From: Herpetosiphonaceae bacterium
GTDB taxonomy: Bacteria; Chloroflexota; Chloroflexia; Chloroflexales; Herpetosiphonaceae
NCBI GenBank assembly: GCA_013538855.1
Contig: JABXJS010000164.1
Span: forward strand, 1 to 42,081
Direction: 5' to 3'
Length of the DNA: 42,081 nucleotides
The translations under genes were made by a program, and so were the position numbers. Of this stretch, positions 1-42,081 are shown one piece after another. The stretch's first letter is position 1; each line of letters begins with the position of its first letter. Under the pieces are notes generated by a model. The model was not told where the DNA came from. It was given only the letters and a program-made list of their open reading frames with translations, and made no database searches.

Positions 1-87
1 GATGCCGTAACGGCCATCTACGGCATGGTTCGGGCTATCCCGCTCGCACCGTACCGACCCTACACGCCACCCGAGCCAATCCTGTGA
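1..87 (+). other. Possible 3' end of an unknown plus-strand gene
   Basis: Frame 1 of the plus strand is open from base 1 and ends with TGA at 85-87, giving 28 Pro-rich residues that end in PPEPIL. It faces the truncated MalG gene, whose family similarity stops at about base 95. An 8-bp inverted repeat (ATGCCGTA at 2-9, TACGGCAT at 19-26) lies inside it. It could be the tail of a transposase or other inserted gene, or chance coding in a short GC-rich stretch. I cannot name a family. Confidence 0.25.
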
Positions 88-653
88 TCTACTGAGAATG
101 TCTGGAACGGCGTTGCGCCATCGACGTAGGCCGCCTCCTCCAGCTCGCGCGGCATCGCCTTGAAGAAGTTGGTCAGCACCCACACCGTAAACGGCAGCGT
201 GAAGATCATATAGGTGATCACCAGCGCCGGCAGCTTGTTGTAGAGGCCGATGTTGTTGATGATGTTGAACAGCGCGCCAAGCACGGCGATCTGCGGGAAC
301 ATGGTCATCGACAGCACGAGGTACAGCACCACGCTGCGCCCGCGGAACTGAATGCGGCCGAGCGCATATGCGCCCACCGCGCCGATGGCCAGCGCCAGCA
401 CCACCACCGACAGCGATACAATCGCCGAGTTCAGCAGCGCCTTGAGAAAGTTGTCGTTGGAGAGCACCGCTTTGTAGTGCTCCAGCGTCAGGTTTTTCGG
501 CCACCAGGCCACCGGCGTGTCGAACAGCTCGTTGTTGGGCTTGAGCGACGAGACGATCGCCCAGTAGAACGGAAACAGCGTGTAGATGAGGATCAGGCCG
601 AGCGCTGCAAAGAACAAACCGCGGCCAAGAACTCTGCGGGCGGGATTCTCCAT
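60..653 (-). pseudogene. Sugar ABC transporter permease, MalG type, 3' truncated
   Basis: This is the inner-membrane permease half of a carbohydrate ABC importer (binding-protein-dependent transport, MalFG family). About 186 residues match the family: an N-terminal membrane segment, then SLKPNNE, four further hydrophobic stretches, and the start of the EAA loop (EEAAYVDGA). The EAA loop normally docks the ATPase. Directly after PFQTF (about base 96) the sequence becomes unrelated and stops 11 codons later, so the I-x-LP half of the loop and the last two membrane helices, roughly 85-90 residues, are missing. A GAGGAGG site precedes the ATG at 653, which sits 2 nt after the stop of the MalF gene. 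The protein is unlikely to work unless the break is an assembly artefact. Confidence 0.8.
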
Positions 654-655
654 GG

Positions 656-1591
656 CTAGGCCTCCTCTACTTTGAATGCTGTGACGTAGATCACCACGAA
701 GATCGCGATAATTAAGAAGATCGCGACGCTGATTGTTGCTCCGTAGCCTAAGTCAGAGAAGTTGACGATGTTTTGCTGGGCGTAGATCGCCATCGTCTGC
801 GTGTCTGGACGTGCGCCGAAGAAGACAAAGAACACGTCGAACACGCGCAGCGCATCCAGCGTGCGGAAGATCAGCGTCACCAGGATGGCCGGCTTCAGCA
901 GCGGCAGCGTCAGCGACCAGAACTGCTGCAGGCGCGAGGCTCCGTCCACCTTGGCCGCCTCGTAGATATCGCTGGGGATGACCTGGAGGCCCGCCAGCAG
1001 CAGCAGCGCCACAAACGGCGTGGTCTTCCAGATATCCACGGCGGCCACCGAGGCCAGCGACGTGCTCGCCTTGGCGATCCAGGCCACCGGCTCGTTGAGC
1101 AGGCCCGTCTTATCGACGAAAAAGTCGTTGATCACGCCGTACACATCGTTGTACATCCACTTCCACATCTGCGCCGCGATCACGGTGGGGATGGCCCACG
1201 GCACCAGCATGGCTGCGCGGATGACGCCGCGGCCTTTAAAGTTCGAGTTGATGACTAGCGCGATCGCCAGCCCCAGCACAAACTCAAAGCCCACGGTGAT
1301 CAGTGTAAACACCAGCGTGGTGATGATCGACTTGCCAAACCCACTGTCCTTGAGTAAGTACTGATAGTTCTCAAGGCCCACGAACTCGGTCGGCTGGGTG
1401 CTGGCGAGGCGCGCATTGGTGAAACTTTGATAGATGGTTTGAGCGAGAGGATATAGCGCCACCACCGCCACCACCGCCAAAGTGGGCAATAGCAATAGCC
1501 ACGCCAGACGACGTTTGCTTCGCTCGAACGACCCGGCGTCGTCGTTTGCGTTCGCCTTAGCTTTCCCAGAAGCAATGACATCTTGACTCAT
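656..1591 (-). CDS. Sugar ABC transporter permease, MalF type
   Basis: A 311-residue inner-membrane permease of the MalF/ThuF/LacF type, the partner of the truncated MalG gene downstream. Visible features are a cytoplasmic N-terminus, a first membrane helix after SKRRLAW (about residues 27-50), the periplasmic segment with FVGLENYQYLL, and the EAA loop EAAKVDGA followed by LPLL about 220 residues in. The start at 1591 was chosen because GGAG lies 7 nt upstream; an in-frame ATG 30 codons earlier has no such support and falls in the intergenic hairpin region. Similarity in style is to trehalose/maltose importers, but the substrate is inferred only. Confidence 0.9.
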   Translation of the reverse strand: MSQDVIASGKAKANANDDAGSFERSKRRLAWLLLLPTLAVVAVVALYPLAQTIYQSFTNARLASTQPTEFVGLENYQYLLKDSGFGKSIITTLVFTLITVGFEFVLGLAIALVINSNFKGRGVIRAAMLVPWAIPTVIAAQMWKWMYNDVYGVINDFFVDKTGLLNEPVAWIAKASTSLASVAAVDIWKTTPFVALLLLAGLQVIPSDIYEAAKVDGASRLQQFWSLTLPLLKPAILVTLIFRTLDALRVFDVFFVFFGARPDTQTMAIYAQQNIVNFSDLGYGATISVAIFLIIAIFVVIYVTAFKVEEA

Positions 1592-1645
1592 AGTACGCTC
1601 CAATTTCGTTTGGTTGAAGGTGGGGTGATGGGTGAGCCAGACCGG

Positions 1646-1675
1646 AGGGAGCGCGCCAGCAGCGACGCGCTCCCT
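1646..1675 (-). promoter_or_regulatory. Intergenic hairpin between binding protein and MalF genes
   Basis: A perfect 10-bp stem (AGGGAGCGCG at 1646-1655 pairing with CGCGCTCCCT at 1666-1675) with a 10-nt loop lies just after the binding-protein stop and before the MalF ribosome site. There is no T-tract. Hairpins at this place in malEFG-type operons usually stabilise the upstream mRNA or reduce read-through, so that the binding protein exceeds the permeases. That role is inferred here. Confidence 0.6.
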
Positions 1676-1684
1676 GGGCAATAC

Positions 1685-3172
1685 TTAGCGCAGGAGCCGT
1701 TGGATCTGGCTCTCCATCTGTGGCAGCACATCTTCTGCCTTCGCGCCAAGCAGAATCTGGTTGACGCCCTGGAAGTAGATGGTTGAGATCTGGTTGTAGT
1801 TCTCGCCTGCCGCTGCCGATGGGCGGGCGGCGCGCACCACGTTCGCAACCTCTGGCTTCGACAGGTACGGCTGGGCCGCGATCACTTCGGGGTTCTCCAG
1901 CACCGACAGCACGGTGGGCACGTAGCCGCCGACCACGCCGCGGTAGGTCTCGACCTCGGGGCTGGTCATGTAGCGCACGAACTCAACGGCAGCGTCGGGG
2001 TTCTGCGAGTACTTCGACACGGCCAGCTGCCAGCCGCCGACGGTGCCTACGCTCTCCTGGCCTGGCTCGTGCGGCAGCGGAGCCACATCGAACTTGCCAG
2101 CGATCACCGGCGCGTTGCCCGAGTCGTCAGGCTCGTTGCCGAGCGCGAACGCATACGGCCAGTTGCGCATAAAGGCGGCGTTGCCTGACTGGAACACGTT
2201 GCGGGCGTCCTCTTCTTTGTACGAGGTCACGCCCTCTGGCGAGATGGTGCCAACCCAGCCGGCGGCGCGGTTGAACGCTTTGGCTGTCTCGGGGCTGTTC
2301 ACGGTGATCGTGCCATCGTTGCTGATGATCTTGCCACCGCCCGAGGAGGCCTGCCACTCCAGCGCGTCGCAGGTCAGGCCCTCGTAGGCCGCGCCCTGCC
2401 ACACAAAGCCCACAAAGTTGGGGTTGGCGGCCTTCTCGCCATCCTGAATCTTCTTGGCCATCTCTTCCAGCTCGTCCCAGGTCTCTGGGGCTTTGCTGTA
2501 GCCGTACTTCTCCAAGAGGTCGGTGCGGTAGTAGAGCATGCCGTAGTCGCCGAACCATGGCATCGCTACCAGCTTGCCGTCGATCGTGTTGTTCTCGACG
2601 ATGCCTGGCGCGTGCTGCTTGGCGGCCTCGCCGAGTTTCGGCGTGAGGTCAAGCAGGTGCTGCGCGAACGCGCCTGGCCAGATCACGTCCAGCATCATCA
2701 CGTCGATGTCTGCCGACTGCGCCTGGAAGAAGCGCTGGTAGGTGGCGTAGTTCTCGGTAGCATCCTGCGGTTTGGGGATGATCTCAACCTGGATGCCGGT
2801 GTCTTTGGTGAACTGCTTGGCGAGAATCTGATCAAGCTCCGCGCCGAGACCAACCGAGTCGCCGTAGTACGTGATGGTCGCACCGCTGTACTGCTTGGCG
2901 TCTGCGGCGTTGGGCACCGGCGGCGGATTGTCTTTGGTGATGGTGCCGGTGGTCGCCCCGCCGTTGTCCTCGGCAGGCGTCTCTGTCGCAGCCCCACCGT
3001 TATCTGCTGGTGGTTCGGTGGCGGCCGGTGGCTCGGTGGCGGCAGGGGCTTCGGTGGGGTTGGCTTGGCCGGTATTGGCGGGCGTCTCGGTCGCTTCGTC
3101 GCCGCCGCAGGCTACAATCAGTGGCAGCAGCAGCAAAAGCACTACCATCAGGTTGCGAAAACGCTGTTTCAT
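1685..3172 (-). CDS. Sugar ABC transporter substrate-binding lipoprotein (trehalose/maltose type)
   Basis: A 495-residue extracellular solute-binding protein (family 1) that captures a sugar outside the membrane and delivers it to the permeases downstream. A lipoprotein signal ends at LIVAC, so Cys22 is the predicted lipidated residue. A Thr/Pro/Glu/Ala-rich tether follows to about residue 85 with repeated ATEPP/ATETPA units. The body contains VIWPGAFAQHLLDL, MPWFGDYGMLYYR and WQGAAYEGL, characteristic of the trehalose/maltose-binding (ThuE/TMBP-like) branch. The start at 3172 has GGAGG 5 nt upstream; the in-frame ATG at 3184 would overlap that site. First gene of the operon. Confidence 0.92.
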   Translation of the reverse strand: MKQRFRNLMVVLLLLLPLIVACGGDEATETPANTGQANPTEAPAATEPPAATEPPADNGGAATETPAEDNGGATTGTITKDNPPPVPNAADAKQYSGATITYYGDSVGLGAELDQILAKQFTKDTGIQVEIIPKPQDATENYATYQRFFQAQSADIDVMMLDVIWPGAFAQHLLDLTPKLGEAAKQHAPGIVENNTIDGKLVAMPWFGDYGMLYYRTDLLEKYGYSKAPETWDELEEMAKKIQDGEKAANPNFVGFVWQGAAYEGLTCDALEWQASSGGGKIISNDGTITVNSPETAKAFNRAAGWVGTISPEGVTSYKEEDARNVFQSGNAAFMRNWPYAFALGNEPDDSGNAPVIAGKFDVAPLPHEPGQESVGTVGGWQLAVSKYSQNPDAAVEFVRYMTSPEVETYRGVVGGYVPTVLSVLENPEVIAAQPYLSKPEVANVVRAARPSAAAGENYNQISTIYFQGVNQILLGAKAEDVLPQMESQIQRLLR

Positions 3173-3412
3173 GCATTCCTCCATACATCATGAAAAATTC
3201 AGCACAGGTTTAGGGGACGCGAACCTCCTTTCTGAGCAGCACATAGCGGATCAGGCGGTCCACATCACCACAGGCGATCCTGTGTGATGAATCCAACAAT
3301 AGCAATGCAGAAGGAATTTAAGAATTCGAGTTCGACCGCTCTGTCACACTTCAGTCATCATTGATCTGTCACGCTAGCTGTGGGTTGGGGTGGCTCCCAC
3401 ATAGTTTCATTT

Positions 3413-3427
3413 GTTCGTTATACGAAC
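3413..3427. promoter_or_regulatory. Palindrome GTTCGT-TAT-ACGAAC, candidate operator
   Basis: A perfect inverted repeat with 6-bp arms and a 3-nt centre in the leader of the binding-protein gene. GTTCG...CGAAC half-sites resemble IclR-family operators such as those of Pca/Pob regulators. No such regulator is in the window, so the family assignment is a guess from half-site shape. Confidence 0.45.
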
Positions 3428-3438
3428 GTTGAGGCCAA

Positions 3439-3452
3439 TGATAACGCTATCA
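3439..3452. promoter_or_regulatory. LacI-type operator TGATAACGCTATCA
   Basis: A near-perfect 14-bp palindrome with a central CG (arms TGATA/TATCA), the standard form of LacI-family operators. It begins about 5 bp downstream of the predicted start of transcription at about 3457, a usual place for a repressor. Its sequence differs from the TGGAAACGTTTCCA sites at 11765 and 12830, so it should answer to a different LacI-family protein, not encoded in this window. Confidence 0.6.
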
Positions 3453-3464
3453 TGACTGCCCTGT

Positions 3465-3494
3465 ATCATACCATAACTTAGGATTAATTTTCAA
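3465..3494 (-). promoter_or_regulatory. Promoter of the first sugar ABC operon
   Basis: Minus-strand -35 TTGAAA (3489-3494), 18-bp spacer and -10 TATGAT (3465-3470), with a TGG extension just before the -10. Predicted transcription start about 3457, giving a leader of about 285 nt that includes both operator candidates. Confidence 0.65.
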
Positions 3495-3650
3495 AGCAAA
3501 TATTAATCATGGGTGTGCCATTTTTTAGGAATTTTTTGCTGAAAATATGCCAATCTTCACATAATTCAGCCTTGTTCACATTATCACAAGATCATGGTGG
3601 CAAATATCGTACTCTAGCAGGTTCTGTGCCAATAGCGCTAGGTCGCACTG
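3495..3650. other. AT-rich intergenic stretch without a gene
   Basis: This lies between the promoter of the first ABC operon and the 3' hairpin of the second. It is AT-rich compared with the surrounding genes. A 68-codon plus-strand frame starting at 3509 crosses it but has no ribosome site and no family features. I see no RNA gene here. Confidence 0.4.
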
Positions 3651-3669
3651 CTACGGCCAAGACACCAGC

Positions 3670-3699
3670 GCGCGCGCTGGCGAAATGCCACGCGCGCGC
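3670..3699 (-). terminator. GC hairpin after the second ABC operon
   Basis: On the minus strand, 28 nt after the MalG stop, an alternating GC run (about 8 bp) plus TGGC/GCCA forms a strong stem with a 5-nt loop and one bulge. It also contains the perfect palindrome CCAGCGCGCGCGCTGG at 3665-3680. There is no T-tract. A 16-codon frame, ATG at 3701 to TAG at 3651, with AAGGAGG 5 nt upstream, spans the same bases; whether it is translated is unknown. Confidence 0.5.
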
Positions 3700-3727
3700 A
3701 TCCACGCCTCCTTAATTCTGCTCTGCT

Positions 3728-4627
3728 CTAGCCCTTGACGCCTGCCGACGCCTGGCCCTCAACATAGTAGCGCGAGAAAACAAAGAACAGGATCAAGACT
3801 GGGATCGCATTAAACATGGTGCCGATCATCAGCTTCGGCCAGTCGTTCACATACTGGCCCTTGAAGAAGTTCAGCCCCACGGTCAGCGTCATTAGGTCCG
3901 GCTTGCGCAAGAAGAGCAGCGGCCCGGTGAAGTTGTTCCACGAACCCTGGAAGCTCAAAATGCCCAGCGTAATCAGCGCCGGCCGCGCCATCGGCAAAAT
4001 AATGCTCCAGTAGGTTCTGAAGCGGCTCGCGCCATCGATCAGCGCCGCCTCCTCGAGCTCCTTGGGAATCGTCTTGAAAAATTGGGTCAGCAGGAAGATG
4101 CCGAACGGCGTCACCAGCGACGGCACAATGATCGGCCAGTAGGTGTTGATCCACTTGAGCTTGGCAAAGAAGACATAGCCGGGGATCAGTGTCACCACGC
4201 TGGGGATGGCCATCGTGCCCAGCATAAAGGCAAAGATGATGTCGCGCCCGGGGAACTGGAGCCGCGCGAAGGCGTAGGCCGCCAGCGAGCAGAAAAACAG
4301 CTGCGCCACCACCACCACCAGCGCCAGCCAGATGCTGTTAAACAGCCAGCGCGGGAAGATGTTCGAGCTAGCGCCGGGGATGGTCGTGTTCCAGGTCTCG
4401 CTCCAGTTGCTCCAGCGCCACTCCTGCGGGAAGATCGTCGGCGGCCAGCTCAGGATCTCGTTGGTGGTTTTGAAGGTGCTAAAGAACGAGATGATGAAGG
4501 GCATGAAAAAGAGCAGCCCAAGCGCAAATAGCACAAGATAGCGCAGCGCTGTGCCCGCCCGCGCGCTCCACGGCGGCGCAGCTGTGGCCTGCGCTGCTGA
4601 TTTGTTGGTGTCTAGCGTCGTTGCCAT
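3728..4627 (-). CDS. Sugar ABC transporter permease, MalG type
   Basis: A 299-residue inner-membrane permease of the MalG family, last gene of the LacI-controlled operon. It has the usual six membrane helices, with periplasmic STFKTTNEI after the first. The EAA loop is intact (LEEAALIDGASRF... then ILPMARP, about residues 190-220), so it can dock a MalK-type ATPase. AGGAGG overlaps the TAG stop of the preceding MalF gene and sits 6 nt before the ATG. No ATPase gene lies in the window; a shared MsiK-like ATPase encoded elsewhere would be normal for this class. Confidence 0.92.
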   Translation of the reverse strand: MATTLDTNKSAAQATAAPPWSARAGTALRYLVLFALGLLFFMPFIISFFSTFKTTNEILSWPPTIFPQEWRWSNWSETWNTTIPGASSNIFPRWLFNSIWLALVVVVAQLFFCSLAAYAFARLQFPGRDIIFAFMLGTMAIPSVVTLIPGYVFFAKLKWINTYWPIIVPSLVTPFGIFLLTQFFKTIPKELEEAALIDGASRFRTYWSIILPMARPALITLGILSFQGSWNNFTGPLLFLRKPDLMTLTVGLNFFKGQYVNDWPKLMIGTMFNAIPVLILFFVFSRYYVEGQASAGVKG

Positions 4628-4637
4628 GACCTGCCTC

Positions 4638-5621
4638 CTATTGGGTTTGATCTTCGATAAAGCGTCGCTGCAGGAAGGTGAAGAAGAAGATGATCGCGGC
4701 CAGAATAAATGCCATCGCGCAGCCGAGGCCGGCCGCCGCCGTCGTGCCCTCGCCCAGCACCTTGGTGTAGATCAGGTAGCCCGGCGTTGAGGTGGTGTTG
4801 TCTGGGCCGCCCTTGGTCATGATCGCCACCTGGTCGAATATCTGGAAGGTGCCGATGGTGCTCAGCACCAGCACCAGCACGAAGGTCGGCCGCAGCAGCG
4901 GCAGCGTGATCTTGAAGAACTGATACACTTTGCTCGCGCCATCGATGCTCGCCGCCTCGTAGAGCTGGCCGGGGATGTCCTGCAGCGCGGCTAGGAACAT
5001 CAGCATAAAGGTGGGGATGGTCGTGAAGATGTTCATGGCCATGATCGCCATCCAGGCCACGCTTGGCCCGCGCAGAAACGGGTTCGAGATGCGCTCTACG
5101 CCTGGGATGATCAGCTCAAATAGCCCGTCGGCATTGTTGAGCCAGGTGGTGTCGTCGGGCAGCCCCACCAGGCCCAGCAGCCGGTTGATGTAGCCGGTGC
5201 GCAGGTAGAGCAGCAAAAAGATCATCGAGATCACCACCGACGAGGCCACGCTCGGCGCATAAAAGATGGTGCGGAAGAACTGCTTGAAGCGCATTTTGCT
5301 GTTCAGCAGCACCGCCAGCAGCACCGCCCCGATTGTCTGCATGGTCGTTACGATCAGTGCATACCAAAACACGTTGGCTAGCGTGGTCAAAAACTGCGTG
5401 TTGGTCAGCGCCTCGATATAGTTGCTAAGGCCCACAAACTGGAAGGTGCGATCAAATGTCGCTGTTTGGTCGGTAAAGCTAATGTAGAGCGCGTAGACCA
5501 GCAGCCCCACCAGAAACACGCCGGTGACGATGAGGTAGGGCGCGATAAAGATGTACCCCGTGATCGCCTCGCGGGTGCGGTTGCTGAGGCGGCTGCGGCG
5601 CACGGTCGATTGAGCAGCCAT
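4638..5621 (-). CDS. Sugar ABC transporter permease, MalF type
   Basis: A 327-residue MalF-family permease. Features are GYIFIAPYL opening the first helix, VGLSNYIEAL in the periplasmic loop, a long extracytoplasmic insert with a TWLNN motif before the fourth helix, and a full EAA loop (YEAASIDGAS...ITLPLLRP). The start at 5621 has AAAGGAG upstream; an extra 15 codons are open before it but without a ribosome site. It resembles its frameshifted upstream neighbour along the whole length, so the two are tandem paralogues. This is probably the functional partner of the MalG at 3728. Confidence 0.92.
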   Translation of the reverse strand: MAAQSTVRRSRLSNRTREAITGYIFIAPYLIVTGVFLVGLLVYALYISFTDQTATFDRTFQFVGLSNYIEALTNTQFLTTLANVFWYALIVTTMQTIGAVLLAVLLNSKMRFKQFFRTIFYAPSVASSVVISMIFLLLYLRTGYINRLLGLVGLPDDTTWLNNADGLFELIIPGVERISNPFLRGPSVAWMAIMAMNIFTTIPTFMLMFLAALQDIPGQLYEAASIDGASKVYQFFKITLPLLRPTFVLVLVLSTIGTFQIFDQVAIMTKGGPDNTTSTPGYLIYTKVLGEGTTAAAGLGCAMAFILAAIIFFFTFLQRRFIEDQTQ

Positions 5622-5643
5622 TGGCGTCTCCTTTGCTTGTCCG

Positions 5644-6629
5644 TCAGCCATTGACGGTTGCGGCATGGCGCAGCCAACGATACAGTCCTACGACGAAGGC
5701 AAAAATAAGCAGCGTTAGCAGCACGGCCATGGCGTAGCCAACGCCAGAGCGCCCGGTGATGTCGCGCCCTAGCACGTTGACGTAGATCAGGTAGGCCGGT
5801 GTGAGCGTCGTGTCGGCTGGCCCGCCGCCGGTCATCACGACGATGTTTTCAAACTGTTGTAAAAGATTAATCGCGCCGAGCAGGATCACCAGCAGCAGCG
5901 CTGGCCGCAGCCCCGGCAGCGTCACCTGCATAAAGCGCTGCCAGCGGTTGGCTCCCTCTAGCTCAGCCAGATCATAGGCCTGCTGCGGGATGTTCTGCAG
6001 CCCCGCCAGGATGATCAGCATGGCGATCGGCAGCGTGGTGATCATGTGCAGGATCATCAGCACCAGCCAGGTCAGGCTTGGCCCGCGCAGCCAGGGGTTG
6101 TCCACCTGCGAGGGCTGCCGTTGATGATCTCAAAGATTGAGCGCGCTTCGTTCATCCACACGGTGTCGCTCGGCAGCCCTAGCGCCGCGAGCGTGCGGTT
6201 GACATAGCCGGTGCGCAAAAACAGCAGCAGCGCGATCAGTCCAAAGCTCACCGTCGAGACCACCGCCGGTGTGTAGATGAGGCTGCGCAGCAGGTGGATG
6301 CCGCGCAGCCGCCGATTGATCAGCAGCGCTAGCCCCAGGCCGCCGATCAGCTGTCCTGGTATGACAATCACGAGCGCCCAGGTGATATTTGCAAGCGCCT
6401 GCTGAAACGCCTGGCTGCTGAGCGCCGCCTGGTAGTTCGCCAGCCCATTGAAGTGCACCGAGCGCTCGATCAGCTGCCGCTGGTCGGTGAAGCTCATCAC
6501 CAGCGCGTAGCTAAAGCAGCCCACGCTAAACACGAGCGTACTGAGCAGATACGGCGCAATAAACACATAGCCGGTGAGGGTCTCTTGGCGCTTGAGGCTG
6601 CGCGTGGAGTGCCGTAGCCAGCGGCGCAT
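5644..6629 (-). pseudogene. MalF-type permease with a frameshift
   Basis: Two overlapping frames together make one permease similar to its downstream paralogue. The first 170 or so residues read from ATG 6629 (AGGGAGG upstream) through GYVFIAPYLL and LPSDTVWMNEA. The frame is lost near 6108-6116, at INGSP. The rest (VDNPWLRGPS to the end at 5644) continues in another frame. The span of 986 nt is one base short of a whole number of codons, so a single lost base in GGG/CCC explains it. It may be real decay or a sequencing error. The EAA loop is also weak: YDLAELEGA in place of YEAAxxDGA. Confidence 0.82.
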
Positions 6630-6646
6630 ATCCGCCTCCCTTGCTG

Positions 6647-6676
6647 GCAGCGCAAGGGCCGCAACCCTTGCGCTGC
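6647..6676 (-). promoter_or_regulatory. Intergenic hairpin between binding protein and permease genes
   Basis: Perfect 12-bp stem (GCAGCGCAAGGG at 6647-6658, CCCTTGCGCTGC at 6665-6676) with a 6-nt loop, no T-tract, in the 62-nt gap between the binding-protein stop and the first permease start. It occupies the same place as the hairpin of the first operon and likely limits permease expression relative to the binding protein. Confidence 0.65.
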
Positions 6677-6691
6677 TACATTCGCCCCAGC

Positions 6692-8059
6692 TTACTGCTG
6701 CAGCACCTCGGTCGAGGCCTTGGCCGCCTCGTCTAGCGCTGGCTGCAGATCCTGCCGCCCTAGCCAGACCCGCTCGAGCGCATCTGAAAGCGGCTTGCGG
6801 AAATCATCGTTCTTGGCGCTGTACACCGCCAGATGCCCGTAGTCCGCCGACTTGGCGATCACGTTCTCTTTCGGGTGGCTCTCGAAGAACGGCAGATCAA
6901 GCAGGCTCTTCCAGCTCGGCAGCGCGAAGCCGGTCTCGGCGATTGGCTGCTGGTTGGTTGGGCTGACCAAGAACATGGCCAGCGCCGCCGCCGCGTTCGG
7001 GAACTGCGTGTCTGCTGCGACGCCCCAGGCGTTGGTGAACAGCAGCGTGGCGCGCTCGCCGGTTGGGGCCTTTGGCATCGCCACGGTGGTGTAGTCCACA
7101 TCGGGGAACGACTGGGTCATGAAGTTGAAGAGCCAGCCGCCCTCAACCACCATCGCGGTCTTTTTGTTGCCAAAGGCCGCGCCGCACCAGTCTTGGCCAA
7201 TCTCTTTCGGCACCGCGCCGTAGCCATCTTTGTACAGCTGGTACCAGAAGTTGATCGCCTCGACCGCCGCCGGCTGGTTGTACAGCGCCTGCGTATTGTC
7301 GTCGCTGATGATCTGGCCGCCGTTGGCGAAGACGAATGCGCCCATACGGTCGATGTCCGGCGGCGTGCAGATGCCGAAGACCTTGTTGTTGCCCTCGCCC
7401 TGCGTCATCTTCTCGGCGGCGGCGCGGAAGTCATCCCAGCTCCAGTTGCCATCCTCGGGGATGCTCACGCCCGCCGCTTTGGCCATCTCGTTGTTGATAT
7501 GCACGGCCAGGCCGCCAAAGTCCTTGGGCAGGCCGTAGGTCTTGCCGTCAAGCTGGAAGAGATTGATCAGCGGCCCGGCGAAGTCGCTGGCCTGCATGCC
7601 CACCTGCTGCATGGAGGGGTCAAGCGCTAGCAAAATCCCGTTCGGCGCGAGCGCGTTCATCAGGCCCGAGTCCATGAAGAAGACATCGCCCAGCGTGCCG
7701 CCTGCGGCGTCGGCCTTGATCTTCAGCGGATAGTCCGCCGCCACGGCCTCGAAGGTCACGTTGACGTTGGGGAACTGCTGCTTGAAGCGCTCGATCGACT
7801 CCTGGTAGATCTTCTGCTCCTCTGGGTTGCCCGAGGCCACGAGGGAGATCGTTGCTCCGTCTTCGACCTTCAGCGCCGCCCAGTTGAGCTCGCCTGCGGC
7901 GGCGGGCTGCTCGCTCGCTGTTTCACTGGTCGCATCGCTGCCTCCAGTGCTTGCGGTCGGCGCAGGCGCGGTCGCGGTCGGCTCTTCACCGCCGCAGGCT
8001 GCCAGCATCGGCAGCACAAGGCAGAGCACCATTGCCATCAGCCATTGTCGCTTGAACAT
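6692..8059 (-). CDS. Sugar ABC transporter substrate-binding lipoprotein
   Basis: A 455-residue family 1 solute-binding protein. The lipoprotein signal ends LPMLAAC (Cys22). A short Ala/Thr/Ser-rich tether to about residue 55 leads to a two-lobe binding domain, with GDVFFMDSG, YGLPKDFGGLAVHIN and NWSWDDFRAAAEKM (the conserved Trp-Asp region of the MalE/UgpB type). The ATG at 8059 has AAGGAGG 4 nt upstream. It differs clearly from the binding protein at 1685, so the two importers probably take different sugars. The gene follows two cytoplasmic glycosidases in the same operon, which suggests an oligosaccharide ligand. Confidence 0.92.
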   Translation of the reverse strand: MFKRQWLMAMVLCLVLPMLAACGGEEPTATAPAPTASTGGSDATSETASEQPAAAGELNWAALKVEDGATISLVASGNPEEQKIYQESIERFKQQFPNVNVTFEAVAADYPLKIKADAAGGTLGDVFFMDSGLMNALAPNGILLALDPSMQQVGMQASDFAGPLINLFQLDGKTYGLPKDFGGLAVHINNEMAKAAGVSIPEDGNWSWDDFRAAAEKMTQGEGNNKVFGICTPPDIDRMGAFVFANGGQIISDDNTQALYNQPAAVEAINFWYQLYKDGYGAVPKEIGQDWCGAAFGNKKTAMVVEGGWLFNFMTQSFPDVDYTTVAMPKAPTGERATLLFTNAWGVAADTQFPNAAAALAMFLVSPTNQQPIAETGFALPSWKSLLDLPFFESHPKENVIAKSADYGHLAVYSAKNDDFRKPLSDALERVWLGRQDLQPALDEAAKASTEVLQQ

Positions 8060-8095
8060 ACATCCTCCTTCGATGTGTTGTGGGTATCTATCGAT

Positions 8096-8320
8096 CTATT
8101 CCGCGTTGTCTGCGGGCTGGTTGTCGTCGTCGAGCGGCTCGGCTTGCGCCGGCAGCGGTATTGGTTGGTTCTGGCTTGTGTCGCCACGGGCGGGCACGAG
8201 CGGTGGTGGGGTGTGCTGCTGCTGCTGCTGTCGCTCGTGCTCGGGTGTGCCGGGCACTTGCTCGGGCGCTAGCTCGCGCTCGCGCTCGTCGGCGTCTTGA
8301 AATAGCGGTTGGTCGCTCAT
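8096..8320 (-). CDS. Small acidic, low-complexity protein of unknown function
   Basis: A 74-residue frame whose ATG overlaps the TGA of the upstream glycosidase gene (ATGA, bases 8317-8320), implying translational coupling. The binding-protein gene follows after 36 nt. The product is hydrophilic and probably disordered. It is rich in Glu, Gln, Pro and Asp, has a run of five Gln near residue 32, and lacks a signal peptide, membrane segment or Cys. I recognise no family. It could be a real coupled gene or a spacer that happens to be open; the exact 4-base overlap, shared with other junctions in the window, favours a gene. Confidence 0.5.
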   Translation of the reverse strand: MSDQPLFQDADERERELAPEQVPGTPEHERQQQQQHTPPPLVPARGDTSQNQPIPLPAQAEPLDDDNQPADNAE

Positions 8321-10368
8321 AAGCGCTGCTCCTGTGTGTTTAGCCGTATCCGGTCGCCAGGAGCTACGCTGCTGGTTTGGTGTTGACGCCAGCTTACGGT
8401 CAGCGGTTGGTCGCCGTGGTGATGGTGTATCTCTAGCGCCGCCGGCTCGATGCTCAGATCGATCCGGTGCGCGCCTATGTGGAGATCGGTGAGCGCTAGC
8501 CGCTCCCAGGTGGGCGGCAGTTGCGGATCAAGGTTGATGCGATGCTCCAGCGCATCGGGCCGCACGCCCGCTACGCCGCTCAACACGCCCTCGAGCAGCA
8601 GCCCCGCCGACCACAGCTGCACAAAACACAGCCCTGCGGGGATCAGCTCCTCCAGCGCGCCCAAAATGCCGCTGTCGCTCGTGGCGGCGATGGCCTTCAG
8701 GTACTGCACGGCGCGCTCCATGTGCCCATGGCGACACAGCGCCAGCACCAGCAGCCCGGTCGGCAGCGTCCAGACGCGCTCATCGCGCTCGCGAGTGTGC
8801 ATCAGCCCCCACTGGTTGACATAGCCGCGCAGCACGTTGTCCAGCACCTGCGCGGCCCGATGCGGAGCGGCGATGCCCAGCTGCACTGGCAGGATCACGG
8901 TCCAGTGGCCGTCAAGCTGCAGTTGCCCGTCGCTGTGGCGTGAGTCGGCGTACATGCCCGCGTCGCTTAGCCACCACTCGGCCTCCAGCGCCTGATGCAG
9001 CGTGTTGGCCTTGGCGCGGTACTGCGCGGCCTCGCTTGTGCGCCCAAGCCGCTGGGCCATGGTCGCCAGCGTGTGCAGCGCGGCGATGGCGTAGCACTGC
9101 ACGTCGAGCTTGAAGATGCCCATGCCCGTGCGCTCGACCATGCCGTCGCCCCACAGGTAGGGCGTGCCCTGCCAGCTGTGCGCCTGCAGCACGTAGTCGA
9201 TCAGCCCCTCGCGGCAGCGCGGGTACATGCGCTCCAGAAAATCGCGGTCGCCGCTCCAGCACACGTAGTCCCACACCGCCAGCACAAACTGCGGCGTCTC
9301 CTGCAGGTTGCCCGAGTTGAAGATGCGCCCGTTGGTGGTCAGCTCGTGGGGCACCCGGCCGCACTGCTGCCAGGCCACCTGCGCCAGCTGCTCCAGCGCC
9401 GATTTGCTCGTGTCACGGAAGCCTGCCGCCACCGCGCCCGGCACCGTGTAGGTGGTGTCGCAGCCGAAGAACTGTGGGTACTCCGGCAGCCCAGCCAGGA
9501 AGTAGCGCCCGAGCGCTGGCGGGTACTCGGCCTCCAGCGCATGCAGGTTGACCTTCGCCAAGCTCCAGGCGCTGTTCAGCTGTGCATCAGGGCTGTGAAA
9601 CTGCACGCCGCTGCTGAGCACATGCTGATAGCCGCTCAGCTGCTGTTGCCGGTGGTCGTCAGCGTGGGCCAGCGCATCCGCGAGCTGCGCCTGCGCGCGT
9701 TCGGCCCCGCCGGTGTGCTCTGCCACCAGTGCGATGACGATCTGCCGCTGCTGATCTGGCGCAAGCTCGATGGCATAGCTGAGGTAGGCGTGGCTGCCGC
9801 CGTGGCTGCACTGGCTGGGCGCAGGCGCGGAGCCAAGCGCCGCCCCTGGGCCGCTCGTCCAGTCGCCTGGGCTGGCCTGCACGCCGTCGTCGGTTGTGCG
9901 AATCTGCGTTGGGCCAAGCTCCACGCCGCCAAACCAGCAGGCGCGGATGTCGAACTGGGCGCTGAGCTGAATCGCGCCCTGCCAGCGCTCGCTGCTGTTG
10001 TTGTGGAGGCGTAGCTCCACGTAGGCGATCGGCGCTGCTGGCGCGATCCACTCGCACCACGTGACATCGACCGCGCCCTGCCAGCGGCGCTCAATATGGC
10101 TCCACGCTTGCACGCACTCATCGGCGTGGTCGAGAACACGGGTGCCTGTGCTGTCGATCAGCAGCGCGCGCCATCCGGCCAGCACCCGCCACGGATGCGC
10201 CCAGATGCCGCCCATCTTGCCAACGATGTGCTCGTCGCCAAAAGGCACGATCCCGCCGCCAACAGCGCCAATGGCGTACATCCGCCGCCCGGCCAGGTAG
10301 GTTGGTGTGTTCATTGGAGCCTCGCGCTGCTGCGTGAGCGCCCCAAGCTGTAGCCGCTGTGTGGTCAT
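8317..10368 (-). CDS. Cytoplasmic glycoside hydrolase, glycogen-debranching/amylo-1,6-glucosidase-like
   Basis: A 683-residue protein. Residues to about 240 form a beta-rich N-terminal domain with MYAIGAVGGGIVPFGDEH. The middle is an (alpha/alpha)6 six-hairpin catalytic region with GCDTTYTVPGAVAAG, GRVPHELTTNGRIFN, TPYLWGDGMVERTG and WTLPTGLLVLAL. A small C-terminal beta domain ends it. The best match in style is the COG3408 debranching-enzyme group; alpha-rhamnosidase-like or other six-hairpin families are possible. There is no signal peptide, so it acts in the cytoplasm, consistent with hydrolysis of sugars imported by the downstream ABC genes. The start at 10368 overlaps the previous stop by ATGA; a second ATG at 10314 with GAGG upstream is an alternative. 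Confidence 0.72.
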   Translation of the reverse strand: MTTQRLQLGALTQQREAPMNTPTYLAGRRMYAIGAVGGGIVPFGDEHIVGKMGGIWAHPWRVLAGWRALLIDSTGTRVLDHADECVQAWSHIERRWQGAVDVTWCEWIAPAAPIAYVELRLHNNSSERWQGAIQLSAQFDIRACWFGGVELGPTQIRTTDDGVQASPGDWTSGPGAALGSAPAPSQCSHGGSHAYLSYAIELAPDQQRQIVIALVAEHTGGAERAQAQLADALAHADDHRQQQLSGYQHVLSSGVQFHSPDAQLNSAWSLAKVNLHALEAEYPPALGRYFLAGLPEYPQFFGCDTTYTVPGAVAAGFRDTSKSALEQLAQVAWQQCGRVPHELTTNGRIFNSGNLQETPQFVLAVWDYVCWSGDRDFLERMYPRCREGLIDYVLQAHSWQGTPYLWGDGMVERTGMGIFKLDVQCYAIAALHTLATMAQRLGRTSEAAQYRAKANTLHQALEAEWWLSDAGMYADSRHSDGQLQLDGHWTVILPVQLGIAAPHRAAQVLDNVLRGYVNQWGLMHTRERDERVWTLPTGLLVLALCRHGHMERAVQYLKAIAATSDSGILGALEELIPAGLCFVQLWSAGLLLEGVLSGVAGVRPDALEHRINLDPQLPPTWERLALTDLHIGAHRIDLSIEPAALEIHHHHGDQPLTVSWRQHQTSSVAPGDRIRLNTQEQRL

Positions 10369-11747
10369 GCTGGACGCTCCAGTCTGTGTGTGCCTGGCGC
10401 TAGCTCATGTCGCGCTGTCGTCTGCCCATGCACAATCAGCGTCAGCGCCGTGCTGGTCACAACCTCAAGCGTGTCGGCCTGTGCGATCAGATCGACGCTG
10501 TGGCGGCCAAGCGGCAGGTTGCGCACGCCGCCGGGCATATCCGGCAGCCGCCACTCGATCTGCTGCTGCGGCGCGTTGATCTCGATGCCCAAGATGCTCT
10601 CGATCAGCAGCGCAATCGGCCCTAGCCCGCTCCAGCCGACAAAGTCTGGCCGCGCTGGCTGGCCTGGCTCGAAGCTATCTGCCCGATAGTTCTCCCAGAT
10701 CGTGCCGGTTGTGTCGATCACATTGCAGATCGCGTCGAGATGACGCTGCGCCGCCTCACGGGCGAAATCGTGGGCACCAATTGTGTGTAGCCCGCGCACA
10801 ATCATGTAGTTCGTTGGTGCCCACACCGCGCCCAGCCAGTAGTCGCCAAATGGCTTGTACAGCGGCTCGTTGGCCGCAAGCGTTGGAAACGGATGCGTGC
10901 GCCAGAACTGCTCAGGATCGCGCAGATGCTCGATCAGGCGCTGATTGTGCTCGGCGTCGGTGATCTGCGCTAGCAGCGCCCAGAAGGCTGCGACCGTTCG
11001 CGCCTTCACCGGCAGATCTGCGCCGTCGAGGTCCCAGTAGAAGCCCTCCGCGCTGTCCCACATCAGCCGATTGATCAGATCGGCGAGCAGAGCGTGCTCG
11101 GCGGCGTACAGTCGGGCGGCGGCGGCGTTGCCAATCACGCTGGCGATTTGGCTCATCATCTGCGCGTTGAGCGCCTGCTGAATCGAGTAGTCGCTCCAGG
11201 CGGCACCATAGCGCGGCGTGTTGTCCATGCCCGATCCCATATCGGTGATCCAGTACAGGCCATTCGGCAGCCGTCGGTTCGCCTGGAGCCAGCGATAGTA
11301 GCGCTCGAGATGCGGCCACACGCTGCGCAGCCGCTCGGTGTCGCCGTGGATCTGGTACTGGAGCCACTCGGCCCAGGCGAACAGCGGCGGGTTGCACGAG
11401 TCGCCTGAGCCTTTGGCCCACAGCGGCGCGCCGTTTTCCCAGCGGTACTCGCGGGCGATGTAGCCGTCGCTCTCCTGGCGCTGATAGAAGTTGTCGAGTG
11501 CTGGCCACACTGGCAGCGCCTCGCGGCTGTAGCGCGCGAAGGCGGCGATAAAGCAGGTGTCCCACTGAAAGATATTGCCGCCGAAGGCTGCATCAACATA
11601 CTGGCGTGCAAAGCCGTTTGCTGCGGTGCCTGAGCGCACCATCTGCGCGCCCAGCTCCCACGCCCGCCAGTAGGCGGCCTCCCAGCGCGGCTGCGTCGGT
11701 AGAAACGGCTGCGGTAGCTGATCATGGTTCAATGCAACATCTGACAC
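10365..11747 (-). CDS. Cytoplasmic six-hairpin glycosidase (trehalase/GH37-GH63-like)
   Basis: A 460-residue (alpha/alpha)6 protein of the trehalase-like clan. Seen are GNIFQWDTCFIAAFAR (the Gln-Trp-Asp motif typical of GH37/GH63), YIAREYRWENG, GSGMDNTPRYG (Gly-Met-Asp-Asn typical of alpha-glucosidases of this clan), WLGAVWAPTNYMI and GTIWENYRADS. The C-terminus is a short beta domain. I chose the GTG start at 11747 because AAGGA lies 7 nt upstream and the operator at 11765 lies just before it; the longer frame to 11834 would run through the operator and the lacI 3' end. There is no signal peptide. Possible substrates are trehalose-like or mannosyl/glucosyl disaccharides, not decidable here. 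Confidence 0.78.
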   Translation of the reverse strand: MSDVALNHDQLPQPFLPTQPRWEAAYWRAWELGAQMVRSGTAANGFARQYVDAAFGGNIFQWDTCFIAAFARYSREALPVWPALDNFYQRQESDGYIAREYRWENGAPLWAKGSGDSCNPPLFAWAEWLQYQIHGDTERLRSVWPHLERYYRWLQANRRLPNGLYWITDMGSGMDNTPRYGAAWSDYSIQQALNAQMMSQIASVIGNAAAARLYAAEHALLADLINRLMWDSAEGFYWDLDGADLPVKARTVAAFWALLAQITDAEHNQRLIEHLRDPEQFWRTHPFPTLAANEPLYKPFGDYWLGAVWAPTNYMIVRGLHTIGAHDFAREAAQRHLDAICNVIDTTGTIWENYRADSFEPGQPARPDFVGWSGLGPIALLIESILGIEINAPQQQIEWRLPDMPGGVRNLPLGRHSVDLIAQADTLEVVTSTALTLIVHGQTTARHELAPGTHRLERPA

Positions 11748-11764
11748 TTTGCTGTCCTTATGTA

Positions 11765-11780
11765 GTGGAAACGTTTCCAC
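11765..11780. promoter_or_regulatory. LacI-family operator GTGGAAACGTTTCCAC
   Basis: A perfect 16-bp palindrome with central CG, 17 bp before the GTG start of the first glycosidase and just after the lacI terminator hairpin. The core TGGAAACGTTTCCA is identical to the site at the lacI promoter (12830-12843), so the adjacent regulator is the likely ligand. Confidence 0.8.
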
Positions 11781-11787
11781 GCTGATC

Positions 11788-11809
11788 AAAAAAAAGAGCG
11801 TTAGCTCTT
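11788..11809 (-). terminator. Short terminator overlapping the lacI stop codon
   Basis: On the minus strand AAGAGC-TAAC-GCTCTT forms a 6-bp stem followed by eight T residues. The TAA stop of the regulator is in the loop and stem. The short stem suggests partial termination, with some read-through into the glycosidase and transport genes. Confidence 0.6.
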
Positions 11810-12808
11810 CGGCACACTGCTCTGGCGCACGCACAGCTCAACGGGAATGACTGTGCGGCGCGGGGCGGGCTGATCGGGGTTGCTCAGCCGGTCAAGCAGG
11901 ATGCGTGCGCCGCTGCGGCCCATGCGCTCCATCGGCTGATGCACGGTGGTGAGCTGGAGATAGCTCGACATCTCCAGGTCGTCGAAGCCGACCACAGCGA
12001 TATCCTGGCCAACCTGCATGCCGCGCGCCTGAATCTCGTCCATCGCCCCAAAGGCCTGCTCATCGCTGGCGGCGAAGATGGCCGTCGGCGGCGTTGCCAG
12101 GTTCAGCAGCGCTTTCGTGGATGCGCGGCCTACCTCGCGACCATCGCCGGAGGCGCGAATGTAGTCTTGGCAGATCTCGATGTTGTGGGTGCGCAGCGCA
12201 GCCTCGTAGCCGATCAGGCGCTCGCGATTAACGCTAATGCCTAGCTCCGGGTACAGCGGCCCGCAGATGTAGCCGATGCGCTGGTGCCCATGCTCGATCA
12301 GGTGCTCGACCGCCATCTGCGCCGCCGTCTCGTTGTCGATCACAACGGCAGGCAGATTGTGGGCCTCGGTGTCGATCAGCACCACCGGCAGATCGACCTT
12401 CGACAGCCGGTCTAGCTCCGCCGCGCCAAGCGGCAGCGATAGCACGATCAGCCCATCGAGCCGCCCTAAAAACGGCAGGTGCCCAAAGTAGCGGTCGCGC
12501 TGCTCGACCGACTCGACATTGAAGATAATGAGCTGGTAGTTGGCTTGGGCGACTTCGGCTTCAATGCCCCGGAGCACTTCCACGAAAAAGGGGCGGGTGA
12601 GGAATGGGAGCACCACACCAATGGTGTTTGTGCGCGCTGTAACCAGCTGCCGCGCCGCTTGGTTTGGCCGGTAGCCTAGCTCTTCGATGGCCGCCAGAAC
12701 ACGCTCACGCGTGCGCGGTAGCACGTTCGGCGATCCGTTGATCACCCGCGATACCGTGGCAATCCCAACACCTGCTAGGCGCGCTACATCTTTGATCGTG
12801 TGGGCCAT
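11801..12808 (-). CDS. LacI-family transcriptional regulator
   Basis: A 335-residue repressor. The N-terminal helix-turn-helix begins TIKDVARLAGVGIATVSRVIN, followed by the hinge region YRPNQAARQLVTARTN. Residues from about 60 form a periplasmic-binding-protein-like sugar sensor (IGVVLPFLTRPFF, VVLIDTE, AIFAASDEQAFGAMDEIQARG, VVGFDDLEMSSYLQLTTVHQP). It probably controls its own promoter and the downstream glycosidase/ABC operon, as identical operators lie on both sides of it. The effector is likely a sugar from the imported oligosaccharide. Confidence 0.95.
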   Translation of the reverse strand: MAHTIKDVARLAGVGIATVSRVINGSPNVLPRTRERVLAAIEELGYRPNQAARQLVTARTNTIGVVLPFLTRPFFVEVLRGIEAEVAQANYQLIIFNVESVEQRDRYFGHLPFLGRLDGLIVLSLPLGAAELDRLSKVDLPVVLIDTEAHNLPAVVIDNETAAQMAVEHLIEHGHQRIGYICGPLYPELGISVNRERLIGYEAALRTHNIEICQDYIRASGDGREVGRASTKALLNLATPPTAIFAASDEQAFGAMDEIQARGMQVGQDIAVVGFDDLEMSSYLQLTTVHQPMERMGRSGARILLDRLSNPDQPAPRRTVIPVELCVRQSSVPKS

Positions 12809-12829
12809 AACACCACTCCCCTTTGAGTG

Positions 12830-12843
12830 TGGAAACGTTTCCA
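12830..12843. promoter_or_regulatory. LacI-family operator TGGAAACGTTTCCA at the lacI promoter
   Basis: Perfect 14-bp palindrome starting 1 nt after the -10 box of the lacI promoter, covering the expected transcription start. This is a standard autorepression arrangement. Confidence 0.85.
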
Positions 12844-12844
12844 G

Positions 12845-12874
12845 AGTATAGCGTATCCACAGCTAACTTGTCAA
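12845..12874 (-). promoter_or_regulatory. Promoter of the lacI-glycosidase-ABC operon
   Basis: Minus-strand -35 TTGACA (12869-12874), 18-bp spacer, -10 TATACT (12845-12850). It is close to the sigma-70 consensus and directly followed by the operator. Confidence 0.8.
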
Positions 12875-12977
12875 GACTTCCTTAAAAGATTGTTCTGAAA
12901 AATGTCGATTTTGTCAAGCGCCGCTGCTGCGCGTGTCGAACCCGTCAAGCACGCGACGCTATGCTGAAAATGAGCGT

Positions 12978-13005
12978 TTGGATTCTAGCTGTTGTGTGCT
13001 ACCAT
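12978..13005 (+). promoter_or_regulatory. Probable promoter of the cysteine-synthesis gene
   Basis: TTGGAT (12978-12983), 16-bp spacer, TACCAT (13000-13005) with a TG one base before the -10. Moderate match; about 40 nt of leader before the ribosome site. Confidence 0.45.
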
Positions 13006-13052
13006 AACAGGCAGGCTATCCGGCCCCAACACACATTTTAGGAGGCAACCCC

Positions 13053-14450
13053 GTGATGACTGAGCAGACGGCGACAACGACGACGCCGGAAATCTGTGAC
13101 ACAATCCTTGATGCCATCGGCAATACGCCGCTCGTGCGCATCAATCGCTTGACCCGCGGTATTCGCGCCCAAGTGCTCGCCAAGGTCGAGTACCTCAACC
13201 CCGGCGGCTCCGTGAAGGATCGCATCGGTGTCTCGATGATCGAAGACGCCGAGCGCTCTGGGCGGCTCAAGCCCGGCGGCACAATCGTCGAGCCAACCAG
13301 CGGCAACACTGGTGCCGGTCTAGCTATCGCCGCCGCCATCCGCGGCTATAAAACGATCTTCGTTATGCCCGATAAGATGAGCGAGGAGAAAATTCGCTAT
13401 CTGCGCGCCCTCGGCGCTCGCGTCGTGATCACGCCAACCGCCGTCGAGCCGGACGATCCGCGCTCGTACTACTCGGTGGCCAAGCGCTTGGCCGAGGAGA
13501 CGCCCAACGCCATGCTCGCCGGGCAGTACTGGAATCAGGCCAATCCCGATGCCCACTACCGCACCACCGGCCCCGAGATCTGGCGGCAGACCGCCGGCAA
13601 GATCGATGCCTTTATCGCTGGCATGGGCACCGGCGGCACAATCAGCGGCACGGCCCGCTTCCTCAAAGAGCAAAATCCCAATATCAAGGTCGTCGGCGTC
13701 GATCCCGTCGGCTCACTCTACACCGAGTACTTCCGCTCTGGCAAGCTCGGCGAGGCCTTTAGCTATAAGGTCGAGGGCGTCGGCGAAGATTTCCTGCCCT
13801 CCACGATGCACTTCCAGTACATCGATGATGTCGTCCAGGTCGGCGATAAGGAGTCCTTCCTGATGACCCGTCGCCTCGTGCGCGAGGAGGGGCTGTTTGT
13901 CGGCGGCTCCTGCGGCATGGCCATGGCCGGCGCGCTGCGCTGGCTGCGCGCCCAGAACTGGGGCGACGATAAAACGGTCGTCGTGCTGCTGCCCGACTCG
14001 GGCACGCGCTACATCAGCAAAATCTTCTCCGACGACTGGATGCGCGAGAATGGCTTCTTAGAGGGCGATCCGGTCAGCCAGGTGCTCAACACCCGCGCTC
14101 GCGAGGTGATCTCCGCCGCGCAAACCGCTACCGTCGGCGAGGTCATCGCCCAGATGAAGCAGCACAATATCTCGCAGATGCCGGTCGTCGATGCCGATCA
14201 GCACCTCGTCGGCCTGATCGCCGAGGTTGATCTGCTCAACTACCTGCTCTCCGGCGCAGGCCAGATGGACCATCAGATCGCCGATATTGTCAGCACCGAT
14301 GTGGCCACAGTCAACCCCGACACGCCGATCGATGCGCTCACCGATGTGTTTAGCAGCGGGCAGGTGGCGGTGGTCGTCGACGCCGACCACGCTGTCGTGG
14401 GCATCATCACCAAGATCGATATGATCGACTATCTCGCCAACAAGAGCTAA
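13053..14450 (+). CDS. Cystathionine beta-synthase / cysteine synthase with C-terminal CBS domains
   Basis: A PLP enzyme of the fold II cysteine synthase family that makes cystathionine or cysteine from serine (or O-acetylserine). The catalytic domain (to about residue 330) has NTPLVRIN, the PLP lysine in GGSVKDR (about Lys55), the substrate loop EPTSGNTG and the phosphate-binding GTGGTISG. Residues from about 335 to the end are a pair of CBS domains (VGEVIAQMKQHNISQMPVV and a second copy), often an allosteric AdoMet/adenosine module. There is no N-terminal heme domain. GGAGG lies 7 nt before the GTG at 13053 and 10 nt before the next ATG at 13056; either may start. Monocistronic between its promoter and a 15-bp hairpin. 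Confidence 0.9.
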   Translation: MMTEQTATTTTPEICDTILDAIGNTPLVRINRLTRGIRAQVLAKVEYLNPGGSVKDRIGVSMIEDAERSGRLKPGGTIVEPTSGNTGAGLAIAAAIRGYKTIFVMPDKMSEEKIRYLRALGARVVITPTAVEPDDPRSYYSVAKRLAEETPNAMLAGQYWNQANPDAHYRTTGPEIWRQTAGKIDAFIAGMGTGGTISGTARFLKEQNPNIKVVGVDPVGSLYTEYFRSGKLGEAFSYKVEGVGEDFLPSTMHFQYIDDVVQVGDKESFLMTRRLVREEGLFVGGSCGMAMAGALRWLRAQNWGDDKTVVVLLPDSGTRYISKIFSDDWMRENGFLEGDPVSQVLNTRAREVISAAQTATVGEVIAQMKQHNISQMPVVDADQHLVGLIAEVDLLNYLLSGAGQMDHQIADIVSTDVATVNPDTPIDALTDVFSSGQVAVVVDADHAVVGIITKIDMIDYLANKS

Positions 14451-14467
14451 TCGATCAACCGACAACG

Positions 14468-14506
14468 CCGTGCGGCCAGCGCCTACAAGCAGCGCTGGCC
14501 GCACGG
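14468..14506. terminator. Perfect 15-bp hairpin between convergent genes
   Basis: CCGTGCGGCCAGCGC (14468-14482) pairs completely with 14492-14506 around a 9-nt loop. There is no T-tract on either side. It lies between the converging cysteine-synthesis and dioxygenase-like genes and can serve both. Confidence 0.65.
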
Positions 14507-14522
14507 TGCTTCCCCGTTGCGC

Positions 14523-15182
14523 CTAGCCCACCTCGCCTGCGCGGAGCTTCCAAACGCTTGGAAACAGATGCCGCGCCAGCCCTTTGCGCAGGTAGTCGAT
14601 GCCCTGCCCGCCGGTGCCCGGCATATGCTCGCCTAAGAAGCGCTCCGCAATCTGCAGATGGCCCGCGAGAAAGCGCTGCATGGTCGCATCAAGGCTGGCG
14701 ATCAGCTCTGCCAGCCCGATCAGCTCCTCCGCACCACTCCTGTACAGCGCGCTGGGCGTGTGGCCCTGCCGCTCGCAGGCGCGCTCGAATGCCTGCCATA
14801 GCGGCCGCGCCTGCTGGTGGACCCGGCGGTAGCCCGGTGACTGTAGCCCGCTGGCTGTGCCCAGCGCCGCGCGAAAGGCATGGTAGTCGCGCAGCGGCAT
14901 GCTCTCCAGCAGCCGCAGCTGGTCGTTCAGCAGCGCGCCAACATCAACGCAGCGGCGCAGCAGCCGTGCGGCGGTCGCTAGCTCGTCGGCGTCAAGACTG
15001 GCCGCCGTGCGCGCCAGCTCCATGGCGATCAGATTTAACCACAGCTCCGAGACAAGATGCACGCTGCGGAACTGGACTTCCTCTGGATGGGTGCAGCTTG
15101 CCGGGGTGCCCTGGAGCGCAAAAAGCTCTGCTGCACCAAGATATTCTGCATACGCGGTGTCGAGATCGTCTGTTGATGCCAT
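14523..15182 (-). CDS. Tryptophan 2,3-dioxygenase family protein, short form
   Basis: A 219-residue all-helical protein with the signature stretches of tryptophan 2,3-dioxygenase, which opens the indole ring of tryptophan using heme. HLVSELWLN (His42) matches the HQxxELW helix of the family. LRDYHAFRAALGTASGLQS matches the substrate segment. AGHLQIAERFLG (His175) matches the helix that carries the heme ligand, and GTGGQGIDYL...FPSVWKLR matches the C-terminal signature. It is shorter than the usual 260-280 residues. Start 15182 has AAGGAGG upstream; the open frame before it is not needed. Activity on tryptophan is likely but not certain for this short branch. No kynurenine-pathway genes lie nearby. 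Confidence 0.78.
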   Translation of the reverse strand: MASTDDLDTAYAEYLGAAELFALQGTPASCTHPEEVQFRSVHLVSELWLNLIAMELARTAASLDADELATAARLLRRCVDVGALLNDQLRLLESMPLRDYHAFRAALGTASGLQSPGYRRVHQQARPLWQAFERACERQGHTPSALYRSGAEELIGLAELIASLDATMQRFLAGHLQIAERFLGEHMPGTGGQGIDYLRKGLARHLFPSVWKLRAGEVG

Positions 15183-15269
15183 TCGGTCCTCCTTGAAACG
15201 ACGTTGTTTCTCACCAGCATGATAGCATTCAGATCTGGTGGTGTATAGCTTGCTGCTAGAGGTTGGCGT

Positions 15270-15299
15270 TTGCATCAACGGAACTGTGTAAGGTACAAT
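15270..15299 (+). promoter_or_regulatory. Promoter of the glgC pair
   Basis: TTGCAT (15270-15275), 18-bp spacer, TACAAT (15294-15299). The leader to the ATG at 15353 is about 47 nt. Confidence 0.6.
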
Positions 15300-15352
15300 C
15301 CTTGTTGTACGTCCCCGCTTGCAAATTTCCCGTTTGTCTATAAGGAGGCGAC

Positions 15353-16600
15353 ATGCGCGTCGTAGCAATGATTATGGCCGGTGGTGAAGGAACACGGCTG
15401 AGTGTCCTGAGCGAAAAACGCGCCAAGCCGTCGGTACCATTCGCTGGGAAATACCGAATTATCGACTTTACCCTCTCCAACTGCGTCAACTCTGGTATCT
15501 TCGATGTTGCGGTCCTCACACAGTATCGGCCTCATTCGCTCAATGAGCACATCGGCATTGGCAAACCATGGGATCTCGACCGCTCGCGCGGTGGTGTTCG
15601 GCTGCTTCAGCCCTATCAGGGCCGCAATGACCAAAGCTGGTACAGCGGCACCGCTGATGCAATCATGCAGAACATCAACTTTATCGAGGAGCAGCGCGCC
15701 GATCTGGTGCTCGTGCTCTCCGGCGACCATATCTACAAGATGGACTATCGTGATATTGTCGCGACCCACACTGCCCGCAAGGCCGATCTGACCGTGGCCG
15801 TGATGGATGTGCCCCTCGAGCAGACCGATCGCTTCGGTATTATGACCGTCGATGCTGACAACCGCATCGTCGAGTTCACCGAGAAGCCCAAAAGCCGCGA
15901 TAAAGGCACCTTGGCCTCGATGGGCATCTATGTGTTCAACGCACCGGTGCTGATCGAGCGCCTGCGCCAGACCAGTCAGCAGCACCCCAATCTCGATTTT
16001 GGCAAGCACGTCATCCCCGCCATGATCGCTCAGGATTTTGTGGTGGCCTACTCGTTCAATAGCTACTGGGTCGATGTTGGAACCCTCGACTCGTACTGGG
16101 AGACGAGCATGGAGCTGCTTGATCCAAGCTGTGAGCTGGATTTGTTCGATAACAGCTGGCGCATCCATACGCGCTCGGAGGAGCGCCCGCCCGCCAAGCT
16201 TGGCCCCCAGAGCAAAGTCACTGGCTCGATGATCTGCAATGGCTGTGTGGTGCGCGGCACGGTCGAGCACTCCGTCCTCTCGCCTGGCGTGTATGTCTCG
16301 CCTGGCGCGGTGGTGCGCAACTCGATCGTTATGACCGATAGCTGGATCGGCCCCGGCGCTGTCCTTGATCGCGTAATTGTCGATAAGCAGGCCGTCGTTG
16401 GAGCCAATGTGCAGCTCGGCTGGGGCGATGATAACTCCCCTAACCGCCTGCAGCCCGATAAAGTCACCGCTGGCATTAGTGTCGTTGGCAAGGGTGCCCA
16501 TATTCCCGCCGGGATCAAGATTGGCCGCAATGTGATCATCAACGCTGATCGCGATGAGGACGCCTTCAACGGCGATGTCCCGAGCGGCGAGACGATCTAG
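15353..16600 (+). CDS. glgC: Glucose-1-phosphate adenylyltransferase (ADP-glucose pyrophosphorylase)
   Basis: A 415-residue enzyme that forms ADP-glucose from ATP and glucose-1-phosphate, the committed step of glycogen synthesis. The nucleotidyltransferase domain has the intact loop [21 protein letters not shown] (Arg15, Lys25), the metal/catalytic Asp in [10 protein letters not shown], and the glucose-1-phosphate lysine in FTEKPK. The C-terminal part is a left-handed beta-helix of hexapeptide repeats. AAGGAGG sits 4 nt before the ATG. It is followed after 49 nt by a paralogue that lacks key residues, suggesting a heteromeric enzyme with this as the catalytic subunit. Confidence 0.95.
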
Positions 16601-16649
16601 GGTGTTCTGTGCGTGAGTCAAAGCTAGCTAAGTGTGCGAAGGAGTAGTT

Positions 16650-17882
16650 ATGCCTGGTGTCCTGGCGTTGATTATGGCTGGTGGCGAAAGCCCGGCATTG
16701 AGTGTGCTGACCTCCGAGCGGTCGGCTGCGGCGGTATCATTTGCCGGGAAATATCGCATTATTGATTTTACCCTCTCAAATTGTGTTAACTCTGGTATCT
16801 ACGATGTCGGTGTGCTCACGCAGCACTACCCCCGCTCGCTCCACGAGCATATCGGCGTCGGCAAGCCCTGGGATCTCGACCGCCTGCAGGGCGGCGTGCG
16901 CGTGCTGCATCCCTGGCCCACCCGCGAGGGCGGCGGCTGGCAGCGCGGCACCGCCGATGCGATCCGCTATCACCTCGATATTATCGAGGACCGCATGGTC
17001 GATACGGTCCTCGTCTTGGCTGGCGACCATGTCTATAAGATGGACTATCGCCCGCTGCTCGCGATGCACGCCACCCGCGAGGCCGATGTCACGGTGGCCG
17101 TCCACTCCGTCCCCCCCCACGAGAGCAATCGCTATGGCATGGTCACCATCGATGGCGATGGCCGCGTGACCCGCTTCGAGGAGAAGCCGCGCCGCACTGC
17201 CAGCACGCTGGCCTCGATGGGCATCTACGCCTTTCGCAAGCGCTATCTGGTCGATCTGCTGCGCTCAAGCAACGCCGCCGACTTTGGCCGCGAGATGCTG
17301 CCGAAGATTGTCTCCGAGGCCCACGTGACCTCGCTGCTCTTCAACGGCTACTGGGCCGATATCGGCACTCTGCCCGCCCTCTACGAGGCCAACATGGCCC
17401 TGCTCGCCGATACGCCCGCCCTCGATCTCTACGATCCCGACTGGGTGCTGCGCACGCGCTCCGAGGAGCGCCCCGCCGCCCAGCTCGGCGCCGAGGCCCA
17501 CGTCGAGCGCTCGCTTATCTGCGATGGCTGCCGCGTCGATGGCGTGGTCTCTGGCTCGGTCGTTGGCACCGGCGTCACCATCGGCGCTGGCGCTGTTGTG
17601 CGCGACTCGATCATCATGCCCAACACCGTCATCGGCCCTGGCTCGGTTATCGACCGCTGCATTGTCGATAAGCGCGTGCTCGTCGGTCGCAATGTCCGCC
17701 TCGGCGATGGCGAGGACCATACGCCCAACCCCGATCTGCCCCACGATCTCAATGTGGGCCTCACGGTCGTCGGCAAGCGCGCTCACTTCACCGACGGCGT
17801 GACGGTTGGCCGCAATGTGGTCATCCACTCGCGCGCGCAAGTTAGCGCCGACGCTGGCAGTGGGGCAACAGTGCGCGCCTAG
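16650..17882 (+). CDS. GlgC paralogue lacking catalytic-loop residues, probable regulatory subunit
   Basis: A 410-residue protein similar to the upstream GlgC throughout ([27 protein letters not shown] and so on) and with the same beta-helix. The nucleotide loop is changed: GGEGTRL is GGESPAL, and [10 protein letters not shown] is SERSAAAVSF. The triphosphate-binding Arg and Lys therefore become Ala16 and Ala26. The Asp of AGDHVYKMDY and the Lys of FEEKPR remain. Non-catalytic partners exist in Bacillus (GlgD) and plants (large subunit), where they tune allosteric control. The start at 16650 has AAGGAG upstream; a GTG 6 codons earlier is not needed. The pair ends at a strong hairpin at 17901. 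Confidence 0.88.
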   Translation: MPGVLALIMAGGESPALSVLTSERSAAAVSFAGKYRIIDFTLSNCVNSGIYDVGVLTQHYPRSLHEHIGVGKPWDLDRLQGGVRVLHPWPTREGGGWQRGTADAIRYHLDIIEDRMVDTVLVLAGDHVYKMDYRPLLAMHATREADVTVAVHSVPPHESNRYGMVTIDGDGRVTRFEEKPRRTASTLASMGIYAFRKRYLVDLLRSSNAADFGREMLPKIVSEAHVTSLLFNGYWADIGTLPALYEANMALLADTPALDLYDPDWVLRTRSEERPAAQLGAEAHVERSLICDGCRVDGVVSGSVVGTGVTIGAGAVVRDSIIMPNTVIGPGSVIDRCIVDKRVLVGRNVRLGDGEDHTPNPDLPHDLNVGLTVVGKRAHFTDGVTVGRNVVIHSRAQVSADAGSGATVRA

Positions 17883-17900
17883 CGGTTCAGCCTAAAATCA

Positions 17901-17936
17901 ACAGCCGCCCCAGGCCAACAGGCTTGGGGCGGCTGT
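17901..17936. terminator. 16-bp hairpin after the glgC pair
   Basis: ACAGCCGCCCCAGGCC pairs with GGCTTGGGGCGGCTGT around an AACA loop, with one G-T pair. No T-tract follows. It lies between convergent genes and may act on both strands. Confidence 0.7.
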
Positions 17937-17953
17937 GTGTCTGCGCTCGCGCG

Positions 17954-19450
17954 CTATAGCTCGTATAGCTCGCTGAACTTCGTCTTGAGGTACTTCAGGT
18001 ATGGCGCGGTGTCCATCGGCCGCCCGGTGGCGCGCTCAACCAGATCGTTGGGATCGTACTTGCGCCCATATTGATACACGTTATCTTGCAGCCAGCTCAG
18101 CAGCGTGCCAAACTCGCCCCGGCCAATCTCGTCCGGAATCGCCGGATGTGCCTGAACCGCCGCATCGTAGAACTGCACCGAGAGCACGTTGCCAATGGTG
18201 TAGGTCGGGAAGTACGCAAACATGCCGCCGGACCAGTGCACATCCTGTAGCACGCCCTCGCTGTCGTTCGGCGGGGTGATGCCCAGATAGGCCTCCATCT
18301 TGGCGTTCCACGCCGCAGGCAGGTCGTGCACCGCGAGCTTGTCTTCGAGCAGGTCAAGCTCTAGCTCGAAGCGCAGCAGCGTGTGCAGGTTGTAGGTCAC
18401 TTCGTCGGCTTCGACCCGGATGAGCGAAGGCTCCACCGTGTTGATCGCCCGATAGAAAGCATCAAGGTCAACGCCGCCGAGTTGCTCTGGGAAGGTCTCT
18501 TGGAGCTGGCCGTAGTAGTGCTCCCAGAAGGCTCGCGAGCGCCCGACCAGGTTCTCCCACAGCCGCGACTGTGACTCGTGGATGCCCATCGAGCAGCCAT
18601 GGCCAAGCGGCGTGCGGTTGAAGCGCTTGGCCAGGCCCTGGTTGTATAGCCCGTGGCCTGTCTCATGCAGCGTGCCAAACAGCGCTGGCGAGAGCCAGTT
18701 TGGCTCAAAGCGGGTTGTTTGGCGCACATCGTCGCTGCTAAACATGGTGCAGAACGGATGCACCGACAGGTCCTGCCGCCCGCGCTGGGTGTCAAACCCA
18801 AACTGCTGGGCCACCATCCAGCCAAACGTTTTTTGGCGGTCGACCGGGAAGTTGCCAAACAGTGGCGCGCTGCGCTGTGGATCGTGCTGCTCGCTGATCG
18901 CCTTGATCATCGGCACTGTCTCTTCCTTGAGCGCAGCATACATCGCCTCGAGCTGCGCCTTGGTCATGCCTGGCTCGCCAACGCTTAGCAGCGCATCAAA
19001 AGGGTGCGCGCTCGCGTCGATGTAGGACGCTGTTTCACGGGCGATCTCGATCAGCCCATCGAGGTGTGGCGCAAACAGCGACCAGTCGTTGGTCTCGCGG
19101 GCCTTGGCCCAGGCTGGATCGGCCATAATCGCCGCCCGCGTAGCGCGTGCCACCAGATCGCCAGGCAGCTTTGTGTCGTTCTGGTAGTCACGGTAGGCGA
19201 TGCGCACCAGCGCACCATCGTCGGTCTCTGGGTCAAGCTGGCCGTTTAGCTTCTCTAACAGCTCGCCTAGGTCAGGCGCTGTCGATAGCTCATGCGCGAG
19301 ATGGCTGAGCGTCGCCATTTGTTCGGCGCGCGTCTCGATGCCACCTGCGGGCATATAGGTCTGCTGATCCCAGCTCAGGATCCATAGCGCGGATTGGAGG
19401 TCGCTGATCGTGGCCAGCTTGCTTTTGAGCGTTTCAAGAAGTTCGTTCAT
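17954..19450 (-). CDS. Metallocarboxypeptidase, family M32 (Taq type)
   Basis: A 498-residue cytoplasmic zinc carboxypeptidase, about the standard length of the family. It removes C-terminal residues from peptides, except proline. The zinc site HETGH is at residues 262-266, in LHETGHGLYNQG. The third ligand Glu292 lies in GIHESQSRLWEN, which is the other family signature. HPF and a DQQTYMPAGG stretch near residue 28 also match. AAAGGA precedes the ATG at 19450. It appears monocistronic. Confidence 0.95.
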   Translation of the reverse strand: MNELLETLKSKLATISDLQSALWILSWDQQTYMPAGGIETRAEQMATLSHLAHELSTAPDLGELLEKLNGQLDPETDDGALVRIAYRDYQNDTKLPGDLVARATRAAIMADPAWAKARETNDWSLFAPHLDGLIEIARETASYIDASAHPFDALLSVGEPGMTKAQLEAMYAALKEETVPMIKAISEQHDPQRSAPLFGNFPVDRQKTFGWMVAQQFGFDTQRGRQDLSVHPFCTMFSSDDVRQTTRFEPNWLSPALFGTLHETGHGLYNQGLAKRFNRTPLGHGCSMGIHESQSRLWENLVGRSRAFWEHYYGQLQETFPEQLGGVDLDAFYRAINTVEPSLIRVEADEVTYNLHTLLRFELELDLLEDKLAVHDLPAAWNAKMEAYLGITPPNDSEGVLQDVHWSGGMFAYFPTYTIGNVLSVQFYDAAVQAHPAIPDEIGRGEFGTLLSWLQDNVYQYGRKYDPNDLVERATGRPMDTAPYLKYLKTKFSELYEL

Positions 19451-19509
19451 TCAACATCCTTTGATGAGAGCAAGGAGAGCTATTTGCATATTATGCCATA
19501 CTCTACAGA

Positions 19510-19542
19510 AAGGGGCGATCATCGCGCGGATGATCGCCCCTT
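19510..19542 (-). terminator. Terminator of the dnaJ-clpC operon
   Basis: On the minus strand a 14-bp perfect stem (AAGGGGCGATCATC and its complement) with a 5-nt loop follows the clpC stop by about 20 nt and continues into TTTCTGT. Confidence 0.75.
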
Positions 19543-19563
19543 AGCCATGTGGTGCATGCTCGG

Positions 19564-22035
19564 CTAGGCCGAAAGTGGCTCGCTTGGCTTCGGTGTGCCA
19601 ATCTCTAGCCGCTCGCTTTTGCTGAAGACGATGGTGTCGTGGTCAGCGTCAGCCTCAATCGTGTCGCCGGCCTGGTACTCGCCTTTCAGCAAGGCGCGCG
19701 ACAGCGGCGTCTCGATCATGCGCTGAACCGTGCGGCGCAGTGGCCGGGCACCATAGACGGGATTGTAGCCCTCTTTGACCAGCAGCTCCTTGGCCGCCGC
19801 CGTGAGCGTCAGCTGAACCTGCTGCTCGTTGAGCCGCCCGATAACCTCGCCCACCAGCAGATCGACAATCTTGGTGAGATCGTTCTGATCCAGCGGCGTG
19901 AACAGAATGATGTCGTCGATACGATTCAGGAACTCCGGCCGGAATGTGCGCTTCAGCGCATCATCGACACGCTTGCGCACGTCTTTGACATCGACGGTGT
20001 TGTCGCGCATAAACCCGAGCGATCCTGCCCGAATCTCATCGGTGCCGACATTCGAGGTCATGATGATCACCGTGTTGCGGAAGTCAACCGTGCGCCCTTG
20101 GGCATCGGTCAGGCGACCATCATCCAGCACCTGGAGCAGCGTGTTGAAGACTTCGTTGTGCGCCTTCTCGATCTCATCGAAGAGGATCACCTGGTACGGT
20201 CGGCGGCGCACTGCCTCGGTCAGCTGGCCGCCCTCATCGTAGCCGACATAGCCGGGAGGGGCACCAACCAGCCGCGACACTGTGTGCCGCTCCTGATACT
20301 CGGACATATCAACCCGCGTCATGGCCTCGTCGCTGTCGAAGAGGAACTCGGCCAGCGCCTTCGCTAGCTCGGTCTTGCCAACGCCGGTCGGCCCCACGAA
20401 AATAAACGAGCCGATCGGTCGGCGTGGGTCTTTCAGGCCAGCCCGAGCGCGCCGGATCGCATCCGACACGGCCTCGATCGCTTGATCTTGGCCAATCACC
20501 CGCTCGTGCAGGCGCGCCTCCATCTCCACCAGGCGTGCGCGCTCGGTCTCGATCATGCGCTGTACGGGAATGCCCGTCCAGTTGGCCACGATCTGCGCCA
20601 CGTCCTCGGCATCGACAACCTCATCAAGGGCGTTGGTGGCCATCCACTCGTCGCGCTCGGCCTTGAACTCGTCTTCCAGCGCAAGCGCCTCGATCTTCAG
20701 CGTGGCTGCGCGCTCGTAGTCGCGCTGTACGCCGGCCTCTTCTTCCTGGCGGTGCAGCTCGGCGATCTGCTGCTCTTTCGCCCGCAGGTGCTTGGGCATC
20801 GAGAAGATCTCAATGCGCAGCTTGGCCGCCGCTTCATCGATCAGGTCGATGGCCTTGTCGGGCAGGAAGCGATCATTGATGTAGCGGTGCGAGAGCATAA
20901 CCGCCGCATCGATGGCCTCTTCGCTGATCGTCAGGCCGTGGTGCTCCTCGTAGCGGCGGCGCAGACCATGCAGCATTTGCTTGCTGATCTCTACATCTGG
21001 CTCGTCAACGTACACCGGCGAGAAGCGTCGCTCGAGCGCGGCATCTTTCTCGATGTGCTTGCGGTACTCGTCGATGGTCGTCGCGCCAACCGCCTGCACC
21101 TCGCCGCGCGCCAGCGCTGGCTTGAGCATGTTCGAGGCGTCGATCGAGCCAGCCGCCGAGCCTGCGCCCACCACGGTGTGCAGCTCGTCGATAAACAGGA
21201 TGACCTTGCCGTGCGCCGAGCGCACTTCGTCCATCACGGCCTTCAGCCGCTCCTCGAATTCGCCGCGGAACTTCGAGCCAGCGACCATGCCCGCTAGGTC
21301 CAGCGACAGCACGCGCTTGCCGCTCAACGGAGCCGGGATGTCGCCAGAGGCGATACGCTGCGCCAAGCCTTCCACAATCGCGGTCTTGCCGACGCCGGTC
21401 TCGCCCACCAGCACCGGGTTATTTTTTGTGCGGCGACACAGCACGCGAATCACACGGCTGATCTCGGCCTCGCGCCCGATCACCGGGTCAAGGAAGCCCT
21501 GGCGCGCCAGCTCGGTGAGGTCGGTGCTGTATTTCTCAAGCGCCTCGTAGCGGCTCTCGGCGGCTGGATCATCGGCGCGCTGTGCGCCACGAATCTCCAT
21601 CACTGCTGTGTACAGCCGCTCTGGGTCTACGCCAAACGAGGCGATGATGCGCGCCGAAGCGCCCTCGCGCTCGCTGGCGATGGCGATCAGCAGGTGCTCG
21701 GTCGAGACATACTGATCCTGCAGACGCTCGGCCTCGGCCTCGGCGCGTTTGACCAGCCGCTGCGTGCGCGGTGTCACATAGACGCTCTGCGGCGTATACG
21801 AAAATTGGTTATAGACTTTGGGCGACTTATCAAGCTCGCGCTCAACGCGCGCCACGATCGACTCTGTATTGATGCTCAAGCGTGTGAAAACACGGCCGGC
21901 GATGCCGTCGGGCTGCCGCAGCAGGGCCAGAAAGATATGCTCAACATCGAGCTGCGAGTGATGTTGCTCGTGCATCAACTCTTGAGCTGTTTGGAAGGCC
22001 TCCTGAGCCTTTTCTGTAAACCGATCCAGTTTCAT
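19564..22035 (-). CDS. clpC: ATP-dependent Clp protease ATPase subunit, ClpC type
   Basis: An 823-residue Hsp100 unfoldase. It has the N-terminal Clp repeat domain (to about residue 145), a first AAA+ domain with Walker A GETGVGKT (211-218) and Walker B FIDELH, a short middle domain of about 50-60 residues (about 410-465, with a UVR-like [17 protein letters not shown]), and a second AAA+ domain with GPTGVGKT (548-555). The short middle domain marks it as ClpC rather than Clp[16 protein letters not shown] carries an LGF tripeptide at 673-675, where ClpC has its ClpP-docking VGF loop, so it probably feeds ClpP. It follows dnaJ by 33 nt, suggesting joint stress expression. Confidence 0.9.
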
Positions 22036-22068
22036 TGGTTCTACCTTTGTGTATTAGTTAATGCTGCC

Positions 22069-23079
22069 CTACGCTTGAACACTATCTCGCAGAGCGACGA
22101 CAAGTTCGCGTTGTGCATCCGACAGGTTGTTGGGCAACAGTGCCTGCACTGTCACATACAAGTCGCCGCGCTGCTTTGGATCACGCAGCTGTGGCAGACC
22201 TTGGTTGCGCAGCCGGAATGTGCGCCCGTTCTGGGTCTCAGCCGGTATCTTCATTGTGAGCGTCTTGCCATCCAGCAAGCTCACCTTCAAGCTGCCGCCG
22301 AGCAGCAGTGTGAATACATCAACTTCTACTGTTGTGGTTAGATCGACACCTTGACGCTGATAGCGGCTGTCTGGCAGCACATTCACAATCAGCATTAAGT
22401 CGCCGCGCGGGCCGCCAGCGATGCCTGGCCCGCCTTCACCGGCTACGCGCACCCGTGAGCCTGTCTCGACCCCTGGTGGGATGCGCACGTTGATTGTGCG
22501 CGTCGTGTAGCCGCTGATGCCGGTGCCATTACATGTCGGGCAGATTGAGTTAGCGCTGATGCCGGTGCCGTTGCACGTCGGGCAGGTCTCGGCCTGCTCA
22601 AGCTGGAGTGTTCGCTGCGTGCCGGTCAGCACTTCGCCTAGCGTCACGTCGATGTTGTGCTCAACACTCTGACCGCGCTGCTGGCGGCGGCGACCGGCCC
22701 CGGCGGTGCGTTGCCCACCCATGCCGCCAAAAAGCGTCTCAAAAAAGTCCGAGTAGCCCGCGCCAAAGATATCTTCTACGTTGACGTTGGTTTGATAGCC
22801 GCCTGGCCGAGTGCTATACTGCGACCAGTTGAAACCGCCACCGCTGGCTTGGGCACGACCCCAGTCACTGCCAAAGCGATCGTACTTCTCGCGCTTGTCT
22901 TTATCGGAGAGTACTTCGTATGCTTCATTAATCTCTTTGAATTTCTTTTCAGCCTCGCTATCGCCAGGATTGAGGTCGGGGTGATACTTGCGCGCCAATG
23001 CCCGATAGGCCTTTTTAATCTCGGCCTCGGTTGCAGTTTTACTGACGCCTAGTATTTGATAGTAATCTTTGAATTCCAT
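22069..23079 (-). CDS. DnaJ-type co-chaperone with a half zinc finger
   Basis: A 336-residue Hsp40. The J domain has HPD at 33-35, followed by a Gly/Phe-rich region (about 70-135). Only two CPTCNGTG motifs (Cys166/169 and 180/183) are present; DnaJ usually has four. They could bind one zinc ion. Two C-terminal beta domains follow, with [19 protein letters not shown] and [20 protein letters not shown]. It stimulates Hsp70 (DnaK) ATPase and holds clients. The start MEFKDYY at 23079 was chosen because it opens the J domain; AGGAAGGGG lies upstream. It is intermediate between DnaJ and CbpA. First gene of an operon with clpC. Confidence 0.9.
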
Positions 23080-23211
23080 CCGTGCCCCTTCCTGTTCGCA
23101 AGAACTGACCCCGACCATCTAGACCATCTGCTGTGGGTGCGAATGTACTGCTGGTGTGTATGGGTGGTTGAGTGAAAACTTGGTTCAGATGGTGCGGTCG
23201 TATGCCTATTG

Positions 23212-23240
23212 ATCATACGCTGCCTATAAGTTCACGTCAA
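23212..23240 (-). promoter_or_regulatory. Promoter of the dnaJ-clpC operon
   Basis: Minus-strand TTGACG (23235-23240), 17-bp spacer, TATGAT (23212-23217). Predicted start near 23205, leader about 125 nt. I found no CIRCE (HrcA) inverted repeat. Confidence 0.7.
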
Positions 23241-23313
23241 GGAATCTACGCCTGTGGAACACATTTTCTAACGCTGCGCTAGTGTTGCACTATTTTCGTG
23301 TTAAGATGGCATT

Positions 23314-24339
23314 ATGAAAACACCACTGACGCTGAGCGACCTCTATCCCGATCTTGAACGGGTGCGCTTTGGCAGCTTGCTCTATCATCTTTTAACTGAC
23401 TCGGCCGAGCGCAGTCTGCTCCACCGTCGCCACCTCAATGCGGTGCTCTCTCACGCACAATATCACGGCTGGATCGATGTTGAGTCCTTCGGTCGCCTCC
23501 GCGCTGGCGACGATGCTGTGGTGCTCTCGATTCTCGATGAGCTGGCAATTGCTTGGTGGCTCGAGACGGCTGGCTATCACTTAACGTTTAATCCCCCTGG
23601 CGCAAGCGGTCGCGTCGGCGAGCTGCTCATTCACTCGCATCCGCTGAGCTTGTGGCTGGAGGTGAAGTCGCTCCTACCCGCCGAGGGCGCGATTATCGCC
23701 CAGACAATGCTGGCGCTCCTTGATGCGATCGCAGCCTCCATTCATGTGTCCGCACGCCTAACCGTGGAGATCGCCCACAATCCTGGCGGCGGCGTCAGCC
23801 AGCGCGAGCTGCGCCGCTATATCGTCGGTGCGACACAGCAGTTGCTCGCCGGCGCTTTTCCGCCGCCAGCCTATACGCATCCGTCAGGCGTGTACCTGCG
23901 GGCGCTCCAGTGCGTGCCTGTCCCCGGTCTCGCCCATCTCCAGATTCAGGTGCTCAGCGATCCATGGCCCGGCGAGCGTGATCTGGCGCTGCGCTCATGG
24001 CGCGAGCGGCTGTGGCGCGCGCTGCGCGGTGGCTATAGCCAGCTGCCGCACGCCGGGCCGCCAACGTTGATCTTAGTCGTCGATCACACGCAGCCGGTGG
24101 CGCCTGCAAGTGCATGGCTGACGCCGTTTCAGGAGCTGCTGCGCATGGGCCAGCATCGCTACTTGAGCGCTGTCGGCCGCCTGATCCGCGACGATCTGTG
24201 GCTGGCGCAGCCAGCATTGACGCTGCTGCTCAACCCCAAGGCCCTGGTGCAGTTTCCCGAGCATCCGCTGTCGCCAACGCTCGAACGGCGTATTTGTGTT
24301 ATGCCGCCGACCGATTACAATACAGCGCACGATGATTAG
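23314..24339 (+). CDS. Unknown protein with a PD-(D/E)XK nuclease-like core
   Basis: A 341-residue protein that I do not recognise as a named family. Residues 66-118 follow the order of the PD-(D/E)XK fold: an acidic helix ([19 protein letters not shown]), then a strand with GELLI (Glu103) and then LWLEVKS (Glu116-x-Lys118). Asp is the usual residue at the GELLI position. The rest is alpha/beta with a basic, Trp/Arg-rich centre ([13 protein letters not shown]). There is no signal peptide or membrane segment. The nearest gene downstream (30 nt) is the cobalamin adenosyltransferase, perhaps in the same transcript. The function could be DNA-related or purely structural. Confidence 0.6.
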
Positions 24340-24368
24340 CTGATCAACGATCAAAAGGAGCACATAGA

Positions 24369-24932
24369 ATGCCGCGGATCACCAAGGTTTATACTCGCAC
24401 TGGCGATGATGGCATGACCGGCCTCGGCGGCGGCCAGCGCGTCCCCAAAGAATCACTGCGCGTCAGTGTCTATGGCACGGTCGATGAGCTGAACTCCGCC
24501 ATCGGCGTCGCCTTGGCCGCTGGGCTGGTGCCACAGCTGGAGACGGCGCTCAAGCGGATTCAAAATGAGCTGTTTCACCTCGGCTCCGATCTCTGTATCC
24601 TCGAGGAGGATAAGCAGAAGTTTGCTGTTCCGCAGATCGAGGCCCGCCATGTCGATGCCCTGGAAGCCCTGATGGACGAGCTGTCGCCGATTGTTGGCCC
24701 GCTGGAAAACTTTATTTTGCCTGGCGGCTCCGGCGGCGCAGCCCAGCTGCATATGGCGCGGACAATTTGTCGCCGCGCCGAGCGCGAGGCGGTTGCGCTC
24801 AGCCGCCACGAGCCAGTCGGCGCATTTGTCGTGCGCTATCTCAATCGACTCTCCGATGCTCTCTTCGTCATGGCGCGCTTCGAGAACCACCAGCGCGGCG
24901 TCGCTGATGTCACCTGGGATAGCCGCGCCTAG
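24369..24932 (+). CDS. Cob(I)alamin adenosyltransferase, PduO type
   Basis: A 187-residue enzyme that transfers adenosyl from ATP to cob(I)alamin, making coenzyme B12. It has the N-terminal ATP motif [21 protein letters not shown], the [13 protein letters not shown] helix, [25 protein letters not shown], and [15 protein letters not shown] near the C-terminus, all hallmarks of the PduO/MMAB family. AAGGAG lies 8 nt upstream. It ends at a strong intrinsic terminator. No B12-dependent enzyme gene lies in the window. Confidence 0.95.
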
Positions 24933-24950
24933 CGTGCCCCTGCGCGCCCA

Positions 24951-24981
24951 ACGCCTGAGCTGCGCGCTCAGGTGTTTTTTT
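24951..24981 (+). terminator. Intrinsic terminator after the adenosyltransferase gene
   Basis: 10-bp stem (ACGCCTGAGC/GCTCAGGTGT, one G-T pair), 5-nt loop and seven T residues. Confidence 0.9.
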
Positions 24982-25703
24982 GTGCTGCTGGACGTTTGCC
25001 CACGTGGGTCTGGCGCGGCTGGTTGCACGTGCGCTGTGCGCGACACTGGTTCGTGGACACGCGCCCTAGCATACATTTAAAGAATGGATGGTTGCTGGTT
25101 GAGCGCCAGCAGTGCTGCAAAATCCGCAGCTGTGCCAGCTCGCCGGTCTATGCGCGCGTACGTGGTGGTCGCCGCCGCCCTGAGCACCAGCCGCCGCTGT
25201 GCTGGCCCGCCCCGTGATGATCTGCGCTCGAGTTAAGCTCGCTGCTGTGCCGCCGTTCGCCTGCTGCTCACGCCGTCGCACGCTGGTGCTGGGGTTAGAC
25301 CGAGGAGTGACGAGGGAAAGGACGGGCGGGCCAGCAGCGGCGTTGCCGGGTGCGCGCCAGCGCTGGCTTAACCACGGCGCAGACCATCACACGTTCGCCT
25401 GCTGCTCACGCCGTCGCACGCTGGTGCTGGGGCTAGGCCGGGGAGTGACGAGGGAAAGGACGGGCGGGCCAGCAGCGGCGTTGCCGGGTGCGCTACAGCG
25501 CTGGCCTAACCACGGCGCAGACCATCACAACAACAGCGCTGTTGGCCGTGGCAGAGCAGATCGTCGTGCGCTGGCTGTGTGCTTACCATGCAGCGCGAAC
25601 CGCGCCTGTGCAGGCGGCGGATGCTGGCGCGGTGTATGTGGATTAATCCCGTGTGGTGAGCGCGTGCAACGCGGCGCTGGCTGTGGCCGGTGGTGAAGGC
25701 AAC
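24982..25703. other. GC-rich intergenic region without a convincing gene
   Basis: About 720 bases between the adenosyltransferase terminator and the tRNA-Gly terminator. It contains the 138-bp tandem repeat, a stretch near 25190-25226 that resembles the repeat in inverted orientation, and the perfect palindrome CAACAGCGCTGTTG at 25531-25544 abutting the second repeat. Open frames exist on both strands but have no ribosome sites or family features. Confidence 0.6.
25255..25530. repeat. Two tandem imperfect 138-bp repeats
   Basis: Copy 1 is 25255-25392 and copy 2 is 25393-25530, both starting GTTCGCCTGCTGCTCACGCC. I count seven substitutions and no gaps (about 95% identity). The differences fall at all three codon positions in the open plus frame, which argues against coding. 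Copy 1 contains the palindrome GCCAGCGCTGGC, which two of the changes break in copy 2. Confidence 0.92.
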
Positions 25704-25727
25704 AAAAAGCCACCCTAGAAGGGTGGC
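25704..25727 (-). terminator. Terminator of tRNA-Gly
   Basis: On the minus strand GCCACCC-TTCTA-GGGTGGC is followed by five T residues, 3 nt after the tRNA 3' CCA. Confidence 0.9.
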
Positions 25728-25730
25728 GTG

Positions 25731-25806
<76 letters not shown>

Positions 25807-25869
25807 ATCGCTTATTTCCTTGCGACGACGGAGAGGATTATAGCATACTTTTTGAAAATTGCAAATTGC

Positions 25870-25898
25870 TTGTCGCCCGGTACGCTTTCTGCTAAACT
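25870..25898 (+). promoter_or_regulatory. Probable promoter of the histidine-kinase-like gene
   Basis: TTGTCG (25870-25875), 17-bp spacer, TAAACT (25893-25898). Predicted start about 25905, only 3 nt before an in-frame ATG at 25908, but well placed for the ribosome-site-supported ATG at 25992. Confidence 0.45.
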
Positions 25899-25991
25899 AC
25901 TCCGTAGATGCCCCACCTTTTCAACCACACACGAGTAACTAGTGAAGCCTTTACGCCACAATCTAGGTCACCTATCCAGATTGGAGCACTG

Positions 25992-26990
25992 ATGCTGTTG
26001 CGTGCTGGCGTCTTTGTGCTGCTGATTATTTGGACGGCGGTGTACTCGCCGTCGGTCTGGCCGGTTACTGTTGTCGCAATGCTGCTGTTTATCCTCACGC
26101 ATATGGGGCGGCGGCGCGGCTGGTGGCCACTGCCTGGCGGTCTGGGGCTAGGGCTAGATATTGGCTTAGCGCTGGTGCTGCCGCTGATCACTGGCGGTTG
26201 GCGTAGCCCGTGGGTTTTCGATACATTGCTGGTGCTAACATGGTGCTTACTGCGTGCGCCGAAGCGCGCCCTGCTGCTGCTCAGCCTCTGGTATGTGAGC
26301 GTGCCGGTGCTCACGCTGGTTGGCGGCCTGAGCGCTGCCGATGTCGCGTGGTGGGCTACAATGCTGCTTGGTGTGCCGCTGCTGCTGGCCCTGCTGGTTG
26401 CCAACCAGCGTCACCAGCAGCCTGCACAGCTGGAGCGCAGTGTCCTGCAGCAGCTTCAGCTTGTTCAGCAGACCGTCCATCAAATTGAGCGCGCCACCGT
26501 TGACCCACAGATTCAGCGCTGGGCCACAGACAGCAGCTCGACCCTGCGCGATCTGCTCGCGCGGCTGGAGCCAGAGCGGCCGCTGCCGATCACGGTGGTT
26601 GGCCGTATTCAAACGCTGATGCGTCAGTGGCAGGAGCGCACAGCGATTCAGGTTGATTTTACGCTTGTGCTGCCAACGCGCACGCTGCCACCGATCGTAC
26701 AAGGGATTCTGCTGCGGGCGCTTGAGGAGACGCTCTCCAATATCGAGCGCCATGCCAAGGCGACCTTTGTTGAGGTGGATCTGCGCGGCGATGACGAGCA
26801 GCTGGTGCTAACCGTGCGCGATGACGGCGTTGGTCTTAGCGCAGGCGCGCTCGAGCGCCCTGGCTGCCATGGTTTGCGCACGCTGCGCTATCGTGTGCAG
26901 GAGATCAACGGCTACCTTGATATTTTCGAGGGTGTTGATGGCGGCCTTGTCGTGCAGGTGGCTATGCCGCTCACCGTTTACGCGCTGTAG
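25992..26990 (+). CDS. Membrane sensor histidine-kinase-like protein with degenerate phosphoacceptor region
   Basis: A 332-residue protein with about five or six N-terminal membrane helices (to about residue 145), a helical linker, and a C-terminal GHKL ATPase domain of the NarL/HPK7 kind. The ATPase motifs are intact: N box ALEETLSNIERHAKAT, G1 DDGVGL and G2 HGLRTLRYRVQEINGYL. The usual phosphoacceptor motif (ER-x-R-I-A-R-E-L-H-D) is absent; the equivalent helix reads VQQTVHQIERATV, whose only His is in the wrong setting. No response regulator is adjacent. ATG 25992 has GGAG 5 nt upstream; the longer reading from 25908 adds 28 polar residues and would be nearly leaderless. Confidence 0.75.
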   Translation: MLLRAGVFVLLIIWTAVYSPSVWPVTVVAMLLFILTHMGRRRGWWPLPGGLGLGLDIGLALVLPLITGGWRSPWVFDTLLVLTWCLLRAPKRALLLLSLWYVSVPVLTLVGGLSAADVAWWATMLLGVPLLLALLVANQRHQQPAQLERSVLQQLQLVQQTVHQIERATVDPQIQRWATDSSSTLRDLLARLEPERPLPITVVGRIQTLMRQWQERTAIQVDFTLVLPTRTLPPIVQGILLRALEETLSNIERHAKATFVEVDLRGDDEQLVLTVRDDGVGLSAGALERPGCHGLRTLRYRVQEINGYLDIFEGVDGGLVVQVAMPLTVYAL

Positions 26991-27005
26991 GCGTATTGAG
27001 GCATG

Positions 27006-27032
27006 AAAAAACGCCAGCAAACTGCTGACGTT
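27006..27032 (-). terminator. Terminator of the SRP RNA gene
   Basis: On the minus strand AACGTCAGCA-GTT-TGCTGGCGTT (10 bp, one G-U) is followed by six T residues, 12 nt after the RNA 3' end. Confidence 0.9.
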
Positions 27033-27043
27033 AGAAAAGTGCA

Positions 27044-27313
27044 GGTCGTGCACCCCGCTTCGACAATAGTACTCCGGCTTACCAACCATCTCCGGCTGGG
27101 TCCAGGCAACCCCGTGACACCCGCAGTGACCGACTTACCGTTGCTGCCTCTCGGCCCTGGCGGGGTTCACCGATATGCGCCGCACGGGACCCGAACCGTA
27201 AACGCCGGTATAATGGCGGCAGTCCCACAGAACCATGCCTCAGACGGGGAATTCAATGCCAGTATGTGAGTGCTGGCTTACAGGGTATCACAAGCTCCCC
27301 ATCTAGCACGACC
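27044..27313 (-). ncRNA. ffs: Signal recognition particle RNA, long (Alu-containing) form
   Basis: About 270 nt. The ends GGTCGTGC and GCACGACC (27306-27313 and 27044-27051 on the plus strand) pair perfectly as the closing stem. The 5' part, GTGCTAGATGGGGAGCTTG...CCCTGTA, matches the Alu-type domain of Bacillus-like SRP RNA. The Ffh-binding domain IV is clear: CCAGGGCCGAGAGGCAGCAACGGTAA, written here as CCAGGGCC, tetraloop GAGA, then GGCAGCAACGGTAA. The RNA pairs with Ffh to target nascent membrane proteins. The tetraloop GAGA replaces the common GGAA but keeps the GNRA form. The 5' end fits the promoter at 27322-27349. Exact ends are inferred from the stem. Confidence 0.93.
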
Positions 27314-27321
27314 GTTTGTGT

Positions 27322-27349
27322 ATTATACCGCAGTATCGCGCTCTGTCAA
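27322..27349 (-). promoter_or_regulatory. Consensus promoter of the SRP RNA
   Basis: Minus-strand TTGACA (27344-27349), 16-bp spacer, TATAAT (27322-27327): both boxes match the sigma-70 consensus exactly. The -35 box overlaps the TGA stop (27346-27348) of the upstream membrane-protein gene. Confidence 0.93.
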
Positions 27350-28428
27350 CGTAGCTGAAACGCTTTGATTGCTGGTGGTCCTAACGGCGGGCGTCGGTCG
27401 CCAGTCCACATAGCTGGTGGCGCATCGGCGATGCGAGCGAGCTTGACCAGGACATCATCATAGTTCACGCGCCAGCCGTACCAGTCGAGCCAGGCTTGTT
27501 CGCGATCTGGCTTGATGGGAATGCCCTGCTCGATCAGATGCTCGCAGGCGGCGTCGAACTCGGCGCGGGTGACGCTGATCGGGTCGCCAATATCTGGGTC
27601 GGGGTTGAAGGGGATGTTAAAAAAGCTGATGATATTGCGCAGTGACAAGTAGCCAGCGCGAATGCACAAGTCGGCATTTACATCGTGGGGGATATCGAGC
27701 ACAGAGGCGCACAAGGCGGCGCAGTCGAGGATGGTGCCGGCCGCTGTAATCCACGATGTTTCTGGCCGGGGCGAGCGAAAGTAGACCAGCGCAGCAAACG
27801 ATGTGTGGCTCTCCTCAAGCTCGCCAAACCAATTTTCCCACACTGGCCACAGATCGCCGAGGTGATCCAAGCGCTGGAGACGATGAAAGCGCTCGATCAT
27901 CTCGATCGCTGATGGCGGCGTGCCTGCGCGCACATCAAGCTGGGCGACCAGCACCTCACGGCGGCTAAATGCGCCGTAGATGGTTGGCAGGTACGCGATC
28001 AGCAGTGCCAGCAGGCCCAGCCCGAGTGTGGCCTCGGCAAAGGCCAGAATCGTCTGCGGCAGGCTATTCACAGGGGCAAAGCCAAGCGTGAGCAGCGATG
28101 ATCCGCTGAGCAAAAATGCTGCCGACAGCGGCCGCACGCCGATGGCCCAGAACATGGCCATGAAGCCGAATGTCACCAAGGTCATCCAGGCGATCGGCAT
28201 CATCAGCAGGCTGATCGGGGCATAGAGCGCCATAATGCGATCGCGGTCGCGATAGGTTTCGGCCCAGCGCAGCGGCAGCGCAAAGCACTTGTACACAAGC
28301 CATGGCACCAGCCGGGCGAGCAAGACATTGGCTCCATGGGGCAAAATAAAGCTGCGGACTGCCGACAGCAGTGTCGCTAAAACGACCCATAGGCCAGCCA
28401 AAAAAGTAAGGCTATTCACGATGATCAT
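27346..28428 (-). CDS. Membrane protein with a potassium-channel-like pore segment
   Basis: A 360-residue protein. Hydrophobic segments are at about 2-28, 33-52 and 66-97. A re-entrant-like segment follows at 104-118 (FLLSGSSLLTLGFAP), then a last helix at 126-152 ending in YGAFSRRE. This helix-pore loop-helix order resembles two-helix ion channels, with TLGF at the place of the TVGYG filter, but the filter is not canonical (no final Gly or Asp). About 200 soluble residues follow, with no domain I recognise. The ATG at 28428 was chosen because AAGGA lies 10 nt upstream; 14 more codons are open before it. The transport role is inferred. Confidence 0.65.
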   Translation of the reverse strand: MIIVNSLTFLAGLWVVLATLLSAVRSFILPHGANVLLARLVPWLVYKCFALPLRWAETYRDRDRIMALYAPISLLMMPIAWMTLVTFGFMAMFWAIGVRPLSAAFLLSGSSLLTLGFAPVNSLPQTILAFAEATLGLGLLALLIAYLPTIYGAFSRREVLVAQLDVRAGTPPSAIEMIERFHRLQRLDHLGDLWPVWENWFGELEESHTSFAALVYFRSPRPETSWITAAGTILDCAALCASVLDIPHDVNADLCIRAGYLSLRNIISFFNIPFNPDPDIGDPISVTRAEFDAACEHLIEQGIPIKPDREQAWLDWYGWRVNYDDVLVKLARIADAPPAMWTGDRRPPLGPPAIKAFQLR

Positions 28429-28522
28429 AGGCACACTATCCTTAGCAAGAACCATGGTGTTAGAGCGCAAGGCGCTCGCGGAGTAGATAAATTTACATAA
28501 ATGCTTTAGCGTCGTGGATAGG

Positions 28523-28553
28523 TTGACAGAACGATAAGCTTTTCTGGTATAAT
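28523..28553 (+). promoter_or_regulatory. Promoter of the phenylalanine hydroxylase gene
   Basis: TTGACA (28523-28528), 19-bp spacer, TATAAT (28548-28553) with TGG just before the -10. Consensus boxes with a long spacer; the extended -10 may compensate. The leader is about 100 nt. Confidence 0.7.
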
Positions 28554-28660
28554 ACGCCTACAACTATAATAGGCGACGATGCCACCCTCGGTTGTTCCAT
28601 GTGCCCAATCAAAAATGGTCGCGGGGGTGCCGTCTATCCAAGTGTTAAGGAGTGATATCA

Positions 28661-29401
28661 ATGACGACACCGTCGGTTTCGCTGGAACGTCCTAGCTACA
28701 GCGAGGAAGATCATCAGACATGGGCGGCCTTGTGGAAGCGCCAGCTGCCACTCGCCCATCAGTGTGCATGCACCCTGTTTCTCGAAGGTATCGAAAAGTT
28801 AGCTCTCGACACGGAGCGCCTCCCCGATCCGGCGGTGGTGAGCGAGCATATCTACAAGCTGACCAACTGGACCCTCGGTGATGCTCAAAACGAGTACCTT
28901 GGCCCAACCGAGTGGTTCGAGCACATCGCCGAGCGCCGCTTTCCGGTCACCAACTATATCCGCCGCCCACACGAGCTAGAGTTCACGCCACTGCCCGACT
29001 TGTTCCACGAGTATTTTGGCCACCTGGCATTTTTTACCGATCCAGAGTTTGCCGATATTGCCCAGCTGTTTGGGCCGCTCTACCTCTCGGCCGTGGATGA
29101 GCGTCAGCAGCTTGACATTGCGCGCCTGTGGTGGCACACCACTGAGTTTGGCCTCATTCGCGAGAATGGTGATCTGCGCGTATTTGGTGCTGGCCTGCTC
29201 TCTTCGATTGGCGAGATGCAGCACGCGCTTAAGCCCGAGACGCCGAAGCTAGAGTTCGACATCCGTGTGGCGGCGGCAACGCCCTCCGCACCCTACGGCT
29301 ACCACGAGAAGTACTTTATCATCAACAGCCTCGATCATCTCCGCCAGATCGTCTACGATTATGCCGAGATGGAGGGCTTGCCGCGTCCAGAGCTGCCCTA
29401 G
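28661..29401 (+). CDS. phhA: Phenylalanine 4-monooxygenase
   Basis: A 246-residue bacterial-type aromatic amino acid hydroxylase that converts phenylalanine to tyrosine with tetrahydropterin, O2 and iron. The metal ligands are visible as His116 and His121 in PDLFHEYFGH and Glu162 in WWHTTEFGL. RRFPVTNYIR and YGYHEKYFIINS are also family stretches. There is no regulatory ACT domain, normal for bacteria. The ATG at 28661 has AAGGAG 8 nt upstream; the GTG three codons earlier overlaps that site. It stands alone between its promoter and a strong terminator. Confidence 0.95.
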   Translation: MTTPSVSLERPSYSEEDHQTWAALWKRQLPLAHQCACTLFLEGIEKLALDTERLPDPAVVSEHIYKLTNWTLGDAQNEYLGPTEWFEHIAERRFPVTNYIRRPHELEFTPLPDLFHEYFGHLAFFTDPEFADIAQLFGPLYLSAVDERQQLDIARLWWHTTEFGLIRENGDLRVFGAGLLSSIGEMQHALKPETPKLEFDIRVAAATPSAPYGYHEKYFIINSLDHLRQIVYDYAEMEGLPRPELP

Positions 29402-29410
29402 CGTGTGTAC

Positions 29411-29447
29411 AAAAACGGCTCGGTGCTTGCTTGCCCGAGCCGTTTTT
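29411..29447 (+). terminator. Intrinsic terminator after phhA
   Basis: AAAAACGGCTCGG pairs with CCGAGCCGTTTTT around an 11-nt loop, ending in five T residues; also functional in reverse. Confidence 0.9.
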
Positions 29448-29450
29448 ATT

Positions 29451-29482
29451 CAGCAAAAAACCGCTCGGGTGTGAGCGGTTTT
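29451..29482 (-). terminator. Terminator of tRNA-Thr
   Basis: On the minus strand AAAACCGCTC-(6-nt loop)-GAGCGGTTTT continues as T residues, 4 nt after the tRNA 3' end. Confidence 0.85.
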
Positions 29483-29486
29483 GGTG

Positions 29487-29562
29487 TGGAGCCGATGACG
29501 AGACTTGAACTCGTGACCTGCTGTTTACGAAACAGCTGCTCTGCCAACTGAGCTACATCGGC
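29487..29562 (-). tRNA. tRNA-Thr (anticodon CGT)
   Basis: A 76-nt cloverleaf with acceptor GCCGATG/CATCGGC, D-loop AGCTCAGTTGGCAGAGC, anticodon stem CTGTT/AACAG around TCGTA, T-arm GTTCAAGTC, and encoded CCA. Confidence 0.97.
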
Positions 29563-29699
29563 GTGAATTAATGCGCCTGTATTATACTCAGCCCCTCTGC
29601 TTTTGTCAAAATGCTTGGCGCTCTCGGCGCATCAGCGGCACAATATTCCACTCAATTACCACATAACCGTTCCAGAATCCATAGTACATTCGGGCGCAG

Positions 29700-29728
29700 T
29701 TGACATAGACCAGATGTTGGTGTATACT
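29700..29728 (+). promoter_or_regulatory. Promoter of the trypsin-like protease gene
   Basis: TTGACA (29700-29705), 17-bp spacer, TATACT (29723-29728). Predicted start near 29735, so the mRNA has a leader of about 300 nt before the ATG at 30038. Confidence 0.8.
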
Positions 29729-30037
29729 CACCCTCGCAATCATTAAGGTGGTTTTAAGATTTATCGCAGCTCCTTAACGCTGATCAATCCACAATCCTCA
29801 CTCACAGATTGATCAATGGATCTATTCAAGATAAACACTCCTCAAAACCACCATCAGATTGTCTACCCAATGCAAAACTTGGTTCGAAAGGAGGCCCGCA
29901 CGCAACGACGCTTATCGGTGTACCTTCGCTTACCCAACATACACTTTCCTCACATAACCTTTCATCTGTTCGCCACGTAACTCCAATCGGTCACACGTTC
30001 GATAGTCGACTGTTTTCAATTAGGAGATTGAACAACT
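29729..30037 (+). promoter_or_regulatory. Long 5' leader of the protease gene
   Basis: About 300 nt without a credible gene. The inverted repeat TGATCAAT (29781-29788) / ATTGATCA (29808-29815) can form a hairpin with a 19-nt loop. A frame starting TTG at 29809 runs into the protease gene out of frame and has no family features. AGGAG lies about 12 nt before the protease ATG. Confidence 0.4.
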
Positions 30038-31447
30038 ATGATTGGTGGACTTCGTCGGCCCCTCCGCAGCGGTACCCTCAAAACTCTTTTGGTTCTTCTT
30101 CTTTGCCTGTTTGTTTCAACCAACGCCTTTGCGCAAAAATCAACCGCCCAGAAGTCTGGTGGCGGTGAAGATATCGGCGATATTGCACCAGTAACAGATG
30201 TCAAGGAAATCCCTGACAAGCTGCCCAACGCCGATACGCGCGACAGCAACTCTCCTGGCCTTAACATTGTTGGTGGCACTGAAGCAACCCCAGGCGAATA
30301 CCCATGGCAAGCGCGCGTCACGCCCAGTGGCTACACCATCTACTGTGGCGGCTCGCTGATCGCAACCCAATGGGTGCTGACCGCTGCGCACTGTGTGTAT
30401 GGCAAGTCGGCGTCAAGCTTCACTATCACGTTGGGCGATCACAATGCCTACTCCAACGAAGGTACAGAGCAAACCCGCAGCGTCTCGCAGATCATCGTGC
30501 ATCCTTCCTACAACTCCAGCACCAGCGACAACGATGTGGCGCTGATGAAATTAAGCAGCGCTGTGACGCTCAACTCGCGCGTCCAGACCATCCCGCTGGT
30601 CACCTCGCCTGCCGACGATAGCCTTGTCGCGCCTGGCGTTATGGCGACGGTCACCGGCTGGGGCGCAACCTCCGAGGGCGGCTCGTCCTCTAGCGTGCTG
30701 CGCGAAGTCGCGGTGCCGATCGTTTCAAACACGACCTGCAACAGCTCGTCGTCCTATGGTGGCGAGATTACCGCTAACATGCTTTGCGCTGGCTATGCTT
30801 CCGGCGGTAAGGACTCGTGCCAGGGCGATAGCGGTGGACCACTGGCAGTTGCCAACGGCTCGAGCTGGAAGCTTGCTGGTGTTGTGAGCTTCGGCAATGG
30901 CTGCGCTCGCGCCAACTACTATGGCGTCTACTCGCGCGTGTCACGCTTCGTCTCGTGGATCAACGGCTATGTTGGCTCCACGCCACCGCCGCCGCCGCCG
31001 CCCAGCGGTCTGCAGAACGGTGGCTTCGAGAGTGGCTCCAGCCCGTGGCTCCAGTCCTCCAGCGGTGGCTATGGCCTGATTGCGACCCAGCGCCCACGCT
31101 CTGGCTCCTACAGCGCTTGGCTCGCTGGCTACAACAATGGCAGCGACTCGATCGGCCAGACGATCACCGTGCCCTCGGGTGCAGCACTGAAGTACTATGT
31201 GTACATCAGCACGCAAGAGAGCGGCTCGACGGCCTACGACTACTTCCGCGTGCGCGTCTATAGCTCCGGCGGCTCGCTGCTGGGCACGCTGCGCACCTAC
31301 AGCAACGCCTCAACCAAGAACACGTGGGTCAGCGACTCGCTGAGCCTGTCGGCCTACGCTGGCCAGACGGTGCGCATCAGCTTCGAGGGCACCAACGACT
31401 CTTCGTTGACCACCTCGTTCTTTGTCGATGATGTCAGCGTGCAGTAA
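30038..31447 (+). CDS. Secreted trypsin-like serine protease with C-terminal beta domain
   Basis: A 469-residue S1 protease. Signal peptide to about Ala32 (hydrophobic TLLVLLLCLFVSTNAFA), a propeptide to about residue 76, and the activation site at IVGG (77-80). The catalytic triad is His118 (TAAHC), Asp166 (DNDVAL) and Ser265 (GDSGGP). Asp259 lies six residues before Ser265, the S1-pocket position that gives trypsin Arg/Lys specificity. A poly-Pro linker (314-324) leads to a beta-rich C-terminal domain of about 145 residues (NGGFESGSSPW...FFVDDVSV), like carbohydrate-binding or jelly-roll modules of secreted enzymes. Cleavage after Arg69 or Lys residues of the propeptide could start activation. 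Monocistronic, with a long leader and a strong terminator. Confidence 0.95.
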   Translation: MIGGLRRPLRSGTLKTLLVLLLCLFVSTNAFAQKSTAQKSGGGEDIGDIAPVTDVKEIPDKLPNADTRDSNSPGLNIVGGTEATPGEYPWQARVTPSGYTIYCGGSLIATQWVLTAAHCVYGKSASSFTITLGDHNAYSNEGTEQTRSVSQIIVHPSYNSSTSDNDVALMKLSSAVTLNSRVQTIPLVTSPADDSLVAPGVMATVTGWGATSEGGSSSSVLREVAVPIVSNTTCNSSSSYGGEITANMLCAGYASGGKDSCQGDSGGPLAVANGSSWKLAGVVSFGNGCARANYYGVYSRVSRFVSWINGYVGSTPPPPPPPSGLQNGGFESGSSPWLQSSSGGYGLIATQRPRSGSYSAWLAGYNNGSDSIGQTITVPSGAALKYYVYISTQESGSTAYDYFRVRVYSSGGSLLGTLRTYSNASTKNTWVSDSLSLSAYAGQTVRISFEGTNDSSLTTSFFVDDVSVQ

Positions 31448-31459
31448 GTAGCTCAACGT

Positions 31460-31499
31460 AAAGCCCGCCACGGCTTGATAGCTGTGGCGGGCTTTTTTT
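31460..31499 (+). terminator. Intrinsic terminator after the protease gene
   Basis: A 16-bp stem (AAAGCCCGCCACGGCT and its complement, one G-U), TGAT loop and seven T residues. In reverse it can also end the galK-galT transcript. Confidence 0.93.
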
Positions 31500-31506
31500 G
31501 TGCTCT

Positions 31507-32553
31507 TTATGCCTGCGTGGTTTTCCAGTGCTCCGCTGGCAGCGAGCGCAGGCGCTCTGCGGCGGCCTCGGCGGTAATGTCGCGCTGGGCCTGCGCCAGC
31601 ATCTCGTAGCCAACCATAAACTTGCGCACGGTCGCTGAGCGCAGCAGCGGCGGATAGAAGTGCGCATGCAGCGTATGGTAGCTATAGTCGCCGTCATCGG
31701 TGGGCGCGTTGTGCCAGCCCATGGTGTAGGGGAACGAGGTTGTAAAAAGATTGTCGTAGCGGATGAGCAGCGCTTGCAGACACTCGGCTAAGGTGCGTCG
31801 CTCACGCGCTCGCAGCTGATCAAGCGACTGAACCTGTCGGCGGGGCAGCACCAGGGTTTCAAATGGCCAGACCGCCCAGAATGGCACGAGCGCAACCCAA
31901 TCTTCGTTGACAACCACAAGCCGCTCTTGCTGTGCTAGCTCGGTCTGCAGATAGTCGCTGAGCAGCGGTTGGCCATGCTGCTCCCAGTACATACGCTGCT
32001 GGTGCAGCTCCTGCGCCACCAGCGTTGGCACAGTCGCGTTCGCCCAGATCTGCCCATGCGGGTGTGGATTGCTTGCGCCCATCGCCGCGCCGCGATTTTC
32101 AAAAATTTCAACGTAGTTGATGTCTGCGCGTCCGCCTAAATCGCGCAGCTGCTCTGTCCAGCACACGACCACATGCTCAATCGCGCCAACCTCCATCTCG
32201 GCTAACGTCAAGTCATGGCGTGGTGCGAAGCAGATCACGCGACAGGTGCCTTGCTCGCTCTGCGCCTGGAGCAGCCCATGGCTGTAGGTATTGTCGGGCG
32301 TGTTGGGGTAGAGCGCGGCGAAGTCGTTGGTGAAGACGTAGGTGCTGCTGTAATCGGGATTAACGGCTCCGTTGGCGCGGGTCACACCTGGGCACAGGTA
32401 GCAGCTTGGGTCATGTGTGGGCCGCTGCTCTGGTGCTGGCCGCTCTTGCTGCCCCTGCCATGGCCGGGCGGTGCGATGGGGTGAGACCAGCAGCCACTCG
32501 CCGGTAAGCGGATTGTAGCGACGGTGCGGATGCTGGAATAGCTCGTTGCTCAT
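31507..32553 (-). CDS. galT: Galactose-1-phosphate uridylyltransferase
   Basis: A 348-residue HIT-superfamily enzyme of the Leloir pathway that exchanges UMP between UDP-glucose and galactose-1-phosphate. The active-site HPH is at 164-166 in [10 protein letters not shown], with His166 as the nucleophile. Cys51/Cys54 (CYLC) form the first half of the zinc site, and [11 protein letters not shown] matches the family. Its ATG overlaps the stop of galK (ATGA at 32550-32553) with AGGAGG just upstream. No galE lies in the window. Confidence 0.95.
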
Positions 32554-33683
32554 ACATCCTCCTGCAGCACATGCGCGCCTGCCGCCGCCTGCGTCACAAT
32601 GACGCTGCACGTGTTGCCAGTTGCAGCGTGGTAGGCTGGCCCGATGTAGGCGCTCACAGCCTCGACGGCGCTCTCGGCGGCTAGCGCGATGCAGCAGCCA
32701 CCAAAGCCGGCTCCGGTCAGGCGCGCGCCGAACACGCCAGGCTGCGTGCGCAGCAACTCGCTCAGTGTGTCGAGCGCTGGGCTGCTCACGGCGTAGTCAT
32801 CGCGCAGGCTTGCGTGTGACGCGTTCATCAGCTGGCCGACACGGGACAAATCGCCGCTGCGCAGGGCGCTGACGGCTGCCAGAGTGCGCTCGTTTTCACT
32901 GATGACGTGGCGGGCGCGCTGAAGCACGACTCCGCTGAGCAGCCCGCTGTCCGCCGCCTGCTGAAGCTGGGCGCTATTAACATCGCGCAGCGCTTTGATC
33001 GTTGGGTCAAGCGTGTGCAGGGCGGCAACGGCGGCTTCGCACTCGGCGCGGCGCTGGTTGTAGGCCGAGTCCGCCAGGGTGCGTGGCACACCGCTATCCA
33101 CAATGATGATGCTGACGCCTGCTGGAATCGGCGCTGGCTCGATATGCAGGCTGCGGCAGTCGATCAGCAGCGCATGCTGCGCCACGCCTGCGGCGACCGC
33201 TAGCTGATCCATAATGCCGCAGTTAACGCCAACGTACTCGCGCTCGGCCTTCTGCGCGAGCAGCGCAACCTCTGTCGCGCTGAGTGAGCGCTGATTGAGC
33301 GCCAGCAGCGCCAAGATCACACCGACCTCGAGCGACGCCGACGAGCTGAGGCCGCCGCCAAGCGGCAGGTCGCCGTCGATCTCTAGCTCGGCACCAGTGA
33401 TGGCGATGCCTTGGGCTTGGAGCGCCCAGGCGCTGCCGCGAACGTAGCCGCGCCAGTGGCTGTCTCGTCCGTGCTCCAGGCTGGCTAGATCAATGACATC
33501 TTGGGCTTGGTCGATGCGCTTAGCGGTGCTGCGCAGCTGAGTATCTTGGCGCGGACGTGCGGTGATCCGTGTTCCGCGCTCGATCGCGCATGGCAGCACC
33601 CAGCCATCGTTGTAGTCGGTGTGCTCGCCGATGAGATTTACGCGCCCAGGCGACCAGACCTGGAGCGCTTGAGGGTTTGTCAT
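32550..33683 (-). CDS. galK: Galactokinase
   Basis: A 377-residue GHMP kinase that phosphorylates galactose at C1 with ATP. It has the galactokinase signature [15 protein letters not shown] near the N-terminus, the ATP loop [27 protein letters not shown] containing the catalytic Asp region, and the C-terminal [16 protein letters not shown] motif. The start at 33683 has GGAGG 4 nt upstream; 17 codons open before it are not needed. It is translationally coupled to galT and transcribed from a bidirectional promoter shared with the SDR gene. Confidence 0.95.
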
Positions 33684-33732
33684 ACTTCCTCCAAAAACAA
33701 CTGCTTGATGTGGCTGGGCTGGCGATGCTCCC

Positions 33733-33763
33733 ATTGTACTGGTTAAGCAAGATCAGGTACAAT
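33733..33763. promoter_or_regulatory. Symmetric bidirectional promoter between galK and an SDR gene
   Basis: A perfect 7-bp inverted repeat, ATTGTAC (33733-33739) and GTACAAT (33757-33763), 17 bp apart. Read rightward it gives TTGTAC, 18 bp, TACAAT. Read leftward it gives exactly the same boxes and spacing. The rightward start is about 33770, next to the SDR ATG at 33771, so that mRNA may be leaderless. The leftward start is about 33726, giving galK a 43-nt leader. Confidence 0.65.
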
Positions 33764-33770
33764 CTGCGCT

Positions 33771-34529
33771 ATGCGATCTCTGCCTGTTGTTTTGATTACG
33801 GGCGCAACCGATGGTCTCGGCCTTGCGCTTGCCCGCCAGTATGCTGGTCACGCGCGCCTTGTGCTGCTCGGTCGGCGGCCGCTGGCCATGCTCGCTGATC
33901 CGCTCTTCAGTGCAGCGACCTACTGCCAGGCTGATCTGGCCGATCCGCAGCAGGCGGCGCAGACGCTGCGCACGTGGCTGACAGCGCACTCGATCAATCA
34001 GCTTGATCTGCTCATGCATAATGCGGCGGTTGGCTGGTACGGGCCGCTGGCACAGCAATCTCCTGCGGAGATCGAGCAGCTACTGCAGATTAATCTGGCG
34101 GCTCCGCTCGTGCTCACAGATGCCTTGCTGCCGTTTGTGGCGGCTGCACACGGTCGCGTTGTGCTTATTTCGTCGGTGGCTAGCCAGCTGCCAGCGCCGC
34201 TCTATGCAAGCTATGGGGCTAGCAAGGCGGCGCTGGAGGCGTGGGCGCGCAGCGTGCGGCTGGAGCTTCAGCCGCGTGTTCTGGTGCAGGTTGTGCGCAT
34301 TGGCGCAACGCGCACCGGCATGCACGCCAAAGTTGGCATGCCGCGCTCACAGGTGGATTGGATGCGCTTTCCTGCTGCCGAAGCAGTGGCGGCGCAGATT
34401 GTGGATGCGCTGCGCTCACAGCGCTTTGTGCTGACAATCGGCTGGCGGGCGCGGCTACTGGCCTGGAGCGGGTCGTGGCTGGGCGCTGGCATTGAGTGGA
34501 TGCTGCGACGATGGCAAAGATTTGTGTGA
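33771..34529 (+). CDS. Short-chain dehydrogenase/reductase
   Basis: A 252-residue classical SDR. The NAD(P)-binding TGATDGLG is near the N-terminus, NNAG is replaced by HNAA, and the active-site Ser (VVLISSVAS) and YxxxK (YGASK) are intact. The C-terminus is hydrophobic and Trp/Arg-rich and may touch the membrane. The substrate is unknown. No ribosome site precedes the ATG; the likely transcript starts at or one base before it. The next SDR gene overlaps its 3' end by 19 nt. Confidence 0.88.
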   Translation: MRSLPVVLITGATDGLGLALARQYAGHARLVLLGRRPLAMLADPLFSAATYCQADLADPQQAAQTLRTWLTAHSINQLDLLMHNAAVGWYGPLAQQSPAEIEQLLQINLAAPLVLTDALLPFVAAAHGRVVLISSVASQLPAPLYASYGASKAALEAWARSVRLELQPRVLVQVVRIGATRTGMHAKVGMPRSQVDWMRFPAAEAVAAQIVDALRSQRFVLTIGWRARLLAWSGSWLGAGIEWMLRRWQRFV

Positions 34530-35275
34530 TCACTGGTGCGGCGGCTGGGATCGGCCGAGCTATGGCGCTGCGCTGGGCGCAGGCAGGCTGGACGATCGTT
34601 GGTGTTGATGTCGATGCGCTGGCCCTCACGGCGACGCAGCGTGCGGTGCAGGCCCTTGGCGTGCCGCTGCACCCGTTTGTTGTCGATCTCGCCCAGGCTG
34701 AGCAGCGGCGGGCGCTCATGCGGCAGTTGGCGCTGTTGCCGCCGATTGATGTGTTGATCAACAACGCGGGCATTAGCGCTGTTGGACGTTTTGGGCGGCT
34801 GGCGCTGGCTCCGCAGCAGGCTGTGCTCGATATCAATCTTACTGCGCCGCTGACACTGACGGCGCAGCTGCTTGGTGAGCGTCGGCTGGCCGCCGATGCC
34901 GCGCTCGTCTTTATCTCCTCCCTCAGTCACTTCACTGGCTACCCTGGGGCCAGCGCCTACGCCGCGACCAAAAGTGGGCTAGCCGCTTTTGCCCGCAGCG
35001 TGGCGGTTGCCGCGCCCGCGCTGCACGTGCTGACCGTCTATCCTGGTCCCACGCGCACGGACCATGCGCGGCGCTACAGCCCCGATAACCGCCGCGAACA
35101 CCGCCGCATGCCGCCAGACGACCTTGCGGCAGCGATTTTTCGTGCGGTTCAGCGCCGTCAGCGCATCCTGATTCCTGGCTGGAACAATCGGCTGGCCGCA
35201 GTGTTTGGTATGTTGCTGCCACGGCTCAGCGAGCGCCTGATGGCGCGTCTGATGCTGCGCGACACGCCAAGCTAG
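34511..35275 (+). CDS. Short-chain dehydrogenase/reductase
   Basis: A 254-residue classical SDR with TGAAAGIGRAM, NNAGIS, active-site Ser (FISSLSH) and YAATK. The ATG at 34511 lies inside the upstream SDR gene (19-nt overlap, other frame), which implies coupled translation. The two SDRs are clearly different proteins rather than recent copies. They may act in one pathway, but no neighbour tells which. Confidence 0.88.
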   Translation: MAKICVITGAAAGIGRAMALRWAQAGWTIVGVDVDALALTATQRAVQALGVPLHPFVVDLAQAEQRRALMRQLALLPPIDVLINNAGISAVGRFGRLALAPQQAVLDINLTAPLTLTAQLLGERRLAADAALVFISSLSHFTGYPGASAYAATKSGLAAFARSVAVAAPALHVLTVYPGPTRTDHARRYSPDNRREHRRMPPDDLAAAIFRAVQRRQRILIPGWNNRLAAVFGMLLPRLSERLMARLMLRDTPS

Positions 35276-35411
35276 CCCACTGCTCTTGGCATCGCACCGC
35301 GGTGCTAGGTGAACCACCTTGGCCGTGCGTTTTGAGCGCGGGCGCGACACGGGCCTGCTGCGTGCCGCTGCCTGCGTGGGCTTAACCACGGTGGTTTATT
35401 TCAACAAACGA
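35276..35411. other. Convergent intergenic region with small palindromes
   Basis: It holds GCACCGCGGTGC (35294-35305, perfect palindrome) and AACCAC-G-GTGGTT (35384-35396). The latter overlaps the 13-mer GGCTTAACCACGG (35379-35391), also found in copy 1 of the tandem repeat (25365-25377). No T-tract terminator is obvious. Confidence 0.45.
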
Positions 35412-36044
35412 TCATGCTGACTGCTCCCACGTTGCATCGCCATAAAAATCGCCGTGATCGCGGGCGAGGAATGCCTCGATCTGGGCGCGTTTCTCGCCGA
35501 TGGTGAAGGCTGGGCCGTGGCCGGGGTAGCAGGTGGTCGCATCGGGCCAAGCCAGAATGACATTGCGCAGGGTGGCGAGGGTGGTCTGAAAGTCGGCGGC
35601 TGACCAGGTGCGGCCAGGGCCGCCGGCGAAGATCGTATCGCCAACGATCACCCGCTGATCGTGCTCAATGGCGAAGCAGAGCATATCTTGGGTGTGGCCT
35701 GGCGTCGCGTAGACCCGTAGCTGATGCTGGCCGAGGTGGATATGATCGCCAGCGTGCAGGATGCGCGTGGTGGGCAGCTGTAGATCGTTCACGTGCGGCC
35801 CGGGATGCGCCAATAGAGGCACGTGCAGGTCGTCCAGCATCTCATTGAGCGCGCCGATGTGATCAGCGTGCGTGTGGGTGAGGGCGATGGCGATGGGCTG
35901 TGTATCCGCAAGCAGCGTGTGGAGTGTTTCCGGGTCGGCACCAGGATCGAAGAGGATGCTGGAGCGCGTGGCCGGGCAGACGAGGACGTAGGTGTTCATG
36001 GGCCATGGGCCGACCGCGCGCATACGAAGTTCGAGGGCGCTCAT
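35412..36044 (-). CDS. Metallo-beta-lactamase-fold hydrolase (glyoxalase II-like)
   Basis: A 210-residue binuclear metal hydrolase. The metal motif THTHADHIG gives His57, His59, Asp61 and His62. His117 (PGHT), Asp136 (GDT) and His176 (PGHG) complete the site. This set is typical of glyoxalase II and related small thioester or lactone hydrolases; the exact substrate cannot be told. Its ATG overlaps the stop of the dehalogenase gene (ATGA at 36041-36044), so the two are coupled. Confidence 0.92.
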   Translation of the reverse strand: MSALELRMRAVGPWPMNTYVLVCPATRSSILFDPGADPETLHTLLADTQPIAIALTHTHADHIGALNEMLDDLHVPLLAHPGPHVNDLQLPTTRILHAGDHIHLGQHQLRVYATPGHTQDMLCFAIEHDQRVIVGDTIFAGGPGRTWSAADFQTTLATLRNVILAWPDATTCYPGHGPAFTIGEKRAQIEAFLARDHGDFYGDATWEQSA

Positions 36045-36946
36045 GCAGAAGCTCCTTCAGTCTGACGAATAAAGTTGACCACAATCTGGGCAAACTCCGG
36101 GCCGCGATCTTCCTGAACGAAGTGGCCGCCGCCGGTGATGGTTGTGTGCGGCTGGCCTTTGGCCCCAGGCACGAGGCGCTGGAAGAGCGTATCGCCGCCG
36201 GCGGTGATTGGATCGCCATCGCTGAAGGCGGTCAGGAACGGCTTTTCCCAGCGGCGCAGCACCTCCCAAGCGGCGCGATTGGCGGCGGCGGCGGGGTCAT
36301 CGGGGTGATTGGGCACGAGGCGTGGGAAGACCCGTGCGCCAGCCTTGAAGCGTTCATCGGGGAAGGGCGCATCGTAGGCGGCCTGGGCTGCTTCATCGAG
36401 TGGCTGAACGCAGCCGCCGCGCACAATCGCGCCAATTGGCAGCTCGGGCATGGTTTGCGATAGATCGAGCCAGCGCTGAAACGCCGCGCCCATGGGGCGA
36501 TCGCCGGTGGGCAGACCGCCATTACTCAAGACGATGCGCTCGAAGCGCTCGGGCAGCGCAGCGGCCAGCCGCAGGCCAATCAGCGACCCCCAGTCTTGGC
36601 AGACGAGGGTGATGTGCTCCAGCTGATTGGCGACGAGCCACTGCTGCATCCACTCGACGTGGCGCTGATAGGTATAGTCGGCCTGCTCGGCAGGCTTATC
36701 GGAGCGCCCGAAGCCGACGAGGTCAGGCGCAATGGCGCGATAGCCAGCGTCGGTGATGATGGGGATCATCTTGCGGTACAAGAACGACCACGTTGGCTCG
36801 CCGTGCAGCAAGAGGACGGGCGCGGCGCTGCGCTCGCCAGCATCGACAGCGTAGATGCGCAGCTGATCGACCTCAGTGACGTGGCCGGGAAAATCAAAAT
36901 CGGGCACGTGGGCGAAGCGCTCTTCGGGAGTGCGTAAGATGTGCAT
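36041..36946 (-). CDS. Haloalkane dehalogenase-type alpha/beta hydrolase
   Basis: A 301-residue alpha/beta-hydrolase of the haloalkane dehalogenase subfamily I kind, which releases halide from alkyl halides. HGEPTWSFLYRKMIP holds the oxyanion region. The nucleophile is Asp118 in CQDWG, with the halide-binding Trp119 directly after. The cap contains a Trp (about 159) that could be the second halide ligand, and AYDAPFPDERFKAGARVFP as in DhlA. The acid is Asp in FSDGDPITAG (about 243) and the base His275 (GGGHFVQED). Real dehalogenase activity is likely but needs proof, since epoxide hydrolases share the fold. Second gene of the kinase-dehalogenase-MBL operon. Confidence 0.85.
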   Translation of the reverse strand: MHILRTPEERFAHVPDFDFPGHVTEVDQLRIYAVDAGERSAAPVLLLHGEPTWSFLYRKMIPIITDAGYRAIAPDLVGFGRSDKPAEQADYTYQRHVEWMQQWLVANQLEHITLVCQDWGSLIGLRLAAALPERFERIVLSNGGLPTGDRPMGAAFQRWLDLSQTMPELPIGAIVRGGCVQPLDEAAQAAYDAPFPDERFKAGARVFPRLVPNHPDDPAAAANRAAWEVLRRWEKPFLTAFSDGDPITAGGDTLFQRLVPGAKGQPHTTITGGGHFVQEDRGPEFAQIVVNFIRQTEGASA

Positions 36947-36961
36947 AGGTTCTCCTTCTTA

Positions 36962-37786
36962 CTACATACGCATGCGGGCGGCAACAGCCGCTGGTGTCGG
37001 CATTGTATCAACACCAGGGCCTTCGATGGCGCAGGCGGCGGCGGCGCAGGCCCAGCGAGCGGCGGCAGCGAGTGTGCGCTGCTGCTGGTAGTGCCACAAA
37101 AATGCCGCTGCCCAGACATCGCCAGCACCAGTTGGATCGACTGGGCGGGCGGGGTAGGCGGCGACATCCAAGCGCTGGTTGGCGTGCCAGATGGTCACAC
37201 CTTGGCTGCCGCGTGTGAGGGCGACGATCGGGCCATGCTGGCTCCATGCGGCGACAGTGGTCGCGGGTGTAGCGCCAATATCCTCGGTGCTGAGGACGAC
37301 GACATCAACATTGGCGAGCAGGTCTGGGCTTGGCTGCCATGGGCGTGGATGGATGCGTCCGCCAGCGTCCCAGGTGCGCAGCCAACCTTGCGGGGTGAGG
37401 CCGATCAGGGCGTGGGGAAAGATGGTGCGCCACGGGGCGTCAGGCAGCTCATCGAGGAGTGGCGCAATATGAACAAGCGGTGTCGTGCGCCAGCGTGGCG
37501 GGATGCTGGCCAGATCGAGCGGAGCAGGCGCGGCGGTAACGAGCTGCTGGCGCTCATCACCGTGATAGCGGTTGATGAAGGTTGCGGTAGCTGGCGTGGG
37601 CAGGCGCAGCAGGGCTGCTGCTGCTGGCAGGCGGATTGCATAGCTTGTGTCGATGACCGTGGCTAAGCCGACCTGACCGCCCCAAGCGGCGACGGCGTGG
37701 GCGGCGTACCAGCTGGTGCCGCCAGGCAGTGTCGCGCCATTCGACTGGAGATCGCGAGTAAGACCGCCGATCACAAGGTAGTCCAT
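36962..37786 (-). CDS. PfkB/ribokinase-family carbohydrate kinase
   Basis: A 274-residue sugar or nucleoside kinase. Near the N-terminus PGGTSWYAAHAVAAWGG matches the PfkB GG motif, and DPTGAGDVWAAAFL near residue 222 is the anion-hole/catalytic Asp signature (PfkB signature 2). The protein is shorter than typical ribokinases (about 300), with a reduced lid region. GGGAGG precedes the ATG. The dehalogenase gene begins 15 nt after its stop, so they are probably co-transcribed. The substrate is unknown. Confidence 0.88.
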   Translation of the reverse strand: MDYLVIGGLTRDLQSNGATLPGGTSWYAAHAVAAWGGQVGLATVIDTSYAIRLPAAAALLRLPTPATATFINRYHGDERQQLVTAAPAPLDLASIPPRWRTTPLVHIAPLLDELPDAPWRTIFPHALIGLTPQGWLRTWDAGGRIHPRPWQPSPDLLANVDVVVLSTEDIGATPATTVAAWSQHGPIVALTRGSQGVTIWHANQRLDVAAYPARPVDPTGAGDVWAAAFLWHYQQQRTLAAAARWACAAAACAIEGPGVDTMPTPAAVAARMRM

Positions 37787-37899
37787 TGATGTTCCTCCCA
37801 GCCAAACTACGCCACGGGATCAGCTTGACAGCAGCTGATCGCAGTTGTGACCAACGCATATCAATAGCTTAAGCAGCGGGCACAGAGAAGATAGATGGG

Positions 37900-38343
37900 C
37901 TAGACGGTGCTCGGATCGTCCGGCTGTCCTGCGGACTGCATGCGCATAATGGTGCCTTGAGCGACGGCGACAAGCAGCTCTTGCGCACTACTGGTCACGA
38001 ACACATCGGCGCGGCATACAGCTTGGCGCTGACCGCTGGCGACGACTGTTGCGCGAGCTGTTAGCAGCGTACCTTGAGCCGGACGAACATAGTTAATTTT
38101 GTATTCGGCGGTAACAATGTGTGGGCCGAGAACCGTGCCGGCGGCGAAGGTAAGGACATTATCGGCGGCATAGCTGATGACGCCACCGTGGATGAAGCCG
38201 TGCTGTTGCAGCAGATCGGGCGTGACTGGCAGGGTGAGTGTAGCCATGCCTGGTGCAAAGGCCGTGATACTGGCGTTGAGCCAGCGGCTAAATGGCTGCT
38301 GGGCTAACACCTGTTGGGCAAACATCAGCGTAGCGTCGGCCAT
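37900..38343 (-). CDS. Hotdog-fold thioesterase, PaaI type
   Basis: A 147-residue single hotdog domain that probably hydrolyses acyl-CoA thioesters. QQHGFIHGGVISYAADNVLTFAAG is the PaaI-type motif (HGGxxxxxxD), with the catalytic acid at the Asp of AADN. EYKINYVRPAQG forms the central strand. AAAGGA lies upstream of the ATG. It sits alone between the kinase operon and the ribosomal block. Confidence 0.88.
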   Translation of the reverse strand: MADATLMFAQQVLAQQPFSRWLNASITAFAPGMATLTLPVTPDLLQQHGFIHGGVISYAADNVLTFAAGTVLGPHIVTAEYKINYVRPAQGTLLTARATVVASGQRQAVCRADVFVTSSAQELLVAVAQGTIMRMQSAGQPDDPSTV

Positions 38344-38435
38344 AGGTAGGTCCTTTCTCCACAGTTAAGCGCTGCTGCTCTATTGTAGAGCATGTTCGCG
38401 ATAGTGATTGTGGGCTGCGTGGTGGTACAGGGCAC

Positions 38436-38471
38436 AAAAAAAGTACCCACACGCGATTGTGTGGGTACTTT
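38436..38471 (-). terminator. Terminator of the rplJ-rplL transcript
   Basis: On the minus strand AAAGTACCCACAC and its full complement form a 13-bp stem with a 6-nt loop, followed by a run of T residues. Confidence 0.92.
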
Positions 38472-38490
38472 GGGGGTTGGAGTGGCGGGC

Positions 38491-38892
38491 CTACTTGACG
38501 TCGACCTCGGCACCGGCCTCGACGAGCTTGGCCTTGGCGGCATCGGCCTCTTCCTTGGAGACGCCCTCTTTGACCGGCTTGGGCGCGCCCTCGACCAGGT
38601 CTTTGGCCTCTTTGAGGCCGAGGCTGGTCAGCTCGCGGACGGCCTTAATGACGGCGATCTTCTTGCTGGCATCGACGGCCTTCAAGATCACGTCGAACTC
38701 CGTCTGCTCCTCGGCGGCAGCGGCTGCGCCATCGCCACCGGCAGCGCCCATAGGCATCGCGCCCATGGCCATGACGGGAGCGGCGGCGCTGACGCCGAAC
38801 TCTTCTTCCATCGCCTTCGCCAGCTCAGCGGCCTCGACCAGGGTCAGGCCCTTGAGCTCTTCCAACAGGTTGGTAACTTTTTCGGACGCCAT
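38491..38892 (-). CDS. rplL: 50S ribosomal protein L7/L12
   Basis: A 133-residue stalk protein. The N-terminal dimerisation helices ([29 protein letters not shown]), an Ala/Gly/Met-rich hinge (about 36-62) and the C-terminal factor-binding domain ([23 protein letters not shown]...[13 protein letters not shown]) are complete. It lies downstream of rplJ by 21 nt and is followed by a terminator instead of rpoB. Confidence 0.97.
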
Positions 38893-38913
38893 GTTCGTAG
38901 ATCTCCTTATAAC

Positions 38914-39444
38914 TTAGGCGGAAGCTCCGCCTTCTTTTTCTGCGTAAGCATTCAAGATGTAAGCAATATTGCGCATCACACCGCTGAGCGCGCCGACGAT
39001 ACGGCTGGCTGGAGCCTGGACGCCGCCCAAGATCTTGGCCAGGCTGTCGGTGCGAGTTGGCATCTTGGCGATCTGCTCCAAGTCTTTGCCTTGGATGACG
39101 CTTGTACCGAGAATACCGCCTTTGACCTTGATATCTTTCTTAGCGGCTTTGAAGTAGTCGTCGACAGCTTTGGCAACGCCGGGGATGTCATCATACGAGA
39201 ACGTCAACAGGGTTGGGCCTTCGAGGAACTGTTCAACAGCTTCGTGGCCGCTGTTGCGCACAGCTAAGCGGGTTAGCGTATTTTTTGCAACGATAACCTC
39301 GCCGCCTTTGTCACGTACAGCCTTGCGCAGTTCCGCCAACTCACTCACTGTGAGGCCGCGGTAGTCGGCGACGAGCATCATCTGCATGCGGCTCATGCGC
39401 TCGGTTAGTTCGGCTACAGCTTGTTCTTTGGCTGCCGTTGGCAT
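38914..39444 (-). CDS. rplJ: 50S ribosomal protein L10
   Basis: A 176-residue stalk base protein. [22 protein letters not shown] and [11 protein letters not shown] are the family core, and the C-terminal helix (about 155-172) binds L7/L12 dimers. The start at 39444 has GGGGGTG upstream; the longer frame runs through the leader RNA. Expression is probably controlled by the attenuator at 39472-39507, where L10 or the L10-L12 complex would bind the leader. Confidence 0.96.
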
Positions 39445-39464
39445 CGAATTCACCCCCTTTCGTA

Positions 39465-39600
39465 GGAGAATAAAAAACCTCTGCACGAAGACAGCGCGTG
39501 CAGAGGTAGAGTCAACATAATCGTTGGTCAATGCACCTCGGCTGGTGGTCGTTTGCTGGACCATTAAGCTCGCCAGAGCGCCGGCTGTCTTCGGTATCAG
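39465..39600 (-). ncRNA. L10 leader (autoregulatory mRNA leader of rplJL)
   Basis: The gap between rplA and rplJ has the known L10-leader hallmarks: CCGAAGACAGC near the 5' side, a GGCGAGCTTAATGG stretch, GAGGTGCATTG, and a final hairpin with T-tract before the rplJ ribosome site. The leader element CGAAGACAGC (complement of 39584-39593) is perfectly complementary to the attenuator loop GCTGTCTTCG (complement of 39486-39495). The 5' boundary is approximate. Confidence 0.82.
39472..39507 (-). terminator. Attenuator in the rplJ leader
   Basis: On the minus strand ACCTCTGCACG-(9-nt loop)-CGTGCAGAGGT forms an 11-bp stem followed by six T residues (39472-39477), 27 nt before the rplJ ATG. It is an intrinsic terminator inside the leader. 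Confidence 0.88.
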
Positions 39601-39646
39601 TATGTAATTGTGAATAATTCTACGTGATCTTTACGAAATCGTCAAA

Positions 39647-40369
39647 CTAGCTTGGCATCGCCATATTCTGGGCGGCGGTGACATCGAGCGCGATGCCGGG
39701 GCCCATGGTGCTGGTGATCGTGGCGCTCTTGATATAGACGCCTTTTTGGCCACTGGGCTTTGCGGCTTTGATCGCGTCCATGAGCACCGCCAGATTATCG
39801 CGGATCTGATCGGCGGAGAAGCTGACCTTGCCGATGGCGACGTGGACCAAGCCCGTCTTATCGTTGCGGAACTCGACCTTACCGGCCTTGAGTTCACGAA
39901 TAGCGCGGGGCAGATCGCCCGGTGGGACAACCGTGCCGCTCTTGGGGTTTGGCATCAAGCCACGGCGACCGAGGATACGACCCAGCCGACCAACTTTACC
40001 CATCATATCAGGTGTCGCTACAGCCACATCAAAATCAACAAAGTTTTCTTTCTCGATGCGCTGAATCAGATCATCGCCGCCGACGATATCGGCACCGGCA
40101 CCCTGGGCAGCTGCCTCGGCGTCGCCCTGAGCGAACACCAGCACGCGAACGGTTTTACCTGTGCCGTGGGGTAGTGAAGCCGTGCTGCGCACTGTCTGGT
40201 CGGCGTGGCGTGGATCGATACCGAGGCGCAGGTGCACCTCAATCGTTGCATCGAAATTGGTGAACGACGTATCCTTGACAAGTTGGGCCGCCTCTTCAGG
40301 CGTATACAAGCGATCAGGATCGACCTTTTTGGCCGCTTCCAAATATTTTTTACCGCGTTGCTGTGCCAT
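39647..40369 (-). CDS. rplA: 50S ribosomal protein L1
   Basis: A 240-residue L1 protein. [33 protein letters not shown] is the N-terminal family block, [18 protein letters not shown] is the central signature, and [20 protein letters not shown] follows. It binds 23S rRNA at the E-site stalk and usually represses rplK-rplA translation. It lies 53 nt after rplK. Confidence 0.97.
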
Positions 40370-40422
40370 GATAAACTCCTTCGTGGTCGTAGCGAGACCG
40401 GATCTCTGCCACGAAAAACACT

Positions 40423-40848
40423 TTAGTCTTGGATTGTGATGCCCATCGAGCGAGCGGTGCCGGCGATAATTTTCTCGGCGGCGGCCACATCGTTCGCATT
40501 CAAGTCAGGCATTTTCGTTTCGGCGATCTGGCGCAGCTGGTCGCGGGTGATTGAGCCAGCGGTGCTGCGGCCGGCGGTGCCGGTACCTTTGCTCACGCCA
40601 GCGGCCTTGCGCAGTAGGTCGGCGGCTGGTGGTGTGCGCAGGATATACGTGAATGAGCGATCGCCATAAACCGTGATCTCAACAGGAATGATTGTCCCCA
40701 CCTGAGCGGCGGTTTTCTCGTTGTAGTCCTTCACAAACGCCATGATATTGATGCCGGTAGCACCTAGCGCAGGGCCGACCGGTGGGGCTGGCGTTGCTTT
40801 TCCAGCCGGCAGCTGTAGCTTAACAACTGCCGTAACTTTCTTAGCCAC
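40423..40848 (-). CDS. rplK: 50S ribosomal protein L11
   Basis: A 141-residue L11 with [34 protein letters not shown] at the N-terminus and the C-terminal rRNA-binding domain, including the family pattern [21 protein letters not shown]. The start codon is GTG, with GGAGGAG upstream. It binds the GTPase-associated centre. Confidence 0.97.
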
Positions 40849-40905
40849 AGTAATACTCCTCCGCTGACCGTAGTCAGCAAACGGTTAAAACAAAATTACG
40901 CTATT

Positions 40906-41472
40906 TTAGTCAACTAACCGGACAACCTGCAAGAAGTCTAGTTCGACCGGGGCTTCGCGTCCGAAGAAGGATACCAAGACGCGCACCCGTCCACGCTCTT
41001 CATCGATGCCATCGACGACACCTTCGAAGTCGGTGAACGGCCCATCGGTGATCTTGACTGTCTGTCCAATTTCGTAGTTGACCTTAACGCGAGGTGCTTC
41101 TTCCTCCATCTGCTTCAAGATGGTTTTAACCTCGTCTTCGGCCAGCGGTGTGGGCTTGGTGCCCATACCTACGAAGCTGGTAACGCCAGGTGTGTTGCGC
41201 ACCACATACCACGAGTCATCGGTAAGCCGCATCTGCACAAGTACATAGCCAGGAAAGACCTTTTTTTGAACTGTGCGGCGCTGTCCATTCTTGATCTCGA
41301 TCTCTTCTTCGGTGGGAACCACCACGTGGAAGATCTCGCTTCGCATATCCATTGATTCAATGCGATGCTCAAGATTCTGCTTGACCTTATTCTCGTAGCC
41401 TGAGTAAGTGTGAATGACATACCAATGGACGTCGTCAGGCTGCTCTGATTTTTTGGTTTCGTTATCAGCCAT
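40906..41472 (-). CDS. nusG: Transcription antitermination/elongation factor NusG
   Basis: A 188-residue NusG: NGN domain (WYVIHTYSGYENKVKQNLEHR ... FPGYVLVQM, VVRNTPGVTSFVG) and C-terminal KOW domain (IGQTVKITDGPFTDFEGVVDGIDEERGRV). It binds RNA polymerase and Rho or ribosomal S10. The ATG at 41472 with GAGGAG upstream was chosen over an open stretch of 28 codons that crosses into the secE gap. Confidence 0.97.
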   Translation of the reverse strand: MADNETKKSEQPDDVHWYVIHTYSGYENKVKQNLEHRIESMDMRSEIFHVVVPTEEEIEIKNGQRRTVQKKVFPGYVLVQMRLTDDSWYVVRNTPGVTSFVGMGTKPTPLAEDEVKTILKQMEEEAPRVKVNYEIGQTVKITDGPFTDFEGVVDGIDEERGRVRVLVSFFGREAPVELDFLQVVRLVD

Positions 41473-41494
41473 AATGCTCCTCTTAGGGAGGCGA

Positions 41495-41701
41495 TTACTG
41501 GATAAAGCGAACGATTTGCGAAAACAGCAAATCGAACAAACCGAGGAATGCACCAATCGACAGCGAGATCACGACGACGGCCAACGTCAGGCGCTGGGTT
41601 TCTTCGCGGCTGGGCCACACGACATTGCGCATCTCCGACGCAGCTTCGCGGAAGAACTGACCAATTCCACTCTGGTTACGATCTTTACTTGCCACGGCCA
41701 C
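41495..41701 (-). CDS. secE: Preprotein translocase subunit SecE
   Basis: A 68-residue single-span SecE: amphipathic helix FFREAASEMRNVVWPSREET (with the family VxWPxRxE pattern) and one C-terminal membrane helix (TLAVVVISLSIGAFLGLFDLLF). The start is GTG at 41701, with GGAGG 5 nt upstream; a second GTG two codons later is possible. It clamps SecY. Confidence 0.95.
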   Translation of the reverse strand: MAVASKDRNQSGIGQFFREAASEMRNVVWPSREETQRLTLAVVVISLSIGAFLGLFDLLFSQIVRFIQ

Positions 41702-41737
41702 CCTGGCCTCCTATGTTGTAGAACAATCCGACGTTAC

Positions 41738-41902
41738 TTATTTGGTCTCACGATGCAGGCGGTGCTCCCGGCAGCGCGGGCAGTACTTTTGCAGCTCAAG
41801 CCGCGCCTGGTCGTTTTTGCGGTTTTTCTGGGTCGTGTAGTTGCGCTCTTTGCACTCGGTGCACGCAAGCGTGATCACGATCCGATTTTCTTTCTTGGCC
41901 AT
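41738..41902 (-). CDS. rpmG: 50S ribosomal protein L33
   Basis: A 54-residue protein, short but complete, beginning [18 protein letters not shown] and ending [10 protein letters not shown]. The zinc-ribbon cysteines CTEC and CPRC are both present, so this is the zinc-binding (C+) form. Its position between tuf and secE is the usual one. CCAGGTC-like bases precede the ATG and the ribosome site is weak. Confidence 0.95.
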
Positions 41903-41926
41903 TGACCTGGTCCTCTAAAGTTGGGC

Positions 41927-41965
41927 GCAAGCGAATAGAGGCAGAAGCTGCCCCCATTCGCTTGC
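41927..41965 (-). terminator. Hairpin between tuf and rpmG
   Basis: GCAAGCGAAT (41927-41936) pairs with ATTCGCTTGC (41956-41965); an inner GCAG/CTGC stem is nested. No T-tract. It may end or process the tuf transcript. Confidence 0.55.
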
Positions 41966-41981
41966 AAGTTATGTATGAATC

Positions 41982-42081
41982 TTACTCGTCGATCTTGGTC
42001 ACGATGCCGGCGCCGACGGTGCGGCCACCTTCACGGATGGCGAACTTGAGGCCCTGCTCGATGGCGACGGGCACGATCAGC
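41982..42081 (-). CDS. tuf: Elongation factor Tu, C-terminal end
   Basis: The last 33 codons of EF-Tu, ending at the window edge: [20 protein letters not shown] then [12 protein letters not shown] and a TAA stop. This is the conserved domain 3 tail of bacterial EF-Tu. The rest lies outside the window. Confidence 0.96.

Follow-up and report, generated by a model that had tools for sequence, protein, structure and literature searches.

A covarying helix between the L10-binding strand and the terminator hairpin is probably part of the rplJ attenuator in a Herpetosiphonaceae bacterium

L10 leaders, reportedly first described in a 2007 paper, are among the widest-spread of the ribosomal-protein switches. 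In the B. subtilis rplJL attenuator, as set out in the text of Yakhnin 2015 (PMC4538822), the L10(L12)4 complex binds an anti-antiterminator, and L10 promotes termination. The E. coli rplJL leader is bound by the same complex at a kink-turn, as in known L10 leaders, but there it is translation, not termination, that is controlled (as cited in the text of PMC4538822 and PMC10931766). The accessible text of a 2024 review (PMC10931766) lists Chloroflexi among the groups in which L10 leaders occur, and calls for experimental exploration of mechanisms outside the model species.

The leader described here lies on a 42,081-nucleotide stretch of DNA from a Herpetosiphonaceae bacterium (contig JABXJS010000164.1), which was analysed whole and is referred to below as the window. 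On its minus strand the order is rplA, L10 leader, rplJ and rplL, which places the leader directly before rplJ. The features, in the direction of transcription, are as follows.

39647-40369, minus strand: rplA (L1), the upstream gene, an open reading frame named from its sequence alone, with its stop at 39647
39617-39645, minus strand: promoter-like site TTGACG-17-TAGAAT, weak, with 10 of 12 consensus matches
39463-39612, minus strand: L10 leader (RF00557), whole match, cmscan 55.4 bits against a gathering score of 44
39535-39595, minus strand: anti-antiterminator (predicted L10-binding structure), ACC...GGU, from the RF00557 alignment, its role assigned by analogy with the B. subtilis text (PMC4538822)
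39593-39584, minus strand: 5' element CGAAGACAGC, the 5' strand of the predicted L10-binding kink-turn (ACC-GAA-GACAG) and the partner of the terminator loop
39566-39564, minus strand: UAA of CUUAAUGG inside the anti-antiterminator, from the RF00557 alignment
39535-39542, minus strand: anti-antiterminator 3' strand GCCGAGGU, its GAGGU at 39539-39535
39507-39497, minus strand: terminator 5' arm ACCTCTGCACG (= ACCUCUGCACG), its ACCUC, the partner of GAGGU, at 39507-39503
39496-39488, minus strand: terminator loop CGCTGTCTT, 9 nt
39495-39486, minus strand: terminator loop element GCTGTCTTCG (= GCUGUCUUCG), complement of the 5' element
39487-39477, minus strand: terminator 3' arm CGTGCAGAGGT (= CGUGCAGAGGU)
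39472-39477, minus strand: T run 3' of the hairpin, its first T being the last base of the 3' arm
38914-39444, minus strand: rplJ (ribosomal protein L10), the regulated gene, an open reading frame whose product matched counterparts at 103 of 105 loci (tblastn)
38491-38892, minus strand: rplL (L7/L12), an open reading frame named in the same way as rplA

The promoter-like site is weak because 0.4 such sites are expected per shuffle against the one found; from it, the RNA would start near 39610. Both the kink-turn sequence (ACC-GAA-GACAG / CCGAGGU) and the UAA motif are present at the level of sequence, according to the RF00557 alignment. An intrinsic terminator is present before rplJ, with a stem of 11 bp (11 of 11 pairs Watson-Crick) followed by the T run; a generic terminator scan of the window did not list this hairpin because its loop limit was 8 and the loop has 9 nucleotides. 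No stop codon interrupts the rplJ frame across the terminator as far upstream as an ATG at 39564 (38914-39564, minus strand; 216 aa), a start that would lengthen L10 by about 40 residues and is probably due to chance; a shorter in-frame extension is mentioned for B. anthracis in the text of PMC4538822. Elsewhere, the window holds a large bacterial signal recognition particle RNA (27046-27311, minus strand, 136 bits) and two tRNA genes (25734-25806 and 29490-29562).

A sequence-only reading of this DNA had proposed that the leader pairs over 10 bp with the terminator hairpin, and the complementarity is indeed exact: on the minus strand, which is the RNA strand (the two words trade places on the plus strand), the 5' element is a perfect 10-nt complement of the loop element, extending over 8 nt of the loop and 2 nt of the terminator 3' arm. 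When the upstream leader was shuffled 2000 times with dinucleotides preserved, a complement of at least 10 nt with the hairpin arose 9 times, so in a single sequence it is unusual, not overwhelming, and the case is carried by the comparative evidence. The structure line of RF00557 contains the inner stem and the terminator only. It leaves unpaired the two variable positions adjoining the core AGAC of the 5' element, so that a fit of these bases to the terminator does not follow from the L10-binding fold.

For the comparison, 280 loci were fetched and 243 leaders parsed (132 from Chloroflexota, 80 from Bacillota and 31 from Actinomycetota, an order kept in all triplets below), while 37 of the 280 loci were dropped at parsing (24/156, 5/85 and 8/39). 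Removal of near-duplicates and of hairpins scoring <18 left a dereplicated set of 89, 57 and 24 leaders. An exact-pattern scan, in which 37 of 120 contigs passed the leader filter, was inspected and left out of the counts, and a scan for close relatives by protein gave no match. Since the register must not be picked by its fit, we anchored the alignment on the invariant core AGAC:GTCT, which required AGAC in the 5' element (79, 52 and 23 leaders) and GTCT in the hairpin near the loop (24, 35 and 12).

Covariation, the check named alongside the original proposal, was found in Chloroflexota and Bacillota and was upheld by the slide and tree-pair controls. Of the 24 dereplicated Chloroflexota leaders, 19 have a fit to the terminator at the two bases adjoining the core, against 4.0 expected by permutation (p<=5e-5), as do 22 of the 35 from Bacillota, against 14.1 (p=5e-4); the 4 of 12 from Actinomycetota, with 2.4 expected, are not significant. 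When the register was slid, the predicted one gave 17/24 in Chloroflexota (Watson-Crick pairs only) and the 16 others at most 3/24, while in Bacillota it gave 14/35 and the others at most 8/35. All four Watson-Crick pairs occur at both variable positions in the core-matched Chloroflexota leaders: among the 24 rows (23 distinct), one column holds GC 7, AU 4, CG 4, GU 2 and UA 2, and the other UA 8, CG 4, GC 4 and AU 3. In the same rows, cells with a change on both sides number 23 against 8.8 when shuffled (0 of 500 shuffles), and the covariation score is 0.197 against a maximum of 0.076 when slid; two of the five pair-count measures do not rise above the shuffles (3 two-sided-change pairs for 2.9 in shuffles, and 10 further pair types for 11.0). 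In 11-14 of the 23 distinct Chloroflexota rows the outer columns do not pair; the helix amounts to a core of some 7-10 bp and not to a constant 11.

As a control for kinship, we built a quick L10 protein tree (103 tips) and greedily chose 18 leader pairs with no branch in common, the members of each pair differing at the two bases. In these tree-independent pairs a leader's own partner fits in 18 of 36 cases and the swapped one in 5 of 36, with 10 pairs better and 2 worse (p=0.019); within Chloroflexota, six are better, none is worse and one is tied, and four are full double changes in which no swapped combination fits. Five leaders of the window's order that were fetched later all carry GTCT in the hairpin, and four of them fit, three by Watson-Crick pairs and one with a wobble; the fifth, L406, fails (the last step of this check was read by eye). 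Finally, an unanchored swap test, which ignores kinship, ranks a leader's own 5' element ahead of those of other leaders (mean rank 0.323, 0.239 and 0.300). Its outcome for Actinomycetota leaders with GTCT, again ignoring kinship, is not significant (0.382, p=0.13). In leaders without GTCT the own element is still better (0.390, 0.273 and 0.239, kinship likewise ignored), which hints at other registers.

The register is unevenly spread. RF00557 was matched in 30 of 60 relatives, in 35 of 82 genomes of the order and in 154 of 400 of the phylum, as well as in 255 of 299 genomes in the phylum of Cytobacillus and 49 of 149 in that of Slackia; one family of the window's order (f4) has a match in only 6 of 41 genomes, either through loss of the leader or as an effect of a strict filter. 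Among the 30 parsed leaders of the window's order, 16 fit, 7 have GTCT without the fit and 7 lack GTCT, so that 14 do not match, including 6 of 9 from the window's own family, whereas only 10 of the 102 parsed from Chloroflexota outside the order have the register (none of these counts is dereplicated). GTCT is the commonest 4-mer of Bacillota hairpins (37/57, against a median 4-mer of 3) and only the sixth in those of Chloroflexota (24/89), where just 24 of the 79 eligible dereplicated leaders have it in the hairpin. The register is therefore common in Bacillota and in the window's order, and patchy elsewhere. In a further Chloroflexota family (f24: L214, L229, L238 and L254, with the dropped rows L247 and L263), the ACCGAAG start of the 5' element complements the terminator 5' arm (CTTCGG) and not the loop, perhaps as another register of the same idea. 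In two other sets of Chloroflexota leaders (L161, L165, L183, L185, L194, L203 and L234; L204, L211 and L230), AGAAAG or GTGACAG replaces AGACAG in the L10-binding strand, and the GTGACAG group retains a partial complement in the hairpin.

Folding of the window leader gives energies for the alternatives. Its free minimum (-45.0) is antiterminated and contains both the GAGGU:ACCUC helix, in which the anti-antiterminator 3' strand forms 5 of 5 pairs with the terminator 5' arm, and the pairing of the 5' element with the terminator loop and 3' arm; forcing the terminator (-41.5) costs 3.5 kcal/mol. With the 5' element blocked, the balance passes to the terminator by 7.0 (-39.1 against -32.1 for the antiterminator). 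In folds of the growing transcript, the loop element pairs with the 5' element as the loop emerges, from the first lengths tested, and the terminator pairs at none of the 10 lengths listed. Among leaders with a helix of at least 8 bp, the non-terminator fold is favoured in 10/16, 11/19 and 2/7 with the element free and in 2/16, 2/19 and 0/7 with it blocked, although in 6 of the 16 from Chloroflexota the terminator is favoured even with the element free; among leaders without such a helix, blocking takes the non-terminator fold from 29 to 23 of 73, from 15 to 10 of 38 and from 11 to 6 of 17. All these are single-molecule energies, with L10, the kink-turn energy, the polymerase and NusA outside the model.

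These folds, together with the position of the helices, bear on how the complementarity is used. The sequence-only reading had offered either a pseudoknot or an antiterminator that excludes the 11-bp stem. If the terminator formed and its loop also paired with the 5' element, the contact could tune termination or hide the L10 site in terminated RNA, and such an arrangement is sterically thinkable in the window leader, where 8 of the 10 complementary bases lie within the 9-nt loop and an 8-bp contact could sit beside an intact lower stem. However, 41 of the 42 helices of at least 8 bp reach into the called terminator stem by one base or more, and 33 of them by three or more (an overlap inflated by loops called as small as pairing allowed), leaving a single helix located wholly in the loop; many of the partner loops are just 3-5 nt. 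The pseudoknot would also have the wrong sign for feedback, because the terminator would be favoured with L10 absent. We therefore regard the pairing and the terminator as probably mutually exclusive, a relation that the energies also favour; of the two forms first offered, the antiterminator is the one that the covariation and the folds uphold, while a pseudoknot confined to the loop is disfavoured by the stem overlap, and we consider the pseudoknot unlikely.

The remaining alternatives would leave the complementarity without a role of its own. Attenuation might be of the ordinary B. subtilis type, with GAGGU and ACCUC as the whole antiterminator and the extra complementarity either neutral or a side effect of the terminator copying the L10-binding strands. 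The B. subtilis model, in the text of PMC4538822, works without the 5' strand, and GAGG pairs with the terminator 5' arm in the local folds of 79/89, 43/57 and 19/24 leaders (raw counts with no null). Copying of paired strands nevertheless fails for the covarying bases, which are unpaired in the L10-binding structure; in the window leader the computed GAGGU:ACCUC antiterminator fails to outcompete the terminator once deprived of the 5' strand; and no trade-off between the two antiterminator helices was seen (Spearman 0.006, -0.012 and -0.154). This explanation thus appears quite improbable to us. Chance, to which the shuffle frequency and the many short complements arising from GC-rich hairpins would lend some weight, is contradicted for the leader set as a whole by the permutation, slide and tree-pair controls and strikes us as very improbable, although it is possible for single leaders.

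Because both strands change together in many relatives, it is probable that the pairing is genuine and is a component, not annotated so far, of a known on/off switch. Judging from the alignments and folds, we think it likely that the element provides a second antiterminator helix of the rplJL attenuator, one that would set the L10-binding strand against the terminator in an L10-dependent manner. When L10(L12)4 is scarce, the emerging terminator would take up both strands of the empty L10-binding structure, GAGGU of the 3' strand pairing with ACCUC of the terminator 5' arm while the 5' element binds the loop together with the first bases of the 3' arm; the 11-bp stem would be blocked and RNA polymerase would read into rplJ-rplL. 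With L10(L12)4 in excess, the kink-turn would be held closed, both strands would be unavailable, the terminator would form and transcription would stop. The complementarity, the covariation, the stem overlap and the computed energy balance are the observed part of this antiterminator model. We infer that in this organism the 5' element is occupied by L10, that the pairing forms in time during transcription and that termination depends on L10; if L10, in the role given to it in the B. subtilis text (PMC4538822), takes the 5' element, the terminator forms, and so the sign of the regulation is right. The simple switch first envisaged was incomplete, since it omitted both the B. subtilis-type GAGGU/ACCUC pairing and the 5' element's place as a strand of the L10-binding kink-turn.

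More tentatively, L10 leaders of several phyla might use a full strand exchange, in which each kink-turn strand has its own terminator partner and a single step opens the terminator while abolishing the L10 site. The kink-turn bulge, free to vary as far as protein binding goes, might then be a lineage-specific address that the terminator loop recognises, with leaders that lack the GTCT register using other registers. Were this idea, which we hold to be possible but somewhat doubtful, true, the readthrough mRNA would be blind to L10, the decision would be irreversible and full-length rplJL mRNA would be kept from soaking up L10.

The window leader is like RF00557 (Rfam 15) in its position before rplJ, its score, the consensus UACCGAAGACAG...CUUAAU...CCGAGGU and a terminator hairpin with a T run, and unlike it in the pairing of the 5' element with the hairpin, which the Rfam structure line lacks. 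With the B. subtilis attenuator, as described in the text of PMC4538822, it shares an anti-antiterminator, an antiterminator and a terminator with overlapping strands. In B. subtilis the antiterminator immediately follows the anti-antiterminator, with which it has 8 nt in common, and overlaps the terminator by 5 nt; all of its residues are stated to lie within the RNA that was probed (+13 to +118), and that text mentions no helix between the 5' strand and the terminator loop. Termination there fell from 30 to 7% when an oligonucleotide was directed at the 5' side of the anti-antiterminator (Table 1 of the same paper), so that, on this text, antitermination in B. subtilis does not require the 5' strand; its downstream antiterminator may be strong enough alone. 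No description of the 5' element/terminator helix was met in a literature search whose reach ended short of figures, supplements and most subscription papers; absent from the Rfam structure and from the text of PMC4538822, the helix is probably a so far undescribed addition to the known attenuator. It explains the UGUCU in the terminator loops of Chloroflexota and many Bacillota, could sharpen the Rfam model and, as a covarying helix, gives a definite, mutable prediction for the switch in both groups.
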